From Bryopsis sp. KO-2023 (lineage: Eukaryota > Chlorophyta > Ulvophyceae > Bryopsidales > Bryopsidaceae): a DNA stretch of 64,000 bases. The stretch's first letter is position 1. Every line of letters begins with the position of its first letter. This document shows, piece after piece, positions 1-64,000 of this stretch. Position numbers and translations under genes: made by a program. Under the pieces are notes generated by a model that worked only from the letters and a program-made list of their open reading frames with translations, was not told the origin of the DNA and made no database searches. The stretch spans positions 1 through 64,000 of the forward strand of contig BSYQ01000001.1 of NCBI GenBank assembly GCA_030272585.1, read 5' to 3'.

Positions 1-3000
1 CCCTAAACCCTAAACCCTAAACCCTAAACCCTAAACCCTAAACCCTAAACCCTAAACCCTAAACCCTAAACCCTAAACCCTAAACCCTAAACCCTAAACC
101 CTAAACCCTAAACCCTAAACCCTAAACCCTAAACCCTAAACCCTAAACCCTAAACCCTAAACCCTAAACCCTAAACCCTAAACCCTAAACCCTAAACCCT
201 AAACCCTAAACCCTAAACCCTAAACCCTAAACCCTAAACCCTAAACCCTAAACCCTAAACCCTAAACCCTAAACCCTAAACCCTAAACCCTAAACCCTAA
301 ACCCTAAACCCTAAACCCTAAACCCTAAACCCTAAACCCTAAACCCTAAACCCTAAACCCTAAACCCTAAACCCTAAACCCTAAACCCTAAACCCTAAAC
401 CCTAAACCCTAAACCCTAAACCCTAAACCCTAAACCCTAAACCCTAAACCCTAAACCCTAAACCCTAAACCCTAAACCCTAAACCCTAAACCCTAAACCC
501 TAAACCCTAAACCCTAAACCCTAAACCCTAAACCCTAAACCCTAAACCCTAAACCCTAAACCCTAAACCCTAAACCCTAAACCCTAAACCCTAAACCCTA
601 AACCCTAAACCCTAAACCCTAAACCCTAAACCCTAAACCCTAAACCCTAAACCCTAAACCCTAAACCCTAAACCCTAAACCCTAAACCCTAAACCCTAAA
701 CCCTAAACCCTAAACCCTAAACCCTAAACCCTAAACCCTAAACCCTAAACCCTAAACCCTAAACCCTAAACCCTAAACCCTAAACCCTAAACCCTAAACC
801 CTAAACCCTAAACCCTAAACCCTAAACCCTAAACCCTAAACCCTAAACCCTAAACCCTAAACCCTAAACCCTAAACCCTAAACCCTAAACCCTAAACCCT
901 AAACCCTAAACCCTAAACCCTAAACCCTAAACCCTAAACCCTAAACCCTAAACCCTAAACCCTAAACCCTAAACCCTAAACCCTAAACCCTAAACCCTAA
1001 ACCCTAAACCCTAAACCCTAAACCCTAAACCCTAAACCCTAAACCCTAAACCCTAAACCCTAAACCCTAAACCCTAAACCCTAAACCCTAAACCCTAAAC
1101 CCTAAACCCTAAACCCTAAACCCTAAACCCTAAACCCTAAACCCTAAACCCTAAACCCTAAACCCTAAACCCTAAACCCTAAACCCTAAACCCTAAACCC
1201 TAAACCCTAAACCCTAAACCCTAAACCCTAAACCCTAAACCCTAAACCCTAAACCCTAAACCCTAAACCCTAAACCCTAAACCCTAAACCCTAAACCCTA
1301 AACCCTAAACCCTAAACCCTAAACCCTAAACCCTAAACCCTAAACCCTAAACCCTAAACCCTAAACCCTAAACCCTAAACCCTAAACCCTAAACCCTAAA
1401 CCCTAAACCCTAAACCCTAAACCCTAAACCCTAAACCCTAAACCCTAAACCCTAAACCCTAAACCCTAAACCCTAAACCCTAAACCCTAAACCCTAAACC
1501 CTAAACCCTAAACCCTAAACCCTAAACCCTAAACCCTAAACCCTAAACCCTAAACCCTAAACCCTAAACCCTAAACCCTAAACCCTAAACCCTAAACCCT
1601 AAACCCTAAACCCTAAACCCTAAACCCTAAACCCTAAACCCTAAACCCTAAACCCTAAACCCTAAACCCTAAACCCTAAACCCTAAACCCTAAACCCTAA
1701 ACCCTAAACCCTAAACCCTAAACCCTAAACCCTAAACCCTAAACCCTAAACCCTAAACCCTAAACCCTAAACCCTAAACCCTAAACCCTAAACCCTAAAC
1801 CCTAAACCCTAAACCCTAAACCCTAAACCCTAAACCCTAAACCCTAAACCCTAAACCCTAAACCCTAAACCCTAAACCCTAAACCCTAAACCCTAAACCC
1901 TAAACCCTAAACCCTAAACCCTAAACCCTAAACCCTAAACCCTAAACCCTAAACCCTAAACCCTAAACCCTAAACCCTAAACCCTAAACCCTAAACCCTA
2001 AACCCTAAACCCTAAACCCTAAACCCTAAACCCTAAACCCTAAACCCTAAACCCTAAACCCTAAACCCTAAACCCTAAACCCTAAACCCTAAACCCTAAA
2101 CCCTAAACCCTAAACCCTAAACCCTAAACCCTAAACCCTAAACCCTAAACCCTAAACCCTAAACCCTAAACCCTAAACCCTAAACCCTAAACCCTAAACC
2201 CTAAACCCTAAACCCTAAACCCTAAACCCTAAACCCTAAACCCTAAACCCTAAACCCTAAACCCTAAACCCTAAACCCTAAACCCTAAACCCTAAACCCT
2301 AAACCCTAAACCCTAAACCCTAAACCCTAAACCCTAAACCCTAAACCCTAAACCCTAAACCCTAAACCCTAAACCCTAAACCCTAAACCCTAAACCCTAA
2401 ACCCTAAACCCTAAACCCTAAACCCTAAACCCTAAACCCTAAACCCTAAACCCTAAACCCTAAACCCTAAACCCTAAACCCTAAACCCTAAACCCTAAAC
2501 CCTAAACCCTAAACCCTAAACCCTAAACCCTAAACCCTAAACCCTAAACCCTAAACCCTAAACCCTAAACCCTAAACCCTAAACCCTAAACCCTAAACCC
2601 TAAACCCTAAACCCTAAACCCTAAACCCTAAACCCTAAACCCTAAACCCTAAACCCTAAACCCTAAACCCTAAACCCTAAACCCTAAACCCTAAACCCTA
2701 AACCCTAAACCCTAAACCCTAAACCCTAAACCCTAAACCCTAAACCCTAAACCCTAAACCCTAAACCCTAAACCCTAAACCCTAAACCCTAAACCCTAAA
2801 CCCTAAACCCTAAACCCTAAACCCTAAACCCTAAACCCTAAACCCTAAACCCTAAACCCTAAACCCTAAACCCTAAACCCTAAACCCTAAACCCTAAACC
2901 CTAAACCCTAAACCCTAAACCCTAAACCCTAAACCCTAAACCCTAAACCCTAAACCCTAAACCCTAAACCCTAAACCCTAAACCCTAAACCCTAAACCCT

Positions 3001-3927
3001 AAACCCTAAACCCTAAACCCTAAACCCTAAACCCTAAACCCTAAACCCTAAACCCTAAACCCTAAACCCTAAACCCTAAACCCTAAACCCTAAACCCTAA
3101 ACCCTAAACCCTAAACCCTAAACCCTAAACCCTAAACCCTAAACCCTAAACCCTAAACCCTAAACCCTAAACCCTAAACCCTAAACCCTAAACCCTAAAC
3201 CCTAAACCCTAAACCCTAAACCCTAAACCCTAAACCCTAAACCCTAAACCCTAAACCCTAAACCCTAAACCCTAAACCCTAAACCCTAAACCCTAAACCC
3301 TAAACCCTAAACCCTAAACCCTAAACCCTAAACCCTAAAACCCTAAACCCTAAACCCTAAACCCTAAACCCTAAACCCTAAACCCTAAACCCTAAACCCT
3401 AAACCCTAAACCCTAAACCCTAAACCCTAAACCCTAAACCCTAAACCCTAAACCCTAAACCCTAAACCCTAAACCCTAAACCCTAAACCCTAAAACCCTA
3501 AACCCTAAACCCTAAACCCTAAACCCTAAACCCTAAACCCTAAACCCTAAACCCTAAACCCTAAACCCTAAACCCTAAACCCTAAACCCTAAACCCTAAA
3601 CCCTAAACCCTAAACCCTAAACCCTAAACCCTAAACCCTAAACCCTAAACCCTAAACCCTAAAACCCTAAACCCTAAACCCTAAACCCTAAACCCTAAAC
3701 CCTAAACCCTAAACCCTAAACCCTAAACCCTAAACCCTAAACCCTAAACCCTAAACCCTAAACCCTAAACCCTAAACCCTAAACCCTAAACCCTAAACCC
3801 TAAACCCTAAACCCTAAACCCTAAACCCTAAACCCTAAACCCTAAACCCTAAACCCTAAACCCCTAAACCCTAAACCCCTAAACCCCTAAAACCCTAAAC
3901 CCTAAACCCTAAACCCTAAACCCTAAA
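1..3927. repeat. Telomeric repeat tract (CCCTAAA)n
   Basis: About 560 tandem copies of the 7-bp unit CCCTAAA run from the first base to about 3927. Read toward the chromosome end this is TTTAGGG, the plant/algal-type telomere repeat, so base 1 is at or near the physical end. The tract is almost perfect. A few 8-bp units (CCCTAAAA near 3337, 3494 and 3661) and a cluster of CCCCTAAA variants at about 3860-3893 occur only in the centromere-proximal part, as expected where telomerase no longer rewrites the sequence. Confidence 0.98.
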
Positions 3928-4559
3928 CGATTTTGGAACCTTGGTAAACTCTCTGTGGGGCGCGTGAACGAGCGAGCAAAAGCAACTAAGGAGGCAGACG
4001 CGACTAGGGGACCCTGTGCCGCAGTCGGTTAAGCGGGTGTTTTCGAAAAAGGACGGTCGAGTTTGTAATTCTCTGGGATTCTTTTTGTATTTTCCATTCT
4101 CGAGGGGACCTTTTCACCAGCGGGCTGTTTTTCGAAGTCGTGTGGGCTCTTTCACCTTCGTAGGGTTGTTTTTCGCAGTGGTTACCGGTCGGTCGGAGTT
4201 TTTTCTTTCACAACAGTCGGATTTCTCAACATCTGCGGGGACAGTTTTCACTTTTTCGCTGGCTACACTTTTCCTGCGCTCGCTGCAGCAGAAAGCACTT
4301 CGTGGATAGGAATAGAACGAAACAAAACACCCACGGAGGCAAGAACGACCACCCATTCCCAAGGACACGACAATCGCCGGTGTGCGAAGCGTGCTGCGGC
4401 ATTTTGGCGCCATTTTTATTCTGCAGTGAACTTTCTCGAAGGAAGTTTTCCATCAGCGGGCTGTTTCTTGAGGTCGAGTGGGGTATTTCACTTTCGCAGG
4501 GTTGTCTTTCGAAGTATCCAACGGCCGGTCGAGGTTTTTTCTAAAAAGCAAGGTCGAGT
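3928..4559. repeat. Telomere-adjacent degenerate repeat, no gene seen
   Basis: This is the first non-telomeric DNA. Two diverged copies of one stretch are visible: the region around 4119-4170 (agcgggctgtttttcgaag, then a cttcgtagggttg block) is echoed at about 4451-4520. The motif ggtcgagttt near 4046 is echoed near 4553. Short open frames exist but overlap on both strands and show no recognisable protein. I read it as non-coding subtelomeric repeat. Confidence 0.5.
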
Positions 4560-5165
4560 TTATAAAATTCTGTGGGGACAGTTTTCATTTTTCATTGGTT
4601 ACACTTCCTTTGCGCTGGTCGGCGCAGGTAACACTTGTGGAGGAGTCGAACCTCCGGTTTCGCCACTCAAGTGCGGGGTTTTTTTCGTTTTCTTGCACGC
4701 TGGTCGACTTTTTCTTAACATCTGTGGGGACAGCATCTCATTTTCGAAAGGTCACACTGTGGATTTGGTTTTTTTCGTCGACGCAGAGAACACTTGTGGA
4801 GGAGTCGAACCTCCGGTTTCGCCACTCAAGTGCGGGGTATTAACTTTTCTTTCACGCTGGTCGACTTTTTATTAACATCTGTGGGGACAGCATCTCATTT
4901 TCGAAAGGGTCCCACTGTGAATTTGGTTTTTCGTCGACGCAGAGGACACTTGTGGAGGAGTCGAACCTCCGGTTTAGCCACTCAAGTGCGGGGTATTTAC
5001 TTTTCTTTTACGCTGGTCGACTTTTTATTAACATCTGGGGGGACAGCATCTCATTTTCGAAAGGGTCCCACTGTGAATTTGGGTTTTCGTCAGTCGCTAC
5101 AGGAAACAGGGGAATCGAACCACTGGTTTCGCCATTCAAGTGGGGGGTCTTTTAGCGGGCCAGGT
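4560..5165 (-). repeat. 156-bp subtelomeric tandem repeat with tRNA T-arm-like hairpin
   Basis: Three good copies and one diverged copy of a roughly 156-bp unit. The anchor aggagtcgaacctcc falls at 4641, 4800 and 4956, with a diverged copy near 5110, giving spacings of about 159, 156 and 154. Read on the minus strand the anchor is GGAGGTTCGACTCCTCC, a five-pair stem around a TTCGACT loop, which is the layout of a tRNA T arm and a good Pol III B-box match. The rest of the unit is T-rich with ggtcgactttt and tctgtggggacagcatctc blocks. No full tRNA fold is evident. Any transcript driven by these boxes would run toward the telomere. Confidence 0.7.
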
Positions 5166-6914
5166 CGTTTGTCGATAGTTTCTGTCGGGTCGGTTTTTCA
5201 TTTTTCGAACGGGTTTTTTCATTATTTCATTCTCGTGAGACGGTTTTAGAGAGACGCGAGGGGATATTTTATCACCCATGGGTTCTTCTTACGAAGCTGG
5301 TGGTTCAGTCGACGTTCGGCGGGGTCGATACATACCTCCAGAGAAGAGAGGCTCTTTTCCTCAATCGATGGTCACACTTTCCATGAACAGGCCCACAGCT
5401 CTTCCAGCCACCAAGGACCCCACTCCAAGCTGCTCCATTCCTCCTGGATACAAAGGATCAGTTGCTCAATTTGGACCCACATCTGTTCAGCATCAAGCTT
5501 TGGGCACATCTGTTCACAACCTGTCCAGGACTCGAACCTGGCAACCCCCTATTGGGTCAGGATCTCTTGCTACTCAGGACCACACTCAAGAGGTTGCTGG
5601 ACAGGCTTGGACTACCGCTGATTGGGAGGATTATTATGATTGGTATGGGATATCATATCCAGTTGGTTTTTCGGAGGCTAATGTCAAGGATCACGTTCAC
5701 GATTCTGTTGGGCAGGCTGGGATTACCCCTGAGGGACACACAATGCAACAGTACCATCCACATCTCGATGCAGGATCCCTTATTGGACATTCACCAGGGC
5801 TGACCGAAGATGGAGACGAGCGTTTCTGTCCGGGATTAGATGAAATTGATTATTCGGATATTTACTATGCTCCCTCACCTGAAGAACTGCCTGATCCTGT
5901 CTCCACTGCTGCTCCTCCACCATGTGACGACCTTTCTATACTCAGTCCTTCTGGGAATCGAACCCAAGCATTTGGTCCCGACCAGGACTCTACTCAGGCA
6001 AATTCTGCTGGACATCAGACTGATCCAGAGGGAGTACAAGGGGGATCGAAAGGAGCAGACACTGATTACTCGGTTTATTGTTTTGGATCAACTGATGGGA
6101 GTCGCACCCAAGCTTTCGGCTCCAGCCAGGACCCTGGAGTAAAACATCTGATGGAATCTCTTCCCAAGGTGGTTGACTGTTTGAAAAAGTGTACTGAGAT
6201 GCTTTCTGAGGTTTTCCAAGGACTCACCGAGGGGATCATCCAGAATTCCATTGGCAGCAGCTGCAGCACCATTCCTGCTGCTCCCTTACCATGTGGGGAC
6301 CCTTCATTTCACAGTCCTCCTGGGAATCGAACCCAAACCTTCGGTTCCAACCAGGACCTTGGAGCCACACAGGTCCACCCTTCAGCTGAGGAGCTTTCTT
6401 CCACTCAGGAACTTCCTGGAACACACAAGGCAACACAACTTAACACACATGGACCACTGGCAGCATACTATGGATACAGTCGGCAATTATCGGCCTGCTA
6501 TAAATAGGTCTAAACGGGGTCGGATCGGGATCGGATTTTCACTAACGTCTATTACTAAGTGATACGAAAAAAGTCGGCTTTTTTCCAATTTTTTTTTTCC
6601 GATCATTATCGGCCCGATCATCGGAGATCGGCGCCATGATCGGACCGACTAATCGGGATCGGCGTCCGACCCGAATAAAGGTCGGCTCACCCGATCCCGA
6701 CCCCGATCCGATCTGACTTCGCGGCCGTGATCGGCAGGATCGGCCGATCAAAAAGTCGGTACGATCTTATGATCGGAGCGTTAGTCGGAGTCGTCCGATC
6801 ATGATCGGCATGAAAGGCGCGAAGTCGGTGAATTTGGGAATTTACCGATTTTATCGGATTTTCCGATCATCCACCGACCTCGATCCGATCATGATCGGAA
6901 TGTCGGGTGACGTA

Positions 6915-7025
6915 CAAAGTGACCCCCGCAAGGTCCCCAGAACCCAAGGGAACCGAATGGGATTCGAACACCGTACCACACGGTGTCGAACCATCTACAC
7001 TAAGCACTAAGCCAAGCGGACCACG
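6915..7025 (-). other. tRNA-like Pol III promoter module (family A, left arm)
   Basis: On the minus strand there is an A-box-like TGGCTTAGTGC (7004-7014) and a B-box-like sequence ending GTTCGAATCC (6960-6970), with a second GGTTCGACACC between them. A G/C-rich tail follows (GGGTTCTGGGGACCTTGCGG) that resembles the one in the CAGAGATAGG elements. The acceptor and T stems do not pair well, so this is not a functional tRNA gene. Confidence 0.55.
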
Positions 7026-7111
7026 ATGGATTCGTGGCTGTTGCAATAATATACCTTGATCTTTTTGTAATTCTGTAAAATTAGGGTATATTATTGCAAC
7101 CGCCACGATTC

Positions 7112-7225
7112 CATCGTGGTCCGCTTGGCTTAGTGCTTAGTGTAGATGGTTCGACACCGTGTGGTACGGTGTTCGAATCCCATTCGGTTCCCTTGGGTTC
7201 TGGGGACCTTGCGGGGGTCACTTTG
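7112..7225 (+). other. tRNA-like Pol III promoter module (family A, right arm)
   Basis: Mirror copy of the left-arm module, now on the plus strand: A-box-like TGGCTTAGTGC at 7126-7136 and B-box-like GTTCGAATCC at 7171-7180, followed by the G/C-rich tail to about 7221. The two head-to-head copies would transcribe outward from the hairpin loop. Confidence 0.55.
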
Positions 7226-7555
7226 TACGTCACCCGACATTCCGATCATGATCGGATCGGGGTCGGTGGATGATCGGAAAATCCGATAAAATCGGTAAAT
7301 TCCCGATCTGATCGGAAAACGCCGATCCCGATCCCGATCCGATCTGGTTTCAAAGGTAGAATTGGATGATCGGCCGTTACTTATCGGAAAAGTCGGACCG
7401 ATCTATTACAGTCGGGCCGATTATATCGGTACATCGGCGATGTCGGACCGAATTAGTCAGGCGCCGACAACATCGGCACTTTCTGAGGCCGACTTTTATC
7501 GGTTATCGGAAAAGTCGGACGCCGACATATCGGTGTCGGATCCATAGTATGACTG

Positions 7556-7745
7556 GCAGGCTATTCTTTTCAAGCAGACCTATTAATGGAGGAAGTGCAG
7601 GCCCATCTCAAGCTGGTTGGGCCACAGGAGGAAGCAAGGGGTTTTTCACCGACTGTTTTACCAAGGGGTTCATTGGCAGGTTATTCTTTTCAAGCAGACA
7701 TATTGATTAGGGAAGTGCAGGCCCATCTAAAGCTGTTTGGGCCAC
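7556..7745 (+). repeat. Direct repeat of about 70 bp, 120 bp apart
   Basis: The block ggcaggctattcttttcaag...cccatct.aagctg at 7556-7627 recurs at 7676-7745. It lies in the 3' part of the split ORF and encodes the duplicated LAGYSFQAD/VQAHLKL segment. The 120-bp spacing keeps frame. Confidence 0.8.
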
Positions 7746-8033
7746 TGGATGCACGCATTCGGAACTTCAATCGACAAAGGCGAAAGCAGGGTGCGACAGG
7801 ACGACAGCACAGGACTCACCCAACCTTATCAAGCGCCTGGCTTCGCCCTTTCACGCCGTGGGCTCCATGGACGGAGTCGTCATCACTGGATCTCGGAACC
7901 CGGGGTTTTTTCGACAGCCCTAGCTAGACTGACCCGCGCGCCCATTTGATGCGGACCTGTTGGGGACCCATCGCGGAGTGGGCCCTCTCCAATCGCTGGC
8001 TGCCCTTCCGACCTGGCGATTTTCCTCCACGAC

Positions 8034-8499
8034 CAGAGATAGGACTTTCCGGTTACGGTACCGTAAACCGTACCGTAACCCCACTCCGGTCACTTACGGT
8101 TACGGTAGTTACGGTCCGGACCGGAGTGGTTTTCGTGCTCGGAACCGGACCACCGTACCACTCCGTACTGCTCCGGTACCGGACCGTACCGACCGTAACC
8201 ACCGTACCAACCGTAAACCGTAAATAGTAACCCCCGCAGGGTCCCGAGAACCCAAAGGAACCCAGGGGGATTCGAACCCACGACCTTACAGACTACAGCC
8301 TAACGCTTTAGCACTGAACCACACTACTTCACGATGATTTAGGGGCTACCGTAGCTATACCGTACCTGTTCCGTACCGTAAAAACAACATATTACTCCGG
8401 TTACGGTACGGAGTTACGGCCGTAATACGGAACCGTAACTCGACCGTAACCGGACCGGACCGTAGCCGGACCAGAATTTTGGCCCAAGTCCTATCTCTG
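8034..8499. mobile_element. hAT-type MITE, family B, copy 1
   Basis: 466 bp with inverted termini CAGAGATAGGACTT / AAGTCCTATCTCTG and an exact 8-bp duplication tccacgac on both sides (8026-8033 and 8500-8507). The arms are dense in ACGGTTACGG/CCGGACCGTA repeats. The middle holds a tRNA-like module. It has the same length as copy 2 at 12593-13058 and differs from it at only a few bases, which points to recent movement. Confidence 0.92.
8227..8337 (-). other. tRNA-like module in family B MITE copy 1
   Basis: On the minus strand there is an A-box-like TGGTTCAGTGC (8311-8321), an anticodon-arm-like stretch with CTGTAGT, then GTGGGTTCGAATCCCCC (B box, about 8266-8280) and a G/C-rich tail TTCTCGGGACCCTGCGGGGG. 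The T arm pairs at four of five positions. No matching acceptor stem is seen, so it is tRNA-derived rather than a working tRNA. Confidence 0.6.
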
Positions 8500-8895
8500 T
8501 CCACGACCTCCTGGACTTTTTTGAGGCGCTGCAGATTCGAACTGCAGTTGGCCATTCGCCTCGTCGGGGGATTTTTGGTTTTGCTCGCCGGGAGTTTTTC
8601 TTTTCGATACGCACAGGGTGCTCGGTTCGCGGCTGCGACAGGGGTTTTTCCTTTGACTGGGGTTTTCCTTTTCGGTGGGTTACTTGATTCTCGCAGTTGC
8701 AGTCGATCGCAGGAAAGGGTTTTCAGTACGACACAGGGTTAGTCAAAGTGTGAGATTGAGGGGACTTTTCTGGTTCGCAGTTACGCAGTTTCGCAGAGGG
8801 ATTCACGTACGATTTGAGTACGATTTCGATTCGGGATTGATTGTACGCTTTCGACTGCGTTCTCAGAGATAGGAAGGACCTCACAAGCGTGTGAT

Positions 8896-9340
8896 TCTGA
8901 GCTCCTGCAAAAGGAGATTCAACAAAAAAAGCTCAAATCATAGAGGCCGAAGTGACAATATGGGAGAAAGACACACAAATTCTGTCGTTGGAAGAGAGGA
9001 ACAGGCTGCACATAAACGAAATCGAAAAGAAGAATGATGAACTCCGCTTGTTAGAAGAAAAGAACAAAGCAATGGAAGAGGAGCTCGAAAAGAAGGACGA
9101 GGAAACACAGAAAATGGGTGTGTTCAGTTCTTATTGAAGTTTTTTTGTTTAATTTTTTTCAATTTTTTTCAATAATTTCTTGGCTAATAATCTATATTTT
9201 TTTAATCAGAACGTGTGGCCAGGTCTTACTTTCAGGTATGTGTCTTTGATTTCTTGTTTTTCAATTTTTTCGTTTTTTCGTTTTTTTTTAATTATTTGAT
9301 TATGTTATAGGAGAATTGTGATGCGGAACTTATGGATGAT
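8896..9340 (+). pseudogene. Coiled-coil protein fragment with two introns
   Basis: About 8900-9116 encodes a Glu/Lys-rich coiled coil (EIEKKNDELRLLEEKNKAMEEELEKK). A consensus donor lies at 9117. T-rich introns at about 9117-9210 and 9235-9310 surround a 24-bp exon, and a third exon starts near 9311. No ATG opens the frame. Upstream coiled-coil coding continues in another frame (KEIQQKK), with a shift around the A-run at 8924-8930 and a stop just after. This suggests a gene remnant or a 5'-truncated gene. The family is not identifiable. Confidence 0.35.
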
Positions 9341-10987
9341 GTAAAGTCGGTTTTTTTTTTTTTTTTTTGGTTTAAACGTCGATTTTTGAAAAACATCATC
9401 GACACTTGATCTCCAAGATCTCGGCGAAGTAATGCTGTTCAAATCCCCCCCCCCCCTCCGAAATTCAATAATATTGTGCCTGCCCGCAACATCATGCCAC
9501 CATGGATTTAAACCTCTCAAGAAGTCATTTCCTTTTGATTCAACCCGTTCCCCTCACTCAAACTTCCAAACAATTTGATGTTTCAATCCTTCCTATATGT
9601 TCAGGCAAACTTTCAATATGACTCTTTCGAATAGTGAATGCTGTGAGCACCTCATCACACTTTATCCATCATATTTGAAGATGGCCTCTTCTCCAATTTC
9701 TGCTCGCCGGTGCACGAGTGAGCGACAAATCATTTTTGCGAAAGGGAGTGCAATCATCACCGCCCCACAAAGGCGAGGGGGCATTCGCTAATATCTTGCA
9801 CACAATTGCATTCCCCAAAGCATGTAGAACCACGTTCCCTTTTGTATCATGTTATGTGTGGGTGATCACCCGCACACAACGCCACATAGAGGAACCACCT
9901 CTATGAGAGCATCCTCATCCTGCATCCAGTCATATATTTTTCTCAGAGATTGGTGTGTACTTTTGCGAGAAGAGCATCCAAACAACGTCACAAACAGGAG
10001 GTTAATCTGAGCTGTGGAAACCTTGCATATCGGTGCCTTTCTCATCCGGACGTAGTTTTGAACGACTTGTATATCTGCGTTTCTGTTGTGGCCGCTGATC
10101 TGGACTATTCATTCAAACATGTGTTCGGTACGCGGGACAACAGTTTCTGGGTCGGTACATTCAAGGTTCCAACGTTCCAAAGTGCCTGAGCCGTGCGATG
10201 TCCAGGAGACCCAAGAGATGGATCGAACTGCACTGTGGCGGCTGAGGCGTTGTCTTTACTCGCTTTTGGACATTCACTAATTGATTCACGAACCTGGAAC
10301 ACTATTGAGGTCGAAAACAGCGTGTAAAAGAAAAAAATTCGAACAATGATGGTGTGGGTAAAAGAGGCGACTTCACCAGACCCTGAAGTCTCGGTCGAAC
10401 GGAGATGGGATTCAAACTCGAAAGACCAAGAGGTTTCCTTGCGTTCCCGTCTCTGCAAGCCGTTCAAAATAGTGGGGGAGGGAGCCGAACCCTGGCTGTC
10501 ATGACTCATGATGTCCAGGTTTCGTGAGCGTTTCCACCCCACTTGCGTTCAGAGTGCAAGCTGATCGAGCTCCCATTGTGTCCTCAGCAAGGACGGGACA
10601 TACTAGCCCAGTAGGTCTCTGCAAACGCTAGGACTTGGTACAGATCCTGTTGATCATGGATCGATCCGGCATTTCACATGTCATGTCGTGTAGGGTCCCT
10701 CCCTCCGCTCGAAGGAGACAAAACTCTCTCACCAACGACTTCAGTTGTGGAGCAGTCGAACGCCTCGACAATGCCACCTCGTCAAAGCCAGGCCACGCGA
10801 GGTAAATGTTGCTCTTTTTTTCCTTTTGAGAAAACGAAACGTGGAACGTTGCTAGCTGTGTGGCTGGTGTGGCTGCTATGACACCTCCTACTGCCGCTTT
10901 TTTCGCAGGATCGCGCTCTTCAAGCACGGAAGATCAGATTCAGGCGCTCGAGGTGCTTCATTACTCGCGTTAAGAGTTATTGTCACA
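9341..10987. other. No gene recognised
   Basis: Contains a poly-T run (about 9350-9368), a C-run near 9448 and scattered antisense B-box-like words (for example ccgaaccctgg near 10486 and cagtcgaacg near 10752). Short open frames overlap on both strands with no recognisable domain. I see nothing here I would call a gene. Confidence 0.4.
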
Positions 10988-12592
10988 GCTGCGAGCATAC
11001 TATGGATCCGATCACGATCTAATCGGTCGTGGATTGATCGGTCCGACCGATTAGATCGTGATCGGGTTTTTCCGATCAGATCGATCGCCGATCAAATCGG
11101 TTTGGCCGATCATCGATGGAGATCGGCCGATCACCAATCTGATCGTCTGACCGATGAAATCGGCCGACTATGAACGGCCGATCACGATCACACCGACCAA
11201 CATCGGCCGATCAAGCGCCGACAGGGCGAGGCGCTTGATCGTGATCGTGGTCGTGATCGGTTGCGCCGTTCAAAGTCGGTTCGCGCCGATTATGATCGGC
11301 GCAAGGCCGATTATGATCGGCCCCTCGTTACGTAGCCGCATCTGGTCATGCTTGGCGCCGGTGGTTACTCACGGTCTGTTCGTACACGGATTCTGTTCCC
11401 ATCAACACCTTATACTGCTTAGGTCACCTCGTGGCCACTCGCGACGTGGAAAATGGTTCGGCATGGAAAGGGAAAAGCGCGCGTTACTGCCCCAAAACAG
11501 CTGCACCGTATCTTCGGACCACAGAGGCGGAGTGGATCTGGAACCGGATCTGCGGAGGGTTTGGGAAGTCGTCCTGAGGGCAGCGTTCCATCCGTGGAGC
11601 AACAGGGCTCAGGGCGAACGTCCGACCCCGAAAACAGTGCGTTACTCCAATTTCTGAGCTGGTGTGTTGCTTTGTTTTCAACCTGGTCACTGGAGGTGAC
11701 TGCCTTGTGCAACTGACTCAGCTAGGGGGGTGGGTGAAGTGTTTGTGCTGCCCTGCAGTGATGGGATCTGGTACAATTCAGACACTGCTGATTGCAGATG
11801 TGAATCCAGATGGTGGGAAGCAGGGTAATACCTGGGTTGATCCGATGTTTGTGACAAATGAAGCTGGAAAGCTGATGCTGTTCAAGGATCAACGTAACAA
11901 GACTGTTGTATCATGCAGAATCTGTGGTGACAACCTTGTATATATCAAGGGTGGCAGGATCCCACTTGTCAACCATGCAGCCAAACATGGTATCAGAAGC
12001 AGCACTGAACTGGACCTGGCTGTTAGTGTTGGCTTCGATGTTTATCGAGCACAAGTTGTAGAGCATGAGGAAAGGAATCAGAAACGGAGCCGACAGGGGG
12101 AAAAGATCATATCGTTTGGGAAGCAAAAAACCCTGACATACGTCTCAAAATGGGGGGCCACTTCCCGGGAGTTCAAACAGTATCGGGACAAGGTGATGTG
12201 CTTTGTGGTCAGTACTGGGGCACCGTTCAGAATCGTGGAAGACGACCACTTTCGCAAACTCTGCAGCCAACTGAACGCATCTGCTCCGGCTCTGTCGGCC
12301 AAATCCATGTCCCATTGTGTTGGTCAGGCTGCCAAGGATCTGAGGAAGAAGTTGCAGGAACTGAATCTGACCAGATTCAGACCCTGTTTTGTTGCTGATG
12401 GGTGGTCCCAGCAACACAAGCACTGGCTTGCCATGGGCGCCGTGTATATCCACCGGGATCTGGAACGGGACATGTTCGAACTGAAGCGGATCAGCCTCGG
12501 CACCTGGGAGATGAACGGAACTGCAACTGCTAAGATGATCTGCCAAAAAATGAACGAAATCAGGAAGGAGTTCAATCTGGATCAGTATCGGG

Positions 12593-13058
12593 CAGAGATA
12601 GGACTTTCCGGTTACGGTACCGTAAACCGTACCGTAACCCCACTCCGGTCACTTACGGTTACGGTAGTTACGGTCCGGACCGGAGTGGTTTTCGTGCTCG
12701 GAACCGGACCACCGTACCACTCCGTACTGCTCCGGTACCGGACCGTACCGACCGTAACCACCGTACCAACCGTAAACCGTAAATAGTAACCCCCGCAGGG
12801 TCCCGAGAACCCAAAGGAACCCAGGGGGATTCGAACCCACGACCTTACAGGCTACAGCCTAACGCTTTAGCACCGAACCACACTACTTCACGATGATTTA
12901 GGGGCTACCGTAGCTATACCGTACCTGTTCCGTACCGTAAAAACAACATATTACTCCGGTTACGGTACGGAGTTACGGCCGTAATACGGAACCGTAACTC
13001 GACCGTAACCGGACCGGACCGTAGCCGGACCAGAATTTTGGCCCAAGTCCTATCTCTG
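12593..13058. mobile_element. hAT-type MITE, family B, copy 2 (inside the hAT transposase)
   Basis: 466 bp, termini CAGAGATAGGACTT / AAGTCCTATCTCTG, exact 8-bp duplication gtatcggg at 12585-12592 and 13059-13066. Nearly identical to copy 1 at 8034-8499. Deleting the MITE plus one duplication rejoins the transposase codons in frame (DQYRA to SIVTD), so the insertion happened into a gene that was still readable there. Confidence 0.95.
12786..12896 (-). other. tRNA-like module in family B MITE copy 2
   Basis: Same module as in copy 1, offset by 4,559 bp: B-box-like GGGTTCGAATCCC at about 12825-12839 and A-box-like TGGTTCGGTGC at 12870-12880 on the minus strand. The two base differences from copy 1 fall in this module (gactac/ggctac and actgaa/accgaa). 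Confidence 0.6.
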
Positions 13059-14639
13059 GTATCGGGCCAGCATAGTCACAGATCATGAGGCCAGGATGGG
13101 TCTCGCTTGCGAGCAGAAGAATCTGTACGACTGGCACGGATGCGGAACCCATCGGATCAACCTCGGTGTCAAGAAAGCCTTCAAGCACGCCCCAACTGAT
13201 CTGAGCAATTTAGTGACCAGGGTACACGACATCTGCAGGACCGTCATGGGTGCCTCCACTCATTGGGAAAAGCTGAAGGAGTTTCAGATCAATCGGGTGG
13301 GGAAAGAACGAGCTGAACAGGAAGCACAACGTGCCCAGGCTGCCCGCCAATTGGTGGCTGATCAGATCGCTTCATCGACGGGTGCCTCAGGGGTAGGCAT
13401 CAGCATGGTTGATCAGACCCTGCCTGTAGATTTAGAGGAGGAGGTTCAGATTGTGGATGCTCCAGAAGAGGAGGCTAATGAGAACGAAGACCTGAGTCAG
13501 GAGCAAGCTGACCAAACAGCACCTGACCGGATGTATTCAAGCGATGAAGAACCTTGTCCCGACGATCTGGATGATGTGGAGGAACCTGCCGACTGCCCTG
13601 GACCTGTTCGGAGATCACAGAAAGTGCTGAGACTGACCTTGGAAGTGGAGACCCGCTGGAATTCAACCTGGTATATGATACATCGGTTTCTGATCCTGAA
13701 ACCTGATTTGATCAAGCTCCTTGAACTCCTTCCCCCCAATACATGCTCAGCTCTGAAGACTGGAGTACCCTGCTGGAATTGTACCACACTCTGAAGGCGT
13801 ACAAGGAAGCCACGAAAGTATTGGAGGCAGAAAAAAAGGTTACGGGCAGTGCCGTTCTGATGCTCATGGCCCGGATCAGTGCTGCGGTAGACGCCATGGT
13901 GTTTCAGGATCAAAATGTGACAGCCTTTCGGGACAAACTCCGCACCTTCATGGACAAGGAATTCGATGACCCCGAATGGCTCCTGGCAGTGGGGTGCATG
14001 CAGCATCTGGATCCGACCCGCCTGGCACTGGACGACCCTGAGCTGACTCGGTATCTGTGGGGATCCCGGGGAGCCTTTCCAAAACTGGTGCACCAATATC
14101 CCAGGCCTGATCAGTGGGTTGCAGATGTGCTGAAGGAGTGCGTGCACCTGATGGAGGAATACCAGGGCAGATCAGAAAACAACCCAACAGTTCCCCCTCA
14201 CCGCGAACGAGGAGATCGAAGGAAAAAAAAGAAAAGTGAGAATCCAGAACGGGACTGGCTGAGTGTGTGTCCTCCTCCTTCTGGTCCGGGCGGTTCTTTG
14301 TCTGAGGAGTGGAACAGATTTTGTGGGGTGAGAAGAGTGATTCAAAGTACTGCATCTGTTCTGGATTGGTGGAGGGTACACCAAATTGTGTTCCCAACAG
14401 TTTCGGCGCTGGCTGCAGAATGCCTCTGCATCCCTGCCTCCAGCGCCTCTGTTGAGCGGATGTTCAGTGTGAATGGACATCAGCTCAACAAGCGCAGGAG
14501 GCAGATGGAGGTGTCCAAAGTGCGGGATCTGACCTTGATCCGGGACAATCTGCATATGCTCAGTCAATGATCTGTTCTGTCCTGTTTTGCCTAGGTTCTT
14601 CTTGGATGGGTGGGTGCTGGGTATACATGTTCTGATATG

Positions 14640-14885
14640 TTCTGCTGACCTGTTTTTTTTTGATATGTTGTGTTTTTTTTGATATGTTGTGTTTTTTTTG
14701 ATATGATGTTTTTTTTTTTATATGATCTGGCCTTTTTTTTTTTTTTGATATGATCTGGCCTGTTTTTTTTTTTGCTATGATCTGGCCTGTTTTTTTTTTT
14801 GCTATGATCTGGCCTGTTTTTTTTTTTGATATGATCTGGCCTGTTTTTTTTTTGGATATGATCTGGCCTGTTTTTTTTGGAGATG
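14640..14885 (+). repeat. T-rich tandem repeat
   Basis: About eight copies of TGATATG(ATCTGGCCTG) followed by runs of 8-14 T. It lies between the convergent transposase and minus-strand gene of the hAT element and could act as a bidirectional 3' end region. The open frames through it are repeat artefacts. Confidence 0.75.
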
Positions 14886-14905
14886 TAAACAAGATTTCAG
14901 AACTT

Positions 14906-15180
14906 CAAAAGTGTCTTAACATTTATGAATCATTTCCAAGTTGGAAATTCCAACCCTTAAGACTCCAAAACACATAACTCAGGGCTGAGCAGCAAATAAT
15001 CAGAAAACATTCTTACACCAAAGCCCATAAGTCCATACAATCCAAAAGTGTCTTAACATTTATGAATCATTTCCAAGTTGGAAATTCCAACCCTTAAGAC
15101 TCCAAAACACATAACTCAGGGCTGAGCAGCAAATAATCAGAAAACATTCTTACACCAAAGCCCATAAGTCCATACAATCC
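14906..15180 (+). repeat. 137-bp tandem duplication
   Basis: The segment starting near caaaagtgtcttaac at 14906 is repeated with a period of 137 bp from 15043, essentially without change, so the duplication is recent. It lies inside the hAT element and has no coding signal. Confidence 0.85.
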
Positions 15181-15942
15181 AAGCACTTGACCACCGAACA
15201 AAACAGAAATGTGGCTCATAAGATCACCATGTTCATTACAACTCCTGTGCACAAAAAAACTGAACAGATCCTCAGAAAAAAAAGCACGGCAGCTCCAGAA
15301 AACAGACGAATCAAAAACAGCGTCAAATTCAAAACCCAATCAGTTGTGAAGGTCCAGATAAGATAAGATCAGGTCAGGTTTGGGGTTCACCATTGGTTGG
15401 GGGGAGGAGATAAGATAAGATCAGATCAGGTTTGGGGTTCACCATTGGCTGGGGGGAGGCTCCTGCTCCTCATGGAGCGGACCACCTGGAAAAACACCTC
15501 TGACCCGATACACGACACTCTTGTCTGCAGGACGGTTCGCAAAATGTACGGGTCCAGTGTCGAGATCACGCCAAACCTGATACACGGATACTGTGCAGAA
15601 ACAATGCTTCTCGGAGCCTGTGGAGGCTGTATGAGTTCTCCAGATACACATTCTGAATAAATTGAAGAAGGTCACTGTTGCTGGCGAAGGTGATGGGGAA
15701 CTGAACCTGATAGTCTGGGAAAAAGGCGTACTCGGTAACGATCTGCATCCGTTCCCTCTGCGCTGATCTGTGCTGCTCCCTGCTCCGATCTGACATGACC
15801 CGGATCATCGTCCTTCCTCTTCTGACCGGGTACCCGTAGTCGTCTTTTTCGCACTGATGCCCATCGAAGTCCATCGGCCAACGGGTCATGTGTTCAGGTC
15901 TGGGGTCTGCAGGCCTGGTTCCGATCGGATCTGCACCACCTC

Positions 15943-16095
15943 CCCATCCTTGGTCACCACCCCCGCCAAACTCTGCACCACCTCCCCATCCTTGGTCACC
16001 ACCCCCGCCAAACTCTGCACCACCTCTCCATCCTTGCTCACCACCCTCGCCAAACTCTGCACCTCCTCTCCATCCTTGCTCACCACCCCCGCCAA
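15943..16095 (-). repeat. 42-bp coding minisatellite (14-residue Gly-rich repeat)
   Basis: About three and a half copies of a 42-bp unit (aaactctgcaccacctcccc...), which on the minus strand encodes the 14-residue Gly/Trp-rich repeat of the accessory gene. Unit length is a multiple of three, so copy-number change keeps frame. Confidence 0.8.
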
Positions 16096-16129
16096 ACTCC
16101 CATCCTGGGCGGGTGGCTCGGGCCAGACC

Positions 16130-16372
16130 AGGTCGGATCATGTTTGGGGGGGGTCCTCAGGCCTGACCAGGTCGGATCATGTTTGGGGGGGGTCCTCGGG
16201 CCTGACCAGGTCGGATCATGTTTGGGGGGGGTCCTCGGGCCTGACCAGGTCGGATCATGTTTGGGGGGGGTCCTCGGGCCTGATCAAGTCGGATCATGTT
16301 TGGGGGGGGTCCTCGGGGCTGACCAGGTCGGATCATGTTTGGGAGGGGTCCTTGGGGCTGACCAGGTGGAGG
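16130..16372 (-). repeat. 39-bp coding minisatellite (13-residue Pro-rich repeat)
   Basis: Six copies of a 39-bp unit (tcggatcatgtttggggggg...). Minus-strand translation is GPPPNMIRPGQAR repeated. The repeats are very similar, so expansion is recent. The copy nearest 16159 carries the CGA-to-TGA stop. Confidence 0.85.
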
Positions 16373-16805
16373 GCCCCTACCACCTACGCAGGTGACTTTA
16401 GGTTCAAGTTCATCAGGTTCAGTCCAGGGGTTGGACATTTCAGGTTCGATCCCCGATCCACTGCCTTCTCCGACTTTTGGTTCATATGCAGTCCACCACT
16501 CTTCACTCTCTGAATATGAATACGGGTTTGTCCATTAGCAACAACAATACCAAAAGCAACATAATGCCTCAGGGGCCACTAATGTTACAAACAACTCCAC
16601 ACCTGTGTCGGCAGGTGCTTTAGGTGCTTCAGGTGCTTCAGGTGCTTTAGGTGCTTTAGGTGCTTCTACTTGCAGGTCCAGTTGGAATGTGCTGCTCAGT
16701 CGCAGATCCTTCAGGTGCATGGCATCCACCTCTTGTCGGATCTGATCCAGATGCCCCAACAGCCCATTTTCCCGGAGCAGTTCTACAGAAAAAAACATGC
16801 AAATA

Positions 16806-17212
16806 TTTTGGGGAAAACAGAAACAGGAAATACAACAACAATTCCAGTTCCTGATCCACAAATTTTTTGGGGAAAACATAAACAGGAAATACAACAACAA
16901 TTCCAGTTCCTGATCCACAAATTTTTTGGGGAAAACAGAAACAGGAAATACAACAACAATTCCAGTTCCTGATCCACAAATTTTTTGGGGAAAACATAAA
17001 CAGGAAATACAACAACAATTCCAGTTCCTGATCCACAAATTTTTTGGGGAAAACAGAAACAGGAAATACAACAACAATTCCAGTTCCTGATCCACAAATT
17101 TTTTGGGGAAAACAGATACAGGAAATACAACAACAATTCCAGTTCCTGATCCACAAATTTTTTGGGGAAAACAGATACAGGAAATACAACAACAATTCCA
17201 GTTCCTGATTCA
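16806..17212 (-). repeat. 59-bp minisatellite filling an intron of the accessory gene
   Basis: Seven near-identical 59-bp units (attttttggggaaaacagaa...) occupy almost all of the 428-bp intron between exons 2 and 3. Because 59 is not a multiple of three, long open frames appear in several frames. These are artefacts of the repeat. The donor (17220) and acceptor (16783) lie just outside the array. Confidence 0.85.
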
Positions 17213-18289
17213 CTTCTCACCAGTTGGAACGCTATAAGGGTAGGCCGGGTCCTGGTTTAGAAGCGTGACATCCCTCGAGCGGACCAGACCGGGTGGTAAC
17301 ACAGTGATTTTGTCGAGAATCCGGTCCACAGCACGCACTGGAGGGCTCATCTCTGCGTGGGCTCGGAGCAGGAACTCGGCGTGGTAGTCGTCACCCAGGG
17401 CGGAGTCCAGAGCACTTGCAGCCCTCAGAAAAGGTCCCTGTCAAAAAAAAACAGATACAGTTAAAACAAACCCTAGAGCGGCTAGCAACAAATTAGCGAC
17501 ATATGCTTACCAATCTGAGACCGAAGTGGAGCCGGAGTGTGAGCAGGTGCAGGTAAATCTGTTCGACATCTTCGTTGCGGATACGAAAGCCGACGGGAAA
17601 GCACAAATCAGGTCTGCGCTCAATCGCTTTCACGTACGACCGCGCTTTCAGGTCAACGGAGGACATTTTAGCAGCGGCCAGCTCAGGCCAGGGGCTCAGT
17701 CTGGTGGTGGCGGGACAAATAACAAAAAAATAAACGCACGAAATAACAAAAGGAACGGAGCGGGTGGTGAAGTCTGCGAGAGCAGGTGGATATATTCGAG
17801 ACCCACGCAGCTACGACACGTCCTGACTAACGCTTGATTTGATCGGCGGTGATGATCGGTTTCATCCCTGGCGGACCGACTACATCGGCAAACCGCATTG
17901 ATGTGACGATCAACCGATCATGATCGGACCTGCACCCGATCAGGCTCGGCCGATCACGATCACACCGTTCAAACACGGCCGATCAAGTGTCGACAGGGTG
18001 GGGTGTTTGATCGTGATCGTGATCGTGAACGGTTTCGCCGATTTAATCGGTGGTCGGTGAACCGATCACGATCACGATCAACATGTGATCGGACGATCAA
18101 GAGCACGATCAACATTTGATCGGCCGATCACGATCACGATCACCGATCAGCCAAAAATGGAAAAAAAAAAAAAAAAACCGATCATTACTAATATCCGTTC
18201 TAGGACGCGGTTATCAAGTCGGATCACTGGTCCGACCTGGTATGACCTTGGTTTTCGAAGATCGATCAGATCCATAGTATGGCTGCGAG

Positions 18290-18580
18290 GGAAAGGGGGT
18301 GGAGCACACTAGGTGCACAGGGTACAGGAGGAGGGCGTAGGAGAACTTAGAATATTGATTACACAAAGAAAGCAATTCAGGTAGTCATCTTTTACCCGGA
18401 TCAGCAGTTGATGAAATCAGGTGGGGCAAGTATCTCACACCCAAAGAGGCTAAACAATCAGTTACCAGCTTACAAGAGATATTGCTCAGCTCAGGCCGGT
18501 ATGATATTCCATGTCTGTGTCAAGATGAGGAAAATTCACATCCCCCAGCTGTCAAAAACTTTTGCTCAGTGTTGAGAGTT
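18290..18580. other. No gene recognised
   Basis: Flank of the hAT element. The exact target duplication ends at 18289. No convincing coding or repeat signal. Confidence 0.4.
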
Positions 18581-18581
18581 C

Positions 18582-18740
18582 CGAATTAAAGACTGGAAGA
18601 TGGTTGTGTATTTTTTCATGTGCAAGGATGAGGGAGTGCACACCAGCAAATATGGGGATTATCATGTAACCTATGATTTTGTCTTCCACCAGGATGGGAA
18701 AATCACAGGATAAGCCACAGACAAGGATGGTTGCTTTGAG
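18582..18740 (+). pseudogene. Possible NTF2/SnoaL-like protein remnant
   Basis: One frame reads WKMVVYFFMCKDEGVHTSK, then YHVTYDFVFHQDGKITG, a stop, then ATDKDGCFE. The alternating aromatic/hydrophobic pattern ending in DGKI-x-G resembles the strand-rich C-terminus of NTF2-like folds. It is short, has an in-frame TAA, and the assignment is weak. Confidence 0.25.
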
Positions 18741-18897
18741 GTATAGTAGACGCCGCTTTATTAACCCCATTCGGGACACGCCTTTTCGGGCTAATAAAGC
18801 AATTGGTTAACAATCCGATGTCCGACATTTCCCCTCTCCCAGACGCGCACGCATTCGAATCAAACTGTAAAAAACTCGTAAAAAGTGGCCTGGCAGT

Positions 18898-19580
18898 CAG
18901 ACCTGGGCCCGACCGGACCGGCAGCGAAAAACCGGTCCGGTCCGGTCCAACCTGTCCATGGACCGGCTGACCTGTCCGGTCCAGCGAAAAAACGCCTGTC
19001 CTTGCAAGACCGGACAGGTTGTGACCTGTCCGGTCCTGTCCACTCCGGTCCAGTCAACCTCGGAAATCTGCAGAAATCTGGACCGGTTTTCTGACAGATT
19101 TTCCGTTTTTAGACAGGTCACACCCACATTTCGCCTTTATTAGACCGGCGATGTGACCTGTCTAAAACCGGAACGACCCTGTCTTGACAGGGTTGTTCTC
19201 CTGTTTTAGACCGGCTCCAGGTCGGTCTGGACAGGTGGGCTGCCTGTCCAGACCGACCTGGAGCCTGTCTAGAACAGGTCGCACAATTAAGCACTTTTAA
19301 CGTGCTAATTGTGTATCAATCGATTGGGAACTGATTCAATGGATTAAAGAACAAAGTATTATTTATTATATGCATTTTTAATGCATGAATGACGTGAGCC
19401 AAGCCCACCAGCCACCGACTAGAGGGAGTCGGTCGACTCAAGGAGGATTCGAACCCGGGTTGGCTAAGCCCGAGTCGAAGGCACTAGTGATAGTGGACCC
19501 CACCACAGGGACGCTCAAAAGGGGGCCGTTATTTTTAAGTACCCGTTAAAAACGGTCCAACGGGTCGGCGCCCAGGTCTG
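18898..19580. mobile_element. hAT-like element, family C, with GACCTGTCC/GGACAGG palindromic arms
   Basis: 683 bp. The left end CAGACCTGGGCCCGACC matches the reverse complement of the right end GGTCGGCGCCCAGGTCTG with one extra base. The left arm is dense in GACCGGACAGG-type repeats, and the right part carries a tRNA-like block. The flanking octamers differ (ctggcagt and ctcgtcac), so no target duplication is present. The two ends may come from different insertions joined by deletion, or the boundaries may be slightly off. Confidence 0.55.
19436..19515 (-). other. tRNA-like block in the family C element
   Basis: On the minus strand CCCGGGTTCGAATCCTCC (19442-19459) is a strong B-box/T-arm match. 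Upstream lies an arm-like CCTTCGACTCGGGCTTAGCC stretch. No clear A box or acceptor stem. Unlike the family A and B modules it lacks the shared G/C-rich tail. Confidence 0.45.
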
Positions 19581-21039
19581 CTCGTCACCTCGTATCAGTC
19601 CCTATCCGAAATTACTTCACCCGGAACCCCGTGCTGGCGCACAATATGTTGCAAAAACAAAGAAACCAACCCCTTTGAACTCAACGAAACCGAACAAGGA
19701 ATAAAATGCCCAAATTTCGTGAGCGATCAATCACGACCACCACACAGTCCGGGTCAAATGCCTTTCATGATCCGCTGGGTTATCCGAAAAAACTAAAATA
19801 TCATCAATCAAATGAATGCAGAATTCGTCCAAAAAATCCCTTAATAATTCGGTAGTAAACTTCTGAAATTCCGGAGGCCCATTACACAGGCCAAATGGTA
19901 AAACCCTCCATTGGAACTGCCCATAACGACAATTAAACGCTGTAACCGGCCTACTTTCTGGGTGCACCGGAACCTGATGAAAACCATGCCTAAGGTCTAG
20001 CTTACTAAAAAGCTTTTTCCCTCTCAACCTATCAAGCATCTCTGGAATATTTGGAAGTGGATAAGTACTTCGCATAGTTTATGCATTCACCCGACGATAA
20101 TCAATGCGAGGTCTCAACGTATTGTCCCCTTTTTTCACGAATAGACATGGTGATCCCCACTCCGAACGAGATGGCTCAATATAGCCCAATTTTGTGTACT
20201 CTTCCAAAGATTCTTTCAGTACCTTTAACTCCCGATCAGTCATCTTGTAAGGACTTCGAAAATGAGCCTTAACACCTGAAACAAGCCGAATCCGATAGAA
20301 TGGTCGCAAAGTCTGGTCAGGATCCGTCGGCGGGCTAGGCATAACTTCACCTTTCCCTATCATCAAATTCTGATATCTAGCCATGATTCTGTCCCTTCTT
20401 TTAACCAATTCAGGAGATAAGTCCTGTGTTGCCTGCAAGGTTCCCCCTAATTCGATATTTTCCAATTCCAACATTTCCTCTAATGTCAAAACATGCAAAT
20501 CAGGTGTCCCATCTGCCACAGAAGATTTCTCTCCTTCCAACACTGAAATTAATCCCCCCATTCCCCCACTCTGGTCCATAAAACCTGTCCACTTTTTGAA
20601 AGAGATAGGACCTAAAGAAAGAGGCCCTGGATCAGTTCCCAGCTGTTCCATAACTTCCAAACCATGTGATCCTGGACTCCATCCACCTAAGGTGGGAATA
20701 ATCACCCTCTCTGTGCCAGCCAAAATCGAAACTCTCTTATCAGGGGTCTGTCCATAGTCTATTCTGCACTGATTATCTTGCAGCCAGGTACCCCCCAAAA
20801 TCAGATCAAATCTGCCTAATGGAAACACTCTGCACTGCAAAGAACCCACAAAATCTCCAAGCCGTAAACTGTCAAAATCCACCATTTGATCACTCACTGT
20901 TGGATCCCCATTTGCCAATCTCACAGATACAGGTGCACAGTCCCTGGTAGAAATTCTGTGACTCACACACCACTCTTCTTTCACAAAATTCTCAGAAGCC
21001 CCTGTATCCAATAATCCCTGAATTTGTTTGCCCTGTAGT

Positions 21040-21503
21040 CAGTGATAGGACTTTACGGTTACGGTCACCGTAACCGTACCGTAACGCCGTAACCGGACCG
21101 TAACCGGAGTACAATTTTCGTCGGAAAATCGTACTTTTACGGCCGTAACCGTAGCTCCGTACCGCTCCGTACCGCTCCGTACCGGACCGTAATGACCGTA
21201 ACGACCGTACCAACCGTAAACCGTAGAAAGTGACCCCCGCGGGGTCCCGCGATTCCAAAGGAACCCAGGGGGATTCGAACCTGCGACCCTACAGACTGCA
21301 GCCTAACGCTTTAACACTGAACCACACTACTTCACGATGATTTAGGGCCTGCCGTAGCTATACCGTACCTGTTCCGTACCGTAAAAACAGCATATTACTC
21401 CGGTTACGGTACGGAATTACGGCCGTAGTACGGTGACCGTAACCCGACCGTAACCGGACCGGACCGGAGCCGGACCAAAAAATCGGCCCAAGTCCTATCT
21501 CTG
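21040..21503. mobile_element. hAT-type MITE, family B, copy 3 (inside Gypsy pol)
   Basis: 464 bp. Left end CAGTGATAGGACTT (one mismatch to the family), right end AAGTCCTATCTCTG, exact 8-bp duplication cctgtagt at 21032-21039 and 21504-21511. More diverged from copies 1 and 2 than they are from each other, so it is older or from another sublineage. The arms again consist of ACGGTTACGG-type repeats. Confidence 0.93.
21224..21343 (-). other. tRNA-like module in family B MITE copy 3
   Basis: On the minus strand: A-box-like TGGTTCAGTGTT (21312-21323), then GGCTGCAGTCTG, then AGGTTCGAATCCCCC (B box about 21267-21281) and the G/C-rich tail. The anticodon-like loop reads CTGCAGT here and CTGTAGT in copy 1. 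CTGCA-x with this context is reminiscent of tRNA-Cys(GCA), but this is only a resemblance. Confidence 0.55.
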
Positions 21504-21680
21504 CCTGTAGTGTTGCCTGAAACCTCAACACATCTCTTTTCCCCAATGAACAAACAGAGTTCTCACCACCCAAAAACTTAAAAGACTCAAACTTCTTTTC
21601 AAAATTACCTCCAGCAGCGAATCCTGTAAAAAATTCCAACCTTGCAGCTGTCTGCAATTCGATCGGTACTGGAGGTCCAA

Positions 21681-22628
21681 CTACTTTTTTTGATTCGGAC
21701 ACTCTCTCGCCCAGTGGCCTACGCCCTGGCATCTGTGACACTTGTCCTTGCTGCGGTCTGACTTGCCTTTCGCTGCCCCATTCTCCCTACCCCTCCTGTA
21801 ACCGCCACCACTGCGATCGCGATTCTGCTGCGACCACATGGCGTCGACATCCATGGGATCGCTGGCCCCTCTTTGCCCTGCTGCACTCGAATCCCCCACT
21901 CGCACGTCGCAACGCTCTGCCATCTCCACGGCCTCGTCCAACGTTTTGGGTTTTCGAAGTCGCAGCTCTTTCTGCACCAAAGGAGTCAGCCCCTCCAGGA
22001 AGTGGAACAGCTGCGCCGAAAGATCCACAGCCGGACACAACAGCAACAGCGACTTAAACTCGTGAGTAAACTGGCGCACACTGCGCGAACCCTGGCGAAG
22101 TGCCACGAGTTTCCTTCTAGCCTCCCCCTCTTCGTCCGCCACACTGAACTGCTGTTTTAGCAAAGCAACAAATTCCGTCCAAGTCTTTATTACTTCCTTT
22201 CGAGCCGCTGTTTTCCCTTCCACATCGAGCCTCCAACAAATAGCAGCATCCTCACCCAAGTTAGTACTCGCAACGTTTACCATTCTTTCTTCACACCCCA
22301 CACCACTGGCCGCAAAGAACTGGCGCATCGAAAACGCCCAGTCGTCCAGGCGAGTTTTATCTTTTCCCGTAAAGGGCCCTGGCATCCTCGGCTTAACCAT
22401 TCCTCGACCTGTACCCGTCGCGGAACTCCCTCCTTGAATCGATCGCCTTAGTTTGCGTATCGTCTCTTTCAGATCTGATATTTCCAGTCGCAGGGCTTTG
22501 AGCTCCTTGGTGTGCGAATTCGCCAATGTCGAACTCGACGCGTAGAACATGATCAGCTGCTTTACAGCCGGCTCTAAAGACTCCTCCCAACTCGATAATG
22601 TCTTTACTCCTAGTTCAAAAGCTTCCAT
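21681..22628 (-). CDS. gag: Gag-like protein with CCHC zinc knuckle
   Basis: 315 aa from ATG 22628. Residues about 110-260 match the retrotransposon gag pattern (W-x-x-L hydrophobic helices, then SVRQFTHEFKSLLLLCPAVD and FLEGLTPLVQKELRL). Near the C-terminus is a CHRCQGVGHWAREC zinc knuckle (C-x2-C-x4-H-x4-C), which binds RNA in the particle. The ORF itself is intact. Pol starts in an overlapping frame shifted by -1 from about 21741, so pol would have been made by frameshifting. Confidence 0.85.
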   Translation of the reverse strand: MEAFELGVKTLSSWEESLEPAVKQLIMFYASSSTLANSHTKELKALRLEISDLKETIRKLRRSIQGGSSATGTGRGMVKPRMPGPFTGKDKTRLDDWAFSMRQFFAASGVGCEERMVNVASTNLGEDAAICWRLDVEGKTAARKEVIKTWTEFVALLKQQFSVADEEGEARRKLVALRQGSRSVRQFTHEFKSLLLLCPAVDLSAQLFHFLEGLTPLVQKELRLRKPKTLDEAVEMAERCDVRVGDSSAAGQRGASDPMDVDAMWSQQNRDRSGGGYRRGRENGAAKGKSDRSKDKCHRCQGVGHWARECPNQKK

Positions 22629-22639
22629 CGTAAAAAGAA

Positions 22640-22929
22640 GAACCTCTAAAAAAAAGGTCGGCTCCGAAACCAGTGAAACGTTCTAGACAGGCTCGTTCGA
22701 TCGAAAACAAGTTACAGGACTCCCCAACGCTCTCACATAAGTATCAAACACAAACCTAGAGTCACCTCAATCAGACCCATCACATCGAACGTTACAAAAC
22801 ATGTTGTTGATTGCCATGATTTTGTGGCAAATACAAACAAAAAACTACATGGTGACTGTGACACTATAGTTTCCTGCGAGCATTTTGTTAACCCTTGGGA
22901 TATTTATGAAAGAAAACTAGTTTGTTAGT
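22640..22929. other. Gap between Gypsy element and host gene fragment
   Basis: No coding signal. This is where a 5' LTR and leader of the minus-strand retroelement would be expected, but without the partner LTR I cannot define one. Confidence 0.35.
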
Positions 22930-23333
22930 TTAGCTAGTGAATCCTTCCACAAAGTGCCTTACGCAAACAGGCACATGCCCAGCTGATTCACGTTCAACTT
23001 TCACAATCACTTCGGCCACTTTGAAATCCTCCGTGGAGTCTGTCAATTCTCCCAGTCGCACGTCTTTGACCAAGCCCTCGACTTGTGGTAACGATTGGAT
23101 TTGGGCTTCATTGTATCCCAGTGGGGACAGGGTGATGTGGTCTATGAAGGCTCCCTGCAGAGTGTGGCCCTTGATACAACACCTGTAGGTTTCAAATAAA
23201 AGGACTCAACATCAATGACGCCTCAGTCAAAAGTCACACAGGGGACGTGCGGCGCATAGGAAATTAATGACCTACCTAGTTTTCCCCTTCATTCCAGATA
23301 GCACCCCGCCCAGGCATCTCAAAGTGACATTGG
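22930..23333 (-). CDS. 3' end of an unidentified host gene (two exons visible)
   Basis: Minus-strand exon 23333-23276 (reads NVTLRCLGGVLSGMKGKT) ends at a GTAGGT donor. Exon 23182-22930 starts after a CAG acceptor, continues in phase (CCIKGHTLQGAFIDHITL) and stops with TAA at 22930-22932. The combined phase is exact. The sequence is non-repetitive and looks like real protein, but I do not recognise the family. Upstream exons would have to lie beyond the hAT-like element at 23412-24304, which sits where the next intron is expected. None is certain. The gene may be intact with the element in an intron, or 5'-truncated. Confidence 0.5.
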
Positions 23334-23411
23334 CTGTTAAGGGCAAAAAGTTGTGAACCACCACGGGGGGTGATATGAGGTGACGAGGTTAGTGTTTAGA
23401 TGTCCCATCGG

Positions 23412-23921
23412 CAGGCCACTTTATTTCGGGCACACGCCCGAAACACCAAAAATAGCTTATTTTGGGCCTCAGCCCAACCTTATTTTGGGCTTATTTTGGG
23501 TAATCTTTTTCCTTCTCAAATTACGTCAATAGGATTAGCTCAGCACAACATATATTGTATCTAGTGTAATTTTTTGTGCGTATTAAGTATTGCTTGGGTT
23601 TATTTTCTGCATGGACTGATTTTTGCCATCCAATCAGATTGCAAAAGTTAGTCCAGGGAAAAAATTAGGCATTCGCAGAAGCAAAGCAATGCACAAATAA
23701 TGCACAAAAAAATGTGTTCAAAACAAATCAGCGACTGTTGTCGACACAAAAAATCTGAAAGCAAGCCTGAACTCATCCCGCCCCTTGTGTCGGACTACAA
23801 CCCCAAGTCTTCAAACTCGCCAAAACATTGTGGATCCTCCCCATGCTAATTTCACACCACAATAGGGAGCTTCTTTGCTTTCGTTGGGAATTCTACGCAT
23901 TCTACGCATATAATCATATTC

Positions 23922-23965
<44 letters not shown>

Positions 23966-24304
23966 ATTGGTGAAATTTCTGTGTGGGCTCATCCGATGAG
24001 CCGACGAGTCGTTCGCGGTGCTTTAGTTTTTCGAGCACAATTTTTTACATTTTTTTCCAAAAAAAATTAGTTCAAGGCAAGAATTACCTTATATAAGGTA
24101 CTAACAACGAATGCACACACACAAAAAATCCTGAAGTGAAAATCTGTCCTGAGATGGCCATATCCAACTCAGATGTGACAGTGTTAATCATATTATTAGA
24201 GTACATCTCCAAAAAAATTGAAGTTAATTTTGGGCACGGCCGCAAACCTTATTTCGGGCGCATGTGCCCAAAAAATCGTAAAATGCCCGAAATAAAGTGG
24301 CCTG
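23412..24304. mobile_element. hAT-like non-autonomous element, family D, GCCCGAAATAA arms
   Basis: 893 bp, starts CAGGCCACTTTATTTCGGGC and ends with its reverse complement, with an exact 8-bp duplication cccatcgg at 23404-23411 and 24305-24312. Subterminal repeats of TTTTGGGC/TTTCGGGC occur on both sides. The interior has no ORF of note and includes a (GT)n tract. It carries no obvious tRNA-like module, unlike families A to C. Confidence 0.9.
23923..23964. repeat. (GT)21 microsatellite
   Basis: Uninterrupted GT dinucleotide repeat inside the family D element. Confidence 0.95.
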
Positions 24305-24312
24305 CCCATCGG

Positions 24313-27300
24313 TGAGTGGGTGTGTCACTGTAGAGTAAGGGGTTAGTGTGTTGTGGACGGTATAAAAGGGGTTGTATTTTTGACATTGTGTAACCTTTGG
24401 GGCTGGGTTTGCTATTGACAAGAGCCTATTGTGTTGTGTTCCCGCGTCCTTACAATAACAACAGTCCCTCTCTTTAAGTATCGTTCCCTCTTTCCCCCTC
24501 GAATTCCTAGCCACAATTCCTCAACACATATCCACCACAAGTTGCCCCTATCATCACAACTCGGCCATTCAGCCGCAAACACCATCGCGTCCCAATCAAT
24601 CTCATTTTCTCTAGTCAAACTTCCCCATCTATTCCCGACTCTCTCTTTTCACCACAGTTGACAACGGAATGGGGGGTCGAAGGAAATTGTCACGTGATTT
24701 ATACGACCCCCTTTCCAGGGCAAGATTTTGTGCCGTCCTTTTAAAATATTCACACCATCACTCAAGAAAGTGCTGAAGGGTTTTTTTTTCTTTTTGGTCC
24801 GGACGCGGAGGCAAGTGAACACGGATGAGTGAGGGCGATGAGATCGGACGGAAGACGGAAGTGAACTGTGTGAACGACCACCCTCTTTCGGGTGGGAAAA
24901 CTGTGTACAGCCCCCTCACAACCCTTCGTAGAACGGGCCGAACAGTTCAGCGAAAATGTGTTCAATTCCTTTCTCGCTAGCAATTCGGTATATCATTCGG
25001 TGATTGATATATATATCAATCCCTTTCTCGCTTGCAATTCGGTGTCATTCTTTTTTTTTTTTTTTAAATTCGGTGCCCACGCGCATTCGCCCAAAAGGGC
25101 GATCTTCTCGCTCCCTGGAGCGACCACTTTCAAGGACGTCCAAGTTCACTGGCTGGTGGTGTTTATAAAAGTTATGAATCAATACTTCCAGCTTCTGTGT
25201 TTTCATCAATCGCCATCAAGTGTTACAATAAATCTCCAACATTCAAATAGCGTCAAAACATCAAAGCAGGGGCACAATGCTTACTGGCAAGAAAGCCATC
25301 TGAAACCTGAATCAACTATGCCAATAGTGGAGTTCGGCACATCCAATATCCACAAAGCCATCCTGCCCCTAGAAAGAAAAGTACAAGGTCTCCACCAATC
25401 GCAAACCAGACACATACGTTCATTCACAGCCACCTCCTCCTCCATCTTCTCTCTCTCTCTTTTAATAACAAAAAAAATGAGCAATTCAATATTCATTTGC
25501 GATACTCATGTAGTGATGAGACCCCCTCATTATTGCAGCCAGGGAATTTGAGGTAAATGTATCAAAAATACACCTTTGTTTTTCCAACCAAAACCCCCTA
25601 AAATAGTCAGGGAATTCTGCAACCGATGATCTCCATCGCTGCCAGCAATAACTCCACACTTCAAAATCACCACAACTGCAAACCTGCACAGGTGATATTC
25701 TGCCATAAAATATTTCATCCCTGAGAAAATTAAAAAAGGGAAGACTTAAAAATCAACCGGCCATGTGCTGCCTCAATATATCAACCCCAATCAAGCAAAA
25801 AAAAAAAAAGATTCTTCAACCCAGACCCACCCACCCTTTCCAAGAAAAGACCCCTTATAATCAAAGAGGGAGTTAGTTGGGACATCCACCAACCCCTTCC
25901 CTTCCCTCCCATCCCTCTTTTCCTTTCGCTCACGAATTTCTTTGGTTATGATTTTTCCTTTTTCAATGGCCCCCCCCCCTTTGGCCACATGCACTCCGTA
26001 GCACTGTCTAGCCCAATCAAATTCCAGCGCAAACTTTAGAATTTGGCACACATGTGCCAGAAAATCGAAAAGATTTCGTACCTTTTTCTTCTTCCCCCGA
26101 CCCAACCCAAACCCTTTCCCCAAAACCCATTTTTGTTTTCTTTTTTTCATTTGCCACCAATGTCACGCCAAATACATGGTAAAAAGTTTGGTGAACAGCC
26201 AGGGACACCGATTCTCTTGTATATATCTATGCGTACGTTCCCCTTAATAATCAACCGTTCAAAAACACACACGTGTCCAACTCCAATCCTTGTCCCCACT
26301 ACTGTACATCCCTCATCATCCATCAGACACATGATTTCTGCCAAACTCTTTTGGCACCCTTTTTGCCTTTTCCCGAGGTACCCCACCCCAGTTCCATCTT
26401 TGTCTTTTTATTCAAAAATCTTCCATCTTCCTTTTTCTTTTTCTTTTTTTTAACATACAATTTCCTGGATTCGGAAGGGTTCGATGCTAGCACCAAGTCC
26501 TTTCGACCTCATCCCATACCCCTTTACATTCCAATAAACCCCATTCACTGATCATTACACCGTTGCCACACGCCCACTCTAAAATGAAATTCGCCGACTG
26601 CTCAACACCAAATCTTCCTGAAAAAAAAGCGGTGCAATCCACATCTTTGTTTTTTTTTGTTTTTATCTCTTGTATTTTTTCCTATCCCCCAGTAAGACAT
26701 GCACCATTCCTTTTAAACAAACATCTTGTTATCTTTTTCTTCTTTTCCTTGCCGAATTGAAAAAAACCAAATATGCGCCGCAAGCAGCCTCATTCTCCAC
26801 AAAAATCAACCCAAACCCGCACAAAACATAATTCTTTTTCTCCCTCCACAACTCCACACATCATCAACCACAGTCACCCCAAGTTCTTCTCTCTCTAAAA
26901 ACAGAAAAACTGCCAAGCAAAAACCCCCCAAAACAAAAGCATAAGGTTCAACCAAAAACGGAAAAATGATATCCCACATTGAAGAGACGAATTTTGTTTC
27001 TGCTCCGTTTTTTCGCTTTCTTTTTTTTCATCCCCCAACCATCTCATCACCCCCACCCCGTCCAAAATTAAAAACACACATTATGCAATGGAAGCTGCCA
27101 ACGTTCTTTTCTCTCAAAATAAGTTCCCCCTTGAATATCGCATATCCACAAAAATGTTAAAACTCAATAGTCAGTACCTTTTCTTTTTTGTTTCCTTTCA
27201 CTTCTCTCGACAGTGCTCAAACCCTGCCAGGCACAGCCCAACATGCAAGAATTCTTCTTTTTTTTTTTTTTTTTTTTAACTCTCCATCTCTCGACGCTTT

Positions 27301-27600
27301 CCCAAAACAAAATTGCCAGGCTTTCCAATTACCTAAAAAACGCAAGGCTTTTTCCCTGTAACATCTAAAAACAACCACCCTCATAAAAAGTCAGCAGCAT
27401 ATCCGACAGGCTGCCTTGCCACAAATATGAAAAAAACATCATAAGAAACCAATGATCCTTTTCAGCTCCACAAGACTGTCAATGCTTGCCACAATTCCCA
27501 CCACAGTCAAAGTCATAACTAAAACAGACAACCCTCAAATAAGGTACCAGCCATATTGACAAACACAAATTCACACGCCCTTGCGTGTCAGGGGGGTTAA
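24313..27600. other. 3.3-kb low-complexity region, no gene recognised
   Basis: The plus strand is rich in C, A and T with many homopolymer tracts (A-run near 25800, C-run near 25972, T-runs near 25045 and 27256). Open frames are long only because of the composition bias and mirror each other on the two strands. I could not build an exon chain. It may hold the 5' exons of the gene ending at 22930, the 3' UTR of the CCCH gene, or simply intergenic DNA. Confidence 0.4.
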
Positions 27601-30600
27601 CTAAAAGGGAATGTGGAGGCCTGCGGTGCTGGTAACATCAGCTGAGGTGCAATCGTGTGGCATGATGTAAGAACCGACCGGACCGGCCCCACTGGTCAAA
27701 TTGTTGCCAATAGACAGAGCACCCATAGAGTTGACGAGGTCTTCCAAAGACACACATACACACACAAAAGTCAGGGTACATTCTTGTCAATTTGGACTAG
27801 ATGCTTTCCTTAGAGAGAAACTGAAAAGGTGTTCTCTCATCCTCTTTTCATTTTTTTTATCCTCTTTTTTTTCGAAAGAGGAAATGAGTTTCCAATGCCC
27901 TACCATGGCTTCCCATCATGGGATAAGGGTTGAAGTCTTGCATCAGTTGCTGAGCGCAGCCAAAGTTGTCTGGCACCCCATGCTCAGGACTGCCATAGTC
28001 ACCACCAAGCATTTGCTGAGGACCGTTGCCAAATCTATCTGCAACGACACGCTGGGGACTGCCATACGAGTCTGGCATTCCGGTGACCGTCTCAGGTACT
28101 CCCAAAGAAACGCCAGAGCCGACAGCAGTGAGGTTCTGCCCCGACTGAGAGTCGAAGGATGCTGCAAGAATGAACATCAACAGTTAATTTGAGAGTTCAA
28201 TTCAAAACTGAGCCATCCCTTTTCTTTACCAGGCAACCAATCAATTTCATCTCCACACTAGAACACAAGACAAGTTCCTCTGTGGTGGATAATTGACTAG
28301 TAGTTCCACCAACCTCTGCTGGGGAGAGAATCGCTGCCAGGAAGACAACCCATGAGGTTCTGGAGATTCCCCTCCGTTGGGGCCAAATTGAATGGGCTCG
28401 CGTCTCCATAACTGTTATGGAAGTGCACAACCAGCGTGACAAAGGCAAAGAAGAATGGAGCATGCTGCGACAATAGACAACATGATTGAATATGATGCAC
28501 TCTAGCTTACCCTGCTCGCATCATCAATTGCTGAATAAGACATGCCACCTCAACATCACTGGACCGTCTTGCAGGAGGCATAAGTGGCACCTCATTCTCA
28601 GGGATCGTTGGCTCCGTCTGTGTGAAACCAAATGACTTTAAACGACTTTAAATTTTTTACATTATACTTCAAACACTTCGAACCAGCTGAATTATAGAGA
28701 AAAGAAAGAACCTCAAAATTTTAAAAATTTACCTCCAGTGGAGGAAAAATTCCGAATTCACCTGTGGGATGTCAAACGATCGCCTTGGCTGACGTGGACT
28801 GGTCCATGGAGCAGAAAGCGGCTGTGAACCAATATGTACAGGAGGATTGATAGAAGCGAGGGATGGCACGTTCGATTCCATGTCCCATGTTTCACTCATC
28901 GGCAGTCCTGATCCTTGCTGAATATGCAATTCCACCAGCAATTCCACACTTGGTTTGCATTCATTATTTTCATATTGAAACCAAAAACTCTTTATATCAG
29001 GATTATCAAAGCGTTGACAAAATGCGAGTGTAGACAAAAATCAGCAGTTGGGAACATAAACAAAATCCCATATAGACAATAAAAATGAACTTTCCGCGAT
29101 TAAAAGCTCCTGTGCAATATTTCTTTCAACGCAACTTGCCGAACAAGAGAACACATTCTTGACCAGAAAGTGGATGAGACTACATGGCTAATCAATCCTC
29201 TGTCAATGTGTACCTGTGCCATGAATTCAAGAGATCTCCGCAAATAAATATTTTCAGGCACAGCAAACTGACCACTGCTGAAAGACTTGGACTGCAAAAG
29301 AAGACACACAATGGGTTGCTGACAACATTAGCAGGAGTTTAGTATGCACCATTTACTCCATCAGCTGGAAGCCCAGTGTGGCGTACCTTGAAAAGCTCCT
29401 GGGGATCACTCACTTCAACCGGCTTCTTAATGTCAAGCGGTCCAGAATGCGTTCGAGAAGATAATCCACACTTTGGAGAACTGGTTGGCTTTGAGGCTCT
29501 TGCTGAGTTGGCACCTGCAACAAATATACAGCCAATTAATATCCCTGTGGAAAAACCACTGAGAAATTTCCCAGACAATGATTTAACAACAGGACCTGAG
29601 CTTCTTGAGCGGCTGTGCTTTTTGCCCTTCTGCCACTCGCTTGGGAAACCCGGCTTATGAGGGGGAGTTCGAATTTCATCCTTCTTATGTGCAAAAAAGC
29701 ATATCTTCCTTCTGCAGTTCATCCCATCATTGCACATCTGCGTGCGATACCTAGGAAGACAATATTTTCTGCTCAAAAAACATTTTTACTTTAAAGAGAC
29801 ACTTTGCTGTCGTGATGGGAGGTCCACCAGCACATACCGGGTTGGATGCATCCAATACTCGAAGACGTTGTGTGCGTAAGGACATTCTTCACCACGGGGA
29901 CAGAAATTCGTCTTTTGGACAAAAAAACACATACCAACCTGTCAAATTTGAGCTTTGCTCATATAACAAACATTCACCACAGAACTTGAAAAACAGAGGA
30001 GGAACTCTCGTGTTACCCATCTGAATTTCAAAATTCGTAATAAAAACGAAAAAGAAACAAATGAGTTGGATAACTCAAGTCCCGAATCGATCAACGGACA
30101 ACACAAAAGGTCCGATCGCTGGTTTGCACGCCAGCGATCGAAGGATTGTTTTGCCACGCTTCTCACGTTCTTCATGTCGATACAGGCGATCGCAGCATAC
30201 TTGCACTGATTGGGGTCCCTTCTCCGCGCTTTTTCACCAGGGTGAGCGAAAGGACATGTCGTCCAGTCGTGACTGAACCGCTTGCTGCACGGAACAACCT
30301 GTCACAAGCAAGAGGGAAAGAAACGTTCGTTTTTCAACCAGCTGGTTGATGGAAACGATAAACCGCACGCGTGTGTGGTGGCGCACAACGTCCAAGAACT
30401 CCCCCGTCGCGGTTGGCACGTTCAGCAACCACGCGAAACCCAAAGACGTCGCATGAGGGTACTTGTCCTTGTGTGCAGCAAGATGACGACACATATGCAA
30501 GTGCGGCGAGCGGACGACGCAATGAGAGCGCAACTAGAAACCGTCGCGCCGAGGCGAAGCCTTGTTGCAGAATACCCCCAAAAATGGCGAAACCAAAACC

Positions 30601-31191
30601 GGGTGGGCCCGCGGGCACCACCTCCAGCACCGACCCTGACGACTTGGAAATCTGACAACATCCGCCGCGAAAAGACATGGAAAGCTTCCATGAAAACTGC
30701 AGGAAACTATGCCCCTCATATTTGGCAAGTCTCAAACCCTCGAAAACAATGAGCCTAAGTACGCAGTGCCGCCGAACTGGTAGACCTGACTTACAACTAA
30801 CCTTGAAAGAGTTAACTCGAAAGTCGTCCGTCAAGAAAGCGGGAGAGTCCAGCTGGCAGTCGGCTTCCTCTTCCGGTGTCAAAGCAACCGACTAAAACAA
30901 CAGAGGGGAAGCCTTATCAATACGCACGAAGACCCAAACACGGACCCTTGGCGATTACGACAAAGCAAGGGTTGAACCAAACTTCCGTAACAGAACCACT
31001 CGCCATTCAACCAGGACGATAACTAACAAAGCTGCTCTATGACAAGAACAGGTATCAAGTGATATTTCGTTGATGGGTTCTCCCGTGAGGAACACGCGGG
31101 TTTGAACCCGACACGGGAATACCGAGCTACTGACCATTTCACCGGCGACCTCCATCAAAGCGTTTTCCTGGTCGAAGTTCATTTGTGCCAT
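27601..31191 (-). CDS. RR-TZF-type tandem CCCH zinc-finger protein, 12 exons, 490 aa
   Basis: Exons: 31191-31135, 30891-30802, 30298-30167, 29911-29838, 29750-29596, 29514-29387, 29291-29214, 28917-28762, 28617-28511, 28411-28314, 28161-27904, 27740-27601. Phases agree throughout (1,473 bp). The core matches the plant arginine-rich TZF family: DDFRVNSFKV, SHDWTTCPFAHPGEKARRRDP, then CPRGEECPYAHNVFEYWMHP and the second finger CNDGMNCRRKICFFAH. In plants these cytoplasmic RNA-binding proteins act in mRNA turnover and stress responses. There are no ankyrin repeats upstream, unlike many plant members. The C-terminal half is Ser/Pro/Gly-rich and probably disordered. The first ATG in an open, splice-compatible exon is 31191. 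Confidence 0.88.
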
Positions 31192-32775
31192 AAATATTTG
31201 CACCGATTTGCTCCTACCCTGCACGATACGGGGCAACCTCCACCCACTGCCTGAAAACCACTAAACAGTAGCGAACTCGAGGCTATTTTCCGCAAATGAC
31301 AGCTTTTGTGTCGAACGTGGTGATAGAAGACACGTGGATGCAAGTTGGATTTTCGACAGGCGCAGACCATTGATTTGACAGGCACGAGGTACCAACCCAC
31401 TCGTCCCTGTTGTCGTCCTGTTGGTACATCAAAAATTGGTACAGGGCTCCAGCTAATTGGGATTCTGGCTGCGCCTCTTCCTGGAGACGGTGGAAAATCG
31501 CGCAACAAAGAGATTCTGACATCCACGGATTGATATGAATCGGAGGAGAATGGAAAGATGTTGGGTACACATTTCCAGAATGAAGACACTCAGAGACAAA
31601 TGGCCGAATCAAAAGTTTACACTGTTTCGAAGTGATTCAACCCTTCCTCAACCACCATCTTCTTCATATCCAGATGACGGATATCATTCCCACAAGAATC
31701 TACTTTCCAAGATACTCCGATACTATTTCCTGTTGGCGTGGCGACAAGCAATTGTCGCCCAACACCTTGATGGACCCTTTCGGATTACTGAAACCACTGT
31801 ACTCAGTACAATGTACTGTCTTTCAGGGGATTTTAACCATCAGGATCATCTCTTGTAGGTGGACAGTATGATGACGTGCATCATCTGCTTATGGAGCCTT
31901 GTTTCCTTTCGACAGCTATTTCCTTTGCTGAAAGACAATAGCTTTGTTCATGGGAGTCCTTTAGAAAGCCCACTGCTCTGATCAGAATTATGGATTGTAA
32001 CGTAGCCAACATAAATCATACTGTGGTTAAAAACTTATTGAAAACTTTCACATGATGTTTCCCTCCGTTCAGGACAATTGAATAGCTTTTTCCTCCCAGA
32101 AAACCTCATCTCCATGAAAATACCCCTTACAACTGGGAAACACGGTGAGCGTGAACTGAACAGTTTTCAAACGCATCATCAGACCCCCATTTTCATGAAA
32201 GGACAAAAAAAAACATGAATCACATCCCCTAAATCCCCTTCCCACAATCCCAAAAGGAAAAAAGTATGCTCAAAATCGATATTAAATTAAACAAAAGATT
32301 TAAATAACCAACATTTAAAAAAAGATTCAGTTAGAAAACCGTTTAATTCTTAAGAGTGCCTTGGTCTGTGTTTTCTGGATCCTCTTTTCCTTCAAACAAG
32401 GGCCCAAAATCAGAACCAGAAGGGTAGGTGAATCCTATAGACCAAACATGTCAGAAACAAAAGCCATATCAGTGGATTTATGCTGAACGCAACAGCCGAA
32501 TTGTTACAGTGGTTGACCCTTGAAAATTGGACCCTGCATTATTGATTGGATATCCAGAAGAAGAAAAGGCAAATCCAAATAAACTAAATTGGGTTCAAAC
32601 ATAGTAGCACTGTCGAAAAGCAACATAGTGTTTTCGGATGAAAAAACCAACATGGTGAGTCAATGAACACCAGCAAAAAGGACAAAGCAAATAAACAATA
32701 TGGTGTGAAGTCACAGAGTTATACCCCCTCACCTCCATCTCACAAAATTCAGCGAAACAGGATTGCAGAAGTAGT
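31192..32775. other. Intergenic region, no gene recognised
   Basis: Between the 5' end of the CCCH gene and the 3' end of the GTP cyclohydrolase II gene, both on the minus strand. It should contain the promoter and leader of the former and the 3' UTR of the latter. Open frames near 31180-31610 (minus) lack support from any domain or clear splice chain. Confidence 0.4.
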
Positions 32776-35041
32776 CTACGCACCATCATTGATTTTGCCT
32801 GAAGATGGCCGTCCTGGTTCGCCGTCATGATTCCAGAAACACCATTCCCCATTGAGTTGGTGGTTCATTCGTTTCTCTTTGGCCGCCAAGTACTCCTGAA
32901 ATCCACACAAACACACCACATTTGTTAGCACCAAACGAGCACTCAGCAATTCAGCTCTACATTCGTCACGTCTATCCTCCGGTTTCGAAAAATTCTCAAA
33001 TTTCCAAGCCCACCTTGCTGTACTTTCCACCTTCAACGATGCAAGGGATTCGTCCTGTAATCGCAATCCCTAGTTTTGTCATCACATCAATCTTCCGAGG
33101 ATTGTTCGTCTGAGACAGTCCAACAGCAATATCGTTCATTCTTTTCTGTTTTGTTCGCACAAAGGCACACTGAAAATATCCAATTTGGAATTGAGCTACA
33201 GGAAAACAGCATCCTTCGGAATTTGAATTTCGGCCAGGTTAACCTCAGCTTGATGTATGGACAACGTCACACACACACCATCAACTTGATGCTTTTCACT
33301 CCCAGATCCTTGAGTATATTCCGAACAGGAGTATACTCTCGACAATCATCAGGCAATCCTAATGCTCGATTTGCATCGACTGTATCCAGACCTTTTTCCT
33401 ATGAACAGCACAACATTTCATTTAAATCAAACAATTCCTGTCTCAACTGTCACCACTCAATAAGATTGTACCTGGAGAGCATATGCTGCAATCTTATTGG
33501 CCAATCCTATGCCCCTGCCCTCTTGTTGAAGATAGATGATTAATCCGGGAGGATTCTCTTGGATATAATCCAACGCTAGCTCCAGTTGTTCCGCACAATC
33601 ACACTTCAATGATCCCAGCACCTCTGCCATGCAAAAAAAAAGATGTATCCTTCGACAATATTTTTCACTCAGAACTATGAAAGAGCAGTTCACGTTTTGA
33701 TACAGTCATTGATGGCAGGCTATTTTCTTGAGTTTCTGATCACACAAAATTGTTTCATATATGGATCTTACTGCATCTAGTTAAGGTGATGAGCAAAAGT
33801 GATGAGCCAAGTCTTCTGGAGTTCTTTTTCAAACTATTTAAAAAATTGCTCCCGGAATAGTAATCAATTCAAAATTTTATTTACCATCATTGATCTTTCC
33901 TCTAATCTCCAACTTTTTTCCTTCTCAATTTGCTCACATACATTGGCCAAGTGCATTGTTTTAGCTTTCAATTGCAACTAGTAATATCCACTAGAAAAAC
34001 TAGAAAAATCCAAGCTTGCCAAAAACACAGTCCAAAATAGTCAGAGCCACCCAGGGAAAAAACCAAAAGCCAGAAGTCAATTTCGGCTCCATACTATGAA
34101 TCTACCTGAAGTGAAGCAAGCATCGTGTACCCTCACTGCAACCTGCATCGATTACCGCCCAAAACCAATTCAATAAAAATGCTCTATTTAAATTAGTGGT
34201 CCAAAAGGCTCACAAATATACAAGTGCAGAAAAATCAGTCATAGCTCACATCTGATTTTCCTTGAACGTCACCACTTATGACTGCTGTTGGTTCAGTGTA
34301 TGTCGCCCACTCATCGGTCTATATAAATAGCAAACAGATTAAGTGTGGGGTTTAACTTAGGGACTTCCCAGACACTCTGAGTGGAACTACACAACATAAT
34401 TCACAAATTGAAATGTGCTTGCATTTTACGGGTGAGTCGGATTAATTCCACATTTGGGTCAGAAATCTCAAAGAAATTAAAAAGGCTTCCCTTTTTGTAA
34501 GAAAAATGCTAACAGAAAGTCCATGGTGGTGAAAGATTCTTTGTACCACCTATCAATCATTCCAATTGCCCTTCGAGAGGAAAGTCCCCATGGATGTTGC
34601 ATGATTCTTCCCCTGGAAAAACTTTATTAGGGAATCCCCCAAACAAAATCACTTGCCCCAGCAAAGCACCCTCCTGGCTATGGACAAGGTTGTGGACAAG
34701 CTCCTAGTTTTCTGAAGGCCAATGAAACAACTCACCGTGTGTCGATAGCCCCTCAACCGAAACTTGCCCGATCTTGTGGGTAGCAGAGTTTCTGCAATAT
34801 ACTTGGTTTTCGTATCAACCGGACAGAGGTCGTCATCAGTAGAGCCAGTCACTCCGGAGCCGTTACTGGTCGCTTGTGCGCAGGGAAAGAAATTCTTCGT
34901 TTTCCGGTTGCGATATCTCTTTCCCGTCGACGATGTTCTGCCCCTCACAAGTGAAACACACTTTTGGTGTTTCTGGACGAGCGACCCTTGCCAAGTGGAG
35001 GCGAGTGAGTGGCTCCGAATCCTGTCCAACGCGCCTGCCAT
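32776..35041 (-). CDS. ribA: GTP cyclohydrolase II, 7 exons, 299 aa
   Basis: First step of riboflavin synthesis: GTP is opened to 2,5-diamino-6-ribosylamino-pyrimidinone phosphate. Exons: 35041-34736, 34318-34250, 34142-34106, 33623-33472, 33398-33279, 33109-33014, 32895-32776, with exact phases. Family motifs in order: TKYIAETLLPT, the zinc-binding cysteines in HDACFTS...LKCDCAEQ, YLQQEGRGIGLANK, GLDTVDANRALGLP and TNNPRKI. The C-terminus YLAAKEKRMNH is typical. About 75 Ser/Arg-rich residues precede the enzyme and could be an organelle transit region. No DHBP synthase (RibB) domain is fused, in contrast to plant RibA proteins. ATG 35041 is chosen because upstream in-frame starts are not ATG. 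Confidence 0.93.
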
Positions 35042-36027
35042 AACGCAAAAAAGCCACCTTTTGAAATTTCGCTTTGTTTTGGGGAGGAAGGAGGTGTGGA
35101 GACAGGTGTGGAAATAAATCACAATCCACAAAAAAAATATTTTTGTATTCAAAATTCAAAAGTGCAAAGAAAGCACCAAAAAAGCAATGCTTCGTACAAC
35201 TGGATTCGAATCCTCTCAGGAGAATGCCTTTGGAGCATGCGCAGAATGAGTGTCCCTTTGTATGATCACCGCAAAGTTCCTCCCTTCGACGGATGGCTTT
35301 TGCGAGTCTGAGCGCTAATTTCCTTCCAACCCGATCGTGTACACCTGGGAGAAGTGTCGTTCTCTACGCAAAGAAGAAAAAGGTGACACATACTGCCCAG
35401 CATACTTGTCTCTTCGTTTTTGGCATGAGGCGTTGAACACTGGTGAAGGGTTTTAGTTTTCAAAGTAGTCGGCACTTCTCTTTTTTTTTTGGGGGGGGGG
35501 AGGGGAATATGTGTTCAGAGTCTGTATTAAAAAATTGAGCTATTCTGTTGACCTTTGCAAGGAGGAGTAGCACAGAAATAGTAGGGGTTCTTTGGGTTCC
35601 CCAAAAACAAATATGTTGTATGTGGGCTGAACCCCTGTTGATTTAGTTGTTTTATTGGGAGACAAAAAATTATAATTGTGGTCACCACTCTTTAGAATAA
35701 CTAGCCAACAGGCCCCAGTGGGCGCAGTATGGTGGGCGGCATGGTTCCTCCAAAAAAAATATAATTGAAAATCAAAACATGAATGCTGCTGATTTTGGTT
35801 TTTGTTTTTCCTTTTTTGATTTACTGCTGCAGGGAGGTTCCTCAAGAGAATCTGTACCTCCAAGGATCACGCAAGATACTGCTAAGCATTTTGGAGGTGT
35901 CAGTTCGTACATTAAACTAGTTCGGCAAAAAGAGGTGATTGCTTGATTTGCTTGATTTCGTAATCAATCACCTACATACGTAAGCAACCAAGAAATACAG
36001 AATTGATTTCAGTCGTTTGTTTTTGGC
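35042..36027. other. Divergent promoter region between ribA and the NYN gene
   Basis: The two genes point away from each other, so their promoters lie here. Contains a G-run near 35490 and a T-rich stretch. A B-box-like gattcgaatcct occurs on the plus strand at about 35203. No coding exon is convincing. Confidence 0.4.
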
Positions 36028-36867
36028 ATGGTTTCATCCTGTTTTTCTGTTTTGGAGAATCTGATTTGTGTTGCAATGACACCAACCCTGAACCCTAGCG
36101 ATAAACCGTGGCGTTTGCAGGAAGAAAAAAGAAAAGCCAATCTCTCTTCGATTGGATCCTCGTACCGACGACGAAAACGTACCAAATCAGAGCTCAAGAA
36201 TGCTCGAAAGAAACATAGTGAGGGCATCTCAAGAAAGAGGGAACCCAAAAGGATGAGCTTCATTAACCTGTATGGATCCGACGGAAAACAGAAACCACCT
36301 GTCCTACTCATTGATGGCTACAATCTCCTTTTCAAACTGCGGGAAATTGAAGAGGAACGCTTTGGCGAGCTTGATCTGGAGGGAATGCGCGATGAAGTGG
36401 AGAAAGATTTGATCACTTACAGCCAGTACCATGCTGTAAAACTCGTGGTGGCTTATGATGCTATGGGCAGCAAGGGAGCGGACACACTCAGGTCAATGGA
36501 GGAAAGGCGAGAAGTATCTGGGCTGGATATTCTGTATTGTTTTGACTACGATGCTGACACAGGGCTTCTAATGGAAGTCGATCGGCTGTTGGACTTGGGA
36601 ACGGAGTACATTCTGGTGGTCACATCAGATAATCTTGTCAGAACCACCTGTTTGAGGCCCCCCTGGGTGTATGTACAAAGCACAGAGCGGTTTATAAAGG
36701 AAGCTGAGTTCTGTAAGGAAAAGGTTGCTCAGGTGGTGGAATGCGGGAGACATCGACCGGTGGAAAGATTGGCATCATGCATGGGGAATGATACGGTGCT
36801 GGGCCTGGCAGAAATGAGGCAACGATTGGTAGCTCAAAAACAAGCCAAAAGGAGTTCACACCAATAG
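36028..36867 (+). CDS. YacP-like NYN-domain protein (PIN-fold ribonuclease family)
   Basis: Intronless, 279 aa from ATG 36028; a second in-frame ATG at 36076 is equally possible. The domain begins PPVLLIDGYNLLFKL (about residues 89-105), the hallmark of NYN_YacP proteins, with the first catalytic Asp in LIDGYN. Further acidic motifs are VVAYDAMGSKG (about 145), FDYDADT (about 170) and VVTSDN (about 193). Bacterial homologues include Rae1, a ribosome-associated endoribonuclease. Nuclear genes in plants and algae are often plastid-targeted. The first 88 residues are Lys/Arg/Ser-rich, which would suit targeting or RNA binding, but no clear presequence is seen. It is divergent from ribA. Confidence 0.88.
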   Translation: MVSSCFSVLENLICVAMTPTLNPSDKPWRLQEEKRKANLSSIGSSYRRRKRTKSELKNARKKHSEGISRKREPKRMSFINLYGSDGKQKPPVLLIDGYNLLFKLREIEEERFGELDLEGMRDEVEKDLITYSQYHAVKLVVAYDAMGSKGADTLRSMEERREVSGLDILYCFDYDADTGLLMEVDRLLDLGTEYILVVTSDNLVRTTCLRPPWVYVQSTERFIKEAEFCKEKVAQVVECGRHRPVERLASCMGNDTVLGLAEMRQRLVAQKQAKRSSHQ

Positions 36868-37912
36868 AGAAAATGACACTTATTTGTATATTTTTGTCTC
36901 TCCATCTCTTATTCTTATTCTTATTCTTATATTCTTTCCTAATGTAACCGTTGAAAAGGCTGGGTTTGATGGGGGGGGGGGTCATATGTGGGAATTTAAA
37001 CATCTGGGAAATATGTAAAGTTCTTGTGACGTCACATTGTGATTTCAAGTCGTTGATGAGGGTTTCCCTGGAAACGTTGGCTGGATTTCCTCCCTCTCAG
37101 CATTTTGCTGTGTCCTTAAAGCCGTAAATCTTGGGGTAAATGAAAGAAGACCTGTTTGCGTGGGATATGTCTGGCCCGAATGATCTGAACCGGTTCCACC
37201 TTAGTTCTGGCAGAATTGTGTTGCTGCCATGGTGAGCAGTAGCCCTATCCAAAAAGGTGTAACCCCTGACAGCCGATGATAATACCAGATGGGGAGAGGG
37301 TTGTACTTGAGAAAGGAGGAAACGAAATAAAGATTTCTGCCATTCTTCAGGTCAGATCGGCGGCTCCGTCGGAGCATCTCACGAAAAATTCCCAGCGAGA
37401 TGTGAAAGCGGGGGGGACTTATTACGTAACCACGACATGCCGTACAGTGGTGCTGGGGGTGTGTCCATTGGTCGCCGTGGGGTGTGGAAGGTTGGAACTG
37501 CTGTTTCCTCAGTTCGGGGGGCCCCTAGCTCAACCACGGGAACGGATCGTTCTGTTTAGGTCGGAGGCAGGCTCATTTTCGATGGGGAAAAGCGCTTTGA
37601 AGTTCTTGCGGGAAGGAGTCGGGGAGAAAGCTTCTCAAAAAGTGCGGTCACGTGGGTTTCTCCATCCGAACACGTTTGTCTCGGCGGATTGGAACGACGT
37701 TCGTTTGACAGTTTCTCAGCGTCCACCCTGTGTATCAGGAAGATAACGCCCAACCTATCACGAGTCTCAGGCCGCAAGCTGATATCATATCGGGCGAGGG
37801 CAGGTCGGTTGGTTTTTTTCGTCTGGACGCTTTTGGGTTTCGCCGGGCTACTGGCGTGGTCGTTCCGGTCTTGAGAAGCACTCACTCGTTTTTGTCTCAC
37901 TCTGCGACAGCT
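36868..37912. other. Intergenic region, no gene recognised
   Basis: 3' UTR of the NYN gene and upstream region of the small gene at 37913. A TTATTC repeat at about 36908-36938 and a G-run near 36971 are present. Open frames on both strands at 37276-37900 overlap each other and look like compositional artefacts. Confidence 0.4.
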
Positions 37913-38414
37913 ATGGCTCGCACTGGCCTCTCGAAGACGTCGGCCTCTTCGAGCTCCGAAGTCTCCTCCTCAAGGTGCGCCAGTTTTCTTGACAAGGGTC
38001 GCTTGCGCCTTCTAGTTTCGTTTCATCGGAGTATTGACCGTCCCCCCCCACACAATTCCGAAACAGGACTGCGAGGTCGCCAATTCCCCTAAGACGACCA
38101 TTTTCGGGATGTCCCCTCCCACCAGGGGCGGCCCTTGTGGGGGTGCCTACAACCCCTTAACCCTGGACAGGAACTGGCATCGCCAGGCCCGATTCGCGGT
38201 GCAACACAACCTGCAAGCACTGCGCGAGCGCGACCTCCAGGGGGGCTCTTGCCTTCGGACGAGCTCCGTGGGAGACCCACGCCTGCTCACCACGTCCCCC
38301 GACTACATCCCCATTCGTCGCAACACTTTCGCCGTGGGTGCCTCCGAAAACTCGACCAACACCGTTCCCTTCACTTGTCAGACTCGCTACTTTGAGCCCC
38401 AGAAAATAAAGTAG
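37913..38414 (+). CDS. Hypothetical 116-aa protein, two exons
   Basis: Exon 1 is 37913-37974, with ATG and a Ser-rich start MARTGLSKTSASSSS. Donor GTGCGC; acceptor CAG at 38125. Exon 2 is 38126-38414. The phase (2+1) closes exactly. The body reads GGAYNPLTLDRNWHRQARF, then VQHNLQALRERDLQGG and CQTRYFEPQKIK. No membrane segment or known motif. The Asn/Arg-rich pattern with short conserved-looking blocks is reminiscent of small structural proteins, but that is a guess. Without splicing, an alternative frame from 38034 also reaches the same stop. Confidence 0.5.
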
Positions 38415-39285
38415 ATCGGAGGAGTCTGGTGCTGAGCAATCGCACTGCCCACTGTGTGTCATAAGCAGGGGGTCGTCACTTCAAAAAAAGTAGTGCTTTT
38501 TTTTTCTCTCTTCTTTTCTTTTGCTGGGTTAGAAAACAGAGGGGCCTGGTACCAGGAAATCGAGCTTCTCTGTTTTTTTTAGGGAGGTTTGGTGTGCTTT
38601 TGGATATCTGTGTTTGTGTGTGTGTATTCTTTTTGACTCGGGTTGCAGGGTCACCAAGCTTTTGGGGCTGAGTCTCCGTTGGTTTAATAGGCCAGAGGGG
38701 TGTAAGGGAAAACTAGAAAAAGAACCCATGCTGGTATTGTTTCATCTCATTTTGTGTCCGTACTGAACAGACTGCGGCAGCAGAGGTATTGTGGGGGGGG
38801 GGGTTGGGGGTTTGAAAAAGAAAAACAAAAATTTGCTTCGGGTGGGTTGAGGGTCATGTGCCATATTCGCACTTTCTTCTAACAGCATCATGGTGGGGTT
38901 ATCCCACTTGAGGGCGCTAGGGCTGTAGAGATTTTATTGGCTTTTGGCCCAGGCTGGAGCCTGTATCGGTGATTGAGGGAATGTATTTGTAAAACTCCTG
39001 TGTAAGAATAGGTTTATTACAGAATCAAAAGGAAAGACGACTGGTTTCTCAAGCATTAATTGAGATTGGTGGTGGTGAAGGGAGTATGCTGGTGTGGTAA
39101 CTGGTTTGCAGTGATTGCTTGTACAGTTGTTTGTGTCTATTTGTGTGAAAACAAGATGGTGGTTGAGATTTGTTGGGCTCCACACATTCAGAGTAATACC
39201 CAACTACTCCTGTTTATAGCAAGTCCTTTCAAGCTGAAACCCAGTCAGGAACTGGACTGACCGAGTCAATCCCCCCGTGGTCGAT
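38415..39285. other. Intergenic region, no gene recognised
   Basis: Contains a short GT-rich stretch near 38612 and a G-run near 38793. No coding signal. Confidence 0.4.
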
Positions 39286-42200
39286 ATGGGTGGTCCGAAT
39301 CTGTGCAGTGTGGACCAAGCACGCCACATTCTCCAAAAGAAGTGGGTGTTGTGCTGATCGCGCTTGTTTAACAGCGATAGAGATGGAAATGTGATTGTTA
39401 CTCTTGCGTTTGCTATCCAATCTCAGGCATTTCGCACGCACCCCTGATGAAATTCATGAACTCGCTCAATTCCTGTCTTCCGAAAAGGTACGACAGTCAG
39501 TCATGCAACTCGAATTCACAACTGGCACTGGATTATTCAGCAACTAGTCCAGCAGTCTATTTCGTCCTTTCTTTTTTCAATTGAGATTATGAAGGTTCTC
39601 TTTTGTTTCTGCAGGGATTTTTGCATCAAGTTCGAATAGACCTGGCAAAAGCCATTGCAAAATGGGCTGGTGCGTTCCTGGTCCTGGTTGTTTGTACTTT
39701 GTTGCTGATTTTCATTCAAAACAAACTCATTCCCACTCCTTCCAGGGTACACATCAATGGACGAGGGGGCAGCAATAATGCGGGAAGGAGAACCAGGGGA
39801 TGTCATGTGAGTACCAAGCAGTGTACATGTTATAATTTCAAGGATTGTGAATCTTGGTTTATGTTGAAGTTTTGAAAACTCGGTGCTGAAACACATTCTT
39901 GTAGACAGTCTTTTGTTCTGCTCAAGAAATCTGCTGTGAATGGACTCTTTCAGGTTCATTGTCCTGCGAGGGTTTTGCAAAGTCTTCAGGAAGAAGAAAG
40001 TTGTAGATGGGCAAATTTCTGGAAGGAGAGAATGTTTCGATGAGGCTGATGTTACAGGTGGGATGTGCTCTGACACTCATAAACTAGGTTTGAAAGAAGG
40101 TGGTGGATGATCAGTTTTTCTTTGTAAAATTGTGCTTTCTTTGCTGACAACACCTTCTGCTGGTTGGGATAGAAAGCTTCTCTTTTGATTCTTAATCGAG
40201 CTAATTGTGCTTCCAAACGGTCTGACACAAATAGATTCACTGTTCATGCGCTGGCTTGGTGCTGACAGCAGACCTTCACATCCTTCCTTTGCATTACCTT
40301 TTGTAGAGTTTGGCTGCCATGTTGGATGGGTATCAGAGAAAGAGATCGTGGGAGAGCAGGCTCTAATCTCTGCACACAAGCCGCGAAACGCAACAGTAAT
40401 ATGTGGAGAGCGAGGCGTTGAGCTAATAACATTTGAGAGGAGCACGTTCAATCATTTTGCAAACCAAGCACGCCACAACGTAAAATTAATTTTCGATGTC
40501 GTTGGCGATACGCAGTTCTCCGTGTGTATCAAGTTGAAACAAGCACTTACCTTACCTTGCAGTTGCATGCATCCCAAGTTTTGGAGGCGCTGAGAGCATC
40601 TTGCTGTCGGAGAATTTTGCAAATATCTCCGAATTTGCGTTCTGATGACGATGTGGAAGCGTTGGTCGAGATGACTGCTGGGCTCAAAGTGCGTTTTGAA
40701 AAAATAATCGCAAAAACTGGGTGGTGGCAATGTTTCATTCTTCCTGTCAAGCGAAACCAAGCCATGTTTCTCTGTCCCTGCAGAGTTTCGTTGGGCTCCC
40801 TTTGGATGTGCGCACTAAGCTGGCTCGCACAATGATGCATGAATACCTCCCCCCTGGTGCAGTGCTTTTTGAAGAAGATGACCCTGGCGAGTCTTTCTAC
40901 GTCGTTCTTTCGGGACAATCCTCCGTCAGAGCACGTCCTCTCGCAGAACCCCCCAAGGAAGATGAGCAGGCGGTGGATGCCCAAATCACCCAAGCTTTGG
41001 TGAAGCCAGGAATTCAGAATGGCTTGCAGAATATCAAGAGCGCATCGACGCGAGATGATGCCTCTTCGAGCAGGCACGAGTCGGCTTCGATCGTCGATTT
41101 GGAAGTAGAAGAAAGCGAAACCATCGAAGCAGACAAGAAAAATAACTCACAATACTGGATATCAAAATATTTCCATCAGGCACGGAACACCATACAGGCA
41201 CAAGATCCAGTATCAGGATCTGGAAACCAAGCCAGTCCTTTGGCCGCCGTGTATGCTGCAAAATGGCGTCAAACAATCAAAGATCGAAAGGCCGAAGAGG
41301 AAGAAAAAAAACCAGAAGAGCTGACAGGTTCGTGCTCTACTGCTTGTTTAATTCCAGTTGTTGCACACTTTGTCTTCTTATTTTGTTAGATCTGTGAGAA
41401 GAGATGTTTCAACGGTGCAGGTATGGCGGCGCTGCTCGGACCAGCCGCCGCAAAGATGTGGAGACAGCGCACATTTGGAGACAAGAACAGAAGAGTATCC
41501 AGTGATTCAAATCTGTCCGTGCTTGGACCCAAACACACCCCACTTGAAGGGTCGCCCAAAGAAACGTCCAACACAGCATCATATCGATCCTCCTACACAG
41601 GGGCAGAGAACGACATGCTGGGATCGTACCGAACGACAGAAGGAGGAGAGAGCAGCATTCTGGGAGGATCTTCCACTTTGACAATCGTGAACGGTGAAAC
41701 GGAAGACAAGTATGTGGATCACAAAAGCGGCTGTTTTTTCTTCAATAGCTCCACCCGTCAAGCTACATATTCTCTTTTGGGGCCCCTGTAGGTTAAGTTT
41801 ATCTGACAGATCCCCGGGAGACGAGGAGCAAGAGCATAAAAATGGCCAGAAGTACGATCCCAGCAAGACGCTCCTCGCAGAAATCGGGGAACGAAACCCA
41901 GCCAACGTTAGCACGGTTTTACTTGCTGAAGTGGGAGAACGTACCCAGCTGTCGAATATGCTGACCGATATCGCAAAACAGATTCATTTCAACGGCGCAC
42001 CCCGGCGGCTTACTCGAAAAGACTCCAAAAAGCTGACGAAGGTCAGCTTGCTACTGCATCAAACAAGAGCGTACATCTCCACCTAAGATGGTGAATTTTT
42101 TGAGTGTGTGCGAATATTTTTGTGGTTAATATGGGGGTGATTATGCGGTGCAGCTCGTGAATCGAAAGTTACTTGGTGGTCCTTCAAAAAAAGGCTACGG

Positions 42201-45083
42201 CCAATCGCGCCGAGCAGAGAAGGCAATTCTTCTTAGTGAGCATAAAGATGATGAAACGGATGCCCACACTGACATTGGGGTGTCTGAGTGGAGGTCTTCG
42301 ATTGACTATGCAGAAACGATGGACACAATGTCCATCGCTACTTTCGAAACGCACAGTGAGCCGGAGGAGGATTTCACGACAGACAATCCATATCACGATG
42401 GGGTAAGTAAAGCCCACGCGCGTTCCATAGAAAAAGCTGCAGGTGTGTTGAAAGAGCTGACATGCAAGGAAATTGCAGATCGGAGGCGATTCTAGAAGGC
42501 AAGGACAAAGTCGCCGGACCACCGACAACGGCGGCTTGTCTGACACTGAAACATGCAGTGAAGCCGGAGGTCTCCAAAAAATTGATCCGGAAGAAAAATA
42601 TGGACCCATCGTGAGACAATTGAAAGCTGGCGAAAGCTGTGGAGAGCTGGCCCTCCTCATGCGTCGTGGAAAGAGAACTGCAACAGTCTTAGCGGAGGAT
42701 CAAGGTGATATTTTGCAGCGATACCCTTGAAAGTGTGGAATGCTCGGATGTCAAAGGCAACAAGCGGCCAGAATTTCATTTGCAGAAGTAAGTTTCCAGC
42801 AGGTGCAATGAAATGCAGATGCTCCGCTCGCAACAGATGGGACGAGAAGCAAAGGCCATGAAGGTGGTGTGCACCTTATCCGAGTTACCAGGATGCACTA
42901 CGACATGGCGGTGAGCCAATGAACATTTAGCTTCAATTGTTTTCCAGGAATGACAATGTATAGCAACTGTCTAACGCCAGAATGTGTCGCAGGCCCGTTC
43001 CGTGCAAGCACAACAGCTGGAGGACCTTTTGAGATTCATAAAGGCGTTGCCGCCCTTCAAGAGACTTCCACGAGACAAGCTCACCAGTGTTGCAATTTTC
43101 TGCCGCCCCCTCTCGGTGGAGAAGGGGTCTACAATCGTTCAAGAAGGAGATCCAGTTGACGTTCTCTACATGGTATTTTGAGACGCCTCCAGCTTGTAGA
43201 TCTCATTCCCAGTCCTGTAGATTTCCAGCTTGGAGCTTTACAATTGGACTGTCACCAAGGCTCAAAGTTCTCTTTTTCTCCTCAGATTAAGCAGGGGGAA
43301 GTTACCCTATGTACTTCGTCCGTGAACAATGGAATTCGCAGGTCGGAGTCTGGGTTGGCTGGGTCTAGTACAAAGCCCTCATCCAAGCGTCGGCTTCTGC
43401 GACAAATGTCTGCCCCTGGTGGTACTCAATCCGAAGGGAAAGAGGTGAGTTGTGTCGCGTGACTTGTCCAGCACTCTCCAAATTGTTTTTCATGAGAAGC
43501 CCAACATGCACCTGACCACCTTCCTGTGCTTTCCAGGAAGGACGAGGTCATCTTTCTAACGGCGGTAGACGTTCATCAGACCAGTTTAGTGGCGACAAAC
43601 GCACCATAACGAGAAGCGACATAGTCAGGCAACAAGCACAAATGTCGCCACTCATGGCTCTTGCAAAGGGAGAAATATTTGGGGAAGCTGTCTTTGGGTA
43701 CAAGGACGACGAGGTAGAGCAGAGCAACACTTCAACGGGTTTTTTGCTCAGGGGGGAAATGTGTTCATTGAATCTCTTCTTTTCAGGGTATCCCAGAGGA
43801 CGTTCAAGATGGGGAAGACAACCATGCGGAGCCGACAATAAGGCATGGTGCCACGGCAATCGCCACACATCCAACCGAGCTGTTGACAGTCTCCGCCAGC
43901 GATCTCTTGCGCTTCGGACGAAAAGTGCAGCAGGAGCTCAAAGCGTTTGCAACGAAAAGACGGGATTTCAACCAAAAACGCAAAACTACAATTCAGGCGA
44001 GGCACCACACACAGACGCAGGTTGATATGCTGTTGGATGCTGTCGACTGATTTTTGTTCTTCAACAGGGAACAAATCGTGACCTGGTGAGTATGTACGCG
44101 GCGGCACGAAAAGAGTCGACCCAGGAGATAGCATCCCTCGATTCCCCCGCCGTCACCTCCGCGGAAAAAGAAAACAATCAAACTTCTCCGTTGCGCAGCA
44201 AAGATAAGCCGACCAGATCAGCTGCGCCTCAGACAGACGCAGTAAAGAAAGCAGGCAAGAATATGGCACAAAACGTACCCCAAAAAGGCTCTCAGTGAGG
44301 TATTGAAAGAGCTGGTGGTGTTTGGTTCAGGGATTGCTTGGCTGATGGAAGATGTCCAGAACCTCACGTACTCGGCGTGTGCCCCTCGGCAAAGGGTGAG
44401 GAGAAGCGCCAAGATCACGGGACAGGGTGCCGAGTGGCACGAAGTCTCCAGGGGAGCAAATCTCCATCCATATTCTCAGAAGCAAGGTGATTGGGATGCC
44501 AAGGTGCCAAGTGTTCCCCCCCGGAGTCCTGCCATCCGAGAGAGGCAGGAAATCGGCCATAGACCCGACACTGGTACGAGTGTGGGCAGCGTTCGCACTC
44601 AACCCACCAGTGACGCAACAGATGGGTTTTTGGACGAGTTCACCAAGTTGGAGCGGGCGTTCCGGGAGCGGCTCGCAGTCAAAGGTGGGTCCAGTGAAGA
44701 ACGAGGTCGATTGTGTTTTTGTTGTCCCGCTTCAAAAGCTGACCGTAGTAATCTCATTTTCTCAAACACATAACAGAGAGGGAGACAGGGTACCCATCTC
44801 AATCAGACTTACCACCACACGCACCGCATTTCCAGTCCTCAAAGCACTCGGCGGGCCCTTGGACACCAAGCAGACCAAATTCAGAATGGATGCAAGAGAA
44901 CGGTAAGATTGTGTCAGTTGCAACGATTTGAAATGGTTTCGATTTGTCCCCTTTCGGAGATGACACAATATTTAAATGCAAAGGACCCCACTGTCGGCGG
45001 CAGACATCTGAGACTGGACTGATTATTGTGATGCAGGTCGTTTGCCAGCTGCGATTAGGAGAAAATCCTCTGGGTGGCAGTGA
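39286..45083 (+). CDS. Protein with three cyclic-nucleotide-binding domains, about 22 exons, 1,210 aa
   Basis: I traced 22 exons in phase: 39286-39341, 39427-39487, 39615-39669, 39746-39806, 39954-40057, 40307-40521, 40563-40688, 40784-41327, 41421-41709, 41810-42041, 42154-42402, 42479-42704, 42819-42910, 42993-43172, 43286-43444, 43537-43713, 43787-44020, 44068-44085, 44255-44573, 44622-44684, 44777-44902, 45037-45083. CNB domain 1: AAIMREGEPGDVMFIVLRG with phosphate-binding cassette GEQALI...RNATV. Domain 2: FEEDDPGESFYVVLSG, a roughly 300-residue Ser-rich insertion, then GELALLMRRGKRTATV. Domain 3: IVQEGDPVDVLYM, then a degenerate GEAVFG cassette. There is no kinase, channel or GEF domain. 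Likely a cAMP/cGMP-responsive regulator or scaffold. The 3' end is uncertain: reading through the donor at 44086 gives a stop at 44298 instead. Confidence 0.8.
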
Positions 45084-45833
45084 GCGTGAATTCACTCGGA
45101 TGGGAACCGTTTCTACAACAATGCAATCTCGTTTTTCCAAATATTCATGTTCAAGAATATTTTTCCTTGGTTCTGTGGCTACCAAGGACATGCACTCACA
45201 ATAACCCCCACCACGCAAGCATCCAACCAAAGAAACAAATTCGTTTTTCTTACAAATGTCACCCCACAGGAAAAAAGAAGAAAATATAATAAACAACATG
45301 TTCTTATTGGCAAACTGGACTTTATACAGCAAAGTAAAAGAAAACAAAAAACTGCAGGGATACTATCCCTTTTCCCAAGCCCCACCCCTCTGTCTGATCA
45401 AACTATACACTTGAAACAATAAGACAAAGAAAGTAATTGAACTTTTGCAATTTTGTTGGATTCTGCTGTGAAAACCCCCCTTCCTCCCCACTTTCCAGTT
45501 TAGACACTGTTCATCGCCAAAAAAAAACGATGGACGAGAGTCAATGTCAATTCTATCCTCACTCAGCTCACGAACACTTGTAAAATCACATCAACAAAGA
45601 AATAAAAAAAATTGCTGTATACCCCCCCCCCCCCCCCAGCCCACCCGAACCGCCTCCAGTCACCAAATGTCAGTGTTAACAAATTGCAAGAATTCTACCC
45701 TGCCCCCTCTCTCTCTCTCTGTCTCTCTATCCTTTCCTCATCTATTCAATGAGACTGGCTGCAATTCAGTTCTTCTACGCTGTGTTTTTCTTTTTTTTTG
45801 AAGTTTCGTTTTTTCTTTATAATTTCAAATCGA
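45084..45833. other. Convergent 3' region, no gene recognised
   Basis: Between the ends of the CNB-domain gene (plus) and the rhomboid gene (minus). Contains a C-run at about 45622-45639, a CT-repeat near 45706-45730 and AT-rich DNA suitable for polyadenylation. Confidence 0.5.
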
Positions 45834-47846
45834 TTACCAATGCATAGGCAACGAAGCGCTATCCATAACCACGTGAGCCTCAGAACACGAGGTTTCAGGC
45901 AGGCGGTTGGTGTACAAATATATGGGTAGTGCACAAAACATCGTTGCTACGACCAGAAGTCCTGCTATCGCTAACGGGTGGAAACTGAACTTAGACCAGA
46001 TGCTCTCCTCCCAGATGTCGAGTTTGAGTTGATTTCTTGATTTGTTGGCCTTTGGGGTCCCAATTTGGGAGCACTCGACATCCAGCCTTCTGGCCACCGC
46101 CTGAGCAACTTGCCGATTTTGTTGCTTCAAATTCGGGATGATCAGAAACGAAGCCATAAGGCCACAAAGAAGACCTCCAACGTGGGAGTAGTGTGAAACA
46201 TACGACTCTTTCTGCAACAAAAGAAAAAGCATCCAGTGATTTTCACCTCCTTTTCTGTATGGTTCATCTCGTACTCGGGCATGAAAGAAACAAAACAAGA
46301 AACACTTCTCAAAGGAATGGGATATGTTTTTGGCCCCCCCACCTGAGAGCCGAAAACTGTAAATAGAAAGAACAGTGCAAATCCAATCACGATGGTGAGT
46401 CTCAGCATGGGACGAGTGATGCTTTCGAAATTCTTAACAGAATCGGCTATGAAGAACCCCATAAATCCGAACACGGCTCCGCTGGCCCCCACCACCAGCA
46501 CACAGGGGTCTTCAAAACTCGCACTCATGAAATTCCCTGCCAAGCTCGTCACAAAAAACACCAGAACTGTTCTCCACGTCCCGTAAATGTACTCAATGTA
46601 GCCGCACAGTGAGGCCAGCAGCAGAGCATTAGACATAACATGCTGGAAATTTTGGTGAACGAATGGGGACGTAAACCAGCGCCACCAGTCCCCTGATAAA
46701 ATGGATGGTCCATAACGCCCCCCCCATGCCAAAAGATATTCAAACGGAAAGCTTTGTCTCTGGCTCAGGGAAATCCATCCCAAAATGTCCTCTGGGCTGG
46801 CTCTTGCTTTTTCTTCCGAAAGTCTGCAAAAAGCACCAATCTCGCCATGAACATCAGAGCATATTTTCTGGCTAATGTGAACTTCTGGAGTTTTCAGTTT
46901 GGAGCAAGACGAAATCATGCATGGTACAGCATCGAATTTGTTGCTGTACACTTCTAAGCCATTGTTTTGGTGTCCAAAACCCCGTCGCAAAATATTTCCA
47001 CATTTTTTTCTTGGGGCAATTTATCAAACTTGGTTATCTATAACATTGGGACAAAGAAGCCCATCAAACATTATGCATGGGGATGGGGATTTTGCTCACC
47101 TATCACCATCGTTGTTGTTCAAACCATCGACATACTCGTATGTTGGATAGGCACCGGCCATAAACGAAAATATTATGAGGGACAGGCCCCCATACAAGTA
47201 AGTGAAAATAGGGAAGTGCCGGGGTCTGCACTTGGAGGCCAACCTGTAAAAACAACACAACATCCGTCTTCATGTCAAAAACCCAGGTGTAAACAGGGTG
47301 CTAACTTCAAAAAATGACACGTTTCCATGCATATGACATGGATCTCCCAAGCAATGTGTTAATGCTTATGTATGTATTTTAGTTATGGAAAAACAACCGG
47401 TCAAAGCAGATGGTCTCCCTAAACATGCTCTCTCCAAGTGAAATGACAGAGCCACAAAGTTGACAATTCGGTACAGAATGGAAATAATAGATAACTGGAG
47501 TTGCATCATCGTTCCCTCCTTACCAGGCAACTGAATCTCCAAAACTAGTAATTCTTAATCCTAATCTAGCCATTTCCTCGCCGATCTGCTCTATCCTCTC
47601 AATGTACTCCACCCCAATTGGTGAGTCAAACGCATTATTCCAATTGTTGCCATCCAGACATGACTCCCTGCAAATGCCACCACAACTCTCACAGTTCAGA
47701 AATCTGCTTCCAGCACATTTCATGCATTTATTATTTCCAGGGATGCCAAAGAAGGACCAGTATTGTTGGATATTGCAACAGGTCGCAAATTTATTTTCTT
47801 TTGACCGTTCTAAAAAATGTTTTGATTTTGCTGCTTTTTTTTCCAC
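45834..47846 (-). CDS. Rhomboid intramembrane serine protease with N-terminal CxxC module (5' end unresolved)
   Basis: Rhomboids cleave transmembrane substrates within the bilayer. Exons in phase: (about 47846)-47524, 47243-47100, 46823-46343, 46211-45834. The catalytic serine is in GASGAVFGF and the catalytic histidine in HYSHVGGLLCG at the start of the last exon. WWRWFTSPFVHQNFQHVMSN is the usual TM1-TM2 loop and second helix. A first TM lies in GGLSLIIFSFMAGAY, and a last hydrophobic segment (AIAGLLVVATMFCALPIYLY) follows a 60-residue basic insert. The first visible exon encodes CMKCAGSRFLNCESCGG, a C-x2-C-x7-C-x2-C arrangement like half of a DnaJ-type zinc module. No ATG opens that exon, so at least one upstream exon is missing from my model. 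Confidence 0.82.
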
Positions 47847-48118
47847 GTTTTTTGGAGTCTTGATGCAATAAGTTCAGTCGGTGAGGTAAGCAACCAGTTG
47901 TGGCCTGGAAGCACACAACAGCCATCTTCTAGAAATGCGATTTTTATTTATTAAGAAATTTACAAAATTAGTCATGACCATGCGAGCTTCTTTCTGGTGT
48001 GACCTTTTTTACAGCGCCCTGCAGTATTTGGAATTCACATTATTGGATTCCTATCTCTTCTTAGAATTTCCAAGCTCACATTCATGAGTAGTCAAGCAAA
48101 GTTGGACTGTCTGTTGTG
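47847..48118. other. Gap, possibly holding 5' exon(s) of the rhomboid gene
   Basis: No convincing start exon is seen. If the gene at 48119-48979 is separate, the rhomboid start must lie here or further upstream. Confidence 0.3.
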
Positions 48119-48979
48119 TTATTTCTGCTGTGGAAGTACCGGTCTACAAATCAGGCTTCCAAACCTTAAGATATTCCCTTCGTGTGTCCTCTTGCTAGCA
48201 TTGAGAACCAACTTCCTGAACTCTGTTCGAAGTTCTGGGCAAGCCGCCAGCATTTCATCCAATTCGGCTGTTGTTGCAGCTGGAGATTTCCCTTTTCTAT
48301 CGCCCTGGGCTTGATGTTTCTCGACCGCACTTCCACACTCTGTCAGGAATTGTCCCACCCCATCCTCCCCCATTATTTGCATGGCCTTGGTCAGGAAACC
48401 GTCGGCCCTGTGCAGAAATCGAGGATGTAATGGAGAGATCGCAGCCTGATGAGTGCCACTTATTTGTTGATGTCGGGAAGGTTTCTTCAAACGGGTTCCT
48501 TTCGCTCGACTCAGCACTTGGCAAACGCAAACGAGGTCTGCCTCGTTCACTCCCACTGCACCACGCTTGAATGCTATCGGCGCGAGCGACGCCTCCGACG
48601 CAAGGTTGCCTAATTGCGAGGCCCACCGCACCAACGACGTGAAAAGGCTCGCGAGCGTGGCGAACAGCGCCACCACACGACCGGCGTAAACGTGGGGCTC
48701 CTTGGGGGAGGCTTCCACTGGCGAACCGAACTCCGCATGTACTTCTATTTCTGGATGACACAGCACCGCCTTTCCGCCATCTTCTCTGGAACGCGCAGAA
48801 TCCTGTGCGAACAACTTCCTCGCGCGTGTGTCACGCTCAGTAACGGTCGAAGCGGGACGTTGGCTGGAATCGTCGCCTTCTCGCTCGTAAGCGGAGTCTT
48901 GCGTCCACAGAGGATCAGCATTTCGCACAACTTCCAGTTCTGTTTGGTTGCCACCACAAGCAACGCTCACTCTCTCCAT
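48119..48979 (-). CDS. Hypothetical protein with one hydrophobic segment, 287 aa
   Basis: An open frame from ATG 48979 to a stop at 48119; an upstream non-ATG extension reaches 49033. Features: an Asp/Glu/Arg-rich N-terminal half, a hydrophobic stretch VVALFATLASLFTSLV near residues 100-120, and a C-terminal region DGFLTKAMQIMGEDGVGQFLTECG and ELDEMLAACPELRTEFRKLV that looks helical and well folded. A CAG-type acceptor precedes the latter, so the ORF may contain an unspliced intron in the middle. I do not recognise the family. Confidence 0.45.
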   Translation of the reverse strand: MERVSVACGGNQTELEVVRNADPLWTQDSAYEREGDDSSQRPASTVTERDTRARKLFAQDSARSREDGGKAVLCHPEIEVHAEFGSPVEASPKEPHVYAGRVVALFATLASLFTSLVRWASQLGNLASEASLAPIAFKRGAVGVNEADLVCVCQVLSRAKGTRLKKPSRHQQISGTHQAAISPLHPRFLHRADGFLTKAMQIMGEDGVGQFLTECGSAVEKHQAQGDRKGKSPAATTAELDEMLAACPELRTEFRKLVLNASKRTHEGNILRFGSLICRPVLPQQK

Positions 48980-49956
48980 CGAGGGACTGCCACCCTGTTT
49001 TGTGCGCTGACCAGCTCCGCTACAAGCTTGCAACCAACAGCGACTTCACGCCGGATTTTTCGAGCGAGGGCGACCAACGCTCGATTTTCACAAAGTGCTC
49101 CTCCCCAAGGAAAGCCGAGCACAAGTTTCCGGTCGAGAGGGAACCCTCTGTGTCCCCGAAAGTTTTTTCCCTTTCGTGCAGGACACAGTTCCCTGTTCAA
49201 GAACCAAGACTAATTTTCGGACCAACAATCTGACTGAGCGAGCGTTTGGTACTTTTTCTACACCCCCAAACTCATAGCTCAAACGCCAGTAAACTTCATA
49301 ACGCACATTGGAGGTGGAGGTGGTGCTTTCAGAACGAGGTTCTTTCTGTCTCAGTAACACCGCGTTTCTAATCGTAGTCACAACATTACGATTCGGAATG
49401 CAGTGTCACCAGCGGGCTGACTGTCTGGGACACTCTGTGAAACATGTAAAACCAACCCAACATTCATTACGTTTATTATATATATATGCATCAACAGGAA
49501 CAGTTTACAGCGTTATTGAATTGTGCAATTTCGCCAACTTGTGTCAAGTTCTCTACAAACCACCAAGAATTCAGTCCCATAACTCTTACATCCAAGTCCT
49601 CAAAAAAGCCATGGTTTGCCCCATTCTCAATCCGATAGGTCCTTTTCTTTATCTAGTTTACCCTTATGCATCACAGATTTTGTACTCGTAACTTAGAAGA
49701 ACAGCAGTGCCCCCTCATTTAAAACCGTGCAAGTGAAACTTTCTTCTTCTCGATGTTGCGAAACTCAAGCTACCCTCCTGAACAATCGACATCCAGGACG
49801 CCCAGAACCCTTCATCAGCCCATAAAATAGAAAAAGAAATTAATACAATCTGCCAAACATACTTAGGAGTCAAGAGCGGCATATAATCTTCTTGCGCGAA
49901 CACCATGTTCTTTTTCCTTAATTAGCTCTTTGTCAGGCGATTTAATATCGCCATTC
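48980..49956. other. No gene recognised
   Basis: Overlapping open frames on both strands at 49000-49380 have no domain signature. Likely promoter of the minus-strand gene at 48119-48979 and 3' UTR of the one ending at 49957. Confidence 0.35.
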
Positions 49957-51355
49957 TCAGCGGTACATTCCTTGTTGTCCTGGATAACCGGCCGTTTGTG
50001 GGGGGCGATCATACATGGGTGCAGGAGCTGGGTACCCTGGCTGAACACCCGGATATCCTCCCTGGGCCCCCGGATAACCCCCTTGAGCCCCTGGATAGCC
50101 CCCCTGGGCCCCTGGATACCCTGGAGGCGGGGCACCTGGGTAGCCTGGTGGTGGAGCCCCTGGATAAGCATGTGGTGCTGCCTGCAACGATATAATCACA
50201 CCAGCTCAATAAACCACATCTCACCTTGATTTGATGGATCCAGCATAGAACTTCATGCAAAAGAACAGCAGAACAAAAGGAAATCATCCACAGCCACGGG
50301 CTCCGCTTCTGGATACTGTTTGAGTACTAATGATCACGGGAACAATGGTATGGCGAAATCATTGACTGCACAACCTGGGGCGGGCCAATTGCCGGCGGTG
50401 CGTTGACTACTGGGCCGGCACCAGTGTTGCCCCCCTTATCACGGTCATCCAACTGGATTTTGTGCTGAGTTTGCATGCAAGCACACACTCTGTATAGAGA
50501 ACACATGAAGACTCAGATAAGTGGAACACAGGAAAAACATGAACCAGAACATTTCTTTTTCAGCGGTCACGTCCCCTGACTGAAGATGCGGGAAAGATGG
50601 ACATAGAATTACTCCACTCTGCCTTCCTGCCTTTGCATTTTGCAAGTCAGGGTATGGGGCATTTTCTCGGTATGTCTCTGAATATAAATCAGATTCATGG
50701 CTCAACTCGAACATTATTGGGTAAATCAACCTTCTTAAGTACCAAAAGCAACCTGATCCCATTTGCAAGTTTTAATTCAAGGACTATATTTTGAAACTCG
50801 GATACTTACGACCAAAACAAGACTTCAGCAATGAAACTGATGATGTCGGCCAGACGCTCGAGTTCCGCGCTCTGGAGAATGCAGGCTGCCATTTGACAGA
50901 TGCAGGCCAATTGTTGCAGAAAAAGCATGGTGCCCATCAGACAGTTATCACAGGTACTGTTCTGAATACGGAGCTCGTCTTGAATCATCCATCTGGTCAC
51001 TGCAACTGAGGATCCGAAGCAGCAGCAAACCTGAGCAGAAATTAACCCAACATTTGCATCTCAATCAATTTCTTATTATTCTGAAATCAAGACAAATGTC
51101 GGTTGGGAGTGCTTTTTCACCATTTCAGAACCAAAAACCATCATCCAGGATATTAACAGGGTGTTTGTTGACACTGGATTCTTGTTTTTGGAGGGGTGAC
51201 TGGTTGGAATGTGATTGACAGATAGTATACGTTCCCGTACAAACACTCCCTGCTTCTATTTGACATTCAAACCCTGTATGCCCATACCTCAAGGCAGAGA
51301 CAAAAGCCTGGACAATTCTGTTCACCACAACGTCCGGAGCATGGAAAGTATCCAT
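49957..51355 (-). CDS. Cys-rich protein with YPG-repeat tail (first exon uncertain)
   Basis: Three exons join in exact phase: 51030-50810, 50489-50375, 50181-49957. The first two encode a cysteine-rich domain ([56 protein letters not shown]) with hydrophobic stretches between the cysteines. The last exon encodes a [15 protein letters not shown] repeat tail ending YPGQQGMYR. The organisation resembles small Cys-rich membrane-associated proteins with Pro/Gly/Tyr tails, but I cannot name the family. An ATG exon at 51355-51288 ([18 protein letters not shown]) is plausible, but its donor phase does not match 51030, so an exon is missing or the junction differs. Confidence 0.6.
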
Positions 51356-52809
51356 TGCAGCACTCGTATCTGTCGTGAAATTCCCACACAAATTTCATTC
51401 AAATAAATCCAGTTGAGAATCTCTTTCATCTCTGCTGCTGTGTGCTCACTTGAAACGATAAATTTGAGCAAATTTACGCAAAAGACGTTTTACAGTAATC
51501 TTTCTGTATGATGCACATTCAGTCATTACCTGGTCATATCATATCTCAACGCACGCTTTCGGAGGGAGCATGAGACACAGTGAGGGCTGATGCGACACAA
51601 AATCAGACAAGAAATTCAAGCACCAGGACTCTGTTTATTCTCTTTCTCTGCCATAATTTGAAGAGAATGCAAAAACAGCTTGCCAATTCCGAAATTCCAA
51701 TTCTCAAGCTGGCACACATTGAGACTCAAGAGTTATGATTTCCCCAAAATGTGTCTGAACTTTGAAGCAGCCAATCTGTATGGGGATGGACATTGGAAGC
51801 TTAGAGATTGAATTTTGTTTTGAATTTTGAATTTTACTGCCAGATTTTCGAAAGAGTGACCAGGGATCCTGCCCACACACGCATCAATCAACTGACTGCG
51901 GATCGACTTGAACCAAAACGCAAGCAAAAGGTCCAAACGCGACAAGTCTCACCAGCACAACGCCCCGCAGCAATCTGGCGACACAGCAGAAACAACAGAA
52001 TCAGTGCACGCACACTGTCGAAACGAAGATTCAATAAAAACAGGTGGACGACACAAAACCAGCTGCTGCAAAGGATTGCCCACGACGAACAAAAGCTGGA
52101 CACCCCCACGTTCGTTTATTTTTACGCTTTTGTTTTCACTGACAGCACTTCTGAGGAGAGCGTGATCCGAGTCTGGTGGGAAGCTGAACCTTGGGAAAGG
52201 TACACTACTCACAGCAGGGGTCTTCGCAGCAAGTTTTGAACATGCCCGTCTTCCATTGGTTCGCGAAAGCTGTTTTCCTGGTCTCCCAGGCTTCCATGCG
52301 CACATCCCTGTTCATTTTGAGAGAGCGCTTGAGCTAACCAACCGCGTGGAGGGGAGGGACTTCCACGTTGAGAGCGACGACGACAGCACAGCCCACGCGT
52401 CGAGGCTGGTTGGCTGTCTTTTCTTCTTTCGTTTCCTTCCTTGGTGTATTGAAATTTCCGCTAAAAATGTGGTGCCCTTCTCGGCTGGCAACAAATCACG
52501 CCAGTCACGCAATGATGAAGCGAATTCCCACACCCATCAACAGCAGCAAAAAGTCGCAGCCACACCACGCCAGCTGCTCCGCTTTTCGAGATTAGGGTAT
52601 CTCCGCGACATGCGAAACAGCAATCAAAATCACTCTTTTCCATGTTGACAGGGTACCATCCTGTTGGAGTCAGACATGGAGGGGTCATTCTTGCCTCAAT
52701 TTGGCGTTTGCGATCGATTCGCCGCCGGTGTTGGGGCTCGAATTTGTTTTGGTGTTGAGCTAGGAGAGTCCATTTTGGTCGTGGTCCGGTTCGGTGGCGA
52801 AGGGGGAAA
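51356..52809. other. Intergenic region, no gene recognised
   Basis: Promoter region of the eL13 gene on the right and of the minus-strand Cys-rich gene on the left. Open frames at 51808-52300 and 52256-52648 lie on both strands and show no domain. Confidence 0.4.
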
Positions 52810-55275
52810 ATGAAGCACAACAATGTTATTCCCAACGCGCATTTTCGCAAGCAGTGGCAACTGAGAGTGAGGACTTGGTTTTGGCAACCTGCCAAAAAAC
52901 TCAAGAGGAGGCAAGGTATTTCGCTTTGCGTTTGTCTATATTCTTCCCAACGTTTGCTTTTCGCGCCAACTTGCTGGCGATGTTGAAATTGACTCTTTTC
53001 ATTTTCCGCTAGCCCGCGCGGCGAAGGCACAGAAGGTGTTCCCGCGGCCGATTCAGAAACTGAAGCCTTTGATCCGTTGCTCGTCTCAGAGATACAATAG
53101 AAAATTGCGGTTGGGAACCGGATTCACAAGGGAGGAGCTCAAGGTGAGCCGTGACTACCAAGGCCTTCCTGGAGTTGTTTAAACACTTCCTTGTCTTCCT
53201 TTTCACTTCCTTTCCTTTTTTTTTTTTCTTTTGGTGGTTGATTGGTCAATGTGGGTTATGGCTCCAATAGTGTGATTCTACTTTTTTTTTCTTGAAATTC
53301 AGGCAGCAGGCATTCCAAGGACTCTTGCTCCAAGGGTTGGGATCAGGGTCGATAAACGAAGGTGCAACAAAAGTCTGGAGAGCATGCAGGTACTGTTAGA
53401 CGGCATTCTTTTTTCCTTTTCGAATTGGTTTTGCCATGGGAGATAAGTTCGTTGCAGTTCCTTTTTGGAAGACACCTGAAAGTGTGTTTGTTGTTTCACT
53501 TGATTAATTTCTTTGGATTTTTGTGGTGGTTTTTATTTTATTTACATGAATAGTGTAGAATATCAGCGCACCAAAGAGAACGGATCCTCTGACATGTTGT
53601 ACTCAGTTCCAGAGTGGCAACTGGAGAAGTCAATTTTTCTGATTTCTTCTTCTCTTGACTTGTGCGAAAAGTCGATTTTGTGGTACTTCTGAAAACCCAG
53701 CCTGTGCTTGGCGCACAAACAATGTGAAGAAATAAACTGCTATGTTGATTAATGGATTTCTGAGAGTAAAATTGCTATATTGTGTTTACAGAGAAATGTT
53801 GCCCGCCTCAAAGCGTACAAGAGCAACTTGATCATTATCCCCAAGAACTCTAAGAGTAGCAACTCCAAGGTATATCTTGAATATTTTCTCAACTGGTGAA
53901 ATATCGTGCTCCACAATTTTTTCCAAGCAAAATCTTGTTGGATTTCCTCAACTTTATAAATTAGTCGCAATAGTTTTTTTTGTTGAAGTTCACTTTTTAG
54001 TAAGAACCACCTCTTGCAGATTAGTTCATGGAGGAGTAGTATGTTTTGGTTATATGCCGTCCTTTGCTATTATTGGGGTAGCATTTTTTGTCAATGACTT
54101 TCGGTGCTGCAAGAAAAGCCTATAGTGATCTAAAATAAGAATTGGGAGTTGGGGGAGGGTTCTTGAGCATTTTCTGAACGCAGCATATTTCCTCGCTTAT
54201 TGGTGTTGCACCCACCAAAGAGCATTAACCCTTTTGCTGCAAAATAGAATCCCAGATTATGTACTGGCCTATTGATTGCATATCTTCCAACCTTGGGCAA
54301 TTTAGCAGATCTGACAGTAGACCAATGATCACTAATCACTGTTTTTTTTTTACCTGGATGAAAAAATCAAGCTTGTTTCAGGAGGTAGTTATTTTGGCAA
54401 TCCCTGATATGATTTTCAGGATTTGTTTTTGTTTGGGGAATAATCTGTTGATATTCAAGTGTTGGAAGATTTATTGAAGATGCATTGGTTGGCTTGATGC
54501 TACAGGGCATTTACTCTTCTGAGGAGGAACGCAAGAACGCCACTCAGCATCCTAACGGTCCAATTATGCCATACAAGGCTGAGAAGCCAGAGATTGAGTT
54601 TGTCTCTGTCACTGCTGACATGAAGGTAACAGACAATGACTTCCCCAAAGATAACTGTCTACTCCATGAAACTACCATAGAGCTGATTTGGAGCTGATGC
54701 AGTGAACTTATCTCGACCCTTGAGATGGGGTTGAGCTGACTGCAGACTACAGCAGAGTTGGTTGTTATAATGTTAAGGGGTTAAGATGGAAAATAGGATA
54801 GGAACGTTTCCCTATATGTTTTTCATGTGAGCCAGAAAATCAATGAATCACCGGCTGCTCATCCTAGCAAAACAAGGGCATTTTCTCACATGAATTGTGT
54901 GTGAAATGGCTCTCCTCTGCTGTCAACTACAATAGAAGCTAATGTCAGGGATTTTGTGGGGTTCGTCTATCCGAAGATTGGGAAAAATCCACGCAACAGG
55001 AGCTGTCCCACATTAGGCAGCTTTTTTTGTTACAAGCGTAGGGGAATATGTGGCTTCTAGATATAAGCCCTTATGGCAATTCGCTCTCTGAAAATTACTA
55101 ATTGGTTGCTACACAGAGGGGTATGGCTGGTGACTGATTGTATCCATGTGTGTCTCAATTGCAGAGTTTCGATGCCATCGGAAAGGTCAAGGCCGAAATT
55201 GCAAGGAAGAAGGAGGCTAACAAGCCTCCAGAGGAAGAAGAGGAGCCAGTAAAGGGCAAGAAGAAGAAGAAGTAA
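52810..55275 (+). CDS. RPL13: 60S ribosomal protein eL13, 6 exons, 210 aa
   Basis: Component of the large cytosolic ribosomal subunit. Exons: 52810-52915, 53013-53143, 53303-53389, 53792-53869, 54506-54625, 55165-55275, with all phases matching (633 bp). The N-terminus [16 protein letters not shown] and [10 protein letters not shown] are diagnostic for eL13, as are [21 protein letters not shown]-less TREELKAAGIP and ARTIGI-equivalent [12 protein letters not shown]. The C-terminus is acidic then Lys-rich ([13 protein letters not shown]). Length is normal for the family. ATG 52810 is fixed by the conserved start. Confidence 0.97.
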
Positions 55276-56175
55276 ATTTTGTCGAGGGGGTGATTGGTAG
55301 TGGACATAGGTTGTTTGTTTTCTTTAGTGGGGCGATCGGGTTTATTGGAGGCGGTGGAAATTTGATTTGGCTGCAGCAGGGAGGAGGAGATGTGTTTGGT
55401 TGTGGAGGTGGCCTTATTGGACACTTGTTTCCATGTAAGGTGAAAGAAACAGTTGCTGTCCAGTCTCTCTTACAATTGTCCTTCGGTGAAGCTGCTACTT
55501 GCAATGACAATCTCGTTGTTGTTGCATGGAAATCGTCCCTTCTGGGCTTCTCCACTTACAACTCAGAAAACGAGGCCAGAGCTAAAGCGTCGAATTTCTC
55601 TGGAGGGGATGTTGTCATATTTTAAAGGGATACAAATTTCCTCTCCCCAGGTCAACGTTTTCTCTTCAAATTTCCTCACATCTAGCAATGCCACCCTGAG
55701 GTTTTGACTCTGACGAGGGAACTCTGTGGATGGGATCTGAGTGGGCACGGGTGTATTTTTGTGGAACTGGATGCAAGCTTGATTTTATTCTTGTGCTCTC
55801 ATAAAAATACAAGAATTTTCACGAGGGGAAGTCAGAATTCTGGGGATGGCCAATGTCGAGAAACTTGAAGCAACATCAACACTTCCTGCAGCACCAAGCC
55901 CTTTGCCGTTTGCCATTGATAAGATTGTGCATCCACAGCAAGCAGCAAGAGCAGCTCCCCGTTTCATTAAAAAGAAAAAAGTTGAATAATAACCTTCCGG
56001 ATTTTGCCATGATTCCCCGACAGTCAGAACTGGGCCAACACGAAAGTGGATTTAGCAACAGAATGGAGGGTGAAGCTTGAATGAAGAAAGTTGAGAACAT
56101 CAAGGGCATTCGTAACGAACCCGGAGAATGGGTGCCCAAGAATGCGTTGAAAATATTAGGGAGGGATATTAAACC
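55276..56175. other. Intergenic region, no gene recognised
   Basis: 3' UTR of eL13 and upstream region of the kelch gene. No convincing exon. The tract at 55320-55430 is G-rich on the plus strand. Confidence 0.4.
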
Positions 56176-59100
56176 ATGTGGAAGTGTGTTTGGGTTTTGG
56201 TAGTGCTAGACGGAGTGCTAGCAGCCACCTCTAAGCAAGGCGGCTGGCAACGGCTCGAGGTGTTGGTTCCAGACGCTAGGGCTTATCACGGGGCTACGCT
56301 GGGTACTGCAGTTCTGTGTTTTTTATCGGGCTGTTGTCGGTTTCCGTGTGTTGGACGACTTTCCTCGCTCCTGCTGTTACGAGCCCCAAAAAACTACCTT
56401 GGTTTTGTGAATTTCAACACGAGTTCAGCCACCTCGCAAAAGATGTTTCTCTCTGGAACGAGGTGGTCGTCACGTGCCGTCTTGTTGAAACATTCTAGTT
56501 CCTGAATTACGTGCACCGACGACTTTGCTCAAGAAGTTACACACTGGGCCCAGGTGACGACAACCGTTCTCTTTTCATCTTCGGTGGCCACTCCCAGCAT
56601 TACGACCGCTGCCTGGGGGATGTGTGGAAACTCGACACACGGACAGAGAGATGGACTCGATTGCACGGTGGGGCTCTCGACGCTTTTCCTTGCTGGCTTA
56701 TTATTTATGAGCCTCAACATAAACTAGGTGTTTTCGGATAGATGACGCTCACGTTGGGAGGTCTCGGGGAAAGGGAGTCCCCCCACCAGTCATGGCACAC
56801 TCGCTCGTTTTCAACCGTGAAGGCCCTGGGTGCCAGGAAGCAGGCTGTCTTCTATCGATTGGGGGAAGAACCGATTGCTCCTCTTTCGCTTTGCCGACCG
56901 AGTTCGGTCGTCGTCAGTCTCTTGGGGATCTGTGGCAGTTCAGTTTGAAGACTCTCCTGTGGGAGAGAATAGTGGTGAGTTCTCTGTCGTGACAAATGAA
57001 CGTAGCCCTTGTATTCAACTTCAAGCTGGAATGATACAAGGTTGTAGACCTGTAAGGGATAAGTGTTTTTTTTGCTCAGGTACTGAGTGGGATGCAACCA
57101 TCATCTCGATCAGGGCATTCGGCAGTAAGGCTTCAACAGGGTGGCTCATTTCGCACCCTTGTCTTTGGTGGAGGAAATGGGCAAGTTCTGAATACTACCC
57201 ATTCATTAACATTTGGATCCACTGACGATGGAAGGACGGGTGTGTTATGGGAGGAGTTGGCACCAATGCCAATTAAATTACAGTGGCATTCCTCTGTACA
57301 GACCGACGGGATGATCTACGTGTTTGGAGGGGTGACAGAAGGGATTTATGCTGATCACAGCCCATTTTCCAACCGTCTCTTTGAGTACAATGCAACCCAA
57401 AATTTCTGGACTGAGCTTCCAAGAGCGCAATTTCCGAGAGGCTATCATGCCTTGTTCGTGGCAGGTACATATCCTTTGCTGTGAACTGAGTATCTTAGAA
57501 ACCCCAAACAGTATGCCAGTTTTCAAAGAGAGGGGGGTGGCTGATATTTGGCTGCAAGGTCAGGGGGGAAATACACTTTGGAAGGTATTTTGTTTTCTTT
57601 TTTTGGGGGGGGGTTAAGGGGAGGGATGGACAAAACTCAAATGAAACAAAACTCATGCTCATGAAGCATCATTCTTGCATTCTCAGGGTCACGATTGATC
57701 GCTTTCGGAGGGCAGCTCAATGATGAAGACGTGGACAAACACTTCAACACCACATCAAATGAGCTTGATCCATGGGTTGGAATGGAAATCTATGACTGGA
57801 CTAATAAGGAATGGATAGACGAGGAGACGAGACGTGGACTAATACCTTGGAGGGAAAATCTTCCCCCGATGACAAAAGGAGGCACCGCCACTGCTGCCCA
57901 GGGAAAGGTTGTACAAATTACATGATTTCCCAACCTTTCAAATATTTGGTCATTGACATAGGAGTCTCCATCAGGGTTGAAGAAAACTGTAGCTGAGGTT
58001 TTCTGAAAGATTGACTTGGCTCTCCATTTCGCACTGTTGCAGGTTTTCCTAATTGGAGACCGGAAAGGGGTAGAAACGGAACAGGAAAAGTATATTACTT
58101 ACGTTCTCAACCCTCGAAATTTGACCTGGCGCCATCTGGAGCCAGTGAAGCCAGCAGCTAGAGCAGACGCGCGGCTCGTACAAATGGAGGATGGGAAACT
58201 GGTTCTCTTTGGAGGTGCTTCCTTGCAGTTCTATGAATCCGAGGACAAAGGTACGCTCCACCTGCAAAAATAAAAGAAACGCACAAAGCCATGTTGAGAG
58301 CAGTGTAGAAATGGTGTTCAATGGATAGGAAAATCCTGACATGTAGTTCATGGGTACAGGTGATTATAGCTGGGCAAGACCCTTCTATTTTGAGAAAGTT
58401 TGGGAGTACACTGAAGAGCCTGGATTTATTGGCAGCGGCAAGTGGCGGCACTTGGTGACCAAGCGACCACGGCCTTTGCCTGGTGAAGGCCACTCACTGG
58501 TGGCTGTGAACAGCACTCATTTGTTGCTGTTCGGGGGTTACAGGGAGCAAAAAGGGAGAGAAGGCAGCAGGAGAGATATCACCAACGCGGTACTTTATTT
58601 TCGAGGGAAAAGAAATGAGGCTTTTGCCAGACCACCAGTGTCCTTCATCCCCAATTTCTCCTACGAAAGCGCTGCAAAAAGTCGGTGTGAAAAGAATCTC
58701 AAGAAAGTTTCATTCTCAGTGTTAAATTTGAAAAAAAAGCATCCTGACAGATTGTCAGTATTCTTCGTCTTTATCAATGATTGGCCAACATTGGGTTGCG
58801 GGGAGGATAATTGGAAGCCATGCTCTCCTCCAATGAAACTACAATGCCCCCAGCACTTGCTTTTCATTAACTGTTGCGATGGATGGCAATTGAGTTTGTG
58901 GGAACTCTCTGTTTTTTTAGGTGTGGAGCTTACATCTGGAAGGTGGAGGGACGGCATCGTGGGCCAGGCTGACAAATTACAAAAAGCATCTGGAAATCCT
59001 CCAACCCCAAGGCCGGATTCGCCACAGTGCTGTTTTTTTCCCTGGTCATGGGGACGGGGAAGGGGTTATGGTGGTCTTTGGTGGTGTTAAAAGCGCCGAC

Positions 59101-62100
59101 TCTGATAGTATTGACACCTTCATAGATACCAATGAGCTGTGGATGTTCGACGTGGCCAATGGAACTTGGATTCCGCACCTCGATATGGGGGCTGGGGAAG
59201 AGTCACCGAAAGTGAGTTTTTGATCATTGGAAAGAAAATTTTTGGTCAGCATGCATTGAAAATTCCTCAATGTAGTCTGTGTGCAGTGTGCAGGCCATTC
59301 TCTTGAGGAGACTATTCCAGAGGGAATCTGATTTTCACATTGTTTTGGTTTGCTTTCTTTGTTTTTTTTTAGGCCCGGTGGCACCATGCCTGTGTCAAGG
59401 CTGGCAAGAGCCAGATGCTGTGCTATGGAGGATTTCATGATGACATAAAGGAGCTTATGGACATATGGATATTTGAATTGGAGCCGACAGGCTATAGAGG
59501 AAAGTGGACGAAGATTCTCTCAACAAACAAAGGGCCGGGTGCTAGGGCTTACTTCAGCCTAACTGCTCTTCCAGGTGTGCATCTTGGTTTTGGTGGGAAT
59601 GTACAAGTACCCGCATTGGTCAAGAGATCTAGCAGGGCTTTTGGTTGGCACAATAACTTGAACCATGAAGTGTCCATGGCCTCATTAGGGTTCCTTTTGA
59701 CAGTTTTATTGTGAGCCAACTTGTTTCTTAAGCATTGGTTTGCATGGGAGGGTCAAACGTTTTTCCCATGGTGCAGATACTTCGGACATGTTCGTCCTTT
59801 TCGGTGGAGAGTCCAAGACAAGGAACGGCCGGCCACACAGGCATCATGACACCTGGATTCTGCAGGTCGCCTGTGGAAAAGCGTACTGGCAAGAAGTGTT
59901 TCCCAACCCACCAGATTCCATTTCTGCCCACTTCGACCATTCAGCTGCATTCCTTTCTGCCGGTGACTTTGCGGTGTTCGGGGGCCAGGAATGGACTTCT
60001 GGCGAGGGTGGCCTCATGCAGCCTGCGATTAACGATTGGCTGTGGAGACTGCCCTGGAAAGAATGCCTGTCAGACTCAGGGAGAATGGCAGGGACGTGCC
60101 CGGTGCTTCTTCAAGTACCAGATGCCTGCCTCAGCTCGACCTACGAGGCCATAGTGCGTGTACACATGGTTGGAGACAGCTCGTTGCTCAGCTTCAATGA
60201 CTTTCCTGGTAATTCCTATACTAGGTAATCGGATGCACATTCACCCTCCATTCCCTTCCACCACCTCATGTAAACTAAGGTTCGACATCTGATTGTAATG
60301 CGTGCTCCCCCGGGTCAGTGATAGTTTGCTTTGTTTCTCGGTTCCAGCCCCTGCCATCGAGGATGACACTGGGTCCACATTGTCATATCGCTCTGTTGAG
60401 TACTTTCAGAATGCCACTTGGGTGCTTCGAGGCATCCAAATGCGCGAGCCCACGATTTCAGGAAAAGTTATTGCCCAAATTCAAGCAGCAGAGGCTGGGG
60501 AATCTGATGTTGTTTTGAAAGCCGGAAGTGAAGTCAGTGTCCAGGTAAACCTTCCCAATTAAGTTGATGGGAAAAAAAAGTTGTTTCTGGCTCCAATACC
60601 TCATCTTGAGGAAATGACTGAGAGTGGGTGTTTCGTTGCATAGCTACGCATTGACCCTCCACAGAAGCTGGTTGTGAAGGTTCTTGACTCATATCGACGG
60701 ACCGGAATTACAAGTGAGTGAGGGTATACAATATGCATGCTCACTGCTCCTAGCTTGGGATCTGGTTTCCACTTTTTTCCCTGTGTCATGAATCTTGTGA
60801 AGGTAAATTTCTTTGTGTGACTTTGTCTTTTCATTATTGCAGAGGCGCAAGTCGATCTGTTCGTGGTGAATGGAGGGGAGGCATCACGCTTGCCCTGCCA
60901 CCACCGAAACTCCTGTGGGAGAAAAATGACAAGTCCAAGAGGCACCGTCGAGTTCGGTGTTTTCCCAATGGGGAGTGCACCCCTTCCTGGGCAGCACTAC
61001 TTGGTAAGTCATTTTTTTTTTTGGCACATCACACTTTATTGTTGAGTTGGATTACACTTGGGATATATTTTCAATCCGTGTGGTTTGCTGTGGCAGATTC
61101 GCGCTGCGCTGGAACTCTCCGCCTCGGAAACTGAGGTCGTTGTTCAAAAGGGGAAGCCTTTGGGAAGAACAGAGCTGGTGCTATCAGCTGTGAAAGCTTC
61201 CGAGGCACAGATGATCAATGTGGAAGAACCTGGCAGCAACACCACAAGCATTCAAGTTTTGCTATCTTGGGCCAGCGACAAAAAATCAGTAAAGTCAGCG
61301 GCAAACAAGAGAAACGCTGTGAGCGTTTTCCTGTTCAGATTGCCCCAACAGCAACAAGACATTTGGAGGCACCAGGTTGGAGGACCTTGATGAAATCGTA
61401 ATCCAAACCATTCTTAAACAAACCTAACTTGTAGCTTTCGCTAGCTTCTGCCGTGGTTCAAAAAATCAAGCTCTCTCCAGATGATCTGCCCAAGTTCAAG
61501 CAGTGGTTTGTTGTATAAATGTCAGAGAATGTGTTAGAGAAAACAGAGAATCAATTTTCAGTGTCGGATTGGAGTTTCAGCAACAGCTTTGCTGGTTCAG
61601 GAACCCACTGATGATGCCAGTTTGCTACATTATCCAAATGCTCCTTTCGGAAGCTATTTCGTTCGAGTTGTTCAGGAAGACTCTGGAGCCGTCGTTTCTG
61701 AAACCCAAGTGAAAACAGTCTCCAACGAAAACAAGAGTGTGCACTTCGCAATTAAAATAGAGCTCCGGAAGGTTGCCTTCAGGTAGAGTGCCAGGGCTTT
61801 TTCTGCGAACATGCTTGTTTATGATTTTTCTACTTTTTCTGTTGAAGGGAAGACCTTTGGTTGCCAGCATCTTTTGCATGCCAGGATGCTTCATCCCAGA
61901 ATGGCATTTCACCAACATATATTTATTTTTTTTATAGGACTCAATTCACGAAAGTAGGGAATGGACCTGGGATCGCCCCTGCAAATGCGGTTAAGATTCA
62001 GATATATTACAACCACTTCAAGGAATCTGATGGCCGTCTGCCAAAGAAGAATCTGGTTGTTGACCGTACAACCGATAGGAACGGTTATGCTAAATTTAGT

Positions 62101-64000
62101 GGGCTCATGGTTGGCATCGATTACACTGCCGTGTTCACATACAGTCCAGGTGCGCCGTCAATTCTTCAGGAACTCTTTTTCTTTTTGTTTTTTTTCATTT
62201 TTGCTTTTTGATTTGGGGGTCTGTGATAAAAACTTGAGGTTGAATGCAAACCTGCCCGCTTTTCACATCAAAACCAATGAAGAAAGTAGCAACCCTGTAT
62301 TGAGATCGAATCTCCTCTCAGAGCCCTGTCCCTGCTCCATTTTTTGACCCCTTGCGGTGTGCTGAACTAGATATCAAGCTACGAGAGCCAATTGCTTTCC
62401 GCTTGGACGAAGGTGCCCCAGAGAAAACGATCGCTGCTGAGCTGGGAAAGGTCTTATTGTGCAAAGGCCAAGTTGATGTGGTGGGGGTTCAGCCCGGTGA
62501 GATGCTCCCCATTGGTGCCCTTCCAAATACCATATACAGGTGATGATTCAATCTGAAACTTCCACACTCAAACAATTTCTCACTCTTTAAGGCAAGTGAA
62601 AGAGTGATAATTCATGTCTTCAGGGCAAAAGACCAAAAAGAGTGACAATATGTAATTCCCATCAATTGAGGCAGTCAGTGAATGTAGTCTCTCACTGTGC
62701 TCTCACTCTTTCTAAAATGTGACCAGCATGAAAACCTGTTGTGTTTTCTTGTCAGCCCTGGGACCAATTGCGCATGGGAGATCCGATGGTCGGAAAAAAT
62801 CAAGAAGGGTGCAAAGATCCCTATGACAATTGACTACACTTCTCTGGGGAAGAATGATGTGATCACAGTGAGGGGTGGAGGCCTGCCCGAGAGTATTTTG
62901 AGGGACAATTCGCCAGGGGTTCAAGACTTTCATGTTCTGACAGGAGAGAGGTGAGCATCTGTCCAATCCTTCCCTTGGAGCGTCCCATGAGAAGCGACAA
63001 GAATGCATTTGGGAATGTACTAGAGACTATGACGCCTCGTTCTGCATTGTGCAGTTTTCACTTTCAATTCAGATGAAATCAGGGTGTCGATGCTCCCTAT
63101 ACATCCATCACTTGGTTTAATGGGGTGTATTCAAGCCGGCCAGGCAGATGTTCAGTGACATGAATTCTTTGTGCATCAGTTTGAGGATCACTTTCCGTGC
63201 TGACGATGGGAAAGAAGTGGGTGAGGGTTTCCGAGTTACTTTTCACGACTCCCCCCAGGCGGCTCTCCAAGTAATCCATCTACTCATTGCATCCGGAGTG
63301 ACAGTCGGTGTCATGATGATTGCCTTTCTGGTGTGGGGCAAAATTATCAAGCCATGGAGGTAATTGCCCAGATCCTGTTGATGCATCGAATACCACAAGA
63401 ATGTGCATCTGTTTTAAGTGTTGAAATGTGTCACAACAATGCCAAAAGGCAAGTGGAACCCTTAATCGTGCATTGTCTGATCTTGGCTGTCTTGCCACTT
63501 CAGTAAGAGTGACAATACTGGTGCTGTAGGCAGCGAAATCGCAATGACCAAATGGTGGACCTGAGTTACAGATTTCCTGAGGGTGGCAGTGTGTCCTCGG
63601 AGTGCAGAGCAACCCCAGCTTCCGTTATAGCCAATCTGGAGGTTTTTGAATATAAGTCCTCTGGAGAAAAGACCTCTTGTGCCATTTGCATCACCGAATT
63701 TACAGACGGAAATAGGGCGAAAAGGCTTCCGTGTGGTGTAAGTGAACCATGCTGTCAGTTTTCCTGAGAAATAAGTATTGAATATGGGCCCAACTTGCAG
63801 TCTCGATGCTCTGGGTGAATATCTTAAGGGTTTACAAAAAGTGCATGCCTGTATTTGTGGCAATCTGATCAAAGATTGAAGAGAGAGGTTTGTTTCTGGC
63901 AGCACATCTTTCACGACGAGCCGTGCATAACACGGTGGCTCCACCACTCATCCTTGTGCCCGCTGTGCAAAGCCAGCGTCTTGCCAGCAGAAGACCCCGG
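56176..64000 (+). CDS. Kelch-CUB-like-TM-RING-H2 protein, more than 20 exons, 3' end beyond window
   Basis: Probable membrane E3 ubiquitin ligase with a large luminal/extracellular part. ATG 56176 opens a signal peptide (MWKCVWVLVVLDGVLAA). Exons with kelch blades follow at about 56554-56667, 56780-56974, 57087-57463, 57687-57908, 58043-58250, 58360-58591, 58921-59211, 59373-59573 and 59777-60209, with FGG motifs such as LFIFGGHS, YVFGGVTEG, LLLFGGYRE and VLFGGES. From about 60349 to 62540 come beta-rich exons without a clear domain. About 62756-63360 holds a CUB-like stretch (CAWEIRW, LRITFRADDG) and one TM (LLIASGVTVGVMMIAFLVW). The cytosolic RING-H2 spans CAICITEF (63680s), HIFHDEPC and CPLCKAS (63902-63970). 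The last codon is not reached. Some early exon joins are uncertain. Confidence 0.82.

Follow-up and report, generated by a model that had tools for sequence, protein, structure and literature searches.

A tRNA-derived, promoter-like cassette shared by non-autonomous hAT elements of several families in Bryopsis

The window analysed here is a stretch of 64,000 nucleotides of Bryopsis sp. KO-2023 (contig BSYQ01000001.1, positions 1 to 64,000). A non-autonomous hAT element of family A (subtype A1, 1088 bp) lies at 6464–7551, bounded by identical 12-bp ends (CATACTATGGAT) and an exact 8-bp target site duplication (TSD, ACTGGCAG). When 40 of 640 candidates were scored, the element matched 9 genomic places at 94–100% identity and 23 at 80–82%. 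Its centre is a near-perfect palindrome (arms 6836–7063 and 7077–7304, 97%), meaning that family A carries two modules, not one. They are arranged head to head in a 325-bp palindromic core (6908–7232) that is also present in family D. The left module (6908–7055, minus strand) shows a TATA-like GGTATA (7050–7055), an A-box-like TGGCTTAGTG (7005–7014), a B box TGTTCGAATCC (6960–6970) and a G/C tail extending to 6908. The right module (7085–7232, plus strand) has a TATA-like motif at 7085–7090, an A-box-like motif at 7126–7135, a B box at 7170–7180 and a G/C tail extending to 7232.

A family B non-autonomous hAT element with matching ends was identified at 8034–8499 (466 bp, TSD TCCACGAC). Its module (8227–8361, minus strand) consists of a TATA-like motif (8356–8361), AAATCATCGTG (8330–8340), an A-box-like motif (8312–8321), a B box (8268–8278) and a tail to 8227. 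The 33 fetched 466-bp B elements have a mean identity of 99.6%, most of them having been fetched for an identical module. Another family B element (12593–13058, TSD GTATCGGG, module 12786–12920 on the minus strand) is nested in a long family A element, and a B2 subtype, 82% identical to B1, occupies 21040–21503 (TSD CCTGTAGT, module 21231–21364 on the minus strand). The three related G/C tails that a sequence-only reading had pointed out in A1, B1 and B2 are indeed at these places, the third at 21230.

The long family A element (10996–18281, 7.3 kb, TSD GCTGCGAG) is of the autonomous type. It contains a hAT transposase frame on the plus strand (13725–14570), the C-terminal part with the dimerisation region PF05699 (E 5.2e-16, 58.7 bits, cut-off 21.4), and its reading frame is broken by the nested B element. 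The earlier claim that this copy lacks the module is correct as far as a module of its own is concerned, but one is present inside the nested element. A second copy at another locus (L069), 98.7–98.9% identical over the two longest aligned pieces, contains neither the nested B element nor a module site. In the window elements of families A and B and in the long element, the 12-bp ends match with 0–1 mismatch and the 8-bp duplications are exact. The family C element (18898–19580) has matching ends (CAGACCTGGGC) and no target duplication in its flanks (CTGGCAGT/CTCGTCAC). As noticed before, it bears a tRNA-like block (19381–19525, minus strand, B box 19445–19455) with a tail differing from that of the other families; its likeness to A, B and D is confined to the B box, and one module common to C and A/B/D was rejected on this ground. 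The C B-box segment has 236 genomic sites, many among those listed being inverted pairs about 185 bp apart.

Together, 61 distinct module-bearing elements with 60 distinct TSDs were collected, matching ends and an exact 8-bp TSD both being required for inclusion. PF05699 was searched in the genome and 150 of 150 scored matches, out of 185 candidates, lay above the cut-off. Comparison with autonomous copies gave 93.6% over 250 bp for A2 and L091, 77% over 306 bp for A1 and L092, and 89% over 142 bp for B2 and L093 (99% over the last 105). The left end of L093, an autonomous B element, was not found, and family D had no autonomous partner among the six autonomous-type copies read. Both arms of a further family added here, E, come from the 7.3-kb element of the window and surround a diverged core: the E element at L111 is made of the right end of the long element (82–89%), a 365-bp core and its left end (85%). 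These results show that end sequences derive from autonomous hATs of the same genome, at both ends for E and, for each of A1, A2 and B2, at a single end. The short elements are thus hAT elements by their 8-bp TSDs, their short TIRs, arms of an autonomous partner and the PF05699 transposase of that partner. Six autonomous-type copies (10996–18281 of the window, L069, L090, L091, L092 and the B-type L093), with far ends partly cut, carry no module of their own, which supports the earlier proposal that the short elements acquired it. Two short TSD-flanked candidates (23412–24304 in the window and 2467–2848 of L052) have no B box, indicating that the cassette is not universal.

In order to evaluate how far the modules are alike, those of A and B were aligned. 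They are 85% identical over a common 59-nt stretch (81% with the B copy at 21 kb). For the 3' halves, the alignment score lies 16 SD above that of dinucleotide shuffles, none of 200 reaching it, whereas the likeness of the 5' (A-box) halves is at the level of shuffles (28 of 200 equally good). The proposed relationship consequently holds for the B box and the tail and not for the 5' A-box halves. Element ends, TSDs and module alignments confirm that A, B and, newly, D share one module although the arms of these families are unrelated. Family D, also added here, has arms unlike those of A, with no match between the two, around the same core of two head-to-head modules. This 325-bp core (TGACGTACAAAGTGACC...GGTCACTTTGTACGTCA) is 87.7–98.5% identical among A1, A2, D1, D2 and D3. 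The presence of the same core between unrelated arms indicates that cassettes moved between hAT families. The A2 core is 96.0% identical to that of D1 but 87.7% to that of A1, the D1 and D2 cores share 93.5%, and the element at L008 has A1 arms around an A2/D-type core. No branch set the three D cores apart from the others in any of 200 bootstrap trees (0%), and the strongest branches of the core tree require just one change. This conflict between core tree and arms indicates that cores were exchanged between elements. The layout is an outward-pointing head-to-head pair in A, D and E, a pair of another cassette in C, and a single module in B.

ARAGORN found no tRNA in the window or in L001, L044, L019, L052 and L094–L113, and a search of the C module and of one module each of A and B with RF00005 gave no match at E ≤ 10; other Rfam matches, far below gathering scores, were disregarded. 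The possibility that the module is a tRNA gene was rejected because ARAGORN and Rfam do not recognise a cloverleaf. The B module resembles genomic tRNAs (z 7–12). Of 8630 first-look candidates for tRNA-model matches, 63 were scored and 14 fetched as the comparison set, and the tRNA comparison is incomplete since the nuclear-looking ones were of Lys and Ile types only. The test proposed with the sequence-only reading, whether modules align better to genomic tRNAs than to each other, came out in its favor: the A–B score was 82, against best scores of 30 and 43 to the 14 fetched matches. Heads of E and B modules are also alike (z 13), possibly because they stem from one tRNA and not because the module itself is shared.

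Folding of module RNAs was not clearly better than that of shuffles (z -2.05, -0.79, 0.22, -1.10 and -0.15), and 3 of 26 pairs of the predicted fold had changes on both sides, a weak support. One alternative considered is an RNA-processing signal, in which the tRNA-like part would be an RNase P/Z cleavage site in a longer element transcript. Numerous tRNA-like structures that combine a T-arm with an acceptor do exist in the genome and are possibly such sites. Nevertheless, we regard this explanation as highly improbable, given that the T-arms of two B modules of the window (8276, 12835) have no perfect acceptor helix, that none of the eight E and B-like sites examined (7 E-module sites and one B-like site, L127) beat shuffles at 0.05, and that covariance searches of A, B and C modules gave no tRNA match.

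tRNA-derived SINEs have a tRNA-like head with A and B boxes and a separate 3' tail, and a fungal example has reportedly been published. The Bryopsis modules likewise have a tRNA-like head, with a strong B box and a variable A box, and a separate 3' tail; however, they sit within hAT ends and TSDs, and the A-rich or simple-repeat 3' end of a SINE is absent, the tail joining the hAT arm directly. With up to 3 mismatches allowed, the genome contains 594 matches to the tail pattern (reversed pattern, 0). The first 30 listed places, perfect matches on contig C1 and therefore under-sampling diverged copies, are all inside hAT arms, 5 of them without an exact TSD. B-type tail junctions number 483; the hAT-junction patterns amount to 207 + 483 versus 594 tail sites and are not paired one to one. 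After masking A, B and D, no free-standing module remained in 282 kb of loci (overlaps included). The term SINE-type unit thus found no support in the sampled places, as neither the 30 sites, the junction counts nor the masked loci yielded a free-standing copy, and tail counts, junction counts and masked loci revealed no SINE source family. The perfect B box GGTTCGANTCCC occurs 2176 times in the genome (reversed control, 56). Separately, a B-box scan revealed tRNA-like structures in the subtelomere, and these led to MALAT1-like structures (an A-tract with a tRNA-like structure) elsewhere in the genome; the contrast with a T-tract control was less sharp for them than expected.

The modules display Pol III-type motifs: a strong B box, a variable A box and a TATA-like GTATA. 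Among 18 half modules from 11 elements, which are related by descent, 9 of 10 B-box columns and 6 of 9 tail-core columns are invariant, compared with 16 of 108 in the remainder, 1 of 11 in the A-box block and 2 of 5 in the TATA block of the alignment. GTATA lies 83–86 nt upstream of the B box in 18/18 half modules, possibly by chance in B, whose arms are rich in CGGTA. As D1, D2 and B1 have no TTTT between the B box and the element end, the sequence does not clearly define a Pol III transcript, and T-run depletion in the arms followed no clear pattern. That several modules lack a downstream T-run and that the B box, not the A box, is the best-conserved motif would suit a TFIIIC-bound boundary element, in which TFIIIC brought in by the B box would not start productive transcription but protect the element against silencing. 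At extra-TFIIIC (ETC) sites, too, a B box is conserved although no functional tRNA gene is present; the Bryopsis modules differ in being carried by transposons and in having a TATA-like motif. The nearly fixed distance of this motif in all 18 half modules points to transcription, making a boundary function improbable.

Non-autonomous hAT elements and MITEs (Ds-like) have 8-bp TSDs, short TIRs, arms of autonomous hATs, no coding capacity and many copies. The Bryopsis elements share all these features and differ by their conserved tRNA-derived promoter-like core, either a passenger common to the families or an internal promoter of small RNAs. As a passenger, it would be a tRNA-derived piece (gene fragment or SINE) caught by gap repair in an internally deleted hAT, now only a filler of suitable length between two arms that spreads because its carriers are good substrates, and its sharing between families would reflect chance recombination. 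The ordinary RNA folds, the non-conserved A box and the short TSD-flanked elements without B box are all consistent with this, as is MER6/MER6A, a mammalian mariner MITE carrying a V-SINE (PMC6887750). A SINE inside a MITE had already been published, whereas the sequence-only reading, made without a search, knew of no named system of this kind. Both cases combine a non-autonomous DNA transposon with an interior missing from the autonomous parent, SINE-derived in MER6/MER6A. As described there (PMC6887750), the latter is one Tc1/mariner lineage with one capture and has a SINE source, whereas Bryopsis has several hAT families, paired outward modules and exchange, with no SINE source found in its genome. 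Passive cargo appears somewhat unlikely because B box and tail core are nearly invariant across lineages that differ in other columns, and because hAT families differ in which cassette, that of A/D-B-E type or that of C type, occupies their centre, with outward pairs present in A, D, E and C.

We therefore favor, with a probability of about one half and from sequence comparison, the reading that non-autonomous hATs carry a tRNA-derived Pol III promoter cassette that may help them out-copy cassette-free elements. TFIIIC would bind the B box and Pol III would transcribe outward from the cassette into the arms. The resulting open state with bound Pol III could keep the element accessible to transposase acting in trans, and cassette-bearing elements would out-copy the others. 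Once an element has been excised, ectopic recombination or gap repair between cassettes would be the most likely route of exchange. A broader version is tentative: several hAT families might depend on swappable outward-firing Pol III cassettes, Pol III activity would be a selected trait of hAT parasitism, and A, D, B and E would share parts of one lineage while C took another independently. If the cassette is active, cut-and-paste parasites would have repeatedly taken up a Pol III promoter, linking the chromatin state of tRNA-like sites to DNA transposition. Should the cassette be passive, the occurrence of one core between unrelated ends would still directly show the assembly of non-autonomous elements from parts and provide a clean system for testing gap-repair models.

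The window forms one end of contig C1 of the assembly (91.1 Mb, 28 contigs), and CCCTAAA telomere-type repeats make up its first 3.9 kb. In a short family A element (6464–7551), three family B elements (8034–8499, 12593–13058 and 21040–21503) and the autonomous-type long A element (10996–18281), the 12-bp ends match each other and the flanking 8-bp target duplications are exact; the long A element encodes the hAT dimerisation region PF05699 (E 5.2e-16). In the loci examined, 61 distinct elements bearing the tRNA-like module are flanked by exact 8-bp duplications, 60 of which differ; the elements comprise 50 of B type, 8 of A and 3 of D, and are no random sample, because an exact duplication was required and the loci were mostly chosen for holding the module. 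Family D is new and has ends CAGAGCTGGG or one mismatch from it. Mean identity is 99.6% among 33 B elements of 466 bp, a sign of recent spread that is tempered by most of them having been chosen for an identical module. At locus L054, a B element (948–1412) is nested inside a second one (832–1770), with exact TSDs on both. Two short TSD-flanked hAT-like candidates without a B box were also seen, at 23412–24304 of the window (ends CAGGCCACTTTA) and at L052 2467–2848 (ends CAGTCATGGGCT).

The sequence-only reading had placed one and the same tRNA-like module in families A and B. This holds for the part from the B box to the G/C tail, where 59 nt are common to both at 85% identity and local alignment of the 3′ halves scores 16 SD above dinucleotide shuffles (0/200 as good), but not for the 5′ halves, which show no likeness in local alignment (28/200 shuffles as good). 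An 11-nt 5′ flank, AAATCATCGTG, is also common to D and B. Genome-wide, the tail pattern has 594 matches with at most 3 mismatches versus 0 for the reversed pattern, and tail junctions number 207 with A/D-type and 483 with B-type sequence; these are separate pattern totals, with places not paired one to one, and the junctions exceed 594 because the patterns differ. Each of the first 30 tail places listed, which are perfect matches located on C1 throughout, falls within A, B or D arms, the aligned stretch of arm being 234 nt or longer. An exact TSD is listed under its own locus for 17 of them; 8 of the other 13 are repeat views of elements that appear elsewhere in the list, and five (L047, L051, L057, L059 and L060) showed no exact TSD. 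When A, B and D were masked in 282 kb of loci and window (overlaps included), only C copies, weak matches and a 25-nt fragment adjoining a B insertion were left.

The two modules of A form a head-to-head palindrome. The core of D, the element centre that holds the modules, matches that of subtype A1 at 90% over 333 nt; its arms do not match A and bear a faint likeness to B arms (about 71–72% over 49–58 nt). Core identities are 96.0% for A2 and D1, 93.5% for D1 and D2 and 87.7% for A2 and A1, and A1 and A2, compared as whole elements, share 79.4% identity. The tree built from 18 cores has a branch (support 100/99) with 7 A1 cores on one side and, on the other, 7 A2 cores, 3 D cores and that of L008, whose arms are of the A1 type. 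Of 200 bootstrap trees, 0% set the D cores apart from the rest by a single branch. These sequences are most simply explained if families have exchanged cores, and the strongest branches of the tree, taken alone, force only one change.

The claim that the 7.3-kb autonomous A copy lacks the module was borne out: the nested B element apart, it has none of its own, and none was found in the autonomous-like elements L069, L090, L091 and L092 (A-type) or L093 (B-type), most though not all of each having been read. L069 is 98.7–98.9% identical to the long A element over the two longest aligned pieces and lacks the nested B element. Neither the C block nor the core of E had a match in those autonomous-type elements searched. 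Family E, which was found by sampling perfect B boxes, makes derivation from an autonomous element explicit at the sequence level. In its member L111 (103–1073, 971 bp, TSD GTATTTCC), the left arm corresponds to the right end of the long A element (82–89%), the right arm to its left end (85%), and the centre is a 365-bp core absent from it. Likewise, A2 matches L091 (93.6% over 250 bp), A1 matches L092 (77% over 306 bp) and B2 matches L093 (89% over 142 bp, 99% over the last 105); no autonomous D was present among the loci read. A second, repeat-rich open frame lies opposite the transposase strand in A-type autonomous elements (L090 5045–6457, L091 4894–6027 and window 15566–16156, all on the minus strand).

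Kinship with tRNAs, as the sequence-only reading had it, is clear for the B module (z 7–12 against genomic tRNAs) and weak for those of A, C, D and E (best z about 3–5), the comparison set being 14 tRNA-model hits, some on small, possibly organellar contigs. Detectors gave nothing: ARAGORN found zero tRNAs in the window or the module loci submitted, and searches of B, A and C modules with the Rfam tRNA model gave no match at a cut-off as loose as E≤10. The perfect B box GGTTCGANTCCC occurs 2176 times in the genome versus 56 for the reversed pattern. We aligned half modules, 18 in all, drawn from 11 elements (A1, A2, D1, D2, E1–3, B1–3 and L127). GTATA lies 83–86 nt upstream of the B box in 18/18; invariant columns amount to 9/10 in the B box, 6/9 in the tail core and 16/108 in the remainder, and the A-box block is poorly kept (1/11). 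Since the rows share descent, the Fisher value on column conservation is a rough guide only. The heads of E and B are alike (z 13, 0/300 shuffles as good) but those of E and A1 only weakly so (2/300); heads and tails therefore look like separately inherited parts, unless the heads derive from similar tRNAs.

The tRNA-like block reported for family C is present in the window copy, which holds one, but its kinship with the other modules is limited to the B box, and it is therefore best seen, from its sequence, as a different cassette that takes up the equivalent position. The B-box segment of C occurs at 236 sites in the genome versus 0 in the control; many sites among the matches listed are inverted pairs about 185 bp apart, and L019 has such a pair within C arms.

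Other tRNA-like structures were observed. A MALAT1/NEAT1-like anatomy (a run of at least 8 A, an acceptor-like strand, a D-arm-like hairpin and a T-arm GGTTCGANTCC, the anticodon arm being absent) occurs genome-wide, for example at L105 and L119 (C1:2.51–2.54 Mb), L115 (C1:1268937), L128 (C1:5244613) and L106 (C1:2699785). The pattern A8-N15-45-GGTTCGANTCC has 107 matches versus 2 reversed (61 distinct places among the matches listed); with T8 replacing A8, the control has 90 versus 3 (34 distinct places, a single tandem cluster accounting for 12). Among 26 distinct strings, 21 have a D-like hairpin containing GG (13.9 on average and at most 20 in 200 rounds of shuffling) and 13 have ATGGG. 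The 3′ acceptor strand pairs better than 95% of shuffles at 3/6 A-run loci read (L105, L106 and L119) and not at L128, L103 and L115. By eye, two U-rich stretches precede the A-run in L105, L119, L115 and L128, as in an ENE triple helix. The part of PMC12941219 covered calls NEAT1 and MALAT1 the sole lncRNAs matured by tRNA machinery. Several repeat families (e.g. L099, L100, L101, L118 and L094) have an acceptor helix and T-arm, with D and anticodon arms absent. Acceptor pairing reached p≤0.05 against shuffled upstream sequence at 19/42 sampled B-box sites (40 loci, L094–L133, contig C1), counts that include 8 hAT-module sites and treat same-family copies as separate. Subtelomeric repeats of the window (4600–6400 and 8541, minus strand) place a T-arm-like GGTTCGANTCC between complementary arms; five T-arms with a perfect 6-bp acceptor (three being one tandem repeat's copies) compare with 0 in each of 6 shuffles, and those at 5536, 5962 and 6331 are antisense to a 422-aa open frame (5239–6507). 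On C5 (2.78–3.77 Mb), equal-score tRNA matches cluster at ~3-kb spacing, the single copy read (L076) being tRNA-Ile TAT, and the small contigs C28 (91,672 bp) and C27 (356,152 bp) have tRNAs of apparently organellar look, which would point to a host with plastids.

Sequence comparison establishes that the short elements carry autonomous hAT ends (D excepted), that their central cassette is absent from the autonomous elements read, that one core sits between unrelated arms and that the modules are oriented outwards. Against a Pol III promoter in the cassette stand the variable A box, the ordinary RNA folding of the modules, the lack, in D1, D2 and B1, of a T-run ahead of the element end, and the two short TSD-flanked candidates that have no B box. 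In the open-access titles and starts of abstracts listed for hAT, MITE, SINE and tRNA-like parts, hAT families sharing a tRNA-derived core were not described; the one close precedent found there is MER6, a mariner MITE carrying a V-SINE according to the part of PMC6887750 covered. The cassette is a putative Pol III promoter, whose activity would favour transposition.
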